Positions 1 through 64,000 of a stretch of 64,000 nt of DNA are shown piece by piece. Source of the DNA: Prochlorococcus sp. AG-311-D23 (GTDB taxonomy: Bacteria > Cyanobacteriota > Cyanobacteriia > PCC-6307 > Cyanobiaceae). The position numbers and the translations under genes were made by a program. The stretch's first letter is position 1. Every line of letters begins with the position of its first letter. The stretch spans positions 1-64,000 of the forward strand of contig QBVH01000006.1 of NCBI GenBank assembly GCA_003284445.1. Direction: 5' to 3'. The notes below the pieces were generated by a model, which saw only the letters and a program-made list of their open reading frames with translations, searched no databases and was not told the origin of the DNA.

Positions 1-1004
1 TCCTGACGGTCAGTAACCATTACCAATGTTGGATTCTTTAGACGTGGGTCAGTGAGCAACTTCCCTGCCAAACATGCCATCTCGATGCTCTTACCAGCAC
101 CTTGGGTATGCCACACAACCCCACCTTTTCTATCTCCATTGGGTTTACTTGCTTCCACAACTCTTTCGACTGCTGTTCTTACTGCATGGAATTGGTGATA
201 AGCAGCAATCTTTTTGATGATCTCTCCATCATCTTCAAAAAGACAATAAGATCGAATGAAATCAAGTAATCGCTTTTTATCAAATAATCCACGAAGAAGA
301 GTCTCTAACTCTCTAAATTTTCCTAATGGATCTAAATTTTGCTCCTGCTCAATAACTCTCCATTGTTGAAAACGTTCTTGAGATGCAGAAAGAGAACCAA
401 CTTTTGCATAAGTACCATCGCTAATTACTAAAAGAACATTTGGAGTAAATAAGTCTGGAATATTATTCTTATAAGTTTGAAGTTGATTGAATGCTGCCCA
501 TATATCTGCCTTCTCATCAATAGGATTTTTGAGTTCAATCACTGCTATAGGTAGACCATTAATATATACGACTACATCAGGAATTCGAGTTCGCTTAGGA
601 CCAAATACTTTCAATTGATTGACGACTAACCAATCATTTGAAGAAGGATCTTCAAAATCAATAATCTTGAGGCGAATACCTACCTCTTGATCTCCATCCA
701 AATATGAGATTGGTAGACCAGTCGTGATCCATTGATGAAACTGCCTGTTAGAAGACAATAGTCCAGGGATATTTGGATTCGTAAGTTGAAGAACTGCTGA
801 CTCGATCGTTACTTGTGGAACTTCTGGATTGAGTTTTTTTAGTACTGACCGAAGACGGTCTATGAGGATGACTTCTCGATAGTCTTTACGTTCTGGTGAT
901 TTACCATCTGGAGCAAGATCTGGACCATGAACAAACGAATACCCAATCTCTTTGAACCACTCCAAAGACATCATCTCAAGTTCTTCTTCGGTCATGTATG
1001 CCAT
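1..1004 (-). CDS. hsdR: Type I restriction enzyme R subunit, N-terminal part (cut by window edge)
   Basis: The motor and nuclease subunit of a type I restriction-modification complex; it cuts unmodified DNA after ATP-driven translocation. About 334 N-terminal residues are visible and the rest lies left of the window. The nuclease domain shows a PD-(D/E)xK pattern (P142-D143, then E157-L-K159). The first helicase motif, TQGAGKS, is at residues 300-306 and the start of motif Ia (VTDRQD) is at the edge. The start ATG shares one base with the hsdS stop codon, so translation is probably coupled. What is visible is intact. Confidence 0.93.
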   Translation of the reverse strand, partial: MAYMTEEELEMMSLEWFKEIGYSFVHGPDLAPDGKSPERKDYREVILIDRLRSVLKKLNPEVPQVTIESAVLQLTNPNIPGLLSSNRQFHQWITTGLPISYLDGDQEVGIRLKIIDFEDPSSNDWLVVNQLKVFGPKRTRIPDVVVYINGLPIAVIELKNPIDEKADIWAAFNQLQTYKNNIPDLFTPNVLLVISDGTYAKVGSLSASQERFQQWRVIEQEQNLDPLGKFRELETLLRGLFDKKRLLDFIRSYCLFEDDGEIIKKIAAYHQFHAVRTAVERVVEASKPNGDRKGGVVWHTQGAGKSIEMACLAGKLLTDPRLKNPTLVMVTDRQ

Positions 1005-2308
1005 TAGATCCCAACCTCCTCAAGCATCTTTTCAGCATCAGGAATTTTTAGTTGACCTGAGATAAGTTTTGGTAGTAAAGCATCTCTGACAGAAGACAAA
1101 CTAATGGACTGCTCAGAATTGATTCTAATTTTATCCATCATTGGAGAAACGATTTCCCCGAAGATTTGTACTAAAGGTAGTTGTGGGATCGGTAGTAAGA
1201 ACTCACACATTTGATTCCAACTTGTACGAGGCATTCTCGTTCCTGAAGACAAGGCAACAGTAAAATCAATAAAAGGATTGCTTGCGAGTAAAAAACAAAT
1301 AAATCCTCTACATAATTTGAATTTCTCTCTTACAACAACAATGTCAGTGGAGCAAACACCGTCAAACTGGGCAAAACCAGTTTTTTTGAAGTAAGGACGA
1401 AGTTTTCCGTAAAGGATATCTCCTTTCTTGAATACATTTTTATTACTGGCAAGATTCTCTGCCGTACTTGAATCGGTTAGAGCAATACTCTTTCTTGGCA
1501 TATGCTCTAAACCGATATAGCGATCAGAAGAATTCATCTCAAAAGGTTTTGCTTTCTCTTTTGGATTCAGTGCTATTTGATCAATATTTCCAAGTTTCCA
1601 CCCACTTGGAGTCTCACCTAATTCAGAATCTTCAAATGAGTTTGGAAACAACTTACTGATTTCATCAGGTAATAAAGTTTTTCGTCCTTCTGCTTTTGCT
1701 CTTACTGGATCGAAATCAATAAACCAAGACTTGAAAAGTGCCTTAGCGATTCCTTCAAGAGTTTCATTCGTTCTTGTGTTGAGTTCAATCTTTTCGTCAA
1801 AAGTTCCGAGAATATGAGCGATTGCTTTTTGTATTTTTATTGGAGGCAGATCAAACTCATACTTTGCTAAATCTCCAACCTTCATATTCAACTGAACAGA
1901 TGTTCCACCTGAAATTGCATTTATGTAGTTGATAAAAGAAGAGGATCTAAATCTATAAAACAAAAACTTTGGATCAATCAAACCTTTTTTTACTCTCAAT
2001 CTTGCAAGTCCATTATTGAAAACAGCATTTAGATCTTTTTTGACTAGATAATTGATTCCTGTAGAGCATGTTCTTGCCATAATGATTTCACCTTTCCGAA
2101 GTTTATAATTTTGATAATCTGAATCTTTTACCTCTGTAAAACCCCAATTAGATATAGACTTATTTTGTGAAACATCTTGAATTCGGAGACATTTTATTGG
2201 AGTAGGATATGAAACGATAGGAGCACGTCTTATTGCATCAAGACCTGTGTTGATGCTTTCAACAACATCTTCTAATTTGACTTCCCTCCAATCAGAAATC
2301 ATCACCAA
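1004..2308 (-). CDS. hsdS: Type I restriction-modification specificity subunit S
   Basis: DNA-recognition subunit of the type I system, 434 aa. It has the usual two target-recognition domains, each followed by a conserved helical spacer; the first ends near residue 165-200 (LPPIKIQKAIAHIL, then the long helix with GIAKALFKSWFIDFDP), and the second ends with LPIPQLPLVQIFGEIV and a C-terminal helix. The start overlaps the end of hsdM by 17 bp and the stop overlaps the hsdR start, so M-S-R form one operon. Recognition sequence cannot be read from the protein. No inverted partial hsdS copy that would suggest shuffling is seen in the window. Confidence 0.93.
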   Translation of the reverse strand: MVMISDWREVKLEDVVESINTGLDAIRRAPIVSYPTPIKCLRIQDVSQNKSISNWGFTEVKDSDYQNYKLRKGEIIMARTCSTGINYLVKKDLNAVFNNGLARLRVKKGLIDPKFLFYRFRSSSFINYINAISGGTSVQLNMKVGDLAKYEFDLPPIKIQKAIAHILGTFDEKIELNTRTNETLEGIAKALFKSWFIDFDPVRAKAEGRKTLLPDEISKLFPNSFEDSELGETPSGWKLGNIDQIALNPKEKAKPFEMNSSDRYIGLEHMPRKSIALTDSSTAENLASNKNVFKKGDILYGKLRPYFKKTGFAQFDGVCSTDIVVVREKFKLCRGFICFLLASNPFIDFTVALSSGTRMPRTSWNQMCEFLLPIPQLPLVQIFGEIVSPMMDKIRINSEQSISLSSVRDALLPKLISGQLKIPDAEKMLEEVGI

Positions 2309-3875
2309 TCCTCTTCAAGTTTTCAGCAATTTGCTGGTCTAACATCACCCCTTCTTCCTGTTGGAACTTGAGTAAAGAAGTAAGTCTTTCCATCTTCTCA
2401 TCAAAAGGTTCACCATCATCCTCTTCTTCTGGTGCTCCTACATAACGCCCAGGAGTCAGGACAAAACTATTTTTTTCAATCTCATTCAAATTTGCGTTAT
2501 GGCAGAAACCAGCAACATCCTGATAATCTTTTTCATTTCGCCAAGAATGAACAGTATCAGCAATTTTGCAGATATCTTCATCAGTAAGAACTTTTTCTTT
2601 TCTGGAGACCATCACGCCCATTTGCCGACCATCGATGAATAAAGTTTCACCTCTTCTATCTCTTCCTCTTTGAGTTTTATCATTACTCAAAAACCATAAG
2701 CAAACAGGAATCGGAGTATTTACGAACAACTGTCCAGGTAAAGCAACCATTACTTCAACGACATCACCTCGTACCATCGCTTCACGAATCTTTCCTTCAC
2801 CAGAGGTGGTGGAACTCATTGATCCATTTGCCAGCACCACACCTGCTTGACCACCTGGTCGAAGTTTCCAAAGCATGTGTTGCAACCATGCAAAGTTGGC
2901 ATTTCCTACTGGTGGTCTTCCATAAACCCAACGAGGATTACTGTCGTATTTCTCTCCACCCCAATCCGAAATATTGAATGGTGGATTAGCAAGTATGTAA
3001 TCAAACTTCTGATCAGGATGTTGATCACGAGCAAAGGTATCAGCATGTCCTTCTCCAAGATTTGCAGCAAATCCACGGATCGCTAGGTTCATTGTTGCCA
3101 AACGCCACGTAGTGGGATTGCTCTCTTGTCCAAAGATAGAAATATCATCTCTTCTTCCCCCATGTGCTTGAACAAATCTTTCACTTTGAACAAACATTCC
3201 ACCTGAACCACAACATGGGTCATAAACACGACCTCCATCTGGTGCTAACACAGCAACTAAAGTTTTGACTATATGAGCAGGTGTATAAAACTGCCCACCC
3301 TTCTTGCCTTCAGCACTGGCAAATTGACCTAAGAAATATTCATAAACTTCACCCAATACGTCTCCTGAATTTCTATCTTCAGCGAACCCAATAGTGGAAA
3401 TCAGATCTACCAATTCACCCATTCGACCTGGTTCCAATTGAGCAGCACCAAATCGTTTATCTAACTTCCCTCGAAGAATTGAATTCTCGTTTTCAATCGC
3501 AACCAATGCTTTATCAATTAGTTGTCCAATCTCAGGTTGCTTTGCCTGATTTCTGAGAGATTCCCAACGTGCTTCAGCAGGAACCCAAAAAACATTTTCT
3601 TGAGTGTAGTAATCGCGATCTTCTAATGCCTCTTGGTGGTCTGAAGAGTTATCACCAAGGTAATAGTCTGAGTCTGAATTACTCACCATTTCCAAAACCT
3701 TCTTCTGCTGCTCAACAAATGTGTCAGAAATATATTTGAGAAAAATCAACCCCAGAACAAGATGCTTATACTCAGCAGCATCCATCTGTGCACGTAGTTT
3801 ATCTGCACTTGCCCAGAGAACCGCTTTGAAATCTTTAGCAGGTGCTGCTTTCTTTTTATTACCTTTGACTGCCAA
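2292..3875 (-). CDS. hsdM: Type I restriction-modification methyltransferase subunit M
   Basis: N6-adenine methyltransferase subunit of the type I system, 527 aa, full length for the family. An N-terminal helical domain (ADKLRAQMDAAEYKHLVLGL) precedes the Rossmann methyltransferase domain with the AdoMet motif VYDPCCGSGGMF in the middle and the catalytic NPPF motif after it. It is first in the hsdM-hsdS-hsdR operon. The 180 bp upstream separate it from the divergent serine recombinase. It can methylate with HsdS alone and protects the host from the nuclease. Confidence 0.95.
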   Translation of the reverse strand: MAVKGNKKKAAPAKDFKAVLWASADKLRAQMDAAEYKHLVLGLIFLKYISDTFVEQQKKVLEMVSNSDSDYYLGDNSSDHQEALEDRDYYTQENVFWVPAEARWESLRNQAKQPEIGQLIDKALVAIENENSILRGKLDKRFGAAQLEPGRMGELVDLISTIGFAEDRNSGDVLGEVYEYFLGQFASAEGKKGGQFYTPAHIVKTLVAVLAPDGGRVYDPCCGSGGMFVQSERFVQAHGGRRDDISIFGQESNPTTWRLATMNLAIRGFAANLGEGHADTFARDQHPDQKFDYILANPPFNISDWGGEKYDSNPRWVYGRPPVGNANFAWLQHMLWKLRPGGQAGVVLANGSMSSTTSGEGKIREAMVRGDVVEVMVALPGQLFVNTPIPVCLWFLSNDKTQRGRDRRGETLFIDGRQMGVMVSRKEKVLTDEDICKIADTVHSWRNEKDYQDVAGFCHNANLNEIEKNSFVLTPGRYVGAPEEEDDGEPFDEKMERLTSLLKFQQEEGVMLDQQIAENLKRIGDDF

Positions 3876-4096
3876 AAACTTTCTTTTTGAATTTGTTGTC
3901 GACTTGTATTATGCCTCAGTTTGGAAAATCATTTTTTACAAAAAAATATACGTAATAGAAGTGATTTGAATTCTTAGTCATGCTACAGAAAACCTAGGGA
4001 TGAGACATCAGTTGCAAAAATGATAAACACTGGGATCTTGCTACTACAGAAAGGGTGATTCATTGCTATACTTTCGGTAGCAGTCTTTCAGTAGCG

Positions 4097-4675
4097 ATGA
4101 CATCTAGATCTATCGGTTACAGCAGAAAATCAACCTCATCACAGACAAATGATCCTGATGTAGAAGCACTCAAAGCAAATGGTTGTCATCAGATATTTCA
4201 GGAGAAGATCAGCAGCAGAGTCAAAGCAAAAGATCGCCCTGAATTACAAGCAGCACTCAACTGTTTGATCGAAGGAGATTGTTTAGTAGTTACGTCTTTA
4301 TCTCGTCTTGCTCGGACTCAAAGTGAATGTATTGAGATACTTCACTCTCTTCAGGAGCGAGGGATCTTTATCAAATCAATTGATGGATTACTCGATACTC
4401 AAGCGAATAGCAAACTTGCACCATTGATGATTGGACTTCTTACAGGACTCAATGAAATAGAAAGAGATCTCATAAGAGAGAGGACGCAAGACTCAATCAA
4501 TCACCGAAGAAAGACTGGTGGAAATTTAGGGGGTAGACCAAAGACAAGTGATAAGAGAGCAGACTTAGTTTTGTCTCTTCGTGATCAAGGTGATTCTTAT
4601 AGGACTATCAGAGATAAAACTCAGATGGGATATTCGACTATCAGAAGAATTATTGTCGCAGCAGATAAGGTCTAA
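4097..4675 (+). CDS. Serine recombinase of the resolvase/invertase type
   Basis: Small serine site-specific recombinase, 192 aa from this start. The N-terminal catalytic domain shows the family signature IGYSRKST (the serine of RKS is the nucleophile) and SRLART, the arginine-bearing loop. A long E helix (LNEIERDLIRERT) and a C-terminal helix-turn-helix (GDSYRTIRDKTQMGYSTIRRI) follow, as in Tn3 resolvases and DNA invertases and unlike IS607 TnpA, which has the helix-turn-helix first. I chose the ATG directly before the catalytic domain; an upstream in-frame ATG at 4055 adds 14 unconserved residues and crosses an imperfect inverted repeat (about 4039-4082) that could be its own binding site. 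It is divergent from hsdM. Confidence 0.88.
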   Translation: MTSRSIGYSRKSTSSQTNDPDVEALKANGCHQIFQEKISSRVKAKDRPELQAALNCLIEGDCLVVTSLSRLARTQSECIEILHSLQERGIFIKSIDGLLDTQANSKLAPLMIGLLTGLNEIERDLIRERTQDSINHRRKTGGNLGGRPKTSDKRADLVLSLRDQGDSYRTIRDKTQMGYSTIRRIIVAADKV

Positions 4676-4833
4676 TCCAATCCATCAAGCACATCTTTCA
4701 TTACTCGACACCACTCTCTAAAAGTAAGTAACTTACCTGTCCGATGATTCCTTCTTATTGCTAGTAGTGAATCTTCCAACCCCTCATAGAGATCATCGGT
4801 AGTTGGACTTCCTGAGTCGTTGGAGTCTTTCAT
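4672..4833 (-). CDS. Tiny protein, homologous to the 51-aa protein at 10718-10873
   Basis: A 53-aa reading frame below the usual length cut-off. Its C-terminal half (HRTGKLLTFREWCRVMKDVL, then DGLD) matches the C-terminal half of the 51-aa protein at 10718-10873 (YREGKLMSFKNWIKVMDELL, then DDLG): same spacing, shared G-K-L, F, W, V-M, L-D and L. Both begin M-K-D. The start overlaps the preceding ribbon-helix-helix gene by 41 bp and the stop overlaps the end of the convergent recombinase by 3 bp. Similarity between two separate islands is the main evidence that it is a real gene. Function unknown. Confidence 0.65.
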   Translation of the reverse strand: MKDSNDSGSPTTDDLYEGLEDSLLAIRRNHRTGKLLTFREWCRVMKDVLDGLD

Positions 4834-4936
4834 TGATTGCATCTAAAACGAACTCATCAGGTTTCTGGGTATATGGCATCTTCGTTATTGCTTGCTTGAT
4901 CTTGCTACCCAAGTCATAAGGGATATTCATTTGCAT
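4793..4936 (-). CDS. Small ribbon-helix-helix-like protein
   Basis: A 47-aa protein from the ATG at 4936. A short N-terminal strand (MNIPYDLG), a helix (SKIKQAITKM), a turn and a second helix (KPDEFVLDAINERLQRLRK) fit the fold of small CopG/Arc-type DNA-binding proteins. It starts 4 bp after the stop of the upstream 67-aa gene, so they look translationally coupled. A longer frame runs upstream to 5068 but would overlap that neighbour. By analogy with such proteins on mobile elements it may be a repressor or an antitoxin; this is inference from predicted fold only. Confidence 0.5.
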   Translation of the reverse strand: MQMNIPYDLGSKIKQAITKMPYTQKPDEFVLDAINERLQRLRKSNYR

Positions 4937-4940
4937 AGTT

Positions 4941-5144
4941 TTACTCCGTATAAAAAGCAGCATCAGGATATTGTCCTGTGCGGTTGATGATGTATTGCAA
5001 CGCTTGAGCACCGTCATAGAAAACCTGTGACTGTGGTATTCGTTTCTCTCGTGCAATTCTCTCGACAATTTCCTGTCGAGATTTGTTGTGCTTTGCAGTG
5101 TGAATGCACACTTGAGAATTCACTCTAATTTTTGTTTGAGTCAT
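4941..5144 (-). CDS. Small basic hypothetical protein
   Basis: A 67-aa protein of unknown function. The first half is basic (SRQEIVERIAREKRIPQSQV) and could be a helix-turn-helix or a ribbon-helix-helix; the second half (YDGAQALQYIINRTGQYPDA) looks like an amphipathic helix. It lies 30 bp downstream of the HUH-type Rep-like gene and 4 bp upstream of the 47-aa gene, in the same direction, so the four minus-strand genes from 5972 to 4672 look like one transcription unit. A role in copy control or regulation of the Rep-like protein is possible but unsupported by sequence similarity I can recognise. Confidence 0.5.
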   Translation of the reverse strand: MTQTKIRVNSQVCIHTAKHNKSRQEIVERIAREKRIPQSQVFYDGAQALQYIINRTGQYPDAAFYTE

Positions 5145-5174
5145 TGCTGAAAGTTATTGGGTTTGAATATTGAT

Positions 5175-5972
5175 TTAGATATGACTATTTATTTTCGGGA
5201 GACCTCTGAGTTTGGACATTGATCTTCTATCGATCTGTTTATCCATCTTTTGATCATCAGTTATTTTCTTCGTGACATATGCCACCAGACCTTTCCATCC
5301 ATAGAAACCATCAAAATGACATTCGTCATTCGCATATAACCAATGCACTCCAGACTTACCCTTTGGAAAGTGTTTATAACCTGAGTAATGAGTCATGTGA
5401 TTCATCCACTCCCAAGGATTCCTAATCGCATACTCAATCAACTCAGCATGAAACTTGGGGTCTTGTAATTGACGAGGACTCAATCTTTCCTGACCACCTG
5501 TAACCTCTTTCACTACATCTTTGACTGGGTAAGTAAGAGTATTTTTATTGATCACTCGATCTATGGGAAGCATCGAAAACAAGATGTGAATATGAAAGGT
5601 TTCATAACCAGATGACTTATCTCGCTCATAAAAAATCAAATGAGGAGATCCCCAATGATGCTTGTATCTTGGGTTGTATCTATTCTCAAGTGCTTTATCC
5701 ATTGAGAATGCTAAGTCTTGACATTGATGATGCTTGAGATGTTTGTCAGGTCGAATAGTCAACATCCCGAAAGGGAGGAGATCCTTGTCTTGGATCTCCC
5801 TAATAAGATTTTCCCGAAGTTGACCCTGTTGATGAATCTTCTCTTCAGGTAAACCTTCTCGCTGTTTGTTGATACAGAGAATCGACTGAGGATCATCTTT
5901 TAGAGGTGAGTCAAAAGTTGATCCTGAATAAGATTTACTTGCAAGATGTCTCCGAAAAGCAGAGGCAGTCAT
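5175..5972 (-). CDS. HUH endonuclease / rolling-circle Rep-like protein
   Basis: A 265-aa protein from the ATG at 5972; a TTG at 6008 would add 12 residues. It carries the three motifs of HUH single-strand nucleases in order and with plausible spacing: a hydrophobic strand FGMLTIRP (residues 68-75, Rep motif 1), H127-I-H129 within YETFHIHILFSM (the metal-binding HUH motif) and Y232-V-T-K235 (the catalytic tyrosine motif YxxK) in GLVAYVTKKI. Proteins of this class nick one strand to start rolling-circle replication or transfer. It leads a run of tiny minus-strand genes beside a serine recombinase and a type I RM system. The closest relatives are not recognisable to me, and metal-binding motifs by themselves do not prove the activity. 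Confidence 0.5.
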   Translation of the reverse strand: MTASAFRRHLASKSYSGSTFDSPLKDDPQSILCINKQREGLPEEKIHQQGQLRENLIREIQDKDLLPFGMLTIRPDKHLKHHQCQDLAFSMDKALENRYNPRYKHHWGSPHLIFYERDKSSGYETFHIHILFSMLPIDRVINKNTLTYPVKDVVKEVTGGQERLSPRQLQDPKFHAELIEYAIRNPWEWMNHMTHYSGYKHFPKGKSGVHWLYANDECHFDGFYGWKGLVAYVTKKITDDQKMDKQIDRRSMSKLRGLPKINSHI

Positions 5973-6415
5973 AAGACATAAGGGGGTTATAGTTATAAAC
6001 AGGCACAAGAATCTCTTTACATAGGGAATTCCTACGACCCACTAAAGGGGGAGAGATATTAGATCAACTGATCGCAAACAATATGCTCTTTCAGTCAGGT
6101 ATTTCCAGATACGTCTATATAGGAATACATATAGTATTTATAAAAACAAATATTTGAGTCGATAGTTACCCGTCTTAGATAACACACTCAACTATGTTTA
6201 TTTTACTATTAGTCACCTATTTGGAATATCAAATAGATGCTTCCGCTTTTATATAAAAAAGAGGTGTATCTATTGCGGAGGACATACAGAAGTGTCCTAT
6301 GCCTTGGGTCAATTATAAGGCAATATTAGGTGGAAATCAAGCATGACCAACTCGTGACCGAAGCATATGCGTCCCTCAAAAAGCAGTCATATCAATAAAT
6401 CTCACACTACGTTGT
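5973..6415. other. Gene-free stretch between the Rep-like gene and the element boundary
   Basis: No convincing reading frame. It contains an AT-rich part and a short hairpin, AGGACA (6279-6284) with TGTCCT (6293-6298) around an 8-base loop, beside a G-rich run. It ends at the left copy of the attachment repeat. Such a stretch upstream of a Rep-like gene could hold its promoter and a replication or nick site, but nothing proves this. Confidence 0.4.
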
Positions 6416-6430
6416 GTAATCGGCATTGAT
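6416..6430. repeat. Attachment site, left copy (distal argJ end)
   Basis: The 15-bp core repeat. Read on the minus strand it gives I-N-A-D-Y followed directly by T-T-stop (to 6407), which is an alternative end for argJ. It is therefore the argJ tail displaced by the element, or the tail carried by another element further left. Confidence 0.85.
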
Positions 6431-6499
6431 GCTAACCTTTAGGGTGTTTATTACTACTCAGGCATCAAACCCTCTAGTATCACTCACCTCATATTTTCA

Positions 6500-6526
6500 A
6501 TAATAATCACACAATAATCACACTGC
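6500..6526 (+). repeat. Integrase arm-site repeat, left copy (27 bp)
   Basis: Identical over 27 bp to 12324-12350, in the same orientation. Each copy is itself two units of AATAATCACAC followed by TGC. A further single unit with the same TGC end is at 6534-6547. They lie about 70 bp from the left core site, the right place for integrase arm binding. Confidence 0.75.
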
Positions 6527-6734
6527 CTCACAGAATAATCACACTGCTGACTACACACCTTTTCAATGTAGTGGTGGTGGAGGTTTTCATGGTTAGTAAT
6601 AGTAAAATAATCACAAACCAATCACAATCTATGTACCTGTTAGTATAAAGAATTCCCCTATATCATACCTGCAAAGATAGTGCAAGTTGAAGTGTAATCT
6701 CTTGAAACTATTCTACTATAAAAACTGATATCAA

Positions 6735-6747
6735 CTGGTACCAGGTA
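6735..6747 (+). promoter_or_regulatory. TGGTACCAGGTA motif, copy 1
   Basis: A 10-bp perfect palindrome CTGGTACCAG extended to TGGTACCAGGTA (6736-6747). The 12-base form recurs at 10699-10710 and inverted at 9306-9317, always between genes of this element. It is a candidate operator for an element-encoded regulator. Confidence 0.5.
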
Positions 6748-6773
6748 AATTACATAGTTATAACTTAATTCCT

Positions 6774-6803
6774 TACCTGATATTTTATGTAAAACATCAG
6801 GTA
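6774..6803. promoter_or_regulatory. 30-bp imperfect palindrome upstream of the small recombinase gene
   Basis: Arms TACCTGAT (6774-6781) and ATCAGGTA (6796-6803) frame a centre that is itself nearly symmetric; 26 of 30 positions match their reverse complement. The site is 75 bp upstream of the gene at 6879. Length and symmetry fit a dimeric repressor site; a transcript hairpin is less likely because no T-run follows. Confidence 0.5.
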
Positions 6804-6878
6804 TGATAGGTGTAATTAAAGGTTGAGTGGTCGTTACACCTCAATCATTGAGTTGAATCTATTTGAGAACCCTACATC

Positions 6879-7490
6879 ATGAGTAAATCCAATAGGAGTG
6901 GTAAATCTACCTGCCTCACTAAAACACAACTTGAAGAGTTTCTATCCAATCTTCCAGTGAAATTCTCATTACTAGCAGAGACAATGTATTTTTCTGCAGG
7001 AAGAGTAGGTGAGATATCATCATTGAAAGTTCGCAACATCAACTTTCAGGAGGGGTTAATCATTCTGGAGAGGAGTAGTACCAAATGTAATGAGACAAGA
7101 CAGATTCCTATACCTATGAGGTTGTTAGATGACTTGAAGGATTGGATACTAGCTAATTCACTACAACCAAATCATTATATTTTCTTCACTCAAAGTAGGA
7201 ATACTAAGTATACGGTTGGTACAAAGAAACTTTCCATACAATCTATTGATGAATACTTCAGGAAAGTATTTGATTGGATAGATGTACCAGGTGCATCAAC
7301 CCATTCATTCAGAAGAACAAGATTAACTCACCTATTACATATGAATTGGAATTGTAGAGAAATCATGGATATATCAGGTCATAAAAATCTACTATCTCTT
7401 CAACAATATCTGGATAGTGATAAAGCTACTACCTTTAATAAGTATAGATCCTTGATTGAAAAGGATCATAGTACCATTCATGGAGGTTAG
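6879..7490 (+). CDS. Minimal tyrosine recombinase (catalytic domain only)
   Basis: A 203-aa protein made almost entirely of the catalytic domain of the tyrosine recombinase family. All active-site residues can be seen: R42 in AGRVGEI, K69 in the strand RSSTK, H142-S-F-R145, H168 in SGHKN and Y177. The N-terminal core-binding and arm-binding domains of normal integrases are missing, so it is much shorter than XerC/D (about 300 aa). It has a complete catalytic set, in contrast to the large integrase at 10927. It may act as a resolvase, invertase or partner of that integrase. Two palindromes precede it, and the 80-aa gene follows after 5 bp. Confidence 0.85.
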   Translation: MSKSNRSGKSTCLTKTQLEEFLSNLPVKFSLLAETMYFSAGRVGEISSLKVRNINFQEGLIILERSSTKCNETRQIPIPMRLLDDLKDWILANSLQPNHYIFFTQSRNTKYTVGTKKLSIQSIDEYFRKVFDWIDVPGASTHSFRRTRLTHLLHMNWNCREIMDISGHKNLLSLQQYLDSDKATTFNKYRSLIEKDHSTIHGG

Positions 7491-7495
7491 GTACT

Positions 7496-7738
7496 ATGAA
7501 AAAGACTGAATGGGATGATTCTAATTGGCGTGAAGAGTATCTGAGTATGGTTGGTACAGATTCAATGAGAGAAAAACTGCTTAAAGAAGGTGCTAAAAGT
7601 CTTAGTCAATCATGGTTATTACAGGCAATGCATGGAGATTGGATGAAGATGAAGGGATATAGTTATCCTGAACCTCCTGACTGTTCTTCATCACTACAAG
7701 AATGGGAGAAAAGTATAAAGAATATTAAGCGGTCATGA
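7496..7738 (+). CDS. Hypothetical protein in the argJ element
   Basis: An 80-aa protein of unknown function, rich in tryptophan (W6, W11, W40, W49, W69) and charged residues. It contains no membrane segment or metal motif. A GGAGG site inside the end of the upstream recombinase gene lies about 8 bases before its ATG, and the gap to that gene is only 5 bp, so the two are probably translated from one message. It might be a partner or directionality factor of the recombinase; this rests on position only. Confidence 0.65.
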   Translation: MKKTEWDDSNWREEYLSMVGTDSMREKLLKEGAKSLSQSWLLQAMHGDWMKMKGYSYPEPPDCSSSLQEWEKSIKNIKRS

Positions 7739-7797
7739 AATAGTTTTCACTACCACCACTATGTGGCTACTATGCGGTTAATAGGAGGAGATTCCTG

Positions 7798-9300
7798 ATG
7801 ACTGCATCAATGAAGGTTGTAGATGTTCCTGTAGATGATGTAGTAGTTAAACTTAGATTGAGACAACCATGTAATGATAAGGTAAATGAAATTGCAGAAT
7901 CTATATCACAGATAGGATTAGTTAATCCAATCACCATTGATAAGAATAATAATTTACTCTGCGGATATCATAGGTACTTAAGTTATAAACAATTAGGTTA
8001 TAATACTATTCCTTCTATCATCAAAGATGTTAACGATAACTTTAGTGAGTTAGTTGAAGTTGATGAGAATCTCAAGAGGAATGAGTTAAATCATATAGAA
8101 GCTGCAGAACATATTGTAAGGAGAGAAGAGTTGTTGAAGGATTTAGGTATTGTTTATAAAGCAGGTGATAACAAAAGTAGCATTAGTGAAGATAAACTTA
8201 CTATGAAGGATATTGCTGAAGGTATTGGTTTATCAAAGCGATCTTATCAACAGAGGAAACAAGTAGCTAGTCTTCACCCTGAAGTTAAAGACTTATTAGT
8301 TGGTACAACCTATGCAGATAATCTTGTTGATTTAGTGAGATTATCATCTGAGTCTGATGATATACAGAAGTTGGTATGTAAATTACTCATCACTGGTAAA
8401 TGTAAAACATGGAAGATGGCTTTCTATAATGCTAAGTTGAATGATTTTAAGTTAAAGAGACAGAGTAGTTTAGATTTCAATTGCAAGGATCGTTGGGGTG
8501 GATATGCAAAGAGTGTGATGAAGTTTAATAGAACAGATGATGACTTAAAGAAGGTATGTGATTTAGTCAATCATGAGGAGGATTTAAGAGTCCAGAAAGG
8601 AAGTCTGAGATTTGGTGAAACACCTATCAAACTTCACCAGATGAATCCTCAACATGCGAAGTTTAGTATTGATTATTTTACTAATGAAGGTGATGTTATC
8701 CTTGATCCTTTTAACGGGCGTGGTACCACTGGTATTACATCACTACACCTCAATAGAAGATTCATAGGATATGAAATTAACCCAATTAGTTATAAGAAGA
8801 CTATTGAGGTAGTAAAGAATAACTGCAATGCTACTGAGGATGAGTTTAAGTTAATTGAAGGTTGTGGTTGTGAGATGAAAGAGTTTGAGGGTAAGTCTGA
8901 ATTCATTGATGCTGTATTTTCATCACCACCTTATTATCTTCAAGCAGAACCTTACTCAACAGATCCTAGAGATTTATGCAATATGAATGTTGAGGAGTTT
9001 GATAATAAGATAGATGTGATGTTTAAGAATCTATCCAGAGTAATCAAGAAGAGTAATTATAAAGAGAAGGTATTTCACCCCATCATGATGGTGATTGGTA
9101 CAGCAAGAGATGCAGAAAATGGAATACTAGACATGCAATATTCATTTCAATCACTAGCAAAGAAACATGGATTGACTCTATGGGATTCTATGTATGTTGA
9201 GTTAAACAATCCATTCCTAGTATGTTCTATTCAGAGGAATTATGAATTCAGATTTACTCACAAGAGTCATGAGACACAACTAACATGGGTGAAGTTTTAG
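7798..9300 (+). CDS. ParB-like domain fused to a DNA methyltransferase
   Basis: A 500-aa two-part protein. Residues 1 to about 110 are a ParB/Srx-like domain with the GYHR box (56-59) and the ENLKRNELNHIEAA box (90-103). A helix-turn-helix follows (KDIAEGIGLSKRSYQQRK, about 137-154). The C-terminal half is an amino-methyltransferase with the AdoMet loop DPFNGRGTTG (303-312) and the catalytic SSPPYY (375-380), the N4-cytosine/N6-adenine type. A strong ribosome site (AGGAGGAG) precedes the ATG. ParB-like domains here are CTP-binding or nuclease-like; the fusion suggests a sequence-directed modification enzyme for the element, without any restriction partner in the element. Anti-restriction against the host's or neighbour's enzymes and a role in gene control are both possible. 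Confidence 0.85.
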   Translation: MTASMKVVDVPVDDVVVKLRLRQPCNDKVNEIAESISQIGLVNPITIDKNNNLLCGYHRYLSYKQLGYNTIPSIIKDVNDNFSELVEVDENLKRNELNHIEAAEHIVRREELLKDLGIVYKAGDNKSSISEDKLTMKDIAEGIGLSKRSYQQRKQVASLHPEVKDLLVGTTYADNLVDLVRLSSESDDIQKLVCKLLITGKCKTWKMAFYNAKLNDFKLKRQSSLDFNCKDRWGGYAKSVMKFNRTDDDLKKVCDLVNHEEDLRVQKGSLRFGETPIKLHQMNPQHAKFSIDYFTNEGDVILDPFNGRGTTGITSLHLNRRFIGYEINPISYKKTIEVVKNNCNATEDEFKLIEGCGCEMKEFEGKSEFIDAVFSSPPYYLQAEPYSTDPRDLCNMNVEEFDNKIDVMFKNLSRVIKKSNYKEKVFHPIMMVIGTARDAENGILDMQYSFQSLAKKHGLTLWDSMYVELNNPFLVCSIQRNYEFRFTHKSHETQLTWVKF

Positions 9301-9317
9301 TTAAGTACCTGGTACCA
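9301..9317. repeat. 17-bp inverted repeat, copy 1 (contains the GGTACC motif)
   Basis: TTAAGTACCTGGTACCA begins one base after the ParB-methyltransferase stop. Its exact reverse complement is at 10699-10715, about 1.4 kb away, framing the accessory genes between. Includes an inverted copy of the 12-base motif found at 6736. Confidence 0.6.
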
Positions 9318-9443
9318 TAAGTTAACGGTATATTAAAAAAGGTAAGTATCCTAATCTATAAAGTCTTGCTCTTGAGTGATAAAAATTTCCCCATATAAAA
9401 TTTCCCCTATAAGGTTGTGCTACCCTAGAGATGAAGTATCTAC

Positions 9444-9635
9444 ATGAAGATGAAATTAGATCATGATGAAACTATTAACCTAATAGAGCATTTACAGATG
9501 TGGATGGAGGTAGAGTTAGAAGATGAGGACGATAAGTTTAGTTATTGGGATAACATACTGCTGAAGTTATATTCACACCTAGATAGAGTCAAGACTACTG
9601 AGTCTGAGACTGACTCTTCACCTTCCTATTCTTAA
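9444..9635 (+). CDS. Small acidic hypothetical protein
   Basis: A 63-aa protein with a strongly acidic middle (EVELEDEDDKF) and a predicted amphipathic N-terminal helix (DETINLIEHLQMWM). Its 3' end overlaps the convergent zinc-ribbon gene by 41 bp. There is no clear ribosome site. It could be a small DNA-mimic or regulatory protein, but the composition is the only hint. I rate it as probable because the frame is open and starts in a natural gap after a promoter-like AT-rich stretch. Confidence 0.45.
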   Translation: MKMKLDHDETINLIEHLQMWMEVELEDEDDKFSYWDNILLKLYSHLDRVKTTESETDSSPSYS

Positions 9636-10059
9636 TAGGATTCCATCCATATGGTTGTACCTTAGTCCATCTAGCATTTCTCCATCTGTTCTTTATATCA
9701 TCACTACCATAGTACATAATCAATTCATGCAGAAACATAGTGTTTCTACCATTAGGATACTTACAATCATTATTAGGGCAGAGTATAGAGTAGGTATTAT
9801 GTTTAGTGTACGGTGTTATAAACCCACTCCTAGTCTTACATGAAGGGCATATACATTTATGTGAAGGATTACCTTTAACCTTGTAGTTGTGAATCTTCCC
9901 CTCTAATGCAGCTACTACCTCCTTGTAGAAGGGTTCTTCAATAAATATATCTGTGTGGAATCTATATCCTTTATGTGTAATTGATTGCATCAAGTCTTCA
10001 TGGGTATTACACCATGTGTGTTTATACATGTGATTCATAGTATTAACTACTGGTATCAA
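9595..10059 (-). CDS. Zinc-ribbon protein of the argJ element
   Basis: A 154-aa protein. A zinc-ribbon is visible in the middle: C71-P-S-C74 and, 19 residues later, C94 and C99 (LCPNNDCKYPNG), followed by a helix (NTMFLHELIMYYG). The ends are basic (NPIKNRKVKSQSQTQ). Such ribbons bind DNA or RNA or act as the zinc module of primases and transcription factors; none of these can be assigned. It is divergent from the 90-aa gene across a 190-bp AT-rich region with two palindromes. It is the only minus-strand gene in the element besides the integrase. Confidence 0.7.
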   Translation of the reverse strand: MIPVVNTMNHMYKHTWCNTHEDLMQSITHKGYRFHTDIFIEEPFYKEVVAALEGKIHNYKVKGNPSHKCICPSCKTRSGFITPYTKHNTYSILCPNNDCKYPNGRNTMFLHELIMYYGSDDIKNRWRNARWTKVQPYGWNPIKNRKVKSQSQTQ

Positions 10060-10167
10060 CTTTCAATAGGTTAATTATAACATATTCATTACAATATGTA
10101 AAGAATACTATAGAGATACTCTATAACTTTTATACATAGTATTGAAGATTCATAATTACCTATTAGA

Positions 10168-10181
10168 AACCCTTAAGGGTT
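10168..10181. promoter_or_regulatory. 14-bp perfect palindrome
   Basis: AACCCTTAAGGGTT, followed within 8 bases by a second CCTAAGGG. It lies between the divergent genes at 10059 and 10252. Confidence 0.4.
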
Positions 10182-10213
10182 GAATCCTAAGGGATTGGTT
10201 AGAGACTTACCAT

Positions 10214-10231
10214 ACTATTTATATAAATAGT
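10214..10231. promoter_or_regulatory. 18-bp perfect palindrome before the 90-aa gene
   Basis: ACTATTTATATAAATAGT, centred about 30 bases upstream of the ATG at 10252. It overlaps where a promoter -10 region would be and is a candidate operator for a dimeric repressor; being AT-rich, it could also arise by chance. Confidence 0.4.
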
Positions 10232-10251
10232 CTATAGTTATCTAATTATAA

Positions 10252-10524
10252 ATGGTACTCCTTAATGTAGCTAAGAGAGAGAATACAGAAGAGAAGGATA
10301 TTACTCAAGATGAAACTATATATCATTACCATAAATCTTCTATAAGGAAACTAATGACTAATTACTCAAGACAATACCCAAAGGTTAGAAATGTATCATA
10401 TGCAGAATATGAGGTTGATAGGTTAACGATGATGGAGGATAAGTTGATGAGACATCTAGGTAAAAACTATAGTCAATTACATAAGGATTTGGTTAGGAAA
10501 GAATTCACATCAGTATGCATGTAG
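10252..10524 (+). CDS. Hypothetical protein, first of three tiny genes
   Basis: A 90-aa charged protein without cysteine motif or membrane segment. The C-terminal half looks helical (LTMMEDKLMRHLGKNYSQLHKDLVRKEF). It is the first gene of a cluster with the 54-aa and 51-aa genes, the gap to the next being 9 bp. The promoter region contains an 18-bp palindrome. I do not recognise the family and saw no similarity to the 67-aa gene that occupies the same place in the neighbouring island. Confidence 0.55.
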   Translation: MVLLNVAKRENTEEKDITQDETIYHYHKSSIRKLMTNYSRQYPKVRNVSYAEYEVDRLTMMEDKLMRHLGKNYSQLHKDLVRKEFTSVCM

Positions 10525-10533
10525 GTATCAACA

Positions 10534-10698
10534 ATGGATAGTTATCAAGTCAAACTCACTACAGTACAGAAGACACAACTAACTCATATATTAGCTGCTA
10601 GTAGATTTACATCAGTACAATCTTACATTGACTATCATATAGAGAAGGATACTAAGACTCTTAAACAGAAACCTAATAAGGAGTTGATATTTAAGTAA
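10534..10698 (+). CDS. Small ribbon-helix-helix-like protein (54 aa)
   Basis: A 54-aa frame too short for usual gene finding. A strand (YQVKLTTV), a helix (KTQLTHILAASR), a turn with S/T and a second helix (VQSYIDYHIEKDTKTLKQ) give the layout of a CopG/Arc-type ribbon-helix-helix protein. The 47-aa protein at 4793-4936 has the same layout, and in both islands the next gene downstream encodes the GKL..F..W family protein. The stop lies directly next to the 17-bp inverted repeat, which could be its own operator. Confidence 0.5.
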   Translation: MDSYQVKLTTVQKTQLTHILAASRFTSVQSYIDYHIEKDTKTLKQKPNKELIFK

Positions 10699-10715
10699 TG
10701 GTACCAGGTACTTAA
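10699..10715. repeat. 17-bp inverted repeat, copy 2
   Basis: Exact reverse complement of 9301-9317. It lies between the 54-aa and 51-aa genes, three bases upstream of the ATG at 10718, where a bound protein would affect translation start or transcription of that gene. Confidence 0.6.
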
Positions 10716-10717
10716 CC

Positions 10718-10873
10718 ATGAAGGATTTTAATGAGTTTCAATCTAATACTCACCTCAATGAGGATATGAATAAGTTCGTATTAAATTTCAAGAAGTATTA
10801 TAGAGAAGGTAAGTTAATGAGTTTTAAGAATTGGATTAAGGTGATGGATGAATTATTAGATGACTTAGGTTAA
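10718..10873 (+). CDS. Tiny protein (51 aa), homologous to the 53-aa protein at 4672-4833
   Basis: A 51-aa frame missed by length cut-offs. Its C-terminal half, with G-K-L, then F, W, V-M and L-D-x-L at the same spacing, matches the protein at 4672-4833 (see there). The first half differs apart from the M-K-D start. It follows the ribbon-helix-helix-like gene by 19 bp. The conserved half is probably one or two helices with aromatic contacts, as for a small partner-binding protein. Repetition of the pair in two islands supports a functional module. Confidence 0.65.
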   Translation: MKDFNEFQSNTHLNEDMNKFVLNFKKYYREGKLMSFKNWIKVMDELLDDLG

Positions 10874-10926
10874 CGGTAGTGAAAATGTTTTCATGACCTA
10901 GTAGATGGATATAATAACAACTTATG

Positions 10927-12306
10927 CTATGAGTCTTCAACACTATCTAATGCATCCTCTATCTCAATCAATACCTCATTCTGCTTAGTCTGAATCTTAT
11001 TGTAGAAGGTTCTATTCTTACTTAATAACTCCCAAGTAGCTTTTGATTCTGATTCATGATGAAAATATACATCTTCAATATAGCGTAATCCTGTACCACA
11101 ATTCCTTGATAGTTGTAGTAGTGGTACAGATCTAGATACTGCAAATGATATACCAGTATGTCTGAAGGAATACCAAGTTATATTTTTCATATTCCAATAC
11201 CTATCAGAACATAAGTCTTTAATTTCTTTCCATCCTCTGTTCCAGGTACCATCTCCTAATGCTTCATCAGGATGATTAAATTTATGGAATACTAACTGAC
11301 TTCTATACTCAGGAGGTACATGAGGAAAATCACTTCCTCTATGTCTAGGTATCCCACACAACTCTCTAACATCATTGAATCTCTTAGTAGTTGGTGATTG
11401 TACTGTTCGTGATACTCCAGTCTTAGTATTCTCCTTCCTAATTCTTATCAAATGCCCTACATCTTTATCATCCTTAGTGAGATTAGTATTAGATTCTAAA
11501 TCCATCCATCTCAATCCTTTTAACTCACCCTTGCGTAAACATGAGTTAGACATTATCAATATACTTTGGTACAACAGCTTCCTATTAAATTCTTGAGTAG
11601 GAGTTAGGTTATTAGAATTACACCACTTCCTAATAGTATTGATTGTCTGCATGTACTCTCTAGGGTTAAGATAGTCTCTCCTTAATTGTCTTATAGACTC
11701 ACTCTTCAATGACTTAAATTCAGGAGAGAGACTAATGTATCCTTTATCTTTTAGATACTCAAAGTATGCTTTGATTGTTGTTAATTCTGTAAGAATAGTA
11801 TGGTTAGTCTTTGGTGGTTTAGGATTGTATTCTTTATCAATTCTTGTTCTCCATAGAGGGTAATCCTTCAACTTAACATAATCAATATCTTCAAGTTTAA
11901 TACTCCTGTTGTGATAGAAACGCTTCAATAGTGTTAGGTGATGAGACTTAATCCTGAAGGTTTCTTTGGTAATGAATCCTGATCTGTTGTAGTCAGATAT
12001 TCTCTTAGACTCCTCCTCCAGAAAGTCATCTATGAAGTCAAACATCTTCTTCACTCTCCTTGCCTTCAATCCTTGCTTCAGGCGAGTCATAACCTCCAAC
12101 TTCCTATCCAATGCAAACTGAATAGCTAAATCCTTATCAGTTTCACCAGTAGATTTTCTCTCACTACCTTCACCATCAATCTTCAGGAAATACTGCCATG
12201 TAGATGATCTAGGACGCTTGTAGATATAGCAGTCTTCTCTATCAGGTAATACCAGAATCTTATCTTTAACCCACTTACCTTTACCAACTAAGGGCATTAG
12301 AGACAC
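10927..12306 (-). CDS. int: Tyrosine integrase of the argJ element
   Basis: A 459-aa phage-type tyrosine recombinase: an N-terminal arm-binding/AP2-like part (CYIYKRPRSSTWQYFLKI, about 26-43), a core-binding helical domain (about 85-200) and the catalytic domain. Seen catalytic residues are R258 (CLRKGEL), K295 (ENTKTG), R382 and Y414. The first histidine is replaced by Y379 (YSFRHTG), and the second position appears to be C403 in SRNCGTGLRYIEDVY, a form I know from other cyanobacterial and phage integrases of this style. It lies 120 bp from the right attachment core and reads away from argJ's end, the usual layout. It should insert and remove the element at argJ. Confidence 0.9.
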   Translation of the reverse strand: MSLMPLVGKGKWVKDKILVLPDREDCYIYKRPRSSTWQYFLKIDGEGSERKSTGETDKDLAIQFALDRKLEVMTRLKQGLKARRVKKMFDFIDDFLEEESKRISDYNRSGFITKETFRIKSHHLTLLKRFYHNRSIKLEDIDYVKLKDYPLWRTRIDKEYNPKPPKTNHTILTELTTIKAYFEYLKDKGYISLSPEFKSLKSESIRQLRRDYLNPREYMQTINTIRKWCNSNNLTPTQEFNRKLLYQSILIMSNSCLRKGELKGLRWMDLESNTNLTKDDKDVGHLIRIRKENTKTGVSRTVQSPTTKRFNDVRELCGIPRHRGSDFPHVPPEYRSQLVFHKFNHPDEALGDGTWNRGWKEIKDLCSDRYWNMKNITWYSFRHTGISFAVSRSVPLLQLSRNCGTGLRYIEDVYFHHESESKATWELLSKNRTFYNKIQTKQNEVLIEIEDALDSVEDS

Positions 12307-12323
12307 CTGTGGTTATGGTTAGT

Positions 12324-12350
12324 ATAATAATCACACAATAATCACACTGC
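12324..12350 (+). repeat. Integrase arm-site repeat, right copy (27 bp)
   Basis: Identical to 6500-6526. It lies 76 bp from the right core, just upstream of the integrase start, so binding here could also repress the integrase promoter. A single unit, ATAATCACACTG, is at 12405-12416, next to the core. The inverse of the left-end motif AGGGTGTTTA is at 12376-12385. Confidence 0.75.
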
Positions 12351-12417
12351 AACTAGGTTAGTATTATACACTCTCTAAACACCCTGCTATCACTGGTATA
12401 TGCTATAATCACACTGA

Positions 12418-13680
12418 CTATGTATGGTAATCGGCATTGATTCGGACATATTGATCAGATAAGTCACATCCCCAAGAAGTGGCCGAGCCTATTCCTTTCC
12501 CTATCCTTAATCTAATTCTGATAAGATCATCGATCAAATATTTGCCTGTTAATCTTGCTTTCATAAACTTGCTCACAATTTGTCTATCAAAGTCCAAAGG
12601 TGTGCCATTAGAAAATATTTCATAAGGTCCAATCCATAATTTGACGTCATTAAAAGTAAAAGAAATGCCTGCACGACCAAGTGCAGCAATAATTCTTCCC
12701 CAATTAGGATCGGAACCATTGACTGCAGTTTTAACCAAAGAAGATGACGCAATTGTACGAGCTATTAGACGAGCATCTAAATCACTTGGAGCACCTTCAA
12801 CCTTTATCTCAATCAAACAATTGGCCCCTTCTCCATCCCGTGCAATAGATTTAGCCAAGTGTTGGGCAGTTAAATGCAGTCCCTCTTCAAGAATTGATAA
12901 ATATCTTGGATCTAATTCTTCCCCAGAAGAAAAAGCTAAAAAAGTATCGTTTGTACTCGTATCTCCATCAACTGTAATGGAATTAAAAGATGATTCTGCA
13001 ACTCGCTTTATCATCTCAGACCATAAACTATAATTTACGCCTACATCACACGTAATATAACTCAACATTGTTGCCATTGAAGGATGAATCATACCTGAAC
13101 CTTTAGCCATTCCTCCAATAGATATTCGTCTTCCTCCTAAAACCGCTTGATATGCAATTTGCTTTACTTGAAGATCGGTTGTCAAAATTGCATTCGCCGC
13201 GTCCAGAGATGCATCCTTATCTAAACTATTTATAAGGCGATCCAAGTGACTATTAACCCTTTCCACAGGTATTGGTTCACCAATAACACCCGTTGAACAT
13301 ATCAAAACTTCTTCATCAGATAATCCCAGGCGTTGAGCAAGTTCATGTGTGATAATTTCACTATCAATTTTGCCTCTACTACCTGTACAAGCATTTGCAT
13401 GTCCAGAGTTAATAACTACAGCTCGTATTTTTCCATCAGATGCCCTAAGTCGATTAATACATAGCTCCACACAATAAGCACGAGTCACAGATTGAGTAAA
13501 TGTCCCACTACAACAAGCCCCATCAGGCGCAAATAGCAAAGCAAGATCTTTCTTTCCAGAAGGCTTCAATCCTGCAGAAATGCCAGATACTAAAAAACCG
13601 TCCGGGGTAGTAATACCCCCAGAGATTGGAGACCATACAGAAGATGTCAAAGGACTCAAATTCAGAAGAGCATTTTTCAC
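12418..13680 (-). CDS. argJ: Glutamate N-acetyltransferase / amino-acid acetyltransferase
   Basis: Bifunctional ArgJ, 420 aa. It moves the acetyl group from acetylornithine to glutamate and can acetylate glutamate from acetyl-CoA in the arginine pathway. The self-cleavage site is visible as HPSMATML, where T204 becomes the new N-terminus of the beta chain and the nucleophile. The gene is complete but its last two codons and stop come from the integrated element; C-terminal I-N-A-D-Y-H-T differs from the displaced tail I-N-A-D-Y-T-T. The start is 15 bp from the divergent coaE. Confidence 0.96.
   Translation of the reverse strand: MKNALLNLSPLTSSVWSPISGGITTPDGFLVSGISAGLKPSGKKDLALLFAPDGACCSGTFTQSVTRAYCVELCINRLRASDGKIRAVVINSGHANACTGSRGKIDSEIITHELAQRLGLSDEEVLICSTGVIGEPIPVERVNSHLDRLINSLDKDASLDAANAILTTDLQVKQIAYQAVLGGRRISIGGMAKGSGMIHPSMATMLSYITCDVGVNYSLWSEMIKRVAESSFNSITVDGDTSTNDTFLAFSSGEELDPRYLSILEEGLHLTAQHLAKSIARDGEGANCLIEIKVEGAPSDLDARLIARTIASSSLVKTAVNGSDPNWGRIIAALGRAGISFTFNDVKLWIGPYEIFSNGTPLDFDRQIVSKFMKARLTGKYLIDDLIRIRLRIGKGIGSATSWGCDLSDQYVRINADYHT
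12427..12441. repeat. Attachment site, right copy (inside argJ)
   Basis: The second copy of the 15-bp core. It is codons I-N-A-D-Y of argJ on the minus strand; the last two residues (H-T) and the stop are supplied by the element. Confidence 0.85.
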
Positions 13681-13695
13681 TTACTATTAATATTA

Positions 13696-14340
13696 ATGAT
13701 TGACCAAAAACAAACAAATAAACTTTGTCTTAGATGGAAAGGCAAGCAAAGAAGAATAGGTATTACTGGCGGAATTGCCAGTGGAAAAACGATCGTTGGA
13801 GATTTCCTGCATCAAGAAAAGAAATGGCCTATTGTAGACGCTGACTTATATGCTCATGAAGCATTGAGGGCTGAAAGTCAAATATACAAGAAAGTCTTAT
13901 TGAGATATGGCAATAAAATAATTCAAAATTCGAATAAAAATAATCAAATTATTAATCGTAGAGCATTAGCCAATGTAGTTTTTCGAAATGATCATGAAAA
14001 AAAATGGATAGAGGGAATAATACATCCCTTCGTCAACAAAAGAATTGGAGAAGAGTTAGAAAAATTAAAATCAAAATCAGTAGTGATTTTAATTATTCCA
14101 CTCCTATTTGAAAAAAATTATACAGGTTTATGTAGTGAAATTTGTTACATAGATTGCCCTAGGAACATGCAATTAAAGCGACTTCAGTCAAGAGATAGTT
14201 TAAGTCTTGAAGAAGCGAATCAAAGAATTGATGCGCAATGGGCAAACTCTTTTAAAAAACAATATGCAGATCACATAATTAATAATTCTAATGATGATGA
14301 GACATGGAAATTGCAATTAAAAAAATTATATAAATTCTAA
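13696..14340 (+). CDS. coaE: Dephospho-CoA kinase
   Basis: Last step of coenzyme A synthesis: phosphorylates the 3'-hydroxyl of dephospho-CoA. 214 aa, normal length. The P-loop GITGGIASGKT is at 22-32 and VDADLYAHE follows, a family feature. The C-terminal half has the conserved RLQSRDSLSLEEANQRIDAQ region. It is divergent from argJ and ends with a 4-bp overlap of the convergent gatB. The first 20 residues are not conserved and the true start might be a little downstream. Confidence 0.93.
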   Translation: MIDQKQTNKLCLRWKGKQRRIGITGGIASGKTIVGDFLHQEKKWPIVDADLYAHEALRAESQIYKKVLLRYGNKIIQNSNKNNQIINRRALANVVFRNDHEKKWIEGIIHPFVNKRIGEELEKLKSKSVVILIIPLLFEKNYTGLCSEICYIDCPRNMQLKRLQSRDSLSLEEANQRIDAQWANSFKKQYADHIINNSNDDETWKLQLKKLYKF

Positions 14341-15812
14341 CCTTGTAGTTTTTTATTTAATATTTGATTAGCGAGTTTTGGATCCGCTTTTCCTTTTGTT
14401 TCCTTCATTAATTGACCAACAAAAAAGCCTAACAATTTCTTCTTCCCAGACCTAAAAGATTCAACCTCATTTGGATGCTGAAGGATCAATTGATCAATAA
14501 TTTCTTCAATAACTTTAGGATCACCAATCATACCTAAACCACGTTCTTTAACTAATTGCTTTGGAGAACCACCTTTACTTAATAGTTCAGGTAAAATTTC
14601 TTTGGCAATTTTGCCACTTATTTCTCCAGTATCAATCATTTTTAACATTTCTGCTAATTCATTTGGCTGAAAAGGTAATTGATCAAATGTTAATCTATTA
14701 GACTTTATATAAGCTGCTAGATCTCCAGTTATCCAATTTGCTGATGATTTAGCTGCTCCGCCTTCGTTAACAACTTTTTCAAAATATGTCGCCATTGAAG
14801 ATTCATCAGTTAAAACTCTTGCATCATACATAGAAAGTCCAAGCTCAGTTGAATATCTATTTCTTTTTGCCGCTGGCAATTCTGGTAATTCTGAACGCCA
14901 TTTTTCTTTTAAATCATTACTTACTTCTATCGGACCTAGATCAGGATCGGGAAAATAACGATAATCGCTACTGCCTTCTTTAGATCTCATACTCTTAGTT
15001 AGTTGTTTACCTTCATCCCATAACCTCGTTTCTTGTTTTACTTCTTCTCCTGATTCATAAGCTTTAATTTGCCGCTTAATTTCATATTCACATGCTTTCT
15101 GAATAGCTGAAAATGAATTCATATTTTTTATTTCAACTTTTGTGCCAAATGGATCATTAACAGTTGGCCTGACTGAAATATTCACATCACATCGCAAAGA
15201 ACCTTCTTGCATATTCCCATCAGATACTCCCAAATAACGCATGATTCTTCTAATTTCAGCGGCATACTCAGCCGCCTCTCTGCCTGTTCTTAAATCAGGT
15301 TTACTAACTATTTCAGCGAGTGCTACTCCTGCTCTATTATAATCAACCAAAGAATGTGTGGAACCTGACAATTGATCACTACCTGCGTGAACAAGTTTTC
15401 CAGCATCTTCTTCCATATGTAGTCTTTCAATCCCTATTTTTTTGACATAAGTTTCTTTGCCTTTTTCAGCTACTTCTACTTCTATCCAACCATCTTCTGC
15501 AATAGGTTCATCAAACTGAGAGATTTGATAATTTTTTGGTAAGTCTGGATAAAAATATTGCTTTCTATCAAATTTACTGTGAGAGGCAATATTTAGATTC
15601 AAAGCCATCGCTGCTTTTACTGCATATTCCAGAACCTTTTTATTTAGGACTGGCAAGGTGCCTGGCAATCCACAAACTACCGGATCGATATGAGTATTTG
15701 GATCGTCACCAAAGGTTGTAGATGCACTAGTGAATATTTTGCTCTTAGTCCCCAACTGCACATGCGTCTCTAATCCGATTACAACTTCCCAAGAAACATT
15801 TGATTCTGACAT
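14337..15812 (-). CDS. gatB: Aspartyl/glutamyl-tRNA amidotransferase subunit B
   Basis: GatB makes Gln-tRNA(Gln), and Asn-tRNA(Asn), from the mischarged tRNAs in the GatCAB complex; cyanobacteria need it because they lack a standard glutaminyl-tRNA synthetase. 491 aa, with the family N-terminus VIGLETHVQL, the RLHMEEDAGK segment and, at the C-terminus, the helical GatB/YqeY domain. gatA and gatC are not in the window, as expected for genes scattered in cyanobacteria. Confidence 0.96.
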   Translation of the reverse strand: MSESNVSWEVVIGLETHVQLGTKSKIFTSASTTFGDDPNTHIDPVVCGLPGTLPVLNKKVLEYAVKAAMALNLNIASHSKFDRKQYFYPDLPKNYQISQFDEPIAEDGWIEVEVAEKGKETYVKKIGIERLHMEEDAGKLVHAGSDQLSGSTHSLVDYNRAGVALAEIVSKPDLRTGREAAEYAAEIRRIMRYLGVSDGNMQEGSLRCDVNISVRPTVNDPFGTKVEIKNMNSFSAIQKACEYEIKRQIKAYESGEEVKQETRLWDEGKQLTKSMRSKEGSSDYRYFPDPDLGPIEVSNDLKEKWRSELPELPAAKRNRYSTELGLSMYDARVLTDESSMATYFEKVVNEGGAAKSSANWITGDLAAYIKSNRLTFDQLPFQPNELAEMLKMIDTGEISGKIAKEILPELLSKGGSPKQLVKERGLGMIGDPKVIEEIIDQLILQHPNEVESFRSGKKKLLGFFVGQLMKETKGKADPKLANQILNKKLQG

Positions 15813-15911
15813 TAATTTGACCTAGATATATGAATCTTATGAAAGAAAAGCTCAGGCATGGAAACTAGCGTAATCTAAAACATTGAGAATAACATTTTCC
15901 AAATCCAAGCA

Positions 15912-17015
15912 ATGGGTGTCTTAAATGAAAAACCATTGTTAATCCTCGGAGGAGGATTAATGGGTCTTGCAATAGCCCATGAACTTGCTAGAAGAGGCAA
16001 ACGAGTAGAAGTTTTAAGTAGAAGCAGACGTGAAGCAGCAGGCTTTGTTGCTGCTGGAATGCTCGCCCCTCACGCTGAAGGGCTTCAAGGTAATCTTTTA
16101 AATCTTGGTCAAATTAGTCTTCAGAGACACCCAACATGGATAGAAAACATAGAGAAAAAAAGCAAAATGTCATGTGGTCTCAAAACTTGCGGGATTGTTG
16201 TCCCCTTTGAAAGCCACAAAGACTGTGAATCCTATCCAACATATAACTTTGGTAAAAAGCTAAGCAGAAATGAGCTCCTTCAAGAAGTTCCGGGACTCTC
16301 AGAAAAATGGAAATTAGGTTTACTTTTTAAGCAAGACGGTCAAATCGATAATCGAAGACTTTTAATGAGAGCACTTGAAAAAGCTTGCTTTGAATTAGGT
16401 GTTCACTTTCAAGAAGGAGTTGAAGTGGTTGAAATAATGAAAAATCTAAACAAATTTAATGGGGTCAAAATTAAAGACATTAATGGAAATATCAATCATT
16501 TAAAAAGTGAAGAGGCAGTTCTCTGCTGTGGAGCCTGGAGCAAACAAATTTTTAAAACATTGCCTATTTTTCCTGTTAAAGGCCAGATGCTATCTATTCA
16601 GGGTCCAAAACAGATTCTTAAAAGAATTGTTTTTGGACCTGGCATTTACTTAGTTCCGAGAGATGACGGTCTAATAATCGTAGGGGCAACTAGTGAGCCT
16701 GAAGCAGGCTTCCAGACAGGACTCACTCCAAGTGGGCAAAGCGAGCTTCAAAAAGGAATTCAATCTCTTATTCCTGAACTAAACAAACTACCTCATATGG
16801 AGAGATGGTGGGGTTTTCGTCCATGCACACCTGACGAAGGACCTTTACTGGGGATGTCATCAATTAATGGACTCTGGCTTGCTACGGGGCATCATCGCAA
16901 TGGAGTTCTATTGGCAGCGATAACTTCAGCATTAATTGGAAAGTCAATTTGCTCCAACCCTTTAAGTAATGAGGAAGATAGTTTGTTGTCCCATTTCAGA
17001 TGGGACAGATTTTAA
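15912..17015 (+). CDS. thiO: Glycine oxidase ThiO
   Basis: FAD-dependent oxidase that turns glycine to dehydroglycine for the thiazole part of thiamine. 367 aa; the dinucleotide motif GGGLMGLAIAHELARRG is at the start and the C-terminal half has the family GRWWGFRPCTPDEGPLLG-type segment (here ERWWGFRPCTPDEGPLLG). thiL of the same pathway is at 46909, far away. In some cyanobacteria thiO is fused to thiG; here it is alone. Confidence 0.88.
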   Translation: MGVLNEKPLLILGGGLMGLAIAHELARRGKRVEVLSRSRREAAGFVAAGMLAPHAEGLQGNLLNLGQISLQRHPTWIENIEKKSKMSCGLKTCGIVVPFESHKDCESYPTYNFGKKLSRNELLQEVPGLSEKWKLGLLFKQDGQIDNRRLLMRALEKACFELGVHFQEGVEVVEIMKNLNKFNGVKIKDINGNINHLKSEEAVLCCGAWSKQIFKTLPIFPVKGQMLSIQGPKQILKRIVFGPGIYLVPRDDGLIIVGATSEPEAGFQTGLTPSGQSELQKGIQSLIPELNKLPHMERWWGFRPCTPDEGPLLGMSSINGLWLATGHHRNGVLLAAITSALIGKSICSNPLSNEEDSLLSHFRWDRF

Positions 17016-17050
17016 AAACCGTTCACAAAAAGATTTTAAAGTTGAATAAA

Positions 17051-17506
17051 TTATTCAACTCTCCATGTTTGATCTGATGGATTCCAATCAACAAGCTCAT
17101 TTTCTTGGAACCATAAGTTAATTTCAAAAACTGCCGTATCAGAACCATCAGAACCATGAATGACATTACGACCAATATTCACAGCCAAATCACCTCTAAT
17201 AGTTCCAGGCTCTGCCTCAAGAGGCTTTGTTGCTCCAATCAATTTTCTCGCACTTGCAATAACACCTTCACCTTCCCAAACCATCGCTACAACAGGTCCA
17301 CTAGTGATGAAATCAACTAAACCTGAAAAGAAAGGACGATCTTTGTGGACACCATAGTGTTTTTCAGCAAGTTCTTTGCTTGGTGTTAGTTGCTTTAAGC
17401 CAACTAATTTGAATCCTTTAGTTTCAAATCGTCCAAGTATTTCAGCGATCAACCCCCTTTGCACACCATCTGGCTTGATAGCAACAAAGGTTCTTTCCAA
17501 AGTCAT
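17051..17506 (-). CDS. ndk: Nucleoside diphosphate kinase
   Basis: Balances NTP and dNTP pools by phosphate transfer through a phospho-histidine. 151 aa, full length; the active-site region NVIHGSDG places the histidine at 117. It is convergent with thiO (36 bp apart) and divergent from speA (142 bp apart). Confidence 0.97.
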
Positions 17507-17648
17507 TGCGATATTTAATAATATGAAGCCATAGTCTTCCTAAAACTGCCCTCTTGGCAAGTAAAACATGACACTTAATAAAACTGTTCTTAGATTTAAT
17601 TGTATTAATCGTGAATGATCAAAACTTGGCAACTTTGTTATCGCATAA

Positions 17649-19592
17649 ATGACTGTGAAAAATACTAATCAATCTCCCTCTTGGACTATCCAAAACAGCT
17701 CAGAGCTCTATGGGATTGATCGATGGGGAAAGGGTTATTTCACTATCAATGAAAAAGGTAATATTAGTATTTGTCCTAACGGTTCCAAAAACAAATGTCA
17801 TGATTTGATGGAACTCTTAGATGAACTCGAAAGTCGAAAACTAAAATTTCCTCTGTTAATAAGATTTGACGATATCCTCGAAGACTGCTTAAAAAACTTA
17901 CATAAAGCTTTTGAAAAAGCGATTAATGACTATCAATATCAAGGGAAATACCAAGGTGTATTCCCAATCAAATGTAATCAACAGCGTCACGTAGTTGAAG
18001 AATTAATCACCTGTGGTTCCAAATGGAATTTTGGCTTAGAGGCTGGAAGCAAGCCAGAGTTACTAATTGCTTTATCAGTCCTAGAAGATCCCAAAGCCTT
18101 ACTCATATGCAATGGCTATAAAGATCAACGTTATATTGAAACAGCTATTTTAGCACGTCAACTTGGACGTCAACCTATAGTAGTTATAGAACAAGCAAGT
18201 GATGTTGATCTTATAATTAAATCTAGTAATTTACTGGGAGCATCTCCACTCATAGGAATACGAGCCAAGCTATCGAGTCAAAGCAGTGGGAGATGGAGTA
18301 GCTCAATTGGTGATAAATCAAAATTTGGACTTTCAATTCCAGAAATATTGAAAGCAATCAAAAGATTAAAAGAAACAAATCTTCTCAATGAATTAAAGCT
18401 TTTACATTTTCATCTAGGGAGTCAAATTAACGATATAGGTGTTTTAAAAGATGCCTTACAAGAAGCAGGACAAATTTATGCCGAATTAATTAATCTTGGA
18501 GCACCTATGGGATACTTAGATGTTGGAGGTGGATTAGGAATTGATTACGATGGAAGTCAAACTGCCTCAATAGCGTCTACTAATTATTCACTTCAAAATT
18601 ATGCAAATGATGTGGTAGCAACAATTAAAGAATGTTGTGAATCAAAAAAGATACCACTACCCACTTTAATTACAGAGAGTGGAAGAGCTATTGCTAGTCA
18701 CTTTTCGATTTTAATCTTCAATATTCTAGGTAAAAATTCGTTACCTAGTGACATTCCTAAAGAAGACGAAAAAGAATGTCTCTCTGTCAGAAATTTACGT
18801 GAAACATTAGTCCATATACATTCTCTAGAACTTAAGCAAGAAGAAGATTTAGCCAAACTACAAGAAGCATGGAATGATTCTCTTAAATTTAAAGCAGATG
18901 CACTTGCGGCTTTTCGACTCGGTTATATAGATTTAGTTGAACGTGCAAAAGCTGAGCAGTTGACATGGGCCTGTGCAAAAACAATAGTTAATCAGTTACC
19001 AAAAAACATACTTCTACCTAAAGAACTAAAGAAATTAAGTGAAAGCTTAGCCGTAACGTATTACGCAAATCTTTCCGTATTTAGATCAGCTCCAGACACT
19101 TGGGCCATTGATCAAGTTTTTCCAATTATGCCAATCCATCGGCTTAGCAAAGAACCGAAAAAACTTGGTCACTTTGCAGATTTAACATGTGACTCAGATG
19201 GAAAGCTTGATCAATTTATTGATAACGGAAAAATTAAAAATTTGCTACATCTTCATGAATTTAATCAAGACGAAAAATATCTAATTGGTCTTTTCTTGGG
19301 TGGCGCCTATCAAGAAGTAATGGGAAATCTACATAATTTATTTGGGAGTACTAATGCAGTCCATATAAGATTTACAGAAAAAGGGAACTATAAAGTTGAG
19401 CATGTCATTCGTGGGAATACAAAATCAAATGTTCTTGAATATTTGGAACATGATCCAGAAATATTATTAGAACGATTACGAAAATCAAGCGAATTGGCTA
19501 TTCAAGGCGGGTATCTAAAAATCCATGATGCACAAAAACTAATAGAGCATGTAGAAGCAAGCCTCCGTCAAAGTACTTACCTACAGAGCTAA
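17649..19592 (+). CDS. speA: Biosynthetic arginine decarboxylase
   Basis: PLP enzyme of the alanine-racemase fold that makes agmatine, the start of polyamine synthesis. 647 aa, the usual large biosynthetic type. The PLP lysine is K108 in VFPIKCNQ; LLHFHLGSQI (251-260) and DVGGGLGIDYDG (291-302) are other family motifs. A long insertion and a C-terminal helical region match the family. It ends 2 bp from the convergent alaS. Confidence 0.95.
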   Translation: MTVKNTNQSPSWTIQNSSELYGIDRWGKGYFTINEKGNISICPNGSKNKCHDLMELLDELESRKLKFPLLIRFDDILEDCLKNLHKAFEKAINDYQYQGKYQGVFPIKCNQQRHVVEELITCGSKWNFGLEAGSKPELLIALSVLEDPKALLICNGYKDQRYIETAILARQLGRQPIVVIEQASDVDLIIKSSNLLGASPLIGIRAKLSSQSSGRWSSSIGDKSKFGLSIPEILKAIKRLKETNLLNELKLLHFHLGSQINDIGVLKDALQEAGQIYAELINLGAPMGYLDVGGGLGIDYDGSQTASIASTNYSLQNYANDVVATIKECCESKKIPLPTLITESGRAIASHFSILIFNILGKNSLPSDIPKEDEKECLSVRNLRETLVHIHSLELKQEEDLAKLQEAWNDSLKFKADALAAFRLGYIDLVERAKAEQLTWACAKTIVNQLPKNILLPKELKKLSESLAVTYYANLSVFRSAPDTWAIDQVFPIMPIHRLSKEPKKLGHFADLTCDSDGKLDQFIDNGKIKNLLHLHEFNQDEKYLIGLFLGGAYQEVMGNLHNLFGSTNAVHIRFTEKGNYKVEHVIRGNTKSNVLEYLEHDPEILLERLRKSSELAIQGGYLKIHDAQKLIEHVEASLRQSTYLQS

Positions 19593-19593
19593 A

Positions 19594-22254
19594 TCAAGAT
19601 AATTGTTGAGTCAAATCCTCATTAGCTTTTTCTAAAGCTAGATCCAACGATTGAGGCTGACTACCACCAGCTTGGGCGAGATTTGGGCGACCACCACCAC
19701 CACCACCACACATTTTTGCAACCCCACTTATAAATTTGCCTGCATGTAAACCATCTGAGACTAAATCAGGAGAAAATGCAGCAACAAAAACTAATTTATT
19801 ATCGATTTCCTGTTTTGGAATGCCTCCAAAAACAACAGCAGAGTACTTACCTAAATGATCTATCAAACTTGAAGCCGCAGATTGCAATCCAGATCCGTCA
19901 ACTCCATCTAAACGTCTAATTAATAATTTACTCTTACCAACAGATTTTGCATAACTCACTAAACCCAATACCTTCGCCATAGCGAGTTCATTTTTTACTT
20001 TGATAAGTTCTTTTGTTTTATCTTTCAATTCCAGTTGAAGGGATGAGACTCTTTCAACAATTTCATATGATTGGACTTTGAACGATTTACTTAACTCCTT
20101 CACTACCAAATCACGTTCATTAAAATAATCTAAAACTGATGGACCAGCTATAGCCTCTATTCGTCTAATACCTGAAGCAATACCTGTTTCATTAATAATC
20201 TTAAATGTGCCTAGTTGTGACGTGCGAGTTACATGGGTTCCTCCACATAACTCCATAGAAACGCCTGGAACATCTACAACACGAACTATATCGCCATATT
20301 TCTCACCAAACATTGCCAAAGCACCAGCAGCCATAGCCTCCTTAATTGGCATTGTTTTAATTTGAATTGGATGATCTTCGTTAATCCATTGATTTATTCG
20401 TACTTCCATATCTTCAAGTTCTTTTATTGTCAAAGGTTTTGGAGCATTAAAATCAAATCTCAATCGATGATTTGAAACTAACGAGCCTCTTTGACTTACA
20501 CTTGAGTCGATCGATAACTTTAAAGCTGATTGCAATAGATGTGTAGCGGTGTGATTTGATGTAGTTCGTTGACGAAAAGATGGAGTAACATTCATCTGAA
20601 CAGATGAGTTAATCTTTAGAACTCCAGTGCTAACAATTCCAGAATGAATAAAAATATTCTTCTTTTTTCTAACATTTTCTATAGACACCTCAAGATCTTG
20701 AGACGTTATTAAGCCTTTATCTCCAATTTGGCCACCCGACTCAGCATAAAAAGGCGTTATATTAACTATAATCTTGACTAAATCACCTTGAACAGCTTGT
20801 TTTACTGATTCATTATTTTTAAAAATGCCTATCACAGTTGAAGTGGTTTCTAATTTTTCATAGCCCTCAAATCTTGTTTCATCAAATAAAGAAATTTCTC
20901 TTTCAATTGAACCTTCTTCAGTTAAATCAATACTGACAGAAGCCTCTTTTGCACGTTTACGTTGCTTTGCCATCTCGTTCTCAAAACCATTAATATCAAC
21001 AGAAATACCTTTTTCATTCGCGATCTCTTCTGTTAATTCCAAAGGGAAACCATAAGTATCATAAAGCTCAAATGCCTGCGCACCAGAGATAAGATCACAT
21101 TCATGAGATGTTATCTCTGCCAAAAGTTTCTCTCCCCGTGCAAGCGTTTCAAGGAAACGAGATTCTTCTATTTTTAACTCATTAAGAATAATTTTCTTTT
21201 TCTCAAGTAATTGAGGATAAGCATTTTTCATCAACTCAATTGCCACTCCAGACAGCTGGGGTAAAAATGGCTGATTGATACCTACCAGTCGACCATGTCG
21301 AATCATTCGTCGTATTAAGCGACGAAGAATATAGCCTCGGCCTAAATTATTAGCACTTACACCATCACAAATTAAATGAGTAACAGCTCGACAATGATCC
21401 CCAATAATTTTTAATGATGTTTTATTTTTTGTATTTGTAGTCTCATAATTGATTTGAGCTAAAAAAGCTGCTTTCTCAATAAGAGGAAAAATGAGATCCG
21501 TTTCATAATTATTAGCTTTTTTTTGCAAAATTTGAGCCATTCTTTCTAAGCCCATTCCAGTATCAATATGACAATTGGCCAATGGTTGGAGATTACCTTT
21601 TAAGTCTCGGTTGTATTGCATAAATACCAAGTTATAAAATTCTATAAATCGACTATCGTCTTCAAGATCTATTTCATCAGTTCCTAATTCGGGTTTAAAA
21701 TCAAAATAAAGTTCCGAACATGGACCACAAGGCCCTGTAGCTCCAGATGACCAAAAATTATCAGCAGCACCCATTCTGATGATTCTATTTGCATCAACCC
21801 CTACAACTTCTTTCCATATTTGCTCTGCTTCTAAGTCTTCCTTAAAAACGCTAATGACTATATTCTGTGGGTTTAGTCGAAAAACCTTAGTAGATAATTC
21901 CCATGCCCATTGAATTGCCTCTTTTTTAAAATAATCACCAAAAGAAAAATTACCGAGCATCTCAAAAAAAGTATGATGCCTCTCAGTTCTTCCTACATTT
22001 TCAATATCATTTGTCCTTATACATTTTTGACTAGATGTTGCTCTCGGGGTAGAAGACTCTTTTAATCCTAAAAAGATAGGCTTAAAAGGTAACATCCCTG
22101 CAATAGTCAATAAAACTGTTGGATCATCTGGAATTAAAGAAGAACTTGCTAGTTTTTTATGATTGTATTTTACAAAAAAGTTTATAAATGTTTCTCTTAT
22201 TTCATCTCCTGACAGAGATGGCGGATTAATTAAAGAGGAAGAACTTTTTTCCAT
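19594..22254 (-). CDS. alaS: Alanyl-tRNA synthetase
   Basis: Charges tRNA(Ala) and removes mischarged Ser and Gly. 886 aa, all domains present: the class II catalytic core with motif 2 (RHHTFFEMLGNFSFGDYFK, about 92-110), the editing domain with HTATHLL and, later, ELCGGTHV (the zinc ligands), and the C-terminal DHHA1 domain with its glycine run (MCGGGGGGRPNLAQAGG). No sign of truncation. Confidence 0.97.
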   Translation of the reverse strand: MEKSSSSLINPPSLSGDEIRETFINFFVKYNHKKLASSSLIPDDPTVLLTIAGMLPFKPIFLGLKESSTPRATSSQKCIRTNDIENVGRTERHHTFFEMLGNFSFGDYFKKEAIQWAWELSTKVFRLNPQNIVISVFKEDLEAEQIWKEVVGVDANRIIRMGAADNFWSSGATGPCGPCSELYFDFKPELGTDEIDLEDDSRFIEFYNLVFMQYNRDLKGNLQPLANCHIDTGMGLERMAQILQKKANNYETDLIFPLIEKAAFLAQINYETTNTKNKTSLKIIGDHCRAVTHLICDGVSANNLGRGYILRRLIRRMIRHGRLVGINQPFLPQLSGVAIELMKNAYPQLLEKKKIILNELKIEESRFLETLARGEKLLAEITSHECDLISGAQAFELYDTYGFPLELTEEIANEKGISVDINGFENEMAKQRKRAKEASVSIDLTEEGSIEREISLFDETRFEGYEKLETTSTVIGIFKNNESVKQAVQGDLVKIIVNITPFYAESGGQIGDKGLITSQDLEVSIENVRKKKNIFIHSGIVSTGVLKINSSVQMNVTPSFRQRTTSNHTATHLLQSALKLSIDSSVSQRGSLVSNHRLRFDFNAPKPLTIKELEDMEVRINQWINEDHPIQIKTMPIKEAMAAGALAMFGEKYGDIVRVVDVPGVSMELCGGTHVTRTSQLGTFKIINETGIASGIRRIEAIAGPSVLDYFNERDLVVKELSKSFKVQSYEIVERVSSLQLELKDKTKELIKVKNELAMAKVLGLVSYAKSVGKSKLLIRRLDGVDGSGLQSAASSLIDHLGKYSAVVFGGIPKQEIDNKLVFVAAFSPDLVSDGLHAGKFISGVAKMCGGGGGGRPNLAQAGGSQPQSLDLALEKANEDLTQQLS

Positions 22255-22339
22255 ACCTAAAAATTATCTCTAAAAAGGTTTTTGAAAACAATCACAAAAA
22301 ACGTCAAATTTGCTCAACTCACCCTTAAACAATAACAAA

Positions 22340-22462
22340 ATGGAAACCCGTGAGACTTTGAAAGAGAAAAATACTCAAAAAAGGCAATCAAGAACAGTGT
22401 CTATTGCAAACAAATACTATTTACGGGAAGCAGTATCACACTTGCAATCCTCAGTATCCTAA
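22340..22462 (+). CDS. Possible tiny protein between alaS and flv3
   Basis: A 40-aa frame (begins METRETLKEK, ends HLQSSVS). It is rich in polar and basic residues and has no clear ribosome site. It lies between the divergent alaS and flv3, where a leader peptide or a small stress protein could be. Chance openness is about equally likely; no family recognised. Confidence 0.2.
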   Translation: METRETLKEKNTQKRQSRTVSIANKYYLREAVSHLQSSVS

Positions 22463-22548
22463 AATAAAAGGATTGCTTTAGGTATTTACACTTAGCGATC
22501 TAATTTGTTACGACTTTTCCGTTTTCTTCAATTAATGGCTTTAGGAAC

Positions 22549-24324
22549 ATGATTTTTACTGAATCGACAGCTTTAGAAAATCAGAAAAGTGATACTCCTA
22601 AGCTTTCACTGCAATATGAACAGATTGCTAAAGATACACACACTTTAAGATCATTGGATTGGGATCGAAGCAGGTTTGATATTGAATTTGGCCTTCGAAA
22701 TGGGACAACATATAATAGCTTTTTAATAAGAGGCAAAAAAACTGCCCTTATAGATACAAGTCATTTAAAGTTTAAAGATATTTGGTTTAAAAAACTAAGA
22801 CAAGAAATCAATCCAACAGAAATTGATTATTTAATAGTCAGCCACACAGAGCCAGATCACTCAGGACTGATAAAATATTTAATTGATTTAAATCCAAATA
22901 TTGAAATCGTCGCATCTAAAGTAGCTATAAAGTTCCTAGAAGACCAAATTCATAAACCTTTTAAGTCAAGAGCTGTCAAAAGTGGTGAAGAACTCAATTT
23001 AGAAAATAATTCTATCAGCGGAATTGAGCATAGAATTGAATTTATTAGTGCACCAAATCTACACTGGCCAGACACTATTTTTTCTTTTGATCACGGTACA
23101 CAAGTTATATATACCTGTGACGCATTTGGTTTACATTACTGTTCAGAAAAATTATATGACGAAAATCCAAGTCTATTAAATGAAGATTTTCGATTTTATT
23201 ATGACTGCCTCATGGGTCCAAATGCCCGCAGCGTAGTTCAGGCATTAAAAAAAATTGATTCATTACCAACGATCCAGACTATTGGTGTTGGACATGGACC
23301 AATCCTGAATTTTAATACGCAGTTATGGCTGAATAATTACAGAGAATGGAGTAAGCAAAGAAGCAGGGGCGAAAACTATGCTGTGGTTTGCTATCTAAGT
23401 CAATATGGTTTTTGTGACCGGTTAAGTCAGGCAATTGCTCATGGAATAGGCAAGGCAAATGCCCAAGTCCAATTAGTTGATCTTATTGCTTCAGATACTC
23501 AAGAGTTAAGTGCTCTAATTAGTGAAGCAAATGCAGTCGTTGTTCCTACATGGCCTATCAAATCTGATTCAGAATTACAAAGCAATATTGGAACACTTCT
23601 TGCATCCTTAAAACAAAAGCAATGGGTAGCCACTTATGACTCATATGGCGGAAACGAAGAGCCTATTGACTTTATAACTAACCAATTAAGAAAGCTTGGA
23701 CAAAAAGAAGCATTTAAACCACTTCGAGTTCGTGATGAACCAAACAAAAGTGTCTACCAACAATTTGAAGAAGCTGGTACAGATTTAGGACAAATTCTTA
23801 CTAGAAAGAAAAATTTAGCTGCTACTAAGAGCCTTGATGGAGACTTAAACAAAGCTCTAGGTTGCCTAAGCGGTGGACTTTACATTGTTACAGCAAAAGA
23901 CAATGAAGGTGCTGACAGTCGAGACGGTGCGATGGTTGCAAGTTGGGTTAGTCAAGCAAGTTTTGAACCCCCTGGAATAACCGTAGCGGTAGCTAAAGAC
24001 AGAGCAATTGAATCACTATTACAAGTCAATGAACGTTTTGTTTTGAATATCCTTCAAGAAAATAACTATTTGCATCTCTTCAGACACTTTTTAAAACGTT
24101 TTCCACCAGGTGCTAATCGATTTGAAGGAGTTGAATTAATTAATGATCTTGCAGCTGGGGGACCAGTTCTATCTGATGCGTTAGCGTTTCTTTCATGTAA
24201 AGTTATTCAAAGAATGGAGACAACAGATCATTGGATCATTTATTCATCAGTTGAAAAAGGTAATTTATCTAATACTCAAAATAAAACAGCAGTTCATCAC
24301 AGAAGAGTTGGTAGTAATTATTAA
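22549..24324 (+). CDS. flv3: Flavodiiron protein with complete metal site (Flv3 type)
   Basis: A-type flavodiiron protein that passes electrons from photosystem I to oxygen and makes water without reactive intermediates. 591 aa: a metallo-beta-lactamase-like diiron domain, a flavodoxin domain (about 270-420) and a C-terminal flavin reductase domain (about 440-591). The metal ligands are canonical: H99-T-E101-P-D103-H104. In cyanobacteria the partner with the complete site is Flv3. The next gene, 2 bp away, encodes the partner. Confidence 0.92.
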   Translation: MIFTESTALENQKSDTPKLSLQYEQIAKDTHTLRSLDWDRSRFDIEFGLRNGTTYNSFLIRGKKTALIDTSHLKFKDIWFKKLRQEINPTEIDYLIVSHTEPDHSGLIKYLIDLNPNIEIVASKVAIKFLEDQIHKPFKSRAVKSGEELNLENNSISGIEHRIEFISAPNLHWPDTIFSFDHGTQVIYTCDAFGLHYCSEKLYDENPSLLNEDFRFYYDCLMGPNARSVVQALKKIDSLPTIQTIGVGHGPILNFNTQLWLNNYREWSKQRSRGENYAVVCYLSQYGFCDRLSQAIAHGIGKANAQVQLVDLIASDTQELSALISEANAVVVPTWPIKSDSELQSNIGTLLASLKQKQWVATYDSYGGNEEPIDFITNQLRKLGQKEAFKPLRVRDEPNKSVYQQFEEAGTDLGQILTRKKNLAATKSLDGDLNKALGCLSGGLYIVTAKDNEGADSRDGAMVASWVSQASFEPPGITVAVAKDRAIESLLQVNERFVLNILQENNYLHLFRHFLKRFPPGANRFEGVELINDLAAGGPVLSDALAFLSCKVIQRMETTDHWIIYSSVEKGNLSNTQNKTAVHHRRVGSNY

Positions 24325-24326
24325 CA

Positions 24327-26177
24327 ATGACAGTTGAGAAAATTTCTTCGACAAGTTTAAATACTTTAATAAAAAAAACTATTCACATTCCCATTGAGGA
24401 TAACTTCATTTGCTTAAGAAGCTTAAATCCAAAAAGAACAAGATTTGAAGTTGAATATTCTCTTGAAAAAGGTAGTTGTACTAATTCTTTTTTATTTAAG
24501 TCTTCTCAAGATGAACATTCTGAATCACATGACTATATTTTAATTCATCCTCCTGGTTTAACATTTGAAAAAGAATTTTTAGACGAGTTTGAGGCATTAA
24601 TTAGCAGTGATTCGTCTGCAATAAAGTTAGTCATGGGTCATATCAATCCCAACAAAGTTGCTTTTGTGAAAAGAATGAATTTGAAATATAAAAATTTAAC
24701 GGTTATTTGTTCTAATCCAGGAGCAAAATTATTCAAAGAGATTTGGAATTTACGAAAACCCTCGCAAAATACAAATCCTAAAGAAGCATTGGAGACAGTT
24801 GAAGTTCTTCCAAATATACAAATCATCAAACAATTAGAAACTCAAACACTCAATAGTAATTTTGAGATTACGTTCATTCCCGCACCAACAGCTCGCTGGC
24901 CTGGTGGACTAATTGTTTTTGAAAAGCAAACTGGTTTATTGATGAGTGATAAATTATTCGGTGCTCATGTTTATGAAGAAAAATGGGCTGAATTAAACAG
25001 TAGTAGCACGGAAGAAGAGAGAAGACATTACTTCGATTGTCTAATGGCGCCAATGTCTACCCAAGTCAATAGTATTATTGAAAAATTTGAAGACTTTGAG
25101 ATTGATACGATAGTACCCGGACATGGACCTGCAATCAGCGGTAGTTGGAGGAGTTTATTAAACAACTACCAAAGCTGGGGAGAAAGCCAAAAATACAACA
25201 ACTTAAGAGTTGCTCTATTATTTGCAAGTGCATATGGAAATACTGCTGCTATTGCTGATGCCATTGCTAGAGGAATTAGTAAAACAGGGGTCAAAGTTAA
25301 GATAATTAATTGTGAATTCACCGCATCAGATAGCTTAGTCACTGAAATTCGTAAAGCAGATGGATATTTAATTGGATCGCCAACATTAGGAGGACATGCA
25401 CCCACCCCGATTGTTTCAGCACTTGGCTCGCTTTTGGCTGAGGGAGATAGAGGAAAGCCGGCTGGAGTATTTGGAAGTTATGGATGGAGTGGGGAAGCTC
25501 TTGATTTACTTGAAAAAAAATTAAAAGATGGAGGCTTTAAATTTGGATTCGAACCTATCAAAATTAAATTTAGTCCTGATGCTTTAAAGATTAAAAAGCT
25601 TGAAGAAACAGGTATCCAATTTGGTAAGCAATTAATTAATGCAAAATTACGTCAACAAAGAAAAGCTAATGTTGGTTTAAATACCAGTAAAAGTGATCCA
25701 ACAATTAATGCACTTGGAAGAGTCGTTGGATCACTATGTATATTGACTGCTCAAAAAGGTGAGGAAGATAATCTGAATAACGGAGCTATGGTTGCAAGTT
25801 GGGTTAGTCAAGCAAGCTTTTCTCCTCCTGGTATTACCATTGCAGTTGCTAAAGAAAGAGCTGTAGAAAACTTACTTCATACAGGAGATAACTTTGCTTT
25901 AAACATTTTAGAGCAAAACAATCACCAAGTCCTCCTTAAACAATTCCTCCAATCATTTAAACCTGGAGATAATAGATTTGCCGATCTTGAGATCAAATTA
26001 AGTCCAAGCAATCAGCCATTATTAAACGAAGCTTTAGCGTGGCTGGAGGGTACAGTTAGTCAACGAATGGAGTGTGGGGATCATTGGCTGATATATGCTG
26101 AGATTAAACATGGAAAAGTCATTAAAAAAGATGGAGTAACAGCAGTTCATCATCGAAAAACCGGAGCGAACTACTAG
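24327..26177 (+). CDS. flv1: Flavodiiron protein with altered metal site (Flv1 type)
   Basis: Second subunit, 616 aa, same three domains as its neighbour. Its diiron positions are changed: the segment GHINPNK (104-110) has N, N and K where Flv3 has E, D and H, as known for Flv1. It works as a heterodimer with Flv3. A 2-bp gap and shared direction show one operon; the C-terminal reductase domains are close copies (GAMVASWVSQASF in both), which fits an old duplication. Confidence 0.92.
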   Translation: MTVEKISSTSLNTLIKKTIHIPIEDNFICLRSLNPKRTRFEVEYSLEKGSCTNSFLFKSSQDEHSESHDYILIHPPGLTFEKEFLDEFEALISSDSSAIKLVMGHINPNKVAFVKRMNLKYKNLTVICSNPGAKLFKEIWNLRKPSQNTNPKEALETVEVLPNIQIIKQLETQTLNSNFEITFIPAPTARWPGGLIVFEKQTGLLMSDKLFGAHVYEEKWAELNSSSTEEERRHYFDCLMAPMSTQVNSIIEKFEDFEIDTIVPGHGPAISGSWRSLLNNYQSWGESQKYNNLRVALLFASAYGNTAAIADAIARGISKTGVKVKIINCEFTASDSLVTEIRKADGYLIGSPTLGGHAPTPIVSALGSLLAEGDRGKPAGVFGSYGWSGEALDLLEKKLKDGGFKFGFEPIKIKFSPDALKIKKLEETGIQFGKQLINAKLRQQRKANVGLNTSKSDPTINALGRVVGSLCILTAQKGEEDNLNNGAMVASWVSQASFSPPGITIAVAKERAVENLLHTGDNFALNILEQNNHQVLLKQFLQSFKPGDNRFADLEIKLSPSNQPLLNEALAWLEGTVSQRMECGDHWLIYAEIKHGKVIKKDGVTAVHHRKTGANY

Positions 26178-26226
26178 ATCCATTACAAAATGACATCATC
26201 CATTTACACTTCCCTATTGATTCACA

Positions 26227-26751
26227 ATGTCTAATAAAAAGCTTCTTGTTATTGCTGCTAGTAATGGTGAAAATCTCAAATTAGCCAAAAGATTTCTAGT
26301 TGCAGGAAAAGAACTAAATTACTCATGCGAATTACTTGATTTGACAGAATCAAAAAATGATTTGCCTATATTTAATCCACGTCATAATTCGAATGACAAA
26401 GCACCTGAAAATCTTAAGTCGATCAATACTGAAATGGAGAGCCACTCACACTGGGTCATTTGTGCACCTGAATATAACGGCTCAATTCCTCCAATTCTTA
26501 CAAATGCAATAGCTTGGCTGTCTGTGGAAGGAACAGATTTTCGAAGTTTATTCAACGAACGCCCAATTGCTATTGCAAGTTTTTCAGGAGGAGGATGTAT
26601 GGAGTTATTACTTTCGATGCGAATTCAATTAACCCACCTTGGCGCTTTAGTCATAGGTCGTCAATTAGCTACAAATAAATCAAAAGTTGCTGAAGATAAA
26701 TCAATCAACGCCATTCTAAATCAACTACTACAACTAAATCATTCTAACTAA
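26227..26751 (+). CDS. NAD(P)H-dependent FMN reductase family protein
   Basis: A 174-aa flavodoxin-fold protein with the family segment ICAPEYNGSIPPILTNAIAWLS that binds FMN. It may supply reduced FMN or reduce quinones. It lies 49 bp downstream of flv1 in the same direction, so it could be co-transcribed with the flavodiiron pair, whose C-terminal domain uses FMN. The exact substrate cannot be named. Confidence 0.8.
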   Translation: MSNKKLLVIAASNGENLKLAKRFLVAGKELNYSCELLDLTESKNDLPIFNPRHNSNDKAPENLKSINTEMESHSHWVICAPEYNGSIPPILTNAIAWLSVEGTDFRSLFNERPIAIASFSGGGCMELLLSMRIQLTHLGALVIGRQLATNKSKVAEDKSINAILNQLLQLNHSN

Positions 26752-26759
26752 TTCAATCT

Positions 26760-28589
26760 CTAATCTTTACTTCTATTTAATACATTATTAGATTTTTGCT
26801 CATACCATGTCTGCAACATTTTTCTCGCCATGGGTAGAGCATGAACTGAACCACCACCAGGGGTATTCTGAGCAAAAGCAACAATAACTATTTCTCCTGA
26901 GTCATAAGGTGCGAAGCCAGCAAACCATGCATGATCAGCACCTCCACTACTATCTTCAGCCGTTCCAGTTTTACCAGCGATCGAAGGAAGAATAGAGGTA
27001 TCTAGATTTATTCCAATACCAGTACCACTAGTTACTACTTTTCGTAGCCCACGTCGGATAGTATTAAGAGTCGTTTCTTCAATATCAACTTTTTGTGAAT
27101 ATTTCTCTGATGTCCAGTTTATATTGGCATCAACTAAATGAGGAGTAATCAAATAACCACCATTTGCAAAAACTGCATATGCTCGTGCTAATTGCAATGG
27201 GGTAACTAAAACAACAGATTGACCAATAGATGCACTAGCCATATCCTCTACAATCCACGGAGTTTCTCCCGGTTTCCCCCAGCCACGACCTTCATCAGCC
27301 CATTTCTTGTTCCCGACTAAGCCTTTATTTTCCTCAAGATAAGTTTCTATGCCGGTGTAATTGTCGAAGCCAAGTTTAGTTGCCGCATCGTATAAAGCCT
27401 TCGAACCAGACCCAACCCCAACTTGGTAAAAAAAAGTATTACTTGAGACTCTGAATGCATCTTCATATCCGATCCAACCAAAACCTCTTTTATTATATTC
27501 TGGAAAACAATGACTCCCGTAAGTAATACAAGGAACCGTATTTAATTTTTGACTAGCAGGAAAATTACCAGTTTCCATTCCTGCTATAGCAGTTATTGGC
27601 TTCCACGTACTTCCCGGATCGTATGCATTCAATACTCTGCTCAAAAGAGGAAGGTTTGATGACATAAAAAGATTGTTATACTGTTTATTTGTAAAAGGCT
27701 GAGAAAAAAAATTAAGGTCAAAAGTCGGTTGACTAGCAATTGCTCTAATAGCGCCTGTACGTGGATCAATAGCTACAATTGCTCCACCAATTTTGTCGGA
27801 TAAAACTTTTTCTGCCGTACGCTGTAGCTCTAGATCAAGAGTTAATTTGATATCCCTACCGGCTTTTGGCAACTTTAAACCTAAGCTACGTTGAACAGTA
27901 CCCATTGAATCAATCTCAAGCATTTCACCTCCCCATGTGCCTCTCAATTCGGATTCAAAAGCAGCTTCTATGCCTTTCCGCCCAATTCGATCAGATAGTT
28001 TATAACCTCTTTCTGAAAGCTTAGAAAACTCGTTTTGAGTTATCAACTGTGTATAACCTAACGTATGTGCAGCTAAAGACTTATAAGGATAGTTTCTAAT
28101 TAAACCAATATCAATTTGAGCACCATACAAGTTACTTTTTTGTTCTTTAAACCTAATAACCTGCTCCACCGATAAATCTGTTAATAGTACTTTTTTATAA
28201 GAAGTGTCAGAATTACTTCTATTAAATGCAATCTCTAATTGATCAGGAGAAATATTTAACAAATCAGATAAAGAATTTCTTAGATCAAGCCATTCACTTG
28301 TAGTCAATAATCTAGGCTGAACAGATAATGAGTAAAAAAGTTTATTATCGGCAAGAACTACGCCATTACGATCTAACAATCTTCCTCGTATTGGTGGATT
28401 AGCAATTAGCTTGACTCTATTGTCTTCTGAAAGTTTTTTATAGTATGGTCCACTAATGATTTGTATCCAAAAAAGACGCGCACCTGTTACTGAAAAAATT
28501 AAACAAATAAACAAAAAGAAAATCAGGGGTTGATTAAAGGCACCTACGTGCTTTTTAGAACTAAGATGTAATTTGTCTTTTTTCTTCAT
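26760..28589 (-). CDS. mrdA: Penicillin-binding protein 2 (peptidoglycan transpeptidase)
   Basis: Class B penicillin-binding protein that cross-links peptidoglycan in the elongation machinery. 609 aa: an N-terminal membrane anchor (about 21-45), a dimerisation domain, then the transpeptidase domain with S327-T-W-K330 (active serine), S382-S-N384 and K540-T-G-T543. The insertion NPGGGSVHALPMARKM near the C-terminus is typical. It is convergent with the FMN reductase gene 8 bp away. Confidence 0.94.
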   Translation of the reverse strand: MKKKDKLHLSSKKHVGAFNQPLIFFLFICLIFSVTGARLFWIQIISGPYYKKLSEDNRVKLIANPPIRGRLLDRNGVVLADNKLFYSLSVQPRLLTTSEWLDLRNSLSDLLNISPDQLEIAFNRSNSDTSYKKVLLTDLSVEQVIRFKEQKSNLYGAQIDIGLIRNYPYKSLAAHTLGYTQLITQNEFSKLSERGYKLSDRIGRKGIEAAFESELRGTWGGEMLEIDSMGTVQRSLGLKLPKAGRDIKLTLDLELQRTAEKVLSDKIGGAIVAIDPRTGAIRAIASQPTFDLNFFSQPFTNKQYNNLFMSSNLPLLSRVLNAYDPGSTWKPITAIAGMETGNFPASQKLNTVPCITYGSHCFPEYNKRGFGWIGYEDAFRVSSNTFFYQVGVGSGSKALYDAATKLGFDNYTGIETYLEENKGLVGNKKWADEGRGWGKPGETPWIVEDMASASIGQSVVLVTPLQLARAYAVFANGGYLITPHLVDANINWTSEKYSQKVDIEETTLNTIRRGLRKVVTSGTGIGINLDTSILPSIAGKTGTAEDSSGGADHAWFAGFAPYDSGEIVIVAFAQNTPGGGSVHALPMARKMLQTWYEQKSNNVLNRSKD

Positions 28590-28611
28590 CTCTAAAAATT
28601 AAAATTATTTA

Positions 28612-28989
28612 TTAGTCATCTATATTTAACGAGTCATTACTGATCATACGTCTCAAGTCATTTAGGTCACTATCAATTCTATTTAAAGTTGAAACTAAAG
28701 AATCTTGATCATTACTTTCATGATCAGGATAATTCTCTTCAACAGTTACATCAACTGAAACGACTGGATAACCTAATCCAGGAATCAATTGATCAATCTT
28801 ATCTCTCACTTTCTTTGCCGAGGTTTCGCCATCAACTTGGAATTCTGAAAATGGATCTTTGGATTTAATTACATCCATTATTTTTTGAAGCCCACCAGTT
28901 TTAGCATTTTTAATAATGCCCATACCAAATGGCAAAGCAGACTCCATTGCAAATAAATGGAAATCCTTTAATTGATCTTTAGCCATCAT
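28612..28989 (-). CDS. Conserved hypothetical protein, probably cyanobacterial
   Basis: A 125-aa soluble protein; the second M is the likelier start. An N-terminal helical half (FAMESALPFGMGIIKNAKTGG) is followed by a coil-like acidic C-terminal region with heptad spacing (LVSTLNRIDSDLNDLRRMI). It lies 23 bp upstream of mrdA and 13 bp downstream of the 203-aa gene, in the same direction, so the three may be one unit and the role may concern the cell envelope. No family can be named from sequence alone. Confidence 0.75.
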   Translation of the reverse strand: MMAKDQLKDFHLFAMESALPFGMGIIKNAKTGGLQKIMDVIKSKDPFSEFQVDGETSAKKVRDKIDQLIPGLGYPVVSVDVTVEENYPDHESNDQDSLVSTLNRIDSDLNDLRRMISNDSLNIDD

Positions 28990-29002
28990 GGCTCTATGAA
29001 TT

Positions 29003-29614
29003 CTACTTAAGAATACCTGTTTCTGACGTTGGAAAGTAAGGAGTACAACTATTATTTGAAATACCTATGGACCAACCAGCAAAGATTGACATCACAATTA
29101 TTGCGGCGAATGGCAAAAAAGCTTGATGAGTAGTTTCAAGAGTTAGCCACTCTTTCCAGCCTCTTATCAAACGTTCTCTAGCAAACCTATTACGCTCTTT
29201 TGAAGCTTGATTAATTTTTTTTCTAAAAGATTTTTCTACCCAACGTTCAAAAGATTTTTTTTTAGTTACTGCCATTTTTCTCTCTACTTCTAATAATTGT
29301 CCTGCAGTGAGCTGAGGGTGAAAAGTATTGATTAACTCAAGCGTTTTTAAAAACATTTCAACTGCCGCGTCTTTAATAACCCGCTCTTCGTCTTTAAGAA
29401 AAGTCCAATCCAGTTCAGGATAAAAACGAGCTCTATTAAGATTGATCTGCTCCTCTCCTAACTGGCCAGGCTCTCTCAACCATCTATCAGTATTGTTGTC
29501 GAAGCGTCGCCAATAGAGAAAGGGATTAATATAAATGACCTTTCCTGAGATAGTAATACTATCCTTCTGCAGCCGTCGGCTTAAATGCGAATCAGTCTGG
29601 TGTGCAACCGTCAA
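29003..29614 (-). CDS. Conserved hypothetical membrane-anchored protein
   Basis: A 203-aa protein. Most of it is charged and helical; a single hydrophobic segment near the C-terminus (about 165-185, FLPFAAIIVMSIFAGWSIGI) anchors it in a membrane. A basic stretch (about 125-150, KKSFERWVEKSFRKKINQ) lies before it. It is upstream of the 125-aa gene and mrdA. I do not recognise the family; the pattern of a soluble N-terminal part and C-terminal anchor is common in conserved marine cyanobacterial proteins. Confidence 0.75.
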   Translation of the reverse strand: MTVAHQTDSHLSRRLQKDSITISGKVIYINPFLYWRRFDNNTDRWLREPGQLGEEQINLNRARFYPELDWTFLKDEERVIKDAAVEMFLKTLELINTFHPQLTAGQLLEVERKMAVTKKKSFERWVEKSFRKKINQASKERNRFARERLIRGWKEWLTLETTHQAFLPFAAIIVMSIFAGWSIGISNNSCTPYFPTSETGILK

Positions 29615-29921
29615 AAGTAATAGGCCATTGAACTAAGTTATCTTTTTTTTTTGTAGTAGACCACCCCCCCAACAATATTACTCAACTTAGGAATACTTAA
29701 ACTGACCAACTCAAAAAGGTACAGATACAGTTTGTTCTGATTAACTACGGTCTGATTCTCTATGTTTTTAATTCATATGAATACTTAACCGCATGTTTCA
29801 TACTAATTTTTCTCTGCAAAAGATATTCAAATTTTCACAAGAACAAGTATCTTCTTGAATCAGTTTCTGCAAAACATCAATTATTCAGTTATGTTCATTG
29901 CGAACATACTAAATAAAAGCA
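29615..29921. other. Gene-free stretch
   Basis: No coding frame is supported. It contains two homopolymer tracts near 29640-29680 (a run of T and a run of C) and the promoter region of the gene at 29922. I see nothing else. Confidence 0.4.
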
Positions 29922-30239
29922 ATGCTACGTAAGCAAGAAAAAAATGCTATTACAAGAGGAGCAATCCTTGCGATTGGTTGGGGATGGGGTCTAGATAGAT
30001 TTTATGAAGGTGACAAAAAAGGAGGAATTCTCTCAATCATTGGCTGGGGAATTATCTTCACTAGTTTTCTTTACTTGAAATGCTCAGGAATAGAATATGT
30101 TGATGGTGTAAAAGATTATTCCAACTATAGTCCAAACCCTTTAATAGTTCTTCCCTTAATTGCTGGTTTATACGGAATATATTTAATTCTGAGAAAAGGT
30201 TTTAGATTAGCAAAACAGTTTGAGAATGCAGAAGACTAA
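29922..30239 (+). CDS. TM2-domain membrane protein
   Basis: A 105-aa protein with the TM2 pattern: a helix (AILAIGWGWGLDRFYEGDKKG), the DRFYxG turn and a second helix (GILSIIGWGIIFTSFLYL); a third membrane segment near residues 72-88. TM2 proteins are widespread and their function is mostly unknown. A hairpin with arms 30244-30253 and 30268-30277 and a following T-rich stretch close the gene. Confidence 0.75.
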   Translation: MLRKQEKNAITRGAILAIGWGWGLDRFYEGDKKGGILSIIGWGIIFTSFLYLKCSGIEYVDGVKDYSNYSPNPLIVLPLIAGLYGIYLILRKGFRLAKQFENAED

Positions 30240-30243
30240 ATTA

Positions 30244-30277
30244 ATCATGAAGGCTAAAAACAATTAACCTTCATGAT
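30244..30277 (+). terminator. Hairpin after the TM2 gene
   Basis: ATCATGAAGG pairs with CCTTCATGAT (10 bp, 14-base loop), five bases after the stop codon. A T-rich stretch follows at 30285-30297, slightly distant for a classic terminator. Confidence 0.5.
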
Positions 30278-30368
30278 CTAAGTCATTTTGTTTTTTAGTG
30301 GTTACAAAAACTCTTCATTAGAGTAGAAATAAATGTAATAGGAAAACTTCTCACTCAATCGTTCTGTT

Positions 30369-30407
30369 AAAAAAACACCCATCTTCTTGAAAGCAGGGTG
30401 TTTTTTT
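30369..30407 (+). terminator. Strong hairpin terminator without an adjacent gene
   Basis: Twelve-base arms A7-CACCC (30369-30380) and GGGTG-T7 (30396-30407) form a bidirectional terminator. The closest plus-strand gene ended 130 bp earlier at another hairpin, so a small RNA may be transcribed in the 30290-30407 interval. Confidence 0.6.
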
Positions 30408-30490
30408 AATTACTACTTTTACGAAGTATCACATGTGAAAATCAATAAAATAATATGCTCGTATTTGAGTTTTTATCAGATACGCAAATA

Positions 30491-30593
30491 TGTTTGTGTG
30501 AGGAGTTGAGATCCTCCGCAGTGGAAATAAGGAAACACTTGCGTTTGATCCCTAAAAAACCGCTTTGGTCATGACAGGGCGGTTTTTTAGGGA
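30491..30593 (+). ncRNA. yfr2-like: Small RNA of the Yfr2 type, copy 1
   Basis: A 5' hairpin (GAGGA...TCCTC) is followed by a single-stranded segment GTGGAAATAAGGAAACACTT, which carries the Yfr2-family motif GGAAACA (30531-30537) and a one-base variant (30523-30529). A strong terminator ends it: 14-base arms at 30550-30563 and 30579-30592 around a 15-base loop. The 5' sequence GTGTGAGGAGT is the exact complement of the conserved ACTCCTCACAC of the cyanobacterial RNA Yfr1. Ends are estimated. A homologous copy is at 34974. Confidence 0.75.
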
Positions 30594-30711
30594 TTATTCA
30601 TATTTAAAAAAAGCAAAATCCAAGGCAAGAAAATAGAACGGTATTCACGACATCTTTTTGAACAGTTAAACCACCAGATCAATTAAATTAAAAATATTTA
30701 ATAATTTAATC

Positions 30712-30951
30712 ATGACTGAAGAAAATAAAACAGACAAAAAAAAGTGTGGGGGGAAAAGTAAAGCGATGTTTGCTTACGGAATTATTCAACTAGGTTCTAG
30801 TGTTGTTTCTGCTGTTGCTCTTGCGGCAATCGCCCTTAGTTTTTGTTCTCTCAAACAAGAATCAAAAATGTTCAACGAATGTGTAGAAGAGGTTCAAGCG
30901 ACAGGCAAGAGCTCATCCGATGCAGTTCGCTTCTGCAATGGTGGCAAGTAG
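30712..30951 (+). CDS. Small membrane protein with paired cysteines
   Basis: A 79-aa protein with a lysine-rich N-terminus (TDKKKCGGKSKAM), one membrane helix (about 20-45, GIIQLGSSVVSAVALAAIALSF) and a C-terminal part with two more cysteines (NECVEEV...RFCNGG) that could form a disulphide outside the cytoplasm. It begins about 120 bp after the first Yfr2-type RNA. Function unknown; small membrane proteins of this build are frequent in this genus. Confidence 0.6.
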   Translation: MTEENKTDKKKCGGKSKAMFAYGIIQLGSSVVSAVALAAIALSFCSLKQESKMFNECVEEVQATGKSSSDAVRFCNGGK

Positions 30952-31310
30952 TTTTCAGTCATCGAGCTAAAAGAATTATTCAAATAACAAACCAAAAAGA
31001 CATATGGGGTGGCAATAGTTTCATCCCATTTTTTATGTATTTAATTTATCGAGTATTCGACCCAATACCCCTTTAAAAATTCCAGCGATAGAGAATTTTT
31101 TAACCTCACCATCTCTCTTATGAATTTGAGTAAGTTGGGCTAAAAGAAACTATTGAATCCATAGCTTCATCTTTAGTAGAATATTTCTGTTATGTGATTT
31201 GAATATCATTTATATCTTTTACCTAAGAGCAGTCTGTTCGAACAATTAAAATCTGGGTATATTAAAAATGCTAATTCTCCGACAGTAATAACAATATTGC
31301 TTCTTATCCA
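30952..31310. other. Gene-free stretch
   Basis: AT-rich, no supported gene. A frame crossing its first part overlaps the preceding gene in another frame and shows no protein-like features. The promoter of the gene at 31311 should be in the last 100 bases. Confidence 0.35.
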
Positions 31311-31703
31311 ATGATCATAAAAACGATAAAAAGTATTTGTCTCAATTATTTAGCACTCCTAATTATTTTCTATCCGTCAAAAACAAATGCTCTGTCTCAT
31401 GAGTGGATTGCAGTTCCTAGGAGTCAATATGGAGAGCAATTATGGGATAGAAATAGCGTTCAGACAAATCAAGATGGATTTACTCGAGTTTTAAGCAAAT
31501 TTGTTCCTAAAAGCACCACTAATATTACTCAAGACATTCTGTATACGATGGATATCAACTGTTCGGAAAAATCCTTCAGAGATATTGCGGTAGGTGCAAA
31601 CGAATTTAATGAGTTCGAGAATAAGGATTCAGAGTGGAAAGAACCCAATGGAGATAACTTGATCTTGGGTGTCATAGATCAGGTTTGTGCTTTTATTAAT
31701 TAA
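31311..31703 (+). CDS. Secreted hypothetical protein, surface-adhesin E-like fold possible
   Basis: A 130-aa protein with a signal peptide (hydrophobic 10-22, cleavage probably after TNA near 27). The mature part (WIAVPRSQYGEQLWDRNSV...YTMDINCSEKSFRDIAV) has the sequence rhythm of the small beta-rich adhesin-E-like family, with one conserved cysteine pair (C71-ish and C near the C-terminus). It is probably periplasmic or outer-surface. The assignment to that family is by eye and weak; a conserved cyanobacterial lipoprotein-like protein is an alternative. Confidence 0.6.
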   Translation: MIIKTIKSICLNYLALLIIFYPSKTNALSHEWIAVPRSQYGEQLWDRNSVQTNQDGFTRVLSKFVPKSTTNITQDILYTMDINCSEKSFRDIAVGANEFNEFENKDSEWKEPNGDNLILGVIDQVCAFIN

Positions 31704-31918
31704 TTATCAAAAAATCATATTAGTTTTAAATCAAGATTATTTTCTAGATACTTAGAAAGAAATAAAATAAAGGAAAACTAGCTTTTAGGTATATAAAAGT
31801 TTTTAACAAGTAAAAATAGTTTTACACAAAAGTACAGTAAATGAATAACTTTTTCTTCTCTCAACTGCAGAAAGTTTCCCATTACATATATCTATAACTT
31901 CTGCATCTGATTATTTTT

Positions 31919-32305
31919 TCAACCCCAATCAACTTTAACTCCAAAGCCCTCGGGTATATCTTCACTAATATCTCTTAGATCCATCCATTTAATCTCCTCC
32001 TCTAAAGTTAAATTTTTAAACTTTCTTACGTATATATCTCCAGCTAAATCTGGGTCTTCAACACCAAAAAATTCGCATATTTCTTCTACCCTAGCCCAAT
32101 GTTCAATTTCATTAGTTGCTCGCTTAAACTCAGTAATTTGAAATTTCGCTTGCTCTTCCTGACTTAATTTGTCTAAGACCGAAGAAGATAACGTGACGGT
32201 TGCAAAATCCGATTTAGAAAAATCTTCTTCTTGAAGAAAAAGATTTTTTTTATTGAGTTCTTTCAACCAACCTTCATCCATAATCTTTAATTGTCTTTCA
32301 ATCAA
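31919..32305 (-). CDS. Hypothetical acidic protein, paralogue of 35524-35895
   Basis: A 128-aa soluble acidic protein; M9 (at 32281) is the better start since the first eight residues overlap an AT-rich leader. Its middle, ARVEEICEFFGVEDPDLAG followed by DIYVRKF, resembles NLDDLCKFSGVEDADDIDF and the following DVYTCCYKVF of the protein at 35524, both with (I/L)C(K/E)F-x-GVED. The rest is helical and charged. Function unknown. Confidence 0.6.
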   Translation of the reverse strand: MIERQLKIMDEGWLKELNKKNLFLQEEDFSKSDFATVTLSSSVLDKLSQEEQAKFQITEFKRATNEIEHWARVEEICEFFGVEDPDLAGDIYVRKFKNLTLEEEIKWMDLRDISEDIPEGFGVKVDWG

Positions 32306-32500
32306 CTAAGACTTTATTGGATTCAATTAATCTTTCCAATACTCCTCTCACAAAGCTTCTAATTCAGTTTTTGAGGAAGGGTTATCAATAACTTTAAATT
32401 TTATTTCTAAATTGGCACCAGTTGCAGTTAATCAAAACATTAGAAATATTCCATCTTCATTGATTAAAAGATTTTCCTTGATTTGGTTTGAATATGATTT

Positions 32501-33337
32501 TTAGTCAGTATTGCTAGGCAACTGAATTTCATTCAAAATATTGTTCTTTTTATCTTGTACACCAATTGATTCGCTGAATCCAGATGCAAGTATTCCAGTA
32601 GGTATTGCAATTGCAGCAATACCCATTAGAGAGGTAATCGATGCAATTACTTTTCCAAATGCTGTAACTGGTATTGAATCTCCATAACCAACAGCACTGA
32701 CAGTTGTAATCGACCACCAAAGACATCTTGGAATTGAACCTAACAAGTCTGGTTGAATGGAAGATTCAGCAAGATACATAAAAGTACTGCTAATCAACAA
32801 GAGTAAAACTGTATAAAAAGTCGAAATTTGTAGTTCTTGACTCTTTGATCGAAGTGCGTGATTAAAGTGATAAATACTTTGCTTAAATTTTTCACTTCTT
32901 CCAATTTTCAATATTCTTAAAAGACGAATAATCCTAAGAATTTTTAATTCGGCACGAACACCAAAAAAAGATGGGACGATTGCAATTACATCAATAATTG
33001 CCATTGGTGAGATTAAATAACGTAAAGAGCCTTTCCAACCTTGTCCGTACTTCTTTTCAAGTGGTGCGACCCATAAACGACAAAGATATTCGATGCAAAA
33101 CAAACCACCAATAATCCAATCCAAAAAATCTATTTGATCTCCAAATTGATAATCGATTGAGTTTTCAGTAACGATAACAGCGAAAAAAATAGAAATAAAA
33201 ATAGTAACTCCACAGATTTTATTGAATACAGAAGTTCTTCCTCCTGGTGAGTTATTTATTAGCTCTTTATAGATTCTTAGACGTAATTCATTCATAGCTG
33301 CCCGCAAAATGAAATGGAGTGAATACAAGTTAGGCAA
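32501..33337 (-). CDS. Voltage-gated potassium channel
   Basis: A six-helix channel subunit of the Kv type; a tetramer makes one pore. 278 aa, or 264 from M15 (33295), the likelier start because the conserved part begins there. S4 is visible as RIIRLLRILKIGR, with arginine or lysine every third residue, and the selectivity filter as TTVSAVGYGDSIP. A short C-terminal tail without a regulator domain follows. It may set membrane potential or ion balance. It stands alone between accessory genes. Confidence 0.85.
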   Translation of the reverse strand: MPNLYSLHFILRAAMNELRLRIYKELINNSPGGRTSVFNKICGVTIFISIFFAVIVTENSIDYQFGDQIDFLDWIIGGLFCIEYLCRLWVAPLEKKYGQGWKGSLRYLISPMAIIDVIAIVPSFFGVRAELKILRIIRLLRILKIGRSEKFKQSIYHFNHALRSKSQELQISTFYTVLLLLISSTFMYLAESSIQPDLLGSIPRCLWWSITTVSAVGYGDSIPVTAFGKVIASITSLMGIAAIAIPTGILASGFSESIGVQDKKNNILNEIQLPSNTD

Positions 33338-33772
33338 ATCTTGCTGATTTTTCCTCTAATCACTTGACGACAACAAACGCCGAAATAGTATATCTGTACT
33401 AAGGCTGTCTCTCTCAAGCATTCCTGAACAAAAAGCACCTTATTAAGTACTTGCACACAGATGCTTTTTAGATCTTTTGAATTATCCAAAAGACGGATGA
33501 ATTTGTCAATCATTACTAAAAACATGTCCAACGATTATTTGTTGGTGAGTTTCTTCACCAACAAATTTTTTGAGTGTTATTTATCCCTAATCCAAAAGTA
33601 TCAAGAATTTCCCACGTTTTTTTGAGTCAACTTTGCTGTGCGGTTATTGCAGGAAGTCCAACAAAAATTAAAGGCACAAGAAAAATCGATTTATATAATG
33701 CTACAGAACTAAAAAAGAACTAATTTGCAATAGTTGGAAATTAGTTGAGAATCTAATTCATGAAATTGCCAC
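33338..33772. other. Gene-free stretch with one strong hairpin
   Basis: A frame on the minus strand (33292-33531) overlaps the channel gene and is cysteine-rich and unconvincing. The only clear structure is the terminator at 33537-33570. Confidence 0.4.
33537..33570 (+). terminator. Perfect 12-bp hairpin terminator without an adjacent plus-strand gene
   Basis: ATTTGTTGGTGA (33537-33548) pairs fully with 33555-33566, with a six-base loop and a T-run behind. No plus-strand gene ends nearby, so a small RNA ending here, or a terminator of an antisense transcript, is possible. On the minus strand it lies 700 bp after the end of no gene, as the channel starts at 33337. Confidence 0.55.
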
Positions 33773-34501
33773 TTAAGCTTCACTGATCTCAAGGGATGCC
33801 CTAGTTTCATCTACAAAATGAATTTCAAGTTCATTACTGAAGATGTCCGTGCCATTAGAGGGCGTAGCAAGGGGTAAATCTCGGTAAGTAAGCAAACAAT
33901 TTTCCATATTTAATTCTTTTGATGAATAATTCCCCTCGTGTAGTCCACCCTCTGTCTTAAATTCTCCCGCCTCGGTTCTCGACCAGATTATAAACCAATC
34001 CAGTTTTTCCAATTTTTCTAGTTTTGCCTCATTCGAGTCGTGGTAGTCGTCAGAATCAAAAAACTCCATTATCGATGTCTCCATACTTTCACCATCAACT
34101 TCTACACCTCCTTCCGCCAAGTGGATTTTGTATTCCTCTGCCCCATCCTCTTCGAGAAGAACTTCATTATTAAAAGTCTTCTGTGCTAAAGCCAACATCT
34201 CTTCTTTTCTGTCATCAAGAATCTTGCTGATAACCATGTCTTCATCCCATAGATGCTCATCAATAATGTATCGAAGTGATCCAAATCTTTCAGAAAGTGC
34301 TTTATTAGCAGCATCTTTAGCTATTTTCGCTGCCTTTTCACTATCTTCATCAAGTTCCTGTTTAAGGCGTTTTAAGTCACTAGCTAATGTATCCATTTTT
34401 TTATAAAACTCGCCATAGTATTTTCCAGCTCTCGTTTTTTCAGTTGAATAGAAAACCTTAACGTATTGAATATCACCGTTGTAAGTGACTTTAAACGACA
34501 T
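33773..34501 (-). CDS. Hypothetical acidic coiled-coil protein
   Basis: A 242-aa soluble protein, strongly acidic. The first third holds a helix with coiled-coil spacing (about 30-75, KMDTLASDLKRLKQELDED); the rest alternates predicted strands and helices. No signal peptide and no metal motif. It lies in the accessory region with no operon partner. I do not recognise a family; a cell-specific function such as phage response or regulation cannot be inferred. Confidence 0.65.
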   Translation of the reverse strand: MSFKVTYNGDIQYVKVFYSTEKTRAGKYYGEFYKKMDTLASDLKRLKQELDEDSEKAAKIAKDAANKALSERFGSLRYIIDEHLWDEDMVISKILDDRKEEMLALAQKTFNNEVLLEEDGAEEYKIHLAEGGVEVDGESMETSIMEFFDSDDYHDSNEAKLEKLEKLDWFIIWSRTEAGEFKTEGGLHEGNYSSKELNMENCLLTYRDLPLATPSNGTDIFSNELEIHFVDETRASLEISEA

Positions 34502-34970
34502 TGGACCCTAACTATCTCTTATTTAAATGATCACCTCTTTTTTAAATCCACGCCATAATTAATTCTTGATTGGGACACAAATTTCAACCAAGCAAGCCAA
34601 AAAGCAATGACATTGTTCAAGTAGAAGCTAAATTTCTAGCTATAAAATTGAACGGGAATCTAAACTTCTGAATGTAAAAAATATTTTCTATATTGGGTTC
34701 AAAACGTAGTGAAAGAAAGGAATATTTACCCAATCGTATCAAACCATAACTGTTTAGAAGTAATTTTGAGAGAAAAAATTCCGATCCCTATAGGGGTAGA
34801 AAATATCTTCCTTTTTTATACCCCTAACAGACATTTGCTCAATATTAAAGAGATTATTTCTGTTCTACCCAACTTGGTATCAGGTAGATTAGAAAAGATA
34901 TGCAGAACTTTGTGTGCCAATCTTAAAACCCACCTGCTAAGGGTTTATTACTAATCCTGTTCAGCTAAAT
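34502..34970. other. Gene-free stretch
   Basis: A plus-strand frame at 34709-34954 (81 aa) has a segment (ENIFLFYTPNRHLLNIKEII) that looks like the C-terminal end of a LysR regulator's ligand domain, but nothing else of the protein is present. If real it is a gene remnant. Otherwise the region is AT-rich leader for the Yfr2-type RNA at 34974. Confidence 0.25.
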
Positions 34971-34973
34971 TCT

Positions 34974-35065
34974 ATTTGTGAGGAGTTAAGATCCTCCGCA
35001 GTGGAAACAAGGAAACACTTGCGCCTGATCTTACAAAAAACCTGCTTTAAAGCAGGTTTTTTTGT
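34974..35065 (+). ncRNA. yfr2-like: Small RNA of the Yfr2 type, copy 2
   Basis: Nearly identical core to the copy at 30491: GAGGAGTTAAGATCCTCCGC hairpin, then two perfect GGAAACA motifs at 35003-35009 and 35011-35017, then CACTTGCG. The terminator is different in sequence (arms about 35033-35046 and 35051-35065) but of the same kind. Conservation of the core and change in the terminator is typical of this multicopy RNA family. The 5' part TGTGAGGAGT matches the complement of the Yfr1 motif over nine bases. Ends are estimated. Confidence 0.78.
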
Positions 35066-35202
35066 GCCTATTAATCCTGATACCCAATATTGTTTTCAGG
35101 ATAAATAATAAAGAGAATGAGTTGAAAAACTAAGCTTGCGGGCAATAAAAGTTTTTAAAAAAGTAAAAGAGTCATACTTTGAATGATATTTAAATTCTCT
35201 TT

Positions 35203-35403
35203 TTACTCATAGTTTTTTTCCCAAAAAATATAGAGGTTGGAGAATTTTTTACTCGTATCAACAACTGCAGTACTGGTAGAAACTAATTTCCATCCAAGTA
35301 AATTTCTTTTTTTGATGATTTCTCAAATTTCATTTTCTTGCCTTAAGGTATTGGTATTTCCAACTACATAGTAAACATCAAAATCATTTTCCGTTCTTGA
35401 CAT
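35203..35403 (-). pseudogene. Decayed small protein gene (DUF4177-like) with an in-frame stop
   Basis: Reading from ATG at 35403, 26 codons (MSRTENDFDVYYVVGNTNTL...) reach TGA at 35323-35325, and the same frame then stays open for 39 more codons to TAA at 35203. The second part (LLGWKLVSTSTAVVDTSKKF...LYIFWEK) has the GW(K/E)LV core followed by a strand ending in aromatic residues typical of small DUF4177 proteins, and the first part has their leading strand (YYVVGN). A stop in the middle of a domain indicates a recent nonsense mutation. Sequencing error or recoding is the alternative. Confidence 0.55.
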
Positions 35404-35523
35404 AAGAGTAATTCAGATACTTCTAAAGTTAATCAACTAAAAGTGATTTTGTCAGGGAAGGGAAGGACTCAAGGCTCTCACAATCACAAATGAAAAGGAG
35501 TGAATCTTGATGAGATAAGATTA

Positions 35524-35895
35524 TTAACCAATATAATCGGGGTCATAAATATTATTTTTATACCAACCCTGATTTGCTTTTTTAATTTTTAGTTGAGTGC
35601 CTTTTAACCCCTTTGCAAAATCCTCAAAATATTCCTTATCTTCTTCATCATCGAAAACCTTATAACAGCAGGTATATACATCCAAAAAATCAATATCATC
35701 AGCATCCTCTACACCAGAAAACTTACATAAGTCATCCAAATTATCAAAGGCATCATCTCCGACCCAATCACCATCTTTACTGGTTTCTCTTTCATACATT
35801 CTTTTATATCTTTCAAAGTGATAAAATTCTTTCTTTTCTTTTGCAGGGAGTTTCTTGTAGACCTCCTTGCCAATGATTACTATCGTTTCTTTCAC
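35524..35895 (-). CDS. Hypothetical acidic protein, paralogue of 31919-32305
   Basis: A 123-aa soluble protein with many D and E residues. The middle segment DDLCKFSGVEDADDIDFLDV matches the segment of the 128-aa protein 3.5 kb to the left; the C-terminal part (KVFDDEEDKEYFEDFAKGLKG) is also charged and helical. An MKETIVIIGKEVYKKLP start with a hydrophobic strand differs from its paralogue. Function unknown; the pair lies in the region with Yfr2-type RNAs. Confidence 0.6.
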   Translation of the reverse strand: MKETIVIIGKEVYKKLPAKEKKEFYHFERYKRMYERETSKDGDWVGDDAFDNLDDLCKFSGVEDADDIDFLDVYTCCYKVFDDEEDKEYFEDFAKGLKGTQLKIKKANQGWYKNNIYDPDYIG

Positions 35896-36311
35896 TACTC
35901 CTCTTCGTAAGTAGAGAATGATACATCTCCGAACAGATGTTTTGCCTCATGTTCAGCTAATCGAGATTTGTTAGAAATGAATTAGGAGTTCTAGCACTTA
36001 CGTTTCAGTATACAATTGGTTTAATCAGTCCTGAATGTTCAAATGGATACATGAATTCTGAACTCAAAGGAGGGGTGAAAAAAATCTCGCCCCCTCTTTA
36101 ATGCAAATTGTTTTGTTGAATATGGGCATGCAATGATTAAGCAATGATCGATCTCAAAAGAAACAGTTATAAATTACCAATCAAAGCAAATAGATGAAGA
36201 ACCAGAACATAATCCACATAAACACCTAATCAAAAAGAAGACTTCAAAGATTGAACTGAAGTGGTCTTCCAACAAAATTAAAAAATGCAAACAGCCTGGA
36301 AATGAAAGTAT
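35896..36311. other. Gene-free stretch
   Basis: A bulged G-rich/C-rich hairpin near 36067-36098 may terminate a transcript. A plus-strand frame from about 36130 to 36366 is open apart from one early TGA but overlaps the 35-aa gene on the other strand and looks random. Nothing else is seen. Confidence 0.3.
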
Positions 36312-36419
36312 CTATGCAACCTTTACTGCGCCAGCAGATCCTCTTCTGAAGTCTGTTCTTCGATAATATTTTAATGCCTCTTCTTGAATATTTTGAGGAT
36401 TCCACTTGCTTTTACTCAT
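36312..36419 (-). CDS. Tiny basic protein (35 aa)
   Basis: Frame of 35 aa beginning MSKSKWNPQNIQEEALKYYR and continuing with RTDFRRGSAGAVKVA. The pattern W..(x)n.eA..Y..R.dFr.gs.gA...A resembles the first part of a small domain often found beside GIY-YIG or HNH endonucleases and in phage proteins. It starts 11 bp after the 61-aa gene, in the same direction. Too short to be sure, yet the pattern is specific enough to list. Function unknown. Confidence 0.45.
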   Translation of the reverse strand: MSKSKWNPQNIQEEALKYYRRTDFRRGSAGAVKVA

Positions 36420-36430
36420 AGTAATTTCAC

Positions 36431-36616
36431 TTATTCATTTCCTTTCTCCCGCATCCTGTAGAAAGTTTCTTCGCAACGAATAACAGATGATTTATATCCC
36501 TCTGGAAAATCCTTCATAAAAATCGAAATTATTATTCTCGTGCAGAATCCTTCTTTGATACGAAAAACAACTTCTTGTTTTCTCTCGATGATGAAATGAG
36601 GAGGAAGTTGATTCAT
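36431..36616 (-). CDS. Small hypothetical protein (61 aa)
   Basis: A 61-aa protein (starts MNQLPPHFIIERKQEVVFRI) with alternating hydrophobic strands (VVFRIKEGF, TRIIISIFM) and a charged C-terminal helix (CEETFYRMREKGNE). It is followed closely by the 35-aa gene. A second frame 36492-36677 overlaps it and is rejected because it starts within the leader and has no protein-like composition. Function unknown. Confidence 0.4.
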   Translation of the reverse strand: MNQLPPHFIIERKQEVVFRIKEGFCTRIIISIFMKDFPEGYKSSVIRCEETFYRMREKGNE

Positions 36617-36761
36617 ACCATAATTTCTTCACTCTCAATAATGCTATCAATATGTAGAAAAGTCGTAGATTGATCAACTAAATCTAGACCATTAGAAATC
36701 ACAAGAAAAATATTACTGTAGAGAAACCCTTCTTTCTACGATTTCTCAGCAGAGAAGGTGA

Positions 36762-36835
36762 CACGGTGAAGTGACTGCTTGAAAACCCTTATTACTGTGT
36801 CATTTTATTTGCAGGGTGAAGTCACGGTGAAGTGA
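36762..36835 (+). repeat. Direct repeat CACGGTGAAGTGA beside guaA
   Basis: The 13-base unit occurs at 36762-36774 and 36823-36835, with a partial GGGTGAAGTCAC (36814-36825) joined to the second. The copies are 61 bp apart, 37 bp beyond the guaA stop codon. Their position at the border between accessory and core genes makes them candidate recombination remnants; a regulatory site is also possible. Confidence 0.5.
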
Positions 36836-36871
36836 AACTTTTAATTTATAACTACTTTTTAGTAGTCAATA

Positions 36872-38458
36872 CTATTCCCACTCAATAGTTCCCGGGGGTT
36901 TACTTGTTATGTCCAAAACAACTCTATTAACTCCCTTGACTTCGTTAACTATCCGGTTAGAAATTTTCTCTAAAACCTCATACGGTAAACGAGACCAATC
37001 AGCGGTCATTCCGTCCTCACTGGAAACGCATCGAACAACAATTGGCCACGCATAAGTTCTTTGATCTCCCATTACTCCAACTGAATACACAGGCAACAAG
37101 ACAGCGAAAGCCTGCCAAATCTCATTATATAAGCCAGCATTATTAACCTCCTCTCTCACAATCAAATCTGCATCCCTTAAACAATTTAGTTTCTCATGAG
37201 TGACCTCTCCTAAAATTCTTATAGCCAATCCTGGACCTGGAAATGGATGTCTTCGAACAATCTCATCTGGCAATCCCAATGATTTACCAACTTTTCTGAC
37301 TTCATCCTTAAATAAACGTCTCAAAGGCTCTACCAATTTAAATTGCAAATCTTTAGGCAAGCCTCCTACATTATGATGACTTTTGATTTTTACCGCTATT
37401 CGTTCACCAGTCTTTGGATCAATATTTGTTCCAGAACTTTCAATTACATCTGGATAAAGAGTACCTTGAGCCAAGTAATCAAACGGACCCAATCGAAGAC
37501 TCTCTTCTTCAAAAACCCGAATAAATTCTCTACCTATAATTTTACGCTTTTGTTCAGGATCAGTTACTCCTTTTAATTGTGAAATAAATCTTTCTCTAGC
37601 ATTGATGTATTCAACATTAATTTTGAACTTTTCATCAAAAAAAGACATTAAGAATTCTGGCTCACCTTTTCTCATAAAACCTTGATCAATAAACATGCAC
37701 GTCAATTGAGGTCCTATTGCTTTGTTTAATAAAAAGGCAAGAGTTGAAGAATCAACGCCACCAGATAAAGCCAATAAAACTTTTTTATCACCTACCTGTT
37801 GTTTTACTTGAGAAACAGCTTCATCTATAAATAAATCTGTTGTCCAATCTGCCTCACATGAACAAATGTCATATACAAAATTTCTTATTAAAACCATTCC
37901 ATGAGTGGAATGAACAACTTCGGGATGAAATTGCACTCCATAAAAACTCTTATCATGCAAAGCAATAGCTGCCTCTAAAGTATTTGAAGTATGAGCTAAT
38001 CTGACAAATCCATTCGGTAATTTCTCAACTGAATCACCATGACTCATCCACATTGTTGATCCACTTATAACATTGGTTAATAACGCTGTTGAATCATCAA
38101 CTTCTAAAGGAGCCTTTCCATATTCGGCTTTACCAGTAGCAGATTTTACCGATCCTCCTAGCTCATGAACCATTAATTGCATTCCGTAACACACACCAAG
38201 AACAGGAATCCCTAAATTAAAGATCTCTGGATCACAATACGGAGCACCTTCTTCATAAACAGATCCAGGGCCTCCGCTTAAAATAATTCCCTTAGGCTTG
38301 AGAGAACGTAATTGATCAGCAGATGTTGTATAACTCATAACTAATGAGTAAACCTCTGTCTCTCTAATCCTTCGAGCAATTAATTCTGAATATTGAGAAC
38401 CAAAATCGAGAATTACGATTGCTGGATTACGTTTTTCAGCTGAAATCATTGAAGCCAT
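36872..38458 (-). CDS. guaA: GMP synthase (glutamine-hydrolysing)
   Basis: Makes GMP from XMP, ATP and glutamine. 528 aa: an N-terminal class I glutaminase with C90 in GVCYGMQL and QFHPEVVHS (the H and E of the triad), the ATP pyrophosphatase domain with the loop ALSGGVDSS, and a C-terminal dimerisation domain ending in PPGTIEWE. Full length. It is the border gene between the accessory region and the next core block. Confidence 0.97.
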
Positions 38459-38524
38459 ATCAACCTGAAGAATCCTTATGAAACATTCTTATCAAATAGA
38501 CTAATTAAGAGAATAGTAATATGC

Positions 38525-39670
38525 CTATCGCTTAAGAATTAACCCAAAAGCATTAAGCTGTTTTAAACCCTCAAAACCAGCCCAACGAATTTGTCTTTTA
38601 CGATCAAATAAAACAGATCCTATTTCGATCGATGAAGACAAGTATCTATTTACATAGCTTCTGCTTTTAATCTCAATTTCTTTGGCCATCCTGCTCCAAA
38701 TCAAAGACACGGCCTCTGAGTTACTTACTTCAAGGCTTAACAAAGCATTTTCTACCGATGTTGATTTACTTATTAACTCAATCAAATCAAATGAGATGCC
38801 CTCTCTGAATGCAAGTGAAGTGAGAATTTCAATCCTTCCATCAGCCAGATGATGATGTGTATGAAAAACGCCACCAGAGAGTTTTATTAGTTTTCCATGA
38901 TACCCAAATAATAAAAGTTTCTTGACCCCATTTTCTGCAGCAGCAACGAGAAGAGGACCTACCCAATTACCCGTTTTAATTATTTGATTAGCTGGAAGTC
39001 CATATTTCATTGCTAAATCCATTCCATTTTCACCAATCACAAAAGTCAGACATCCATCAAATGTTGCTTCAGAGCATTTGTGGAGCAAAATCTCTTTACA
39101 GTTTTTCAACTGATCGGGAGAAGCACTAGTTTGAACCTCAGCCTGTGTCCCAATGAGGGACAATCCATCTACAACTCCAAAGGCTTCATTACTTGTCTTT
39201 AATGCGCGATCTTTCCCTTCAGGTAAAATAATCTCAACTTTAATTGAACTACCTTTGGGTAAAAGTGGGTAAAGGTTCATACATAGTAAATCACGCGCAA
39301 ACTGAGATATGCATGGCTGACCGGATACTTGAAATTTACCTACTCCATAACCTGCATGGAAATCAAGCCAATCAGGAAAACGATTTTCAACTTTACTTTT
39401 AGATTGAAAGTTTTCTTGACTAAATTGAATATAAGCCCAGATTTCTGCTCCTCTTGTTATGTCAAGAGGCAATCCAGACTGACAATGAGTTACTGCTAGA
39501 GATCTGTTACCGTTATCAAGTAAAGCAGAAGAAGTAATGGGTACCGTTATCGATTCTTCTTTATTTGGTAAATTAATTCTCTCATTATCCCTAAATTTAT
39601 TGCCGATAAGAATGTTTGTTGCTGACTTTGCAGCCGCAACAACCCAAACAGGAAGAGTAAATTGATTCAA
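38525..39670 (-). CDS. cbiD: Cobalt-precorrin-5B C1-methyltransferase
   Basis: C1-methylation step of the oxygen-independent cobalamin (pseudocobalamin) pathway. 381 aa, family start LPVWVVAAAKSAT, the LDITRGAEIWAYI segment, and the C-terminal LFGYHGKLIKLSGGVFHTHHH segment. Prochlorococcus keeps this pathway for B12-dependent enzymes; queG in this window needs B12. It lies 66 bp upstream of the guaA start in the same direction (stop at 38525), so the two may be co-transcribed. Confidence 0.92.
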   Translation of the reverse strand: MNQFTLPVWVVAAAKSATNILIGNKFRDNERINLPNKEESITVPITSSALLDNGNRSLAVTHCQSGLPLDITRGAEIWAYIQFSQENFQSKSKVENRFPDWLDFHAGYGVGKFQVSGQPCISQFARDLLCMNLYPLLPKGSSIKVEIILPEGKDRALKTSNEAFGVVDGLSLIGTQAEVQTSASPDQLKNCKEILLHKCSEATFDGCLTFVIGENGMDLAMKYGLPANQIIKTGNWVGPLLVAAAENGVKKLLLFGYHGKLIKLSGGVFHTHHHLADGRIEILTSLAFREGISFDLIELISKSTSVENALLSLEVSNSEAVSLIWSRMAKEIEIKSRSYVNRYLSSSIEIGSVLFDRKRQIRWAGFEGLKQLNAFGLILKR

Positions 39671-39749
39671 ATCATTGGAAGAGCTGACGATAGAGGAAAT
39701 TCCCTAAATAATTTTTTAAAATAATATTAATCCAGATTTAAATAAGTAA

Positions 39750-40904
39750 ATGCAAGACAAACTCAATCTAATGATTCCTGGACCTACACCCGTACCAGAA
39801 AATGTTTTGGGTTCTATGAGTAAACATCCCATTGGTCATAGAAGTGGAGATTTTCAAAAAATTGTTCAAAAAACAACTGAGCAACTCAAATGGCTTCACC
39901 AAACAACTTCAGACGTCCTAACAATTACAGGAAGTGGAACAGCGGCAATGGAAGCAGGAATAATTAATACGTTAAGCAAAGGTGATCAAGTCATTTGCGG
40001 CGATAATGGAAAATTTGGTGAAAGATGGGTAAAAGTAGCAAAGGCATATGGATTAGATGTAAAAGTAGTCAAGGCTGATTGGGGACATCCTCTTGATCCA
40101 AATCAATTTAAGAAAATACTTGAAGAAGACACTAATAAAAACATTAAAGCAGTTATTTTAACTCACTCAGAAACTTCAACAGGAGTGATTAATGATCTTA
40201 AATCAATTAATGATGAAGTAAAAAACCATAGTAAAGCTATTACAATTGCTGATTGTGTAACAAGTCTTGGTGCATGTAATATCCCAATGGATGAATGGGG
40301 TATCGATGTAATAGCCTCAGGCTCTCAAAAAGGTTATATGATTCCACCTGGCCTTAGTTTTGTTGCTATGAGCAAAAGGGCATGGGAAGCAAATAAGCGA
40401 TCTGATTTACCTAAGTTTTATTTAGATCTAAAACAATATTTAAAAACAGTTAATCAAAATAGCAATCCCTTTACGCCTGCAATAAATTTATACTTTGCTT
40501 TGGAGGCTTCACTAACAATGATGCAAAAAGAAGGGTTAAATCATATATTTTCCCGTCATACTCGTCATCAAAAAGCAACGCAAGAAGGAATAAAAGCAAT
40601 GGGTTTGAATTTATTTGCAAAAGAACATTATGGAAGTCCAGCAATAACAGCTGTTAAACCTGAGAATATCGACGCTGAAAGTATAAGAAAAGCAATAAAA
40701 AATGACTTCGACATACTCCTTGCTGGAGGTCAAGATCATTTAAAAGGAAAAATCTTTAGAATTGGACATTTAGGATTTGTCAATAATAGAGATATAATTA
40801 GTGTCATATCAGCTTTAGAAAGTACTCTTGATAAAATGGGCAAACTACAAGCCCCCATTGGCCAAGGAATTGCAAAAACAATTTCAGTGCTAAATAACGA
40901 GTAA
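39750..40904 (+). CDS. Class V aminotransferase (alanine/serine-glyoxylate type)
   Basis: PLP aminotransferase that removes glyoxylate, a photorespiration product, using alanine or serine. 384 aa; MIPGPTPVPENVL start, GSGTAAMEA phosphate region, and K194 in GSQKGYM as the PLP lysine. Members of this family are sometimes labelled small subunit of soluble hydrogenase by old homology; there is no hydrogenase here. It is divergent from cbiD (80 bp). Confidence 0.88.
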   Translation: MQDKLNLMIPGPTPVPENVLGSMSKHPIGHRSGDFQKIVQKTTEQLKWLHQTTSDVLTITGSGTAAMEAGIINTLSKGDQVICGDNGKFGERWVKVAKAYGLDVKVVKADWGHPLDPNQFKKILEEDTNKNIKAVILTHSETSTGVINDLKSINDEVKNHSKAITIADCVTSLGACNIPMDEWGIDVIASGSQKGYMIPPGLSFVAMSKRAWEANKRSDLPKFYLDLKQYLKTVNQNSNPFTPAINLYFALEASLTMMQKEGLNHIFSRHTRHQKATQEGIKAMGLNLFAKEHYGSPAITAVKPENIDAESIRKAIKNDFDILLAGGQDHLKGKIFRIGHLGFVNNRDIISVISALESTLDKMGKLQAPIGQGIAKTISVLNNE

Positions 40905-41353
40905 TATTTAAGAGCTCAATAAAATGTCTACAAAGTTCTAATTAGATGAAGCACTTAGGGCACTAAACCAGTAGCTCTTCTCTTCTTATCAAGTGCTTTT
41001 GAAATCAAGTCAGCAAGTGATTGCAAATCTCATTCCAAAGGACACTAAGATGAATTCTTATAGGAAAAATAAACCTCTTTTAATAATGCTTTTTTTTCAC
41101 TAGAACTGCATTCATCATTATTTTTATAAATACAAAATATTTTTGAATCACAATATCGAAAAATAATTATAAAAGTCGTATTAAAAAATAATCGAGATCA
41201 AAGTAAAAAATTTATTTCAATATTTTTTATATACAATTTTTTTCCTAGTCAATGTCGTAAAGTTAATTCAATAGAACCAAAAACTAATACTAACTAAAGC
41301 TAGACAGAAGCAAGAAAAATAGATAATTTAAATTTAAATATTCTCTTCAAATC
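40905..41353. other. Gene-free stretch
   Basis: AT-rich, without a supported gene. On the minus strand 40965-41035 a short open segment (ends KALDKKRRATGLVP) has a protein-like look but no start codon except TTG and a stop directly upstream. Otherwise it holds the promoter of the gene at 41354. Confidence 0.35.
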
Positions 41354-41776
41354 ATGCCATTAGGGATAAAGCGAAACTTTTTACCAATTTCAATAATTTG
41401 TTTAGTCTGCGGTAGCACTTTAGGAGTAAGAATTAACGCAGCAATCACTAATGGAGCAGATATATATTGCTTTATGAGGAATGGGGGCAACACTCATGAA
41501 CCAAGCTGGCAAGCAGCCTATCAATTTATCAAAAATAAAAAACAAGGGTTATTCAAAACTTCTCCAAAACAAGCTGCTTCATTAATTGTTGAAGAAGTAG
41601 TTCAAAATCCTGCAAAATATGAAGATTGCATTAATTATTTAGGCGATCTCTACACGGGTGAATCGAGTTCTATAGGGATTAATAATGACAAAGAATTAGA
41701 AAATGAAGTAACTTCATCAGCCGATAATGCAGAGAAAACTCCAAAAGGGAAATATATAGATCGTTATAGTTATTAA
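41354..41776 (+). CDS. Conserved cyanobacterial exported protein
   Basis: A 140-aa protein with a signal peptide (hydrophobic about 10-26, cleavage near NAA). The mature N-terminal region (AITNGADIYCFMRNGGNTHEPSWQAAYQFIK) and the C-terminal PAKYEDCINYLGDLY each hold one cysteine, probably disulphide-bonded. I have seen this pattern in many cyanobacterial genomes as a domain of unknown function (possibly DUF6554). The last 30 residues are low-complexity and polar. Confidence 0.75.
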   Translation: MPLGIKRNFLPISIICLVCGSTLGVRINAAITNGADIYCFMRNGGNTHEPSWQAAYQFIKNKKQGLFKTSPKQAASLIVEEVVQNPAKYEDCINYLGDLYTGESSSIGINNDKELENEVTSSADNAEKTPKGKYIDRYSY

Positions 41777-41910
41777 TTGATTTAATATAAAAATTTAAGA
41801 TCTAACTACGAGTCAATTCAAAAAAAATCTTGTAAAATCGAAAAGTGCCATATCCGATACATTGACTTATCGGCCTATCAAGGCAAAATTCAACTAGCTA
41901 ATTTCTTCAC

Positions 41911-42321
41911 ATGCACAATAGGGATGCGGTTTTCTTAGAAGATCTCTGCCCAAAGCTACGTAACCGAAGATGGCGAAAATCCTTACATGAATTTACGGGT
42001 AATAGTTGTATTTATTGTGGAAAAAATTCAGAATCAATTGACCATGTTCTACCTAGAAGTAGAGGTGGGTTAAGCACCACTGATAATTGTGTACCTGCCT
42101 GCCTCTCATGTAATGGAAGCAAAACAGATAATGATGCTTTTGAATGGTATAGAAAACAACGTTTTTACGACCCAAGACGATCTATGGCAATAAGAGCGTG
42201 GACTGAAGGAGACATACGTTTAGCTTCAAGACTTCTAAAATGGGCTCAACCTAAACCGAACGAGAGCCATAAAAGCTCAAAATCGCAATTGAATGACGAT
42301 TATTCTTGGCAACCAGCTTAA
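41911..42321 (+). CDS. HNH endonuclease family protein
   Basis: A 136-aa protein with an HNH/McrA nuclease fold: C33-x2-C36 (IYCGK), D44-H45 (SIDHVLP), N59 and C64-x2-C67 (CLSCNGSK) with the zinc ribbon. A compact basic C-terminal extension (about 75-110) follows. Members of this family are conserved in cyanobacteria; they may be involved in repair or processing of DNA rather than defence. It is a single gene without a methyltransferase. Confidence 0.85.
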   Translation: MHNRDAVFLEDLCPKLRNRRWRKSLHEFTGNSCIYCGKNSESIDHVLPRSRGGLSTTDNCVPACLSCNGSKTDNDAFEWYRKQRFYDPRRSMAIRAWTEGDIRLASRLLKWAQPKPNESHKSSKSQLNDDYSWQPA

Positions 42322-42582
42322 AGCTCTACCAAACTTGACAAGCGACAGAAGAATTATATTTTTCACAAGTCGAGACCAAGTTAGAGGGTTTTTCAGGAAT
42401 AAGCGTAATACAAAAAAGAAAGCAAATTGAAGCGAATAAAGGTTTTATAATTATCTGTTTTTTGTCTTGTACAGATATTCTTTCATAGTTCCTTAATTTC
42501 CTAGTGCCATTGGTGGAATGCAGACTAGGCTTTAGACAGGAAGCAATCATTGCTAAATATTCAACATAATACATTTGTACTA

Positions 42583-43479
42583 ATGAATCAAGATTTTGTC
42601 AAGCGATCTAAGCCTCTGCCGCCTAAATCAAAATTAATCATATTTGGAGGTGGATTTAGTGGTCAAAGAATCGCAAGTTTAGGAAGACATTTAGGAGTAA
42701 AAGTTTTATGCAGCAGGAGAAAAGAAGGTAGCAAAGGAGCTGATTTTATATTTAACACCGATCAAAAATTGTCTAATGAAATTTTGGAAGGAGCAACACA
42801 TGTCTTGAGTTGTATACCTCCTTTGTTAAGCGGAGAAGATCCTGTACTTCTTAAACTTAAAAATCAATTACTCAATTCAAAAAAGATAAAGTGGGTGGGT
42901 TATTTATCAACTACTGGTGTATATGGTGATTCAAAAGGGAACTGGGTAAATGAGAACACCTCTCCCAACCCTCAGCAAGAAAGAAGTATTCGTAGGTTGG
43001 CCTGTGAAAAACAATGGATAGACACAAAGCTTCCCATTCAAATACTCAGATTGCCAGGAATTTATGGACCTGGAAGATCTGCATTTGAAAGCCTACTAAA
43101 TGGAACAACAAAAATGATAGATAAACCCGGTCAGGTTTTTTCAAGAATTCATGTTGATGATATTGCTGGATCTGTCTTCTTTCTAATTAATCTCTTTTTT
43201 CAAGGGAGAACTCCTTCTATCGTGAATGTAGCCGATAACTTGCCAGCAAATAATCTTGACGTACTTAATTTCGCAGCCAAAATAGCTAAAAAATCTCTAC
43301 CAACAATAGTACCTTTTGAAATTGCGCAAAAAACGATGAGTCCAATGGCACTATCTTTTTGGCGGGAGAATAGAAAAGTAGATAACAAGTTATTATGTAA
43401 AAAACTTGGCTATTCTCTAATTTACCCTGATTTTAAATCTGGGTTAAAAAGTTGTTTCTCACAATTAAAAATCAATTGA
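42583..43479 (+). CDS. NAD(P)-binding epimerase-like protein (YeeZ type)
   Basis: A short-chain/extended reductase-like protein, 298 aa from this ATG (a further in-frame ATG at 42550 adds 11 residues). The NAD(P)-binding motif IIFGGGFSGQRIASL is near the N-terminus; the catalytic-site region STTGVYGDSKGNWVNE contains a tyrosine. The C-terminal part is typical of nucleoside-sugar epimerase relatives. The substrate is unknown. A 14-bp AT-rich hairpin at 43510-43541 ends the gene. Confidence 0.75.
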   Translation: MNQDFVKRSKPLPPKSKLIIFGGGFSGQRIASLGRHLGVKVLCSRRKEGSKGADFIFNTDQKLSNEILEGATHVLSCIPPLLSGEDPVLLKLKNQLLNSKKIKWVGYLSTTGVYGDSKGNWVNENTSPNPQQERSIRRLACEKQWIDTKLPIQILRLPGIYGPGRSAFESLLNGTTKMIDKPGQVFSRIHVDDIAGSVFFLINLFFQGRTPSIVNVADNLPANNLDVLNFAAKIAKKSLPTIVPFEIAQKTMSPMALSFWRENRKVDNKLLCKKLGYSLIYPDFKSGLKSCFSQLKIN

Positions 43480-43509
43480 TAGTCTTTATTCTTCAAATTA
43501 TCTTTAATC

Positions 43510-43541
43510 AAACTATTTTAAAAGTAATTTTAAAATAGTTT
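43510..43541 (+). terminator. Hairpin terminator (AT-rich)
   Basis: Arms AAACTATTTTAAAA (43510-43523) and its complement (43528-43541) with a four-base loop GTAA, 30 bases after the preceding stop. AT-only stems can be weak terminators. Confidence 0.5.
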
Positions 43542-43662
43542 GTGTGTAACTAAAGTCAAATGAAATTAATCCAATATTATTAAAACCTTATTCAAATTTA
43601 TTCCAAGCCGAATATTACTTAAACTAAGCTAAAAAATTTAAATCTTAAGAAAACATCAAAAC

Positions 43663-44688
43663 ATGACAAAATTTAAGACTTCAAAAGAAAAGAAAACTAC
43701 TCTTATTATTTCTTTAGGAGATCCTGCTGGAATAGGGACTGAAATAACATTAAAAGCTCTTGGCTCAAAGAGCTTAAATCAAAATATAAAACCTTTGCTT
43801 GTAGGATGCAAAAATAATATTCATGAAACCTATTTAAAGTTAATAAAGCATGGAATAGATAATATTCCTGATCCGAGTAAGCTTGATATTATCGATATCC
43901 CTTTAAAGAATAAAGTTATTCCAGGAATAGTTGACGAATATTCTGGTTCAGCAAGCTTTAAATGGCTTGTGAATGCAACTAATATACTTTTAGAAGGAAA
44001 AGCTAATGCTCTAGTAACGGCACCTATTTCTAAAATTGCCTGGCATAAAGCTGGTCATAAATTTGCAGGACAAACTGAATTATTAGGTAAATTAACTAAT
44101 AGAAAAACATCTATGCTTTTTACAGCGATCTCACCAAATAATGGATGGAGATTTAATACTTTATTAGCTACAACACATATACCACTCAATAAAATAAATC
44201 ATACATTAACAAAACCATTGATCAAACATAAATTAGATACTTTATTGAATTTCTGTCGTAAGTTCAAAGAAAAGCCATCAATACAAATAGCCGGATTAAA
44301 TCCACATGCTGGGGAAGAAGGAAAAATTGGAATAGAAGAACAAAACTTAATTATTCCAATTTTAAATGAATGGAAATTAGATAATCCAAACATAAAAATT
44401 AGTGGACCCATACCTCCAGATACCTGTTGGGTTTCATCAGGAAATGCATGGAATGACGCCTCAAGTGAAAATAATGCACCTGATGGAATACTTGCTTTGT
44501 ATCACGATCAAGGTCTGATACCTGTCAAGCTGATTGCTTTTGATGAAGCTGTGAACACAACTCTTGGGTTGCCTTTTGTTAGAACATCACCTGATCATGG
44601 GACTGCTCTTGATATTGCAGGAAATTTCAAGGCAAGAGCAAAAAGTATGATTGCAGCAATGAATAATGCTTGGCTACTTTCTCAATAA
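43663..44688 (+). CDS. pdxA: 4-hydroxythreonine-4-phosphate dehydrogenase
   Basis: NAD-dependent enzyme of the pyridoxal phosphate pathway (DXP-dependent branch). 341 aa; start ISLGDPAGIGTEI, the metal-binding GHKFAGQTELL, and LYHDQGLIPVKLIAFDEAVNTTLGLPFVRTSPDHGTA-like end (positions 282-325), all family features. Complete. Confidence 0.94.
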   Translation: MTKFKTSKEKKTTLIISLGDPAGIGTEITLKALGSKSLNQNIKPLLVGCKNNIHETYLKLIKHGIDNIPDPSKLDIIDIPLKNKVIPGIVDEYSGSASFKWLVNATNILLEGKANALVTAPISKIAWHKAGHKFAGQTELLGKLTNRKTSMLFTAISPNNGWRFNTLLATTHIPLNKINHTLTKPLIKHKLDTLLNFCRKFKEKPSIQIAGLNPHAGEEGKIGIEEQNLIIPILNEWKLDNPNIKISGPIPPDTCWVSSGNAWNDASSENNAPDGILALYHDQGLIPVKLIAFDEAVNTTLGLPFVRTSPDHGTALDIAGNFKARAKSMIAAMNNAWLLSQ

Positions 44689-44698
44689 GAAAAAACTT

Positions 44699-45196
44699 TT
44701 AAACAGGTTTTAATCTCATTAAAGTTTGACCAAATTCGACTGGTGTTCCGTTCTCTACAAGAATTTCAATAACTTCACCGCTTACCTCTGATTCTAATTC
44801 GTTCATTAATTTCATTGCCTCAAGAATGCAAACAGCTTGACCTACGCTAATTTTCGATCCAATCTCCACGAAAGGAGGCTCTTCTGGGCCTGGTGCGCGA
44901 TAAAAGGTCCCAACCATAGGAGCAGTTACTTCAACGAAATCTGAGCGTGATCCTGGCACCGAAGGAGGAGGTGTGCTAGGTACAGGAGAAGAATCAATTT
45001 TAGATTGAGGTGGTGGTGTATCAATCTCTTCTGAAGTGATTTTCCTATTAGAAGCTATTGAATCTGAAGAAGGCCCAATATTACGTTTAACTTCCAAACA
45101 AAAGTCTTCTCCCTCAAGTCGAAACTCTTGAATATCACTCTCAGCTAAAGTTGCCAACAAGCGATGAAGCTCTTCGTGATCAAGATTCATAGTCAT
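44699..45196 (-). CDS. accB: Biotin carboxyl carrier protein of acetyl-CoA carboxylase
   Basis: Carries biotin for malonyl-CoA synthesis. 165 aa: an N-terminal conserved part, a proline/serine-rich linker (about 60-85), and the biotinyl domain with K129 in EAMKLMNE. The start overlaps the end of efp by 4 bp, the standard efp-accB order of cyanobacteria. Confidence 0.95.
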
Positions 45197-45756
45197 TGTG
45201 TTTCTCGGCCTAGATAACTGTCATTTCGAGTGTCTACTCGGATTTTCTCACCAATTGAAATAAATAATGGGACCATTACTTGGGCTCCTGTTTCCAAGAT
45301 TGCAGGCTTTGTTCCTCCAGAAGCAGTGTCACCTTTTACGCCAGGATCAGTTTCTTTTATTTCTAAAACAACTGAGTTGGGCAATTCAACTTCAAGAGGT
45401 TTTTCATTCCAAGACACTACATTAACCTCCATCCCCTCCTTTAAATATTTCCTGCTTTCACCAATTTGTTTAGCTGTTAGCAGCGTTTCTTCATAAGAAT
45501 TCATATCCATAAATACAAAATCTTCTCCGTCCATATAAGTGTGTTGCAACTTTGATTTCTCCAAAAGAGCTTGTGGAACCATTTCCCCAGCTCTAAAAGT
45601 CTTGTCGACAACACTACCGCTCACCACAGCTTTTAATTTGGTCCTAACAAACGCAGAACCCTTGCCAGGTTTGACATGTAGAAATTCAATTACACGCCAA
45701 ACTGCACCGTCTAACTCGATCGTAGTGCCAGTGCGAAAGTCGTTACTTGAAATCAT
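45193..45756 (-). CDS. efp: Translation elongation factor P
   Basis: Helps ribosomes through proline runs. 187 aa, three beta-barrel domains. The tip residue is K32 in [11 protein letters not shown]. Followed by accB, overlapping by 4 bp, so both are translated from one message. Confidence 0.96.
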
Positions 45757-45819
45757 TCACACAAAAGATACCAATCGATCATAAGTCTGTGCCAAAGTCA
45801 TGCAAAACATAGAATTAAC

Positions 45820-46896
45820 ATGGCGAAAAAGATTTGCATTCTTGCCCTGATAACAATCCTATTTTCTTTAAGCTCTCCATGGATTGAACCTGTTGCTGCA
45901 AGCTTACCAAATGGTAATCGATTGAAAGATCCATACGCAATATTAAGAAATTCCTTGCCGATTGACCAAAAAGAATTACGTGAATTACAAAACAAACTAG
46001 AAGATACCAGCGAAGATCTTCGAGGTAGTAGATGGTCAGCTATCAGCAAAGCCACTTCCAGAAGTCAATTCTTAGTGAGTAACAAAAAAAATCAAATTCT
46101 TGACTCAATACCAGAGGAAAATAGAGAAAATGCGGCTAATATGCTTTCTAATTTAAAAGAAGAGCTTGATGAATTAGGACAAATAGTAAACGAAAAAAAT
46201 AAAGTCTCATTTCTTGACATAAGGCGTCAAAGTTTGAAAACAATTGATGATATAGAATCTCTTCTAATCACAAAAAATTTTCCATATAAAATACCTACTG
46301 AATATGAGAATTTACCAAGACTTCTAGGTAGAGCAAACGTTGAAATAAAAACCTCAAAAGGAAATATGAATGCAATTATTGATGGTTACAATGCTCCTTT
46401 AACAGCTGGTGCATTTATAGATCTTTCAATGAAAGGTTTCTACGATGGTTTACCAATAAATAGGGCTGAAGAGTTTTTTATTCTTCAAACTGGTGATCCT
46501 AAAGGAGAAACAATTGGATATATAGATCCTGATAGTAATGAGTTGAGAAGAGTTCCATTAGAAATAAGAACATCTAGCTTGGAAGATACGCTTTATGGAG
46601 AAACTTTTGAAGACGTTGGTCTTTACACTGATACTCCAGTACTTCCATTCGCAACTTTAGGAACACTTGGGTGGGCCCATTCTGATACAGATTTAAATGA
46701 TGGTTCATCGCAGTTTTTCTTCTTTTTATATGAAGCTGAATTAAATCCAGCGGGACGTAATCTTATTGATGGAAGAAACGCAGCTTTTGGATACATAATA
46801 GAAGGTTCAGAAATATTAAATAAACTGGGAGTAGATGATAAAATTATCTCGATTACAGTATTAAATGGTTCAGAAAATCTAAAACTTAAAGCTTAA
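45820..46896 (+). CDS. Cyclophilin-type peptidyl-prolyl isomerase of the thylakoid lumen (CYP38/TLP40 type)
   Basis: A 358-aa exported protein: signal peptide (about 1-27), a helical N-terminal half like that of plant CYP38 (with LPIDQKELRELQNKLEDTSEDLRG), and a C-terminal cyclophilin domain (about 165-355; TAGAFIDLSMKGFYDGLPINRAEEF and SSQFFFFLY). The plant protein helps assemble photosystem II; the same role is likely here. The downstream thiL starts 12 bp after its stop. Confidence 0.85.
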   Translation: MAKKICILALITILFSLSSPWIEPVAASLPNGNRLKDPYAILRNSLPIDQKELRELQNKLEDTSEDLRGSRWSAISKATSRSQFLVSNKKNQILDSIPEENRENAANMLSNLKEELDELGQIVNEKNKVSFLDIRRQSLKTIDDIESLLITKNFPYKIPTEYENLPRLLGRANVEIKTSKGNMNAIIDGYNAPLTAGAFIDLSMKGFYDGLPINRAEEFFILQTGDPKGETIGYIDPDSNELRRVPLEIRTSSLEDTLYGETFEDVGLYTDTPVLPFATLGTLGWAHSDTDLNDGSSQFFFFLYEAELNPAGRNLIDGRNAAFGYIIEGSEILNKLGVDDKIISITVLNGSENLKLKA

Positions 46897-46908
46897 ATTT
46901 GAAATAAA

Positions 46909-47892
46909 GTGACAACTACTATTAAAGATTTAGGTGAAATAGAATTACTAAATCGTTTAAAAAAATTTATGCGCTGTGGACAAATAGATGATGATGTCGC
47001 AGAAATAAACAAAATCAATAAAAGTTTATTAATTAACACTGATTTAATTGTAGAAAAAATTCATTTTTCTGATGAAATATCTAATGCTAAAGATATTGGC
47101 TGGAAATGTATTACCACAAATATTTCTGATCTTATTTGCAGCGGCTCAGAAAATATAATTTCCTTTACTATTGGTCTTGTTTTGCCGCCAAACACACATT
47201 GGGAATGGGTTGAAAGTCTATATGAAGGAATGTGGGAAGCGATGCAAGAATTTGGAGGAGAAATAATCGGTGGAGATTGCTCGTGCGGAGAAACAAAAAT
47301 GATTTCAATTACAGCAATTGGAGAAATGAATCTACCCAGACTACATAGAGGAAATGCTTTACCTGGAGATTACATTGTTAGCACTGGATTCCATGGATTA
47401 AGTAGGCTTGGCTTGGCTCTTTTAACATCAGAGAAACTTCCTAGTGATGCCCAAGTAAGTCCTAATCTAATTAATAGGGCTATAAACGCCCACAAACGCC
47501 CCTATCCTGCTTTAAAAGCACTCAAAGCATTAATTGCTTGCAAACCTCAATCAACAAGCTGGAGAGCCGCAGGAACTGATAGCAGCGATGGACTAATTGA
47601 ATCAATAAGAGGAATTTGCCAAGCTAGTAATTGTCAAGCGGTTTTATCAAAAAATTCTATTCTCAAACATCCTGACTGGCCAGAAGATGATATTTGGGAT
47701 GAATGGATTCTTAATGGGGGTGAGGACTATGAATTGATACTCAGTCTTCCTAAAGAATGGGCAAAGTCATTATCAAATAAATTAAAAACTGCAAAAATTA
47801 TTGGGTTTATCAAAGAAGGTAAACCCAATATTTTCTGGGATAATTTAGAACAAACTAAAATTGAGCAATCAAGTCTATTTCAACATTTTTAA
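46909..47892 (+). CDS. thiL: Thiamine-monophosphate kinase
   Basis: Makes the active cofactor thiamine diphosphate. 327 aa, with GTG as start codon. Family signature segments DVAEI, INTDLIVEKIHF and GGDCSCGETKM, and the conserved NGGEDYELIL motif near the C-terminus. It is 12 bp after the cyclophilin gene, so co-transcription is likely although the functions differ. Confidence 0.92.
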   Translation: MTTTIKDLGEIELLNRLKKFMRCGQIDDDVAEINKINKSLLINTDLIVEKIHFSDEISNAKDIGWKCITTNISDLICSGSENIISFTIGLVLPPNTHWEWVESLYEGMWEAMQEFGGEIIGGDCSCGETKMISITAIGEMNLPRLHRGNALPGDYIVSTGFHGLSRLGLALLTSEKLPSDAQVSPNLINRAINAHKRPYPALKALKALIACKPQSTSWRAAGTDSSDGLIESIRGICQASNCQAVLSKNSILKHPDWPEDDIWDEWILNGGEDYELILSLPKEWAKSLSNKLKTAKIIGFIKEGKPNIFWDNLEQTKIEQSSLFQHF

Positions 47893-47907
47893 CGCTGAAA
47901 CTTAATT

Positions 47908-48954
47908 TTACTTCCATTTTTGAGCAACGATTTCAGCCAAGTCAACAACCCTTTGACTGTAACCCCACTCATTGTCATACCAAGCTAAAACTTTCACCAT
48001 ATTGTCATCGATGCACATTGTTAAAGCTTCATCAACAATGGTTGATTCATTCGTTCCAGCATAGTCAGTAGAAACCAGAGGCAAATCACCATATTTAATG
48101 ATGCCTTTCATTTCTCCCTGTGAAGCGGTTTTAAGTAATGAATTGACTTCTTCAGCGCTTGTTTTACGACTTGATTCAAAAACCAAATCAACTGCAGAAA
48201 CATTAGGAGTAGGGACTCGCATCGCAATACCAGTTAGTTTCCCTTTCATTTGTGGATAAACAAGAGCAACAGCCTTTGCCGCTCCAGTTGAAGTAGGGAC
48301 CAAATTCATTGCTGCTGCTCTTGCGCGACGTAAATCACGATGAGCATTATCAAGAATTCTTTGATCTCCAGTATAACTATGAATCGTGGTCATTAAACCT
48401 TTATTAATCCCCAACTTCTGATCTAAAACTTTTACTATTGGAGCTAAACAATTGGTGGTGCAACTCGCATTGCTGAGGATATCAAAATCTTCATGAGAGT
48501 ATGAATCAGCGTTAACGCCAACCACATAAGTACCTACACCATCACCCTTACCAGGTGCAGTAAGAATGACCTTCTTAGCCCCAACTTGCAGATGCTTACT
48601 CGCACCAACATCTGTATTAAATACACCTGTTGACTCAATTACTAAATCAATTCCCCACTCTTTCCAAGGAAGATTTAAAGGGTTTCTATCTGAATAACAT
48701 TTTATTGTTTTGCCATTAATTTGAAATGTATCGTCTGTATGTGAAATTTCGGCGTCTTTTATAGCACCTAAAATAGAGTCATATTTGAGCAAATGTGCAC
48801 AAGTTTTTGGGTCAGAAGTGACGTTAATGCCGACCACCTCAATATTTGTATTTGCACCCCTACTGAGCCAACAACGCATAAAATTGCGTCCAATTCTTCC
48901 GAATCCATTAATCGCTACACGCAAGGTCATTTCAAAAACGGTAAAACCGCACAA
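47908..48954 (-). CDS. gap2: Glyceraldehyde-3-phosphate dehydrogenase, photosynthetic Gap2 type
   Basis: Calvin-cycle and glycolytic GAPDH that uses NADPH or NADH. 340 aa from M9 (48930), the true start by comparison with the family ([17 protein letters not shown]). The catalytic cysteine is C157 in [12 protein letters not shown]. The lack of a CP12 partner next to it is normal. A second GAPDH was not seen in the window. Confidence 0.95.
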
Positions 48955-49079
48955 GCTACTGGCCGCTGATCATACAGAACGATGATCATTTTCTGTGCAT
49001 TTTGAAAAATAATTGAAGCGTTAAGGAAATAAAAAGTACAAAAACTCTCTAATTCTTTAAAAAATGTGCCTTTATATCA

Positions 49080-50564
49080 ATGAAGAGTTATCTTTCTAAC
49101 GACACTGAAGCGAAATTGAAGAAGAAAAAAGAGTTACCACCTCATATTCATTTTATTGGAATAGGAGGTATTGGAATGTCTGCTCTAGCAATGATTCTCG
49201 CTCAAAAAGGATATTCAATATCTGGCTCTGACCAGAAAAAAAACCTAACTTTAAAGAAATTAGAAGAAAACAAAGTCCACATCTTTCCAACCCAAGTAGA
49301 ATCGAATATTGATGAAATTATTAAAGACCATGGGAAAAATATATTAGTTGTTAGAAGTTCAGCAATACATCAAGGTAATTTAGAATTATGTAAAGCAAAA
49401 AAATATAATTTAAAAATCAAGCATCGTTCTGAAATATTAGCCTTTTTAATTGAACAAAAAAAATCAATAATCGTCTCAGGATCTCATGGTAAAACAACTA
49501 CAAGTACTTACATTACAACATTATTTTCTTATGCAAATAAGAATCCGACCGCTATCATAGGCGGCATTGTACCTCTCTACAAAAGCAACTACAATTTTGG
49601 TAATAGTGAATTTTTAATAGCAGAAGCAGATGAATCAGATGGATCATTAGTAAAGTTTAATCCAAGTATAGGATTGATCACAAATTTAGAACTTGAACAT
49701 GTCGATCATTATATAGATCTAGAAGATTTAATAGAAACAATGAAACAGTTTGCTCAAAACTGTGAATGCTTGATTACCAATTTTGATTGTAACAATCTTA
49801 GAGCTAATATCCAGAGTTCTAAATGGTTTTCAATTCAAAAAATTATTAACATAGATTTTGCACTGATTCCGAAAGAATCTAATGGATGTGAAATTATTGC
49901 GGAGTATTATGAGAAAGAAAAGTTTATTGATGTTATAAAAATACCTGTTCCTGGAATACATAATTTAAGTAATGCAGCCGCCGCTATAGCTGCATGTAGA
50001 GTGGCTGGAATTCTTTTCAAAGATATAAAAAAAGGAATTGACAATTTAAAGCTACCTTCAAGAAGATTTGAATTTAAAGGATTGTGGAAAAACAGAATAA
50101 TAGTTGAGGATTATGCTCATCATCCAAGCGAAATTGATGCTGCAATATCAATTGCATCTTCTATTATTAAGACAAAGCATACTCTCTCAAAAATATTACC
50201 AAGAAGAATAGTTACGATATTTCAGCCACATCGATATAGTAGAACTAAAAGGTTTCAAGAGGAATTTGCAAAAAGTCTAAGTAAATCTGATTTAGTATAT
50301 ATAACTCCAATTTACTCTGCTGGAGAAGATAAAATCGAAGGAATAAATAATAAGAATATGGGATATGAGTTAAAAAAAATCAAACCTAGCATAGAAATAT
50401 ATACTCCAGATAATAATCAAAATTTGATAAAACTAATAAAAAAACATACGCTTGAAAAAGACTTGATTTTAATTATGGGAGCAGGAGACATTAATCTAAT
50501 ATGTGAAAATCTATTTTTAGAATCAATCAATAATAAATTAATCAGCAGTGATATAGCCGCTTAA
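49080..50564 (+). CDS. murC: UDP-N-acetylmuramate-alanine ligase
   Basis: Adds L-alanine in peptidoglycan precursor synthesis. 494 aa; [11 protein letters not shown] (27-37, UDP-binding) and ATP loop SGSHGKTTT (133-141) are clear. It is followed by murB 3 bp later and ebfC, a small cell-wall gene cluster. Confidence 0.95.
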
Positions 50565-50567
50565 TAA

Positions 50568-51443
50568 ATGAATTCCATTAAATTAGAAAAAAATATTTCT
50601 TTATCAAATTTCACTACTTGGGGAATAGGTGGTCCTGCAGAATGGATTGCTCAACCAAAAAATATTGAAGAACTTAAATATATAATTAATTGGACAAATA
50701 AGAAAAAAATTCCTTGCAGTATTATTGGTGCTGGATCAAATCTTTTAATTAATGACAAAGGAATTAAAGGTTTAAGTCTATGTATGCGTAATTTCAAAGG
50801 AATTCAAATTAATAAAAACAATGGAATTATGGAAGTCCTTAGCGGTGAAATGCTTCCTACTTTAGCCAGAAAAGCTGCCGCAAGTGGACTACATGGCTTC
50901 GAATGGGCTGTAGGAATACCAGGAACAATTGGTGGAGCAGTAGTTATGAATGCAGGAACGCAAGAACATTGCTTATCTAGCTATCTCGAGAGTATTACAA
51001 CGCTATCTTTGACAGGTGAATACAAAAGAATCAAAAGAAAAAATCTAAACTTTGGATACCGACACAGTCTGCTTCAAAATGAAAAATTAATTGTCGTATC
51101 TGCTCGACTCAAGCTGGCATTAGGACATGCAAAAGAAATTCGACAGGTCACTAATGAAAACTTAAACCATCGATTAAAAACTCAACCTTATCAAGCTCAA
51201 ACCTGCGGCAGTGTTTTTCGTAATCCAGAACCTTTGAAAGCTGCAAAATTAATTGAAGAACTTGGTTTAAAAGGATTTCGTTTTGGTGGAGCTGAAATAT
51301 CCAAAATCCATTCAAATTTTATAATTAACGCAAACCAAGCTTCCTCTTATGACGTCAGAGAATTGATTAAATATGTCAAAAAAAGAGTTTTTGATTCTTA
51401 TGGAATCTTGTTAGAAACAGAAGTTAAACAATGTGGCTTTTGA
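50568..51443 (+). CDS. murB: UDP-N-acetylenolpyruvoylglucosamine reductase (type II)
   Basis: FAD enzyme that makes UDP-N-acetylmuramate. 291 aa, shorter than the E. coli type and without its extra loop. FAD-binding GAGSNLLINDKGIKG and the GFEWAVGIPGTIGGAVVMNAG segment; the QTCGSVFRNPE segment with a Ser-type proton donor. It is 3 bp from murC. Confidence 0.95.
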   Translation: MNSIKLEKNISLSNFTTWGIGGPAEWIAQPKNIEELKYIINWTNKKKIPCSIIGAGSNLLINDKGIKGLSLCMRNFKGIQINKNNGIMEVLSGEMLPTLARKAAASGLHGFEWAVGIPGTIGGAVVMNAGTQEHCLSSYLESITTLSLTGEYKRIKRKNLNFGYRHSLLQNEKLIVVSARLKLALGHAKEIRQVTNENLNHRLKTQPYQAQTCGSVFRNPEPLKAAKLIEELGLKGFRFGGAEISKIHSNFIINANQASSYDVRELIKYVKKRVFDSYGILLETEVKQCGF

Positions 51444-51480
51444 ATTTAAACCCTAAACTCAATAACAATAGGAAATTCTC

Positions 51481-51828
51481 ATGGCTGGATTCGGACTACC
51501 AAATTTTGGACAACTCACTGAAGCTTTTAAAAAAGCACAACAAATTCAGCAAAATGCCCAAAAACTTCAAGAAGAGCTTGAAATTTTGGAGATAGAAGGA
51601 ACAAATAACGACAATAGGGCAAAGATATGGATGTCAGGGAATCAAAAACCTTTACGGGTAGAAATTGACCCATCTCTTCTTTCTGAAAAAAAGGCAATAA
51701 TCGAAGAGGCAATACTAGATGCTATGAAATCTGCTCACGAAATTTCAACTTCGACTATGAAAGAACGAATGGAAGATTTGACCGGCGGATTCAAACTTAA
51801 CCTGCCTGGTATGGGAGAGGAGAGTTAA
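51481..51828 (+). CDS. ebfC: Nucleoid-associated protein of the YbaB/EbfC family
   Basis: A 115-aa DNA-binding dimer protein (start [20 protein letters not shown], then [12 protein letters not shown]) with the conserved helix and the C-terminal [12 protein letters not shown] tail. Its 3' end overlaps the convergent rsgA by 32 bp, an unusually long overlap for two conserved genes. Confidence 0.9.
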
Positions 51829-52735
51829 TCATTTCTTCAAGGTTCTCACGATAAAAAGGATATCTTTCAGAAGCTTTATCAATTACACAACCAGGCTCAT
51901 CTCTATGCAAACAATTTCGGAACTTGCATTGTGAATTACTTAACTGAGTTCGAAACTCTGGGAACAAAAAGGCAAAGCCAGATGGCTCACATACTATTTC
52001 TGGACGATTAAACCCCGGTGTATCAGCAAGGAGTGATTCATTTCCAATAGCAAAAAGTTCCACATGCCTTGTCGTGTGAGTACCTCTCTTTAATTTTTTT
52101 GAAACAGATGAAGTAGGTAGAGAAACGGTTGGAATTAAATGATTAATTAAACTTGTTTTTCCTACTCCAGAAGGACCAGCAAGCACAGTTAATTTTGTTC
52201 TTCGAAATCGTTCTATTAATGAATCAATACCCTGTGAATTGTGTATAGATACTGGTACACAATCATAACCCCAAGAGTTGATTTGATTTATATATAAAAT
52301 CAATTCATTTTTAGTAATTAAGTCTATTTTCGTTAAAACTATCAAAGATTTTATATTTGCACATTCAGCTGTTAATAAAAAACGACTTACTTGCTCCTTA
52401 TCAAATAAAGGCTGATCAACTGAGATACAAATAGAAACTAACGTAACATTTGCCACCGCTGGACGCTTTAAAAAACTTTGTCTAGGCTCTACATCAGAAA
52501 CTACAGCTCGTTTGTTTTTATAATCTATAGACTCTATAAAAACTTTATCACCCACATCTATAAATAAACCTTGATAATCTAACTTACTTCTACGTGTACA
52601 AAGGAGTGTAATTTTTTTAGAAAATTGATCCATAGATACATCTTTAAAATGTCGAAAATCAATCTCTACAATTAAAAAATTTGCCTTCAGTGCAACAACG
52701 ATACCTTTAAATTTATTAGATTTATCTTTATTCAC
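51797..52735 (-). CDS. rsgA: Ribosome small subunit GTPase
   Basis: Circularly permuted GTPase for late 30S assembly. 312 aa: an OB-fold start, G4 motif TKID (135-138) before the P-loop GPSGVGKTS (187-195), and a C-terminal zinc site in the [18 protein letters not shown] segment. The motif order proves the permutation. It overlaps the 79-aa gene start by 8 bp. Confidence 0.94.
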
Positions 52736-52967
52736 TCGATATTAATAAAGTTACTTTTTTAGGACTTCTTTTAAGTATTTTAACTTTATAACCCTTATCT
52801 TGCAAACCATCTATAACACTTGTTTCTGCTTCTCCTATATCCAAATCTACTTTCAAAACTTCATTAAAAGACAATTGTTCCAAAGTCAAGCAACATTTAA
52901 CAAAATTGACGGGGCAAACAAGTCCACACAAGTCTAAATAATGATCAATTAATATATTCTTATCCAC
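52728..52967 (-). CDS. TusA-like sulphur carrier protein
   Basis: A 79-aa protein of the SirA/TusA family. The usual CPxP is CPVN here (LCGLVCPVNFVKC), so the last proline is changed; the cysteine that carries persulphide is kept. It lies between dnaJ (stop and start share position 52967) and rsgA in one operon. Its sulphur acceptor is unknown; tRNA thiolation or molybdopterin are possible. Confidence 0.8.
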   Translation of the reverse strand: MDKNILIDHYLDLCGLVCPVNFVKCCLTLEQLSFNEVLKVDLDIGEAETSVIDGLQDKGYKVKILKRSPKKVTLLISSE

Positions 52968-54100
52968 TATTTGTTGCCAAACAACTTACTAAATAAGCCA
53001 CTTTTATGATAATGATGTTGAGGCCCAAGAGCAGAGTAATGTCCAGCTAATTCTTCTAATAAATTTCTTTCAGAATCTGATAGTTTTGTAGGCAATTTAA
53101 TCTTTACTGAGACTTGATGATTTCCTCTGGCGACTGGATTACCTAATTTCGGAACCCCTTTATTTTCTTGATTTAAAATAGAATTAGGTTGTGTACCTGC
53201 TGGAATTTCTAACTTAGTGGGACCATCCACAGTATCTATTTCAATAGTATCTCCTAATATTGCCTGAAGGTAGCTGATATTGACTTCAGATAAAATAGTT
53301 AAACCATCTCTCTTAAGATTGGGATGATTTTTAACTTTTAAGAAAACATATAGATCCCCAGATGGACCACCCTTTAATCCAGCATTACCCTCTCCGGAAA
53401 CTCTTAATCGTGTTCCACTATCAACTCCAGCAGGGATGTTGATTTTTAATTTTTTCCTTACTTGTTTAACCCCTTTTCCACCACAAGAATTACAAGGATC
53501 CTTAATCATTTGTCCAGTGCCGCCACAATTTGGGCATTCAGCCACTTGAGTAAAACTTCCAAAAGGTGTACGAGTCGCTCTTCTTACTTGGCCTGCACCA
53601 CCACATGTAGAACAAGTAATAGGACCAGTACCTTTTTTAGCCCCAGACCCTGAGCAAACATCACAAGTTTCTAGATGAGGAATCGTGATTTCTTTTTCTT
53701 GTCCAAAAATAGCTTTATCAAAATCAATCGTAAGGTCGTAACGTAAATCATCTCCCTGCTGAGGTCCACGCCTTTGAGGACGAGAACCACCGGGGGAACT
53801 AGCACCACCAAATCCATTAAAGAAGGTATCAAACAAATCTGCAAAGCCGCCCATATCTCCCATATCAGGCATACCAGCGGCCCCACCTAATCCAGCTTCT
53901 CCAAATTGGTCGTAACGAGCTCGCTTTTGAGAGTCGCTTAAAACTTCATATGCTTTACCTATTTCTTTAAACTTGTCTTCTGCACCTGCTTCCTTGTTTA
54001 CGTCAGGATGATATTTCCGAGCTTGCTGTCTATAAGCTCTTTTTAAAGTGTCAGCATCAGCATCTCTGCTAACACCCAATAGTTCGTAAAAATCAGCCAT
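52967..54100 (-). CDS. dnaJ: Chaperone DnaJ
   Basis: Hsp40 co-chaperone of DnaK. 377 aa: J domain with H31-P-D33, G/F-rich linker (about 70-115), zinc-finger domain with four CxxCxGxG repeats (146-210) and the C-terminal substrate domain. All domains of a class I DnaJ. It follows grpE by 44 bp; dnaK is not in the window. Confidence 0.96.
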
Positions 54101-54144
54101 TAGTCCATTTAAACAAATTCACTACCTTTTCGATCACCATATAG

Positions 54145-54933
54145 TTAATTCTCATCTTTAGTTGACCCATCTACAGATTCATTTAGTTCTTGATTAGAGG
54201 CACCCTGATCAGAAATCTCTTCATTCACAGCTTTCGGACCTGGACCCATAGAAACTTTAACCAAGGCATGCCTTAAAACACGACCATTAAGGTGATAACC
54301 CCGTTGTAGTTCTTCAATCACAATATCTTCAGCCTTTTCATCGCTAGGCTCTCTCAAAACTGCCTCATGCAAAGACGGATCAAAAGCCTGATCAACTACT
54401 CGCATTGGAGCAACACCAAGATTCTTAAGAACTTCAACTAATTGTTTATAAAGTCCTTGGTAACTTCGGTGTAATGCTTGAGCCTCTTCACCCTCAGGAT
54501 TCAACTGCTGCCTTGCTCTTTCAAAATTATCAACAATAGGAAGTACTTCGCTAAGAGTTGTGCAAGTAAGTTGAATTTTTAGATCATCTTGATCACGCGT
54601 CTGTCGCTTTCGGAAATTATCAAAGTCAGCAGCTATTCTCATATATTGGCTATTTAAGTTTTCATGCTCTTTTTCTAATTGCTGTAATCTTGCTTCCGTA
54701 TCTGCACCTTTAATATTTGACTCAGAACTAGTTGAAGGTTGTTCCTTTTCTGTATCTATTGAATCATTCTTCAATTGAGGATGTACTTCGGGACTATCAG
54801 AAAGCTCATCTTGATTAAGTGATTCATCACTAGTATGAGAATTTACAGAATTTTCACTGGGATTATTTTGTGATGAATCATCTTGTGATAATTCATGTTC
54901 GGATGAGGAAACGTCTGAATTCATATAATTCAA
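54145..54933 (-). CDS. grpE: Nucleotide exchange factor GrpE
   Basis: Exchange factor for DnaK, 262 aa. The first 80 residues are serine-rich, acidic and disordered, a typical cyanobacterial extension. The coiled coil ([25 protein letters not shown]) and the C-terminal beta domain ([22 protein letters not shown]) carry the family signature. First gene of the grpE-dnaJ operon. Confidence 0.95.
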
Positions 54934-55018
54934 TCAGCTACATAACCATGTTGGTAGCAAAGGGTTTTTTGTACAAGCTACGGAAGCCCACACCTATTGA
55001 ATAGAAAAGAAAATCATT

Positions 55019-55504
55019 TTACGAATCAACTTCAAACTCAAGAGCGACACCATTATTACAATATCTTTTACCAGTTGGCCTTGGACCATCATTAAAAACA
55101 TGCCCTTGATGACCACCACATCTTCGACAATGATATTCAGTTCTAGGGACAATTAATTTAAAATCTGTTTTTGTCTCTATGGCATCCGGCAAATGATCGA
55201 AAAAACTTGGCCAGCCTGTTCCACTATCAAACTTTGTTTTTGAAGAAAATAAATCAAGCCCGCATCCTGCACATTTAAAAATTCCATTCCTTTTTTCATC
55301 ATTTAAAGGACTTGAAAAGGATCTCTCTGTTCCCTCCTTTCGTAAAACGTAAAAAGCGTCTTTGGGTAAACGATTTTCCCAGTCTGCATCTGTTAGAGTT
55401 TTATAATTTTCCACAGGTTTAGAGGCGGCAAAAGAGCTTTTTGGTTTAATAGTAAAACCCAAAAGAGTATTCAAGAATCCAATCATAAAAAATCTACGCT
55501 TCAA
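55019..55504 (-). CDS. msrB: Peptide-methionine (R)-S-oxide reductase, exported form
   Basis: Repairs oxidised methionine. 161 aa with a signal sequence (about 1-27). Zinc pairs C78-x2-C81 and C126-x2-C129 and the catalytic C149 in RYCNNG. It is likely membrane or lumen located. Divergent from dus with 17 bp between start codons if TTG is used. Confidence 0.92.
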   Translation of the reverse strand: MKRRFFMIGFLNTLLGFTIKPKSSFAASKPVENYKTLTDADWENRLPKDAFYVLRKEGTERSFSSPLNDEKRNGIFKCAGCGLDLFSSKTKFDSGTGWPSFFDHLPDAIETKTDFKLIVPRTEYHCRRCGGHQGHVFNDGPRPTGKRYCNNGVALEFEVDS

Positions 55505-55521
55505 AGAAATTTCTCAACTCG

Positions 55522-56580
55522 TTGAATCTTAATAAAAATTTCTTCCAAAAAGTTGAAAAATTAATTCAAAAAATGATTCCCAACTCTCTAAAAACGAATG
55601 AAATAGCTAACTACACGTTAAGTGTTGCTCCAATGATGGATTGCACAGATAGACATTTTCGTATCCTCATGCGCCAAGTCACAAAAAAATCTCTTCTGTA
55701 CACAGAAATGATTGTTGCCCAAGCGCTCCATTACAGCAAAAATAGGAATAAATTATTAGATTTTGATGAGATTGAGAATCCTATTTCCATACAACTGGGG
55801 GGGGATAATCCAAATCTTTTAGCTGAAGCAGCTCAAATGGCTGAAGATTGGGGATATGACGAAATTAATTTAAACATTGGATGCCCAAGTCCGAGAGTCA
55901 AATCTGGCAACTTTGGAGCTTGTCTAATGGGAAAACCAAAGGTAGTGGCCAATTGCATTGAAAAAATGAAGAAATCATGCAATATACCAATAACCGTCAA
56001 ACACAGACTTGGTATTGATAATCACGATAGTGATGATTATCTTATGGAATTTGTTGATACTTGTTCACTTGCAGGAGCAGACAGATTCATAATTCATGCA
56101 AGAAAAGCTTGGCTTAATGGATTAAATCCAAAAGAAAATCGTACAATTCCACCTCTTCAATATGAAAGAGTTAAAAAATTAAAAAATAACAGGCCTGAAT
56201 TAATTATTGAGCTGAACGGTGGAATAAATACAATTAATGATTCTATTGAAGCTCTCAAAGTATTTGATGGAGCAATGGTAGGAAGAGCTGCTTACTCTCA
56301 TCCATTTCTTTGGACAAAAATTGATTCATTAATTTTTGGACAAAAAGAAAAATATTTATCAAGATCAAAAATAATTAAAAAGCTAATTCCTTTTGCTCAA
56401 AAGCATTTAGAAAATAATGGACGTCTATGGAACATGTCAAAACACATCATAAATTTAATTGAAAACATACCTAACGCAAAAATATTAAGACAAGAATTAA
56501 GTGAAAAAAGTCAAAATAGCAAAGCTGATATTTCTATTTTAAATAAAATAGCCCAGCGACTTGAAGACGCTGGGCATTAA
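55522..56580 (+). CDS. dusA: tRNA-dihydrouridine synthase
   Basis: FMN enzyme making dihydrouridine in tRNA. 352 aa from a TTG start; an ATG at 55573 would remove 17 residues of unconserved sequence. The flavin-binding VAPMMDCTDRHFR start, GCPSPRVKSGNFGACLM with the catalytic cysteine, and NGGINTI are typical. DusA is the closest class. The 3' end contains a hairpin that terminates the convergent gene (see 56551). Confidence 0.9.
   Translation: MNLNKNFFQKVEKLIQKMIPNSLKTNEIANYTLSVAPMMDCTDRHFRILMRQVTKKSLLYTEMIVAQALHYSKNRNKLLDFDEIENPISIQLGGDNPNLLAEAAQMAEDWGYDEINLNIGCPSPRVKSGNFGACLMGKPKVVANCIEKMKKSCNIPITVKHRLGIDNHDSDDYLMEFVDTCSLAGADRFIIHARKAWLNGLNPKENRTIPPLQYERVKKLKNNRPELIIELNGGINTINDSIEALKVFDGAMVGRAAYSHPFLWTKIDSLIFGQKEKYLSRSKIIKKLIPFAQKHLENNGRLWNMSKHIINLIENIPNAKILRQELSEKSQNSKADISILNKIAQRLEDAGH
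56551..56575 (-). terminator. Terminator for the RRM gene, inside the dus coding end
   Basis: GCCCAGCG (56551-56558) pairs with CGCTGGGC (56568-56575). On the minus strand it is followed by a T-rich stretch and lies 24 bases after the RRM gene stop. It lies in the last codons of the dus gene, so the coding sequence there serves two purposes. Confidence 0.55.
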
Positions 56581-56598
56581 AAACAAAAGTCAAAATCT

Positions 56599-57132
56599 TT
56601 AAGATTCTGCGCCGCCATAATCAGCAGTAGAGTCGGCCCCCCCTTCAGGCGAAGCACCTCTTCTTCTTCTACTACGACCTTGGTCAAAGTCATTTACATC
56701 TTGGGAAGCATTGCCATGACTACGATCTTCCCAGCCTTTAGCTCCAGAAGGTCTATCTTGAGCTGATTGATCAGCTTGACCGCCACCGCCGTAGCCGCCT
56801 TGACCGCCACCGCCGTAACCGCCTTGGCCACCGCCGTAACCGCCTTGGCCACCGCCGCCGTAACCACCGCCGCCTCTTCTGGGAGCACTCCCTCTAGGTT
56901 CAGCTTTGTTGATTCTTAAAGGACGGCCCATGAGCTCAGCACCTTGTAGAGATTCAATTGCTGAAGCTTCAACAGCTTCATCAGCCATCTCAACAAAAGC
57001 AAAACCTCTTTTGCGTCCTGTATCTCGTTCTAAAGGTAAAGAACAATTTGACACCTCCCCAAAGGGAGAAAACAATTCCATGACATCTTCCTGCTCAGCG
57101 CGGAAGGGCAAGTTGCCGACAAAAATACTCAC
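56599..57132 (-). CDS. Glycine-rich RNA-binding protein (RRM, Rbp type)
   Basis: A 177-aa protein: one RRM with RNP2 IFVGNLPF (3-10) and RNP1 RGFAFVEM (42-49), then a glycine-rich region with tandem GGYGGGGQ-type repeats (about 88-115) and a charged tail. Such proteins are cold- and stress-regulated in cyanobacteria. The DNA of the repeat (56775-56880) is unusually GC-rich for this genome and made of short near-identical units that can change number by slippage. Confidence 0.9.
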   Translation of the reverse strand: MSIFVGNLPFRAEQEDVMELFSPFGEVSNCSLPLERDTGRKRGFAFVEMADEAVEASAIESLQGAELMGRPLRINKAEPRGSAPRRGGGGYGGGGQGGYGGGQGGYGGGGQGGYGGGGQADQSAQDRPSGAKGWEDRSHGNASQDVNDFDQGRSRRRRGASPEGGADSTADYGGAES

Positions 57133-57258
57133 TTGAAAATTGACTTAAAATAAAATGTAACTAATGGGCTATGAATAGCCAAAATTAATAACTCTAAAAT
57201 GAGTTATCACTAAACACTTTAATACCGAAAGTCCTAAAATAGACTCAAAAAATTTTTT

Positions 57259-58650
57259 TTAATTAAATAATTTTTCTCGCCAAGAGAAAAGCTGTTCTTT
57301 GACTCTCTCAAATCCAGTTCCACCTTCACTCAAACGAGACTTAACCACGCTTGACGGCAAAAGCTTTTCATAAATGTCTTTCTCAAAAAATTTATGAAAT
57401 TTTTTCCATTTTTCTAGAGGAATATCTTTTAATAAAATACCTTCTTCTAAAGAAACTTTAACAATTCTCCCAACTAATTGATAAGCCTCTCGAAATGGTA
57501 TGTCCTTAGCTACTAAATAATCAGCAACGTCAGTAGCATTTGAAAAGTCTGACGAAACAGCCTGATTAAGTCTTTCTGTTCTAAAAATTAAACCTTCTTC
57601 GAACAATATTGATATTGCAATCAAGGAATTCTTAACTGTTTTAACGCTATCAAATATGGCTTCTTTATCTTCTTGAAAATCTTTGTTATAAGCCAAAGGT
57701 AAACCTTTGATCATAGTGAGCATAGCTTGCAAATGTCCAAAGACCCTCCCTGACTTACCCCTAACAAGCTCTGGGACGTCAGGATTCTTTTTTTGAGGCA
57801 TAAGACTACTTCCAGTAGCACATCGATCAGTTAATTGAATAAATGCAAATTCTTCCGATGCCCACAAAATCACTTCTTCAGACAATCTACTTAAATGAGC
57901 CATAATTAACGAAGAGGCTCCTAAAAATTCTACGACAAAGTCTCTATCACTTACAGCATCTAAACTATTAGAGTAAATATCTTGGAAGTGCAGTTCTGAA
58001 GAAGTAATTTTTCGACTAATAGAAATAGATGTTCCAGCTAAAGCAGCGGCTCCTAGCGGGGAAATATTCACTCGTTTTCTTACGTCTTTTAATCTGTTTC
58101 TATCTCTTTGTGCCATCTCAACATATGCCAATAGGTGATGAGCCAGGGACAAAGGTTGTGCTCTTTGCAAATGCGTATAACCAGGAATAAGCGTATAAAG
58201 ATTTTCTTCTGCTAATAAAAAAAGAGATTTCTGAAGACGCTCCAAATCCATATCAATTTCATCAATACGCTTTCTTAGCCATAATCTGAGATCTGTTCCA
58301 ACTTGATCATTACGACTACGACCGGTATGTAGCTTTTTTCCTACTGCGCCTATCAACTCTATTAATTTTTTTTCTACTGCAAAATGCACATCTTCATCTG
58401 AAATGACAGGCTGAAATAAACCATCAGAAGCCTCTTTCCTAATTTGTTGAAGACCATTTTCTAATTTAATGGCCTCTTCCTTTGTAATAATCCCTTGAAT
58501 TCCAAGCATACGTGCATGGGCAATTGATCCATCCAAATCTTCTTCTAATAAACAAATATCGAACTCGATTGAAGCATTAAATTTTTCTATAAAAGGATTA
58601 AGTCCTTTATCAAATCTCTCGCTCCAAGTTTTGCTCAATGCTTTTTCCAT
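57259..58650 (-). CDS. argH: Argininosuccinate lyase
   Basis: Last step of arginine synthesis. 463 aa, tetrameric fumarase-superfamily enzyme; signature segment [11 protein letters not shown] (280-290) with the catalytic serine loop, and HTGRSRNDQ (108-116). Together with argJ at 12418 the window has two arginine genes and speA uses the product. Confidence 0.96.
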
Positions 58651-58698
58651 ATGACTAATATAAATAAAGCAAAAGTCTTAGCAATTGTCAGGCAATTA

Positions 58699-60102
58699 CT
58701 AAGTTAATTCAGGAACAGTTGATTCTTCATTGACTTTTAAAACCACCATTGAGGCATCATCTTCAAGATGATGATCACTAACACCAACAAAACCATCTAA
58801 TCTTTCAAAAAGTTTATTTAATATTTCTTGAGCCCCCAAGCCTTCTTTCGCAAATTTATCTAAAAAAGTTATTAAACGATTTTCATCAAAACGTTCACCT
58901 GATATACCAGGTGCCTCAGTAACTCCATCGGTGTAGTAGAGAAGAACATCACCAGGCTGAAGAAATATCTCCCCACATCCATATTCAGCTTCAGGTTGAA
59001 GACCTATTAATAAACCAGAAGTATCTAATCTATTAATTGATTTTGAATTAGCGCTCCAAAGCAAAGGAGGGTTATGTGCTGCATTAGCAAAACGCAATTT
59101 TCTTGATTGCGCATCAAAGTCCGAATAAAACAAAGTTACAAACCTATGTGATTGAGTCAAATCTTCAAGCGCTAATTGATTCAAATCATGCAAAATAGCG
59201 TCAGGGGGTAGTCCCGTTAAAACTTCCGCTCTAAGCATTCCTCGTAACATAGTCATCAACAATCCAGCAGGAACACCTTTACCCATAACATCACCAATCA
59301 CAAAAGCCCAGCGGCCACTAGCTTTTGCTGTTTCATTTAAATCTGAGCGAGTAGGCATAAAATCGTAATAATCACCACCTACTTGAAAAGCTGGCCTACA
59401 ACAAGCAGCCAATTCAACCCCTTCAATTACTGGACATTGATCTGGTAGTAATTGTGATTGAATTTCAGCGCCAATACTTATTTGTCTATCAACTTTTTCA
59501 TGATCACGAATCACCTGAAAGATAGCATCATTTTCTATAGCTACTCCGGTCAGATCAGCAACTATTTGAATATGTTTTCGATGAACATTACTTCCAAAAA
59601 CAATCTCTTTTTTATCAAATGCATATAATCGACCTCGCGGTCTTCCTCGCGAAAATATAGATGTAGCGATCACATTAGAAGATTCAAAATGTCTTTGAAC
59701 TAAACGATCTAACATTTCAATATTCTTTTCCTGCATGCCAAAACCCGTTTTCTTCCCTTCCTCTAAAAGAAATAATGTTCTAAAGAGTTCCTGATCTTCA
59801 TCGATAGGGAACATTTGTAACTGTTCACGCCAAAGACTTCCATTATCTTGAAATGGAATTAACAATGATCCTTTAACGCCAACTAATTCAGTGACAAGAA
59901 GTGGAATAAGTTCAAGAAAAAGCCGTAAATTAGTAAAACTTCGCAAAGCAAAGCTTAAAGAGAGCAACAAATCTTGATTAAAAATTTGCTCTTTAGAAAG
60001 ACTGTGAACCAAATCACTTAAAGACTTGGAAGCAGCACTTGATAAGAGATTAGTAGGATGTTGATTTTGTTGTTCTGAAATTGAAGAATTTTCTTTCACC
60101 AT
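58699..60102 (-). CDS. PP2C/SpoIIE-type serine phosphatase with sensor domain
   Basis: A 467-aa RsbU-like regulator. A GAF-like N-terminal part (about 60-200) is followed by the phosphatase domain (about 215-460) with the metal-binding GGDYYDFM, GDVMGKGVPAGLLMTMLRGML and YTDGVTEAPG motifs. It may dephosphorylate an anti-sigma factor antagonist; no such partner gene is next to it. Confidence 0.88.
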   Translation of the reverse strand: MVKENSSISEQQNQHPTNLLSSAASKSLSDLVHSLSKEQIFNQDLLLSLSFALRSFTNLRLFLELIPLLVTELVGVKGSLLIPFQDNGSLWREQLQMFPIDEDQELFRTLFLLEEGKKTGFGMQEKNIEMLDRLVQRHFESSNVIATSIFSRGRPRGRLYAFDKKEIVFGSNVHRKHIQIVADLTGVAIENDAIFQVIRDHEKVDRQISIGAEIQSQLLPDQCPVIEGVELAACCRPAFQVGGDYYDFMPTRSDLNETAKASGRWAFVIGDVMGKGVPAGLLMTMLRGMLRAEVLTGLPPDAILHDLNQLALEDLTQSHRFVTLFYSDFDAQSRKLRFANAAHNPPLLWSANSKSINRLDTSGLLIGLQPEAEYGCGEIFLQPGDVLLYYTDGVTEAPGISGERFDENRLITFLDKFAKEGLGAQEILNKLFERLDGFVGVSDHHLEDDASMVVLKVNEESTVPELT

Positions 60103-60157
60103 TCTCCGGCAATAAAGAAAGTCAAACCCAGCAACACATACAAAAAATATCTAAAAA

Positions 60158-61453
60158 TCATCTGACAGTTAAAAGTGCCTCAATAAATTCAAAACTATTA
60201 AATGGCCTTAAGTCCCTAATTTTCTCACCAGCCCCGATAAATCTGACAGGAAGTTTTGCCTCTGATGCAACGGCCATAGCAACACCTCCTTTAGAAGATC
60301 CATCAAGTTTTGTAAGTATTACTCCCGTTAATTCTGCTGAATCAGCAAATGCTAGAGCCTGCCTTAGTCCATTTTGACCTTGACTAGAATCAAGCACTAG
60401 TAAAGATTCAACGTTTGCCTTAGGAGCAAGTTTATCAATAATTTTTCTAATTTTTTTCAACTCCTCCATTAAATTATTTTTCGTTTGTAATCTTCCTGCT
60501 GTATCTACCAATAGTAAATCTATATTTTTTGATTTACTTGCACCAATAGCATCAAATACTATCGATGCTGGATCGGCATTCTTAGATTCATTTGCAATAA
60601 CTTCAACCCCTGTTCTGTCTCCCCATACTTTTACTTGTTGAACAGCTGCAGCTCTAAACGTATCTGCAGCAGCAATCATTGCTGAAAAACCACTTCTTTT
60701 TGCAACACTAGCCAATTTACCAAGCGTCGTCGTTTTTCCAACTCCGTTAACACCTACTAGCATCCAAATATTTAAACAACCTTTTTCTGGAGAAAGTAAA
60801 TCAGTACCACTATCTTTTATTGGCTTTTCTAAAACATTGACTAGTTGTTCTTTTAAAAAACGCAAACCCTCAGAAGCTTCAACAACTTCTTCGTTTAACT
60901 TAGTTCTTAGAGATTCTAAAATTTGATCAGTAGCAGAAACTCCGGCATCTGCTCTAAGTAGAAGAGTTTCTAAATCATCAAGAACTTCAGGAGTAAGTGG
61001 ATCGTCGCCTAACTTTTCTAATAAATCAGTAACAAAGCCTTTACGAGTTTTTTCTAATCCTTGCTTTAGCCTGCTGAGCCAATCAATTTCATCTAATGAA
61101 AATTGATCAATTTTTTTTCCTTGAGCAGCTAAAACTTCTGCTGACCATGTGAAAGTATCATCAAAATCTCCTAGTTGAGGCTGATCTTCTTCTTGTGTCT
61201 CTTGACTAACTTGAAGTGTATTTTTAACTGTAATATTTGAATTAAAATTCTCATTTATATTTGCTTTGCTATTTAATATTTCTTTTTCTTCAATTTCTTT
61301 TTGACATAACTCTTTTTCTTCTTTTTGCTTTTCTTTGAGTTGCAAATAAACTTGTTTTGCCCATTCTAAGGAATCATCAGTCTCAGATGAGGAATTCTCA
61401 CTTTGATTCCTATTAGAAGAATTCTTTTCGTTCTGAGAAAAATCGTCTTTCAT
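60158..61453 (-). CDS. ftsY: Signal recognition particle receptor FtsY
   Basis: GTPase that docks SRP and ribosomes to the membrane. 431 aa: a long acidic, glutamate-rich N-terminal region (to about 115), the helical N domain, then the G domain with P-loop GVNGVGKT (234-241) and DTAGR (317-321). It is downstream of nusB with a 4-bp overlap. Confidence 0.95.
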   Translation of the reverse strand: MKDDFSQNEKNSSNRNQSENSSSETDDSLEWAKQVYLQLKEKQKEEKELCQKEIEEKEILNSKANINENFNSNITVKNTLQVSQETQEEDQPQLGDFDDTFTWSAEVLAAQGKKIDQFSLDEIDWLSRLKQGLEKTRKGFVTDLLEKLGDDPLTPEVLDDLETLLLRADAGVSATDQILESLRTKLNEEVVEASEGLRFLKEQLVNVLEKPIKDSGTDLLSPEKGCLNIWMLVGVNGVGKTTTLGKLASVAKRSGFSAMIAAADTFRAAAVQQVKVWGDRTGVEVIANESKNADPASIVFDAIGASKSKNIDLLLVDTAGRLQTKNNLMEELKKIRKIIDKLAPKANVESLLVLDSSQGQNGLRQALAFADSAELTGVILTKLDGSSKGGVAMAVASEAKLPVRFIGAGEKIRDLRPFNSFEFIEALLTVR

Positions 61454-62076
61454 TTCAAATTAGGGATTAAAGCAGAATTTTGAAGTTTTCTTAAAACTCC
61501 ATTAATCATTCTTCGTCCTTGCTCATCGCTATAACGATTAGCTAAATCCACAGCCTCATTACAAGTAACAGCCATAGGAGTATTAAAATCAATTAAATCA
61601 ACCCATGCCAATCTCAAAATATCTCTATCAATTCTAGGTAATCTTTTTAAACGCCAACCTTCCATAACGCTATCAAGCTTATGATCAATCTCATCTTGCT
61701 TTTTAATAACTAAATCAACACGCCTCAAAGCTAAATCACGTATTTCCTTTTGATCAACTAATGCCAGTAATCTTGGTAATTCAATACTTTCAGACAGGCA
61801 GTTAAGTATATGCTCTGAGTCAACCAAACAAGTTTTCAAATGATTTCGAGATTTTATTAACAATCCAGCATCTCCTTGAAATTCACTATCCAATAATTCC
61901 TGATTGGCTTTTTCTAATTGCGATGCACATGAATCTAATTGTTCTCGCCAGTGTTGAGTTAAAGATTCAATTGCTTTACTGAGTAAACTTTCAATATTTA
62001 ATTTATTAATATCTTTTTTTTTAATTTGTCCTAATAGTAAAAGAGCTAATTCTCTGGAAATTGATTTTAATTGCAT
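61450..62076 (-). CDS. nusB: Transcription antitermination factor NusB
   Basis: Needed for rRNA antitermination. 208 aa, longer than the 140 aa of E. coli, with an N-terminal helical extension typical of cyanobacteria. The C-terminal core RIDRDILRLAWVDL and AVDLANRYSDEQGRRMINGVL is clear. The stop overlaps the ftsY start by 4 bp. Confidence 0.92.
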   Translation of the reverse strand: MQLKSISRELALLLLGQIKKKDINKLNIESLLSKAIESLTQHWREQLDSCASQLEKANQELLDSEFQGDAGLLIKSRNHLKTCLVDSEHILNCLSESIELPRLLALVDQKEIRDLALRRVDLVIKKQDEIDHKLDSVMEGWRLKRLPRIDRDILRLAWVDLIDFNTPMAVTCNEAVDLANRYSDEQGRRMINGVLRKLQNSALIPNLK

Positions 62077-62093
62077 AACTATTACTAAAACCC

Positions 62094-62873
62094 TTACGAA
62101 GATGATGCTCTTAACTGAGAAAATAAACTAGAAAAAGATGTATTTGTAGTATTACTTCTATCATCAGGATTTACAATTCCAGCGGAAATAATAGTTCGAA
62201 AAGCATCTTCAACAGTGATATCTAAATCTTTAACAGAGCCTTCTGGGACTAATGTATACCAACCAGTTGTAGGGTTTGGTGCAGTAGGTATAAAAACGCT
62301 TAACAAAGGTTGATTTGGTTCTGTTTGTAGAGATGGTCCAACAATACCAGTCACAAAACCAACGCTAAATAAACCTTCTCGGGGGTATTCAACTAACACA
62401 ACTCTGCGAAATCTAGTTGAATTGTCTCTCAAAAAAGTTTCTAGAAGTTGTTTAAGAGTTTTATAAACTGATCCCGCAAGTGGTATTCGAGACAGAGTTC
62501 CTTCTCCAAACTCAAGCAACCATCTCCCTACAAAATTTCTAGCCATAAGACCTATCAACAAAATACCCAGTAATGGGACAGTTAAACCCAAAGCAAGATT
62601 GATAAGGTCTTGCAATAAAGGATTAAGAGTTATGAAGGGATTTAATTGTTTTGGTATTGAAGTTAATATTGCCAGAACAAAGCGGCTGACGATAGTTGAC
62701 AACCAAATAGTTGTGGCTAAAGGGATAACCACCAATAGACCTGCTATTAGGTCATTTTTAAGATCCTGCTGAAGCCTTGAGCCAAGAGTCAGATCTTCCT
62801 TGGGAGAGGACTGCACCAAATAAAGAGAGTCCGAAAAATATATACGTATACAATCTAACCAAATTAAGTGCAA
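62094..62873 (-). CDS. DUF502 membrane protein
   Basis: A 259-aa protein; the likelier start is the GTG at 62816 (residue 20), because the preceding residues are unlike the family. Two membrane segments (about 44-70 and 90-112), then a conserved cytosolic part with EGTLSRIPLAGSVYKTLKQLL and PTAPNPTTGWYTLVPE. Widespread in cyanobacteria, with plant relatives of unclear role. It lies 17 bp upstream of nusB in the same direction. Confidence 0.88.
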   Translation of the reverse strand: MHLIWLDCIRIYFSDSLYLVQSSPKEDLTLGSRLQQDLKNDLIAGLLVVIPLATTIWLSTIVSRFVLAILTSIPKQLNPFITLNPLLQDLINLALGLTVPLLGILLIGLMARNFVGRWLLEFGEGTLSRIPLAGSVYKTLKQLLETFLRDNSTRFRRVVLVEYPREGLFSVGFVTGIVGPSLQTEPNQPLLSVFIPTAPNPTTGWYTLVPEGSVKDLDITVEDAFRTIISAGIVNPDDRSNTTNTSFSSLFSQLRASSS

Positions 62874-63008
62874 AAATTAAATAATTTAGGCTATTAATAG
62901 AAATAAAACATCAAAAAAAGTATTTTGAGCTCTTAATAAAGTCCGAATTGACTGAAAAAACCTTTTAAATAAAGGCAAAAACATTATTCATGAAAAAATA
63001 GCACAACC

Positions 63009-63947
63009 TTGAAAAATTCTATTGATCTAACAACAAGAATTAAAGAAAAAGCTTTTGAAGAAGGCTTTGATGCAGTAGGAATTGCAAAAGTTCCAGGATC
63101 TTCAAGAATCAAACTTAGAACCGCTTCACTGGAAAGATGGTTGCACGCAGGGCACCACGCAAAAATGGAATGGATGAAAAGCCCACGAAGAAAAGATATA
63201 GAAAGCATGCTTCAAGGGGTGAAAAGTGTTCTTGCTGTTGGACTTAATTACTATGTAGATACTGACAGAACATCTAAAGACATATCAATTGCCAAATATG
63301 GATGGGGCAAGGATTATCACAAAATTATTGAAAAAAAATTGAAAAAGATTGGTAAATTTTTGGAGACAGAAAGACCAAACTCTAAATGGAAAATATGTGT
63401 TGATACGAGCGCATTTTTAGATAAGGCATGGGCCGAAGAAGCTGGTATAGGATGGATTGGAAAACACAGCAACATAATTAACTCTGAAATTGGTTCATGG
63501 ATGTTTTTAGGTCATCTTTTATCTACTGAGGTTTTAGAAGCTGATAAACCTTCCAAAGCAATATGCGGCGAATGTGAAAAATGTATTGAAGCTTGTCCAA
63601 CCAAAGCAATAGAGGAACCATTTATTATTAACTCATACAAATGTTTGGCATATCACACCTTAGAAAACAGAGATCAAGAATTACCAGAAGACATTGTTAA
63701 TAAAATCGGCAATTGGATTGCGGGTTGTGATATTTGTCAAGATGTTTGCCCGTGGAACCAAAAAGATATTCCGAGCACAATTGAACCTGACCTTCAGCCA
63801 TCTGAATGGATATTAAATATGACTAAACAAGATCTATTATCGTGGAGTGATTCAAAATGGAAAGAAAAATTAAAAAATTCAGCCTTAAAACGAATTAAGC
63901 CATGGATGTGGCGTAGGAATATAAATTCAGTCTCAAAGAATACTTAA
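63009..63947 (+). CDS. queG: Epoxyqueuosine reductase
   Basis: Last step of queuosine in tRNA, using cobalamin and two 4Fe-4S clusters. 312 aa from a TTG start. Ligands are C186-x2-C189-x2-C192-x3-C196 and, in CDICQDVCPW, C240-x2-C243-x3-C247; D132 is the conserved catalytic aspartate. It needs B12, in agreement with cbiD at 38525. Confidence 0.92.
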   Translation: MKNSIDLTTRIKEKAFEEGFDAVGIAKVPGSSRIKLRTASLERWLHAGHHAKMEWMKSPRRKDIESMLQGVKSVLAVGLNYYVDTDRTSKDISIAKYGWGKDYHKIIEKKLKKIGKFLETERPNSKWKICVDTSAFLDKAWAEEAGIGWIGKHSNIINSEIGSWMFLGHLLSTEVLEADKPSKAICGECEKCIEACPTKAIEEPFIINSYKCLAYHTLENRDQELPEDIVNKIGNWIAGCDICQDVCPWNQKDIPSTIEPDLQPSEWILNMTKQDLLSWSDSKWKEKLKNSALKRIKPWMWRRNINSVSKNT

Positions 63948-64000
63948 AAAAGATAATGAAAACTTCAAGAATGTTTAAATATTTACTTAGTCTAAGTCTA

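Follow-up and report, generated by a model that had tools for sequence, protein, structure and literature searches.

A candidate HUH-type Rep on a mobile island at the argJ 3' end of Prochlorococcus sp. AG-311-D23

Introduction

Genomic islands account for much of the diversity of Prochlorococcus, a genus in which, to our knowledge, almost no plasmids have been described. HUH Reps carried by integrative elements are known from other organisms, and the kind of system considered here is therefore already known. The closest described islands are the picocyanobacterial integrase islands (PMC10187409) and the tycheposons (PMC10872708), which share with the present locus a tyrosine integrase, a small serine recombinase, restriction-modification cargo, integration next to a gene end and a variable content. 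The small serine recombinases found near picocyanobacterial integrases have been proposed to act in resolution (PMC10187409). Here we describe a rep-like gene in a 64,000-nucleotide stretch of Prochlorococcus sp. AG-311-D23 (contig QBVH01000006.1, positions 1 to 64,000), hereafter the window.

Results

A rep-like gene with ordered HUH motifs

The original prediction was of a Rep-like protein bearing an HxH, a YxxK and a motif-1-like strand in the order of rolling-circle initiators, and all three elements are present as described, in an uninterrupted ORF that runs on the minus strand from an ATG at 5972 to a stop at 5175 (a TTG at 6008, upstream of the ATG, would as an alternative start give 277 aa). 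The gene and its motifs are:

5175-5972, minus strand: rep-like gene, candidate Y1-type HUH endonuclease, 265 aa (ORF and one homologue)
5748-5771, minus strand: motif-I-like hydrophobic strand FGMLTIRP, residues 68-75 (from sequence; T72 and P75 conserved; strand at 68-73 in both low-confidence models)
5625-5627, minus strand: E116 in the strand preceding HUH, a candidate third metal ligand (conserved in the homologue)
5586-5594, minus strand: motif II, HIH, residues 127-129, candidate metal ligands
5268-5279, minus strand: motif III, YVTK, Y232-K235, with Y232 as candidate nucleophile

A search of approximately 400 Cyanobiaceae genomes identified, besides the window's own protein, one homologue, from Prochlorococcus AG-412-P08 (contig QCLI01000013, L003 9631-10410, E 7.6e-22, 30-32% identity), and no others emerged when a comparable sample of Cyanobiaceae and of the two genera was searched by profile. 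The two proteins are 32% identical across 226 aligned positions. Only 2 of the 17 histidines of the window protein are conserved, namely H127 and H129 of motif II, together with Y232, K235, E116 and the threonine and proline of motif I, and the GWxGLVxYxTK block surrounding Y232 is well conserved. Because only two rep carriers are known, this conservation evidence comes from a single pair. The sequence of motif I, then HUH, then tyrosine that defines Rep-type members of the HUH superfamily is thus found in the window protein and in its distant homologue, and by likeness to other HUH Reps E116 may be the third metal ligand.

In 50,000 composition-preserving shuffles of the rep-like protein, scored for a hydrophobic strand containing T/S that is followed by HUH and then by YxxK at the observed spacings, the ordered set of three motifs appeared in 0.024% of cases (0.004% for the AG-412-P08 homologue), percentages that are lower bounds on chance because the pattern was defined after the sequence had been inspected. 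HUH...YxxK without motif I arose in 1.9% of shuffles, and HUH and YxxK are therefore insufficient by themselves.

Family and fold comparisons

The rep-like protein matched no family in Pfam, PHROGs or NCBIfam, and no relatives were detected in IMG/VR or, with an E cut-off of 0.1, among phage and plasmid records. The original prediction had proposed looking for homologues on plasmids or phages; none emerged, and the single relative lies on another chromosomal island. Phage matches at E up to 10 were rejected as chance similarity to head, ATPase and capsid genes; a motif-only DNA pattern gave 15 stretches in IMG/VR, none of which was an in-frame HUH protein of the rep-like kind; and weak class- or family-level matches at G530, G446 and G404 were dropped, as they covered fragments only.

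AlphaFold2 models built from one or two sequences reached a pLDDT of 38, too low for judging the fold or the presence of the five-stranded HUH core on which the original prediction hung. Both show a strand at residues 68-73, a helix at 81-98, a strand at 110/112-118, a strand at 125-133 that carries HIH, and a helix with Y232, and this predicted strand-helix-strand-strand(HIH)...helix(Y232) order fits HUH Reps. Fold searches with both models gave no significant match; for the two-sequence model, several of the named viral matches (BFVD) were replication initiators or NS1, all non-significant, and this leaning was given little weight because the single-sequence model lacked it. In hhalign comparisons, Reps of the pC194/pUB110 and microvirus types scored no better than a serine-recombinase control, and sequence and profile similarity place the protein in neither Rep_1 (pC194/pUB110) nor the microvirus Reps. 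The assignment as a Rep-type HUH protein therefore holds in part: motif conservation across a remote relative and the predicted order of secondary structure favor it, but no profile match ties it to a known Rep family. From its sequence, the protein likely performs HUH chemistry and belongs to a family that is, at this level, unclassified.

The rep island at the argJ site

The features surrounding the rep-like gene in the window are:

3-1004, minus strand: hsdR, type I restriction subunit, residues 1-334, truncated by the contig end, with the rest on contig C33
1004-2308, minus strand: hsdS, type I specificity subunit, island cargo (PADLOC 2.2e-98)
2292-3875, minus strand: hsdM, type I methyltransferase, island cargo (PADLOC MTase_I 3.1e-188; 84% DNA identity to an island of genome G033)
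4055-4675, plus strand: small serine recombinase of the resolvase/invertase type (PF00239 1.7e-28; phrog_125 4.1e-43)
4793-4936, minus strand: small ORF of 47 aa, 4 nt past the 67-aa ORF
4941-5144, minus strand: small ORF of 67 aa, 30 nt past rep, no family match
5973-6405: non-coding stretch from rep to the core, possible origin region
6406-6430: att-like core formed by a second copy of the argJ 3' end (INADYTT-stop), which bounds the rep island on the right
6500-6630, plus strand: AATAATCACA repeats, arm-site-like, next to the 6406-6430 core and assigned to the neighboring island (an exact 27-nt copy of the AATAATCACA repeat lies at 12324-12350)

The argJ gene lies at 12418-13680 and its encoded 3' end is INADY-H/T-T-stop. 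Of the island originally drawn at 1-6415, the right edge stands, corresponding to the argJ 3'-end duplicate at 6406-6430, but position 1 is an assembly break and the island appears to continue on contig C33. The genome has one hsdR, and it is divided, with residues 1-334 in the window and 800-1032 on C33, where it is followed by an ORF of 204 aa, then by a tyrosine integrase (1655-3253) and by an argJ-type core at 3371. The C33 integrase matches PF00589 at E 4.1e-5, below the Pfam gathering score, and is related to other argJ-site integrases. From the split single-copy hsdR and the integrase and core on C33 we therefore infer that the rep island extends from the window contig (C6) onto C33 across an unsequenced gap of approximately 1.4 kb. 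Its order would be core, rep, two small ORFs, serine recombinase, hsdM, hsdS, hsdR, ORF, integrase and core, and its length approximately 11.2 kb with the gap counted. Judged as a tycheposon, the element contains a tyrosine recombinase, albeit on the separate contig C33, and is flanked by direct repeats of the target-gene end (6406-6430 and C33:3371); its site is argJ, and no tRNA gene lies within the window. These sequence features, namely duplicated argJ 3' ends, tyrosine integrases, a serine recombinase and restriction cargo, lend strong support to the proposal that the gene sits on a mobile island.

Copies of the argJ 3' end (ATCAATGCCGAYTAY...TAR) occur in the window at 6406-6430 and 12417-12441, on C33 (L109) at 3371 and on C42 (L110) at 1666, with further repeats in L081, L082 and L085-L087, and two or three cores stand in a row downstream of argJ in genomes G020, G011, G033, G002 and G016. 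Downstream of argJ, then, islands have integrated one after another in tandem, and the 6415 edge falls in one of the cores. The core sequences mark the 3' end of this protein-coding gene as an apparent integration hot spot in several genomes of the genus.

Two argJ cores in the window also bound a second island of approximately 6 kb (6431-12417), which encodes a 203-aa integrase C-terminal fragment (6879-7490), a ParB/N4-methyltransferase fusion (7798-9300), a 147-aa orphan protein with zinc-ribbon-like CxxC...CxxxxC cysteines and no family match (9595-10038) and a 456-aa tyrosine integrase (10927-12297). The hsdMSR island of G033 spans 6.4 kb between two argJ cores (10596 and 16969 of L085) and has neither the rep module nor an integrase of its own; it may be a cargo-only island that moves in trans.

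A second rep island in AG-412-P08

The rep of AG-412-P08 sits in an interval of 11.0 kb bounded by a tRNA-Ser gene (L003 5319-5406) and, at 16409-16429, by a degenerate repeat of the 3' end of that gene. The interval also contains an AlpA-like regulator, a Mrr/ResIII restriction helicase and a tyrosine integrase that differs from the one at argJ. By sequence, both rep islands are thus approximately 11 kb long with att-like flanking repeats, a tyrosine integrase and restriction genes. Two small ORFs directly follow rep in both genomes (67 and 47 aa in the window, 59 and 45 aa in AG-412-P08), with no sequence similarity detectable between those of the two islands; the 67-aa product possibly binds DNA, and the 47-aa product looks, by eye, ribbon-helix-helix-like. 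The serine recombinases near the two reps are 63% identical and are sisters in a tree of 26 sequences (99/94 support), with an orientation relative to rep that is convergent in the window versus same-strand in AG-412-P08. A homologous rep was found in none of 20 other Cyanobiaceae serine-recombinase neighborhoods examined. Given the linkage in two genomes, rep, the two small ORFs and the sister recombinases look like one inherited module. BLAST detected no match between the integrases of the two islands, and either the module has therefore moved from one integration system to another along with a change of island, or integrases have been swapped between the islands.

An origin was sought by comparing the two rep islands, and the longest word common to both was 12 nt, a length that shuffled sequences also produce; several short inverted repeats are present, none common to both islands beyond chance. 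In AG-412-P08, two direct copies of a 46-nt repeat (L003 6902-6947 and 8048-8093), 93% identical and 1.1 kb apart, flank two hypothetical genes beside the serine recombinase and are possibly recombination sites. Clusters of TGTTGTGGGAT repeats adjoin degenerate tRNA-Ser 3' ends at L003 16188-16351 and 18055-18093, suggesting a second tandem island there.

Discussion

We consider it somewhat probable that a divergent Y1-type HUH Rep drives rolling-circle copying of an excised, tycheposon-like element of approximately 11 kb at the 3' end of argJ, and that the serine recombinase resolves its multimers. In such a cycle the C33 tyrosine integrase would recombine the argJ-type cores and excise a circle; Rep, holding a metal through H127 and H129 and perhaps E116, would nick one strand at an origin with Y232 as the nucleophile, and rolling-circle replication would begin. 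The small serine recombinase would then turn multimers into monomers, which would reintegrate or exit the cell. Each of these steps, an origin included, is inferred, as is the originally proposed replication or movement of the island via single strands.

Other activities could be imagined for this protein. The HxH/YxxK likeness might be coincidental and the protein some other island product, for example a regulator or a nuclease of unrelated fold, as the lack of profile and confident fold support in the searches run and the 1.9% of shuffles with HUH...YxxK alone would allow. However, an ordered set of three motifs is rare by chance, and the catalytic positions are kept at 32% identity where 15 of 17 histidines are not; we regard coincidence as unlikely. 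An HUH nuclease might also serve as a relaxase or mobilization protein, nicking a transfer origin to let the island exit via the conjugation machinery of another element. Rep-type HUH proteins are able to act in mobilization, and the sequenced parts of the island contain no transfer genes of their own, but Prochlorococcus has no conjugation system that we are aware of. The motifs, moreover, run I, II, III as in plasmid Reps, the replication type, whereas Mob relaxases have the reverse order, III-II-I (PMC5714925), and a mobilization role appears improbable.

An HUH transposase of the IS91 or IS200/IS605 type, moving by single-strand transposition, would share with the window protein the HUH and single tyrosine common to Y1 transposases (PMC5714925). 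Yet the profiles of these transposases in Pfam gave no match at E up to 10, each genome has one rep copy rather than multiple or independently placed ones, and the island has site-specific att-like ends with a tyrosine integrase to serve them, all of which makes a transposase highly improbable. Returning to rolling-circle copying by a Rep, a broader reading that we hold only tentatively, and consider possible rather than probable, is that an undescribed HUH Rep family, two small partners and a serine resolvase constitute a replication module common to Prochlorococcus islands with different integrases and targets, which would enable rolling-circle amplification in a plasmid-poor genus.

If active, the rep-like gene would reveal how such Prochlorococcus islands copy themselves, and the HUH Rep and resolvase together would offer a testable route of spread through excision, rolling-circle amplification, resolution and transfer. 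The argJ 3'-end array serves in addition as a map of island boundaries. Our literature search found no paper joining Prochlorococcus, argJ and islands; the primary tycheposon paper lay outside that search, and novelty is unproven.

Among known replication initiators, the pC194/pUB110-type Reps (Rep_1) resemble the window protein in the I-II-III motif order, the HUH, a single catalytic tyrosine region well beyond it toward the C-terminus and a similar length, but there is no significant sequence or profile similarity, and theirs are plasmid genes whereas the rep-like gene lies on a chromosomal island. Microvirus replication initiators share the HUH and a YVxK-like motif III, and some were among the weak fold matches of one model; however, profile comparison was non-significant, and the sequenced part of the island carries no capsid genes. 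The betapleolipovirus SNJ2 (Rep-Arvir; PMC13107129) is likewise an integrative element with a sequence-orphan Rep, which there copies the excised circle, but it is an archaeal virus with a Rep_trans-related protein, and the likeness drawn here is one of description. The picocyanobacterial integrase islands and tycheposons (PMC10187409, PMC10872708) are, in the available portions of these sources, tRNA-linked and described with no mention of an HUH Rep, whereas the window island occupies the 3' end of argJ and carries a rep-like gene.
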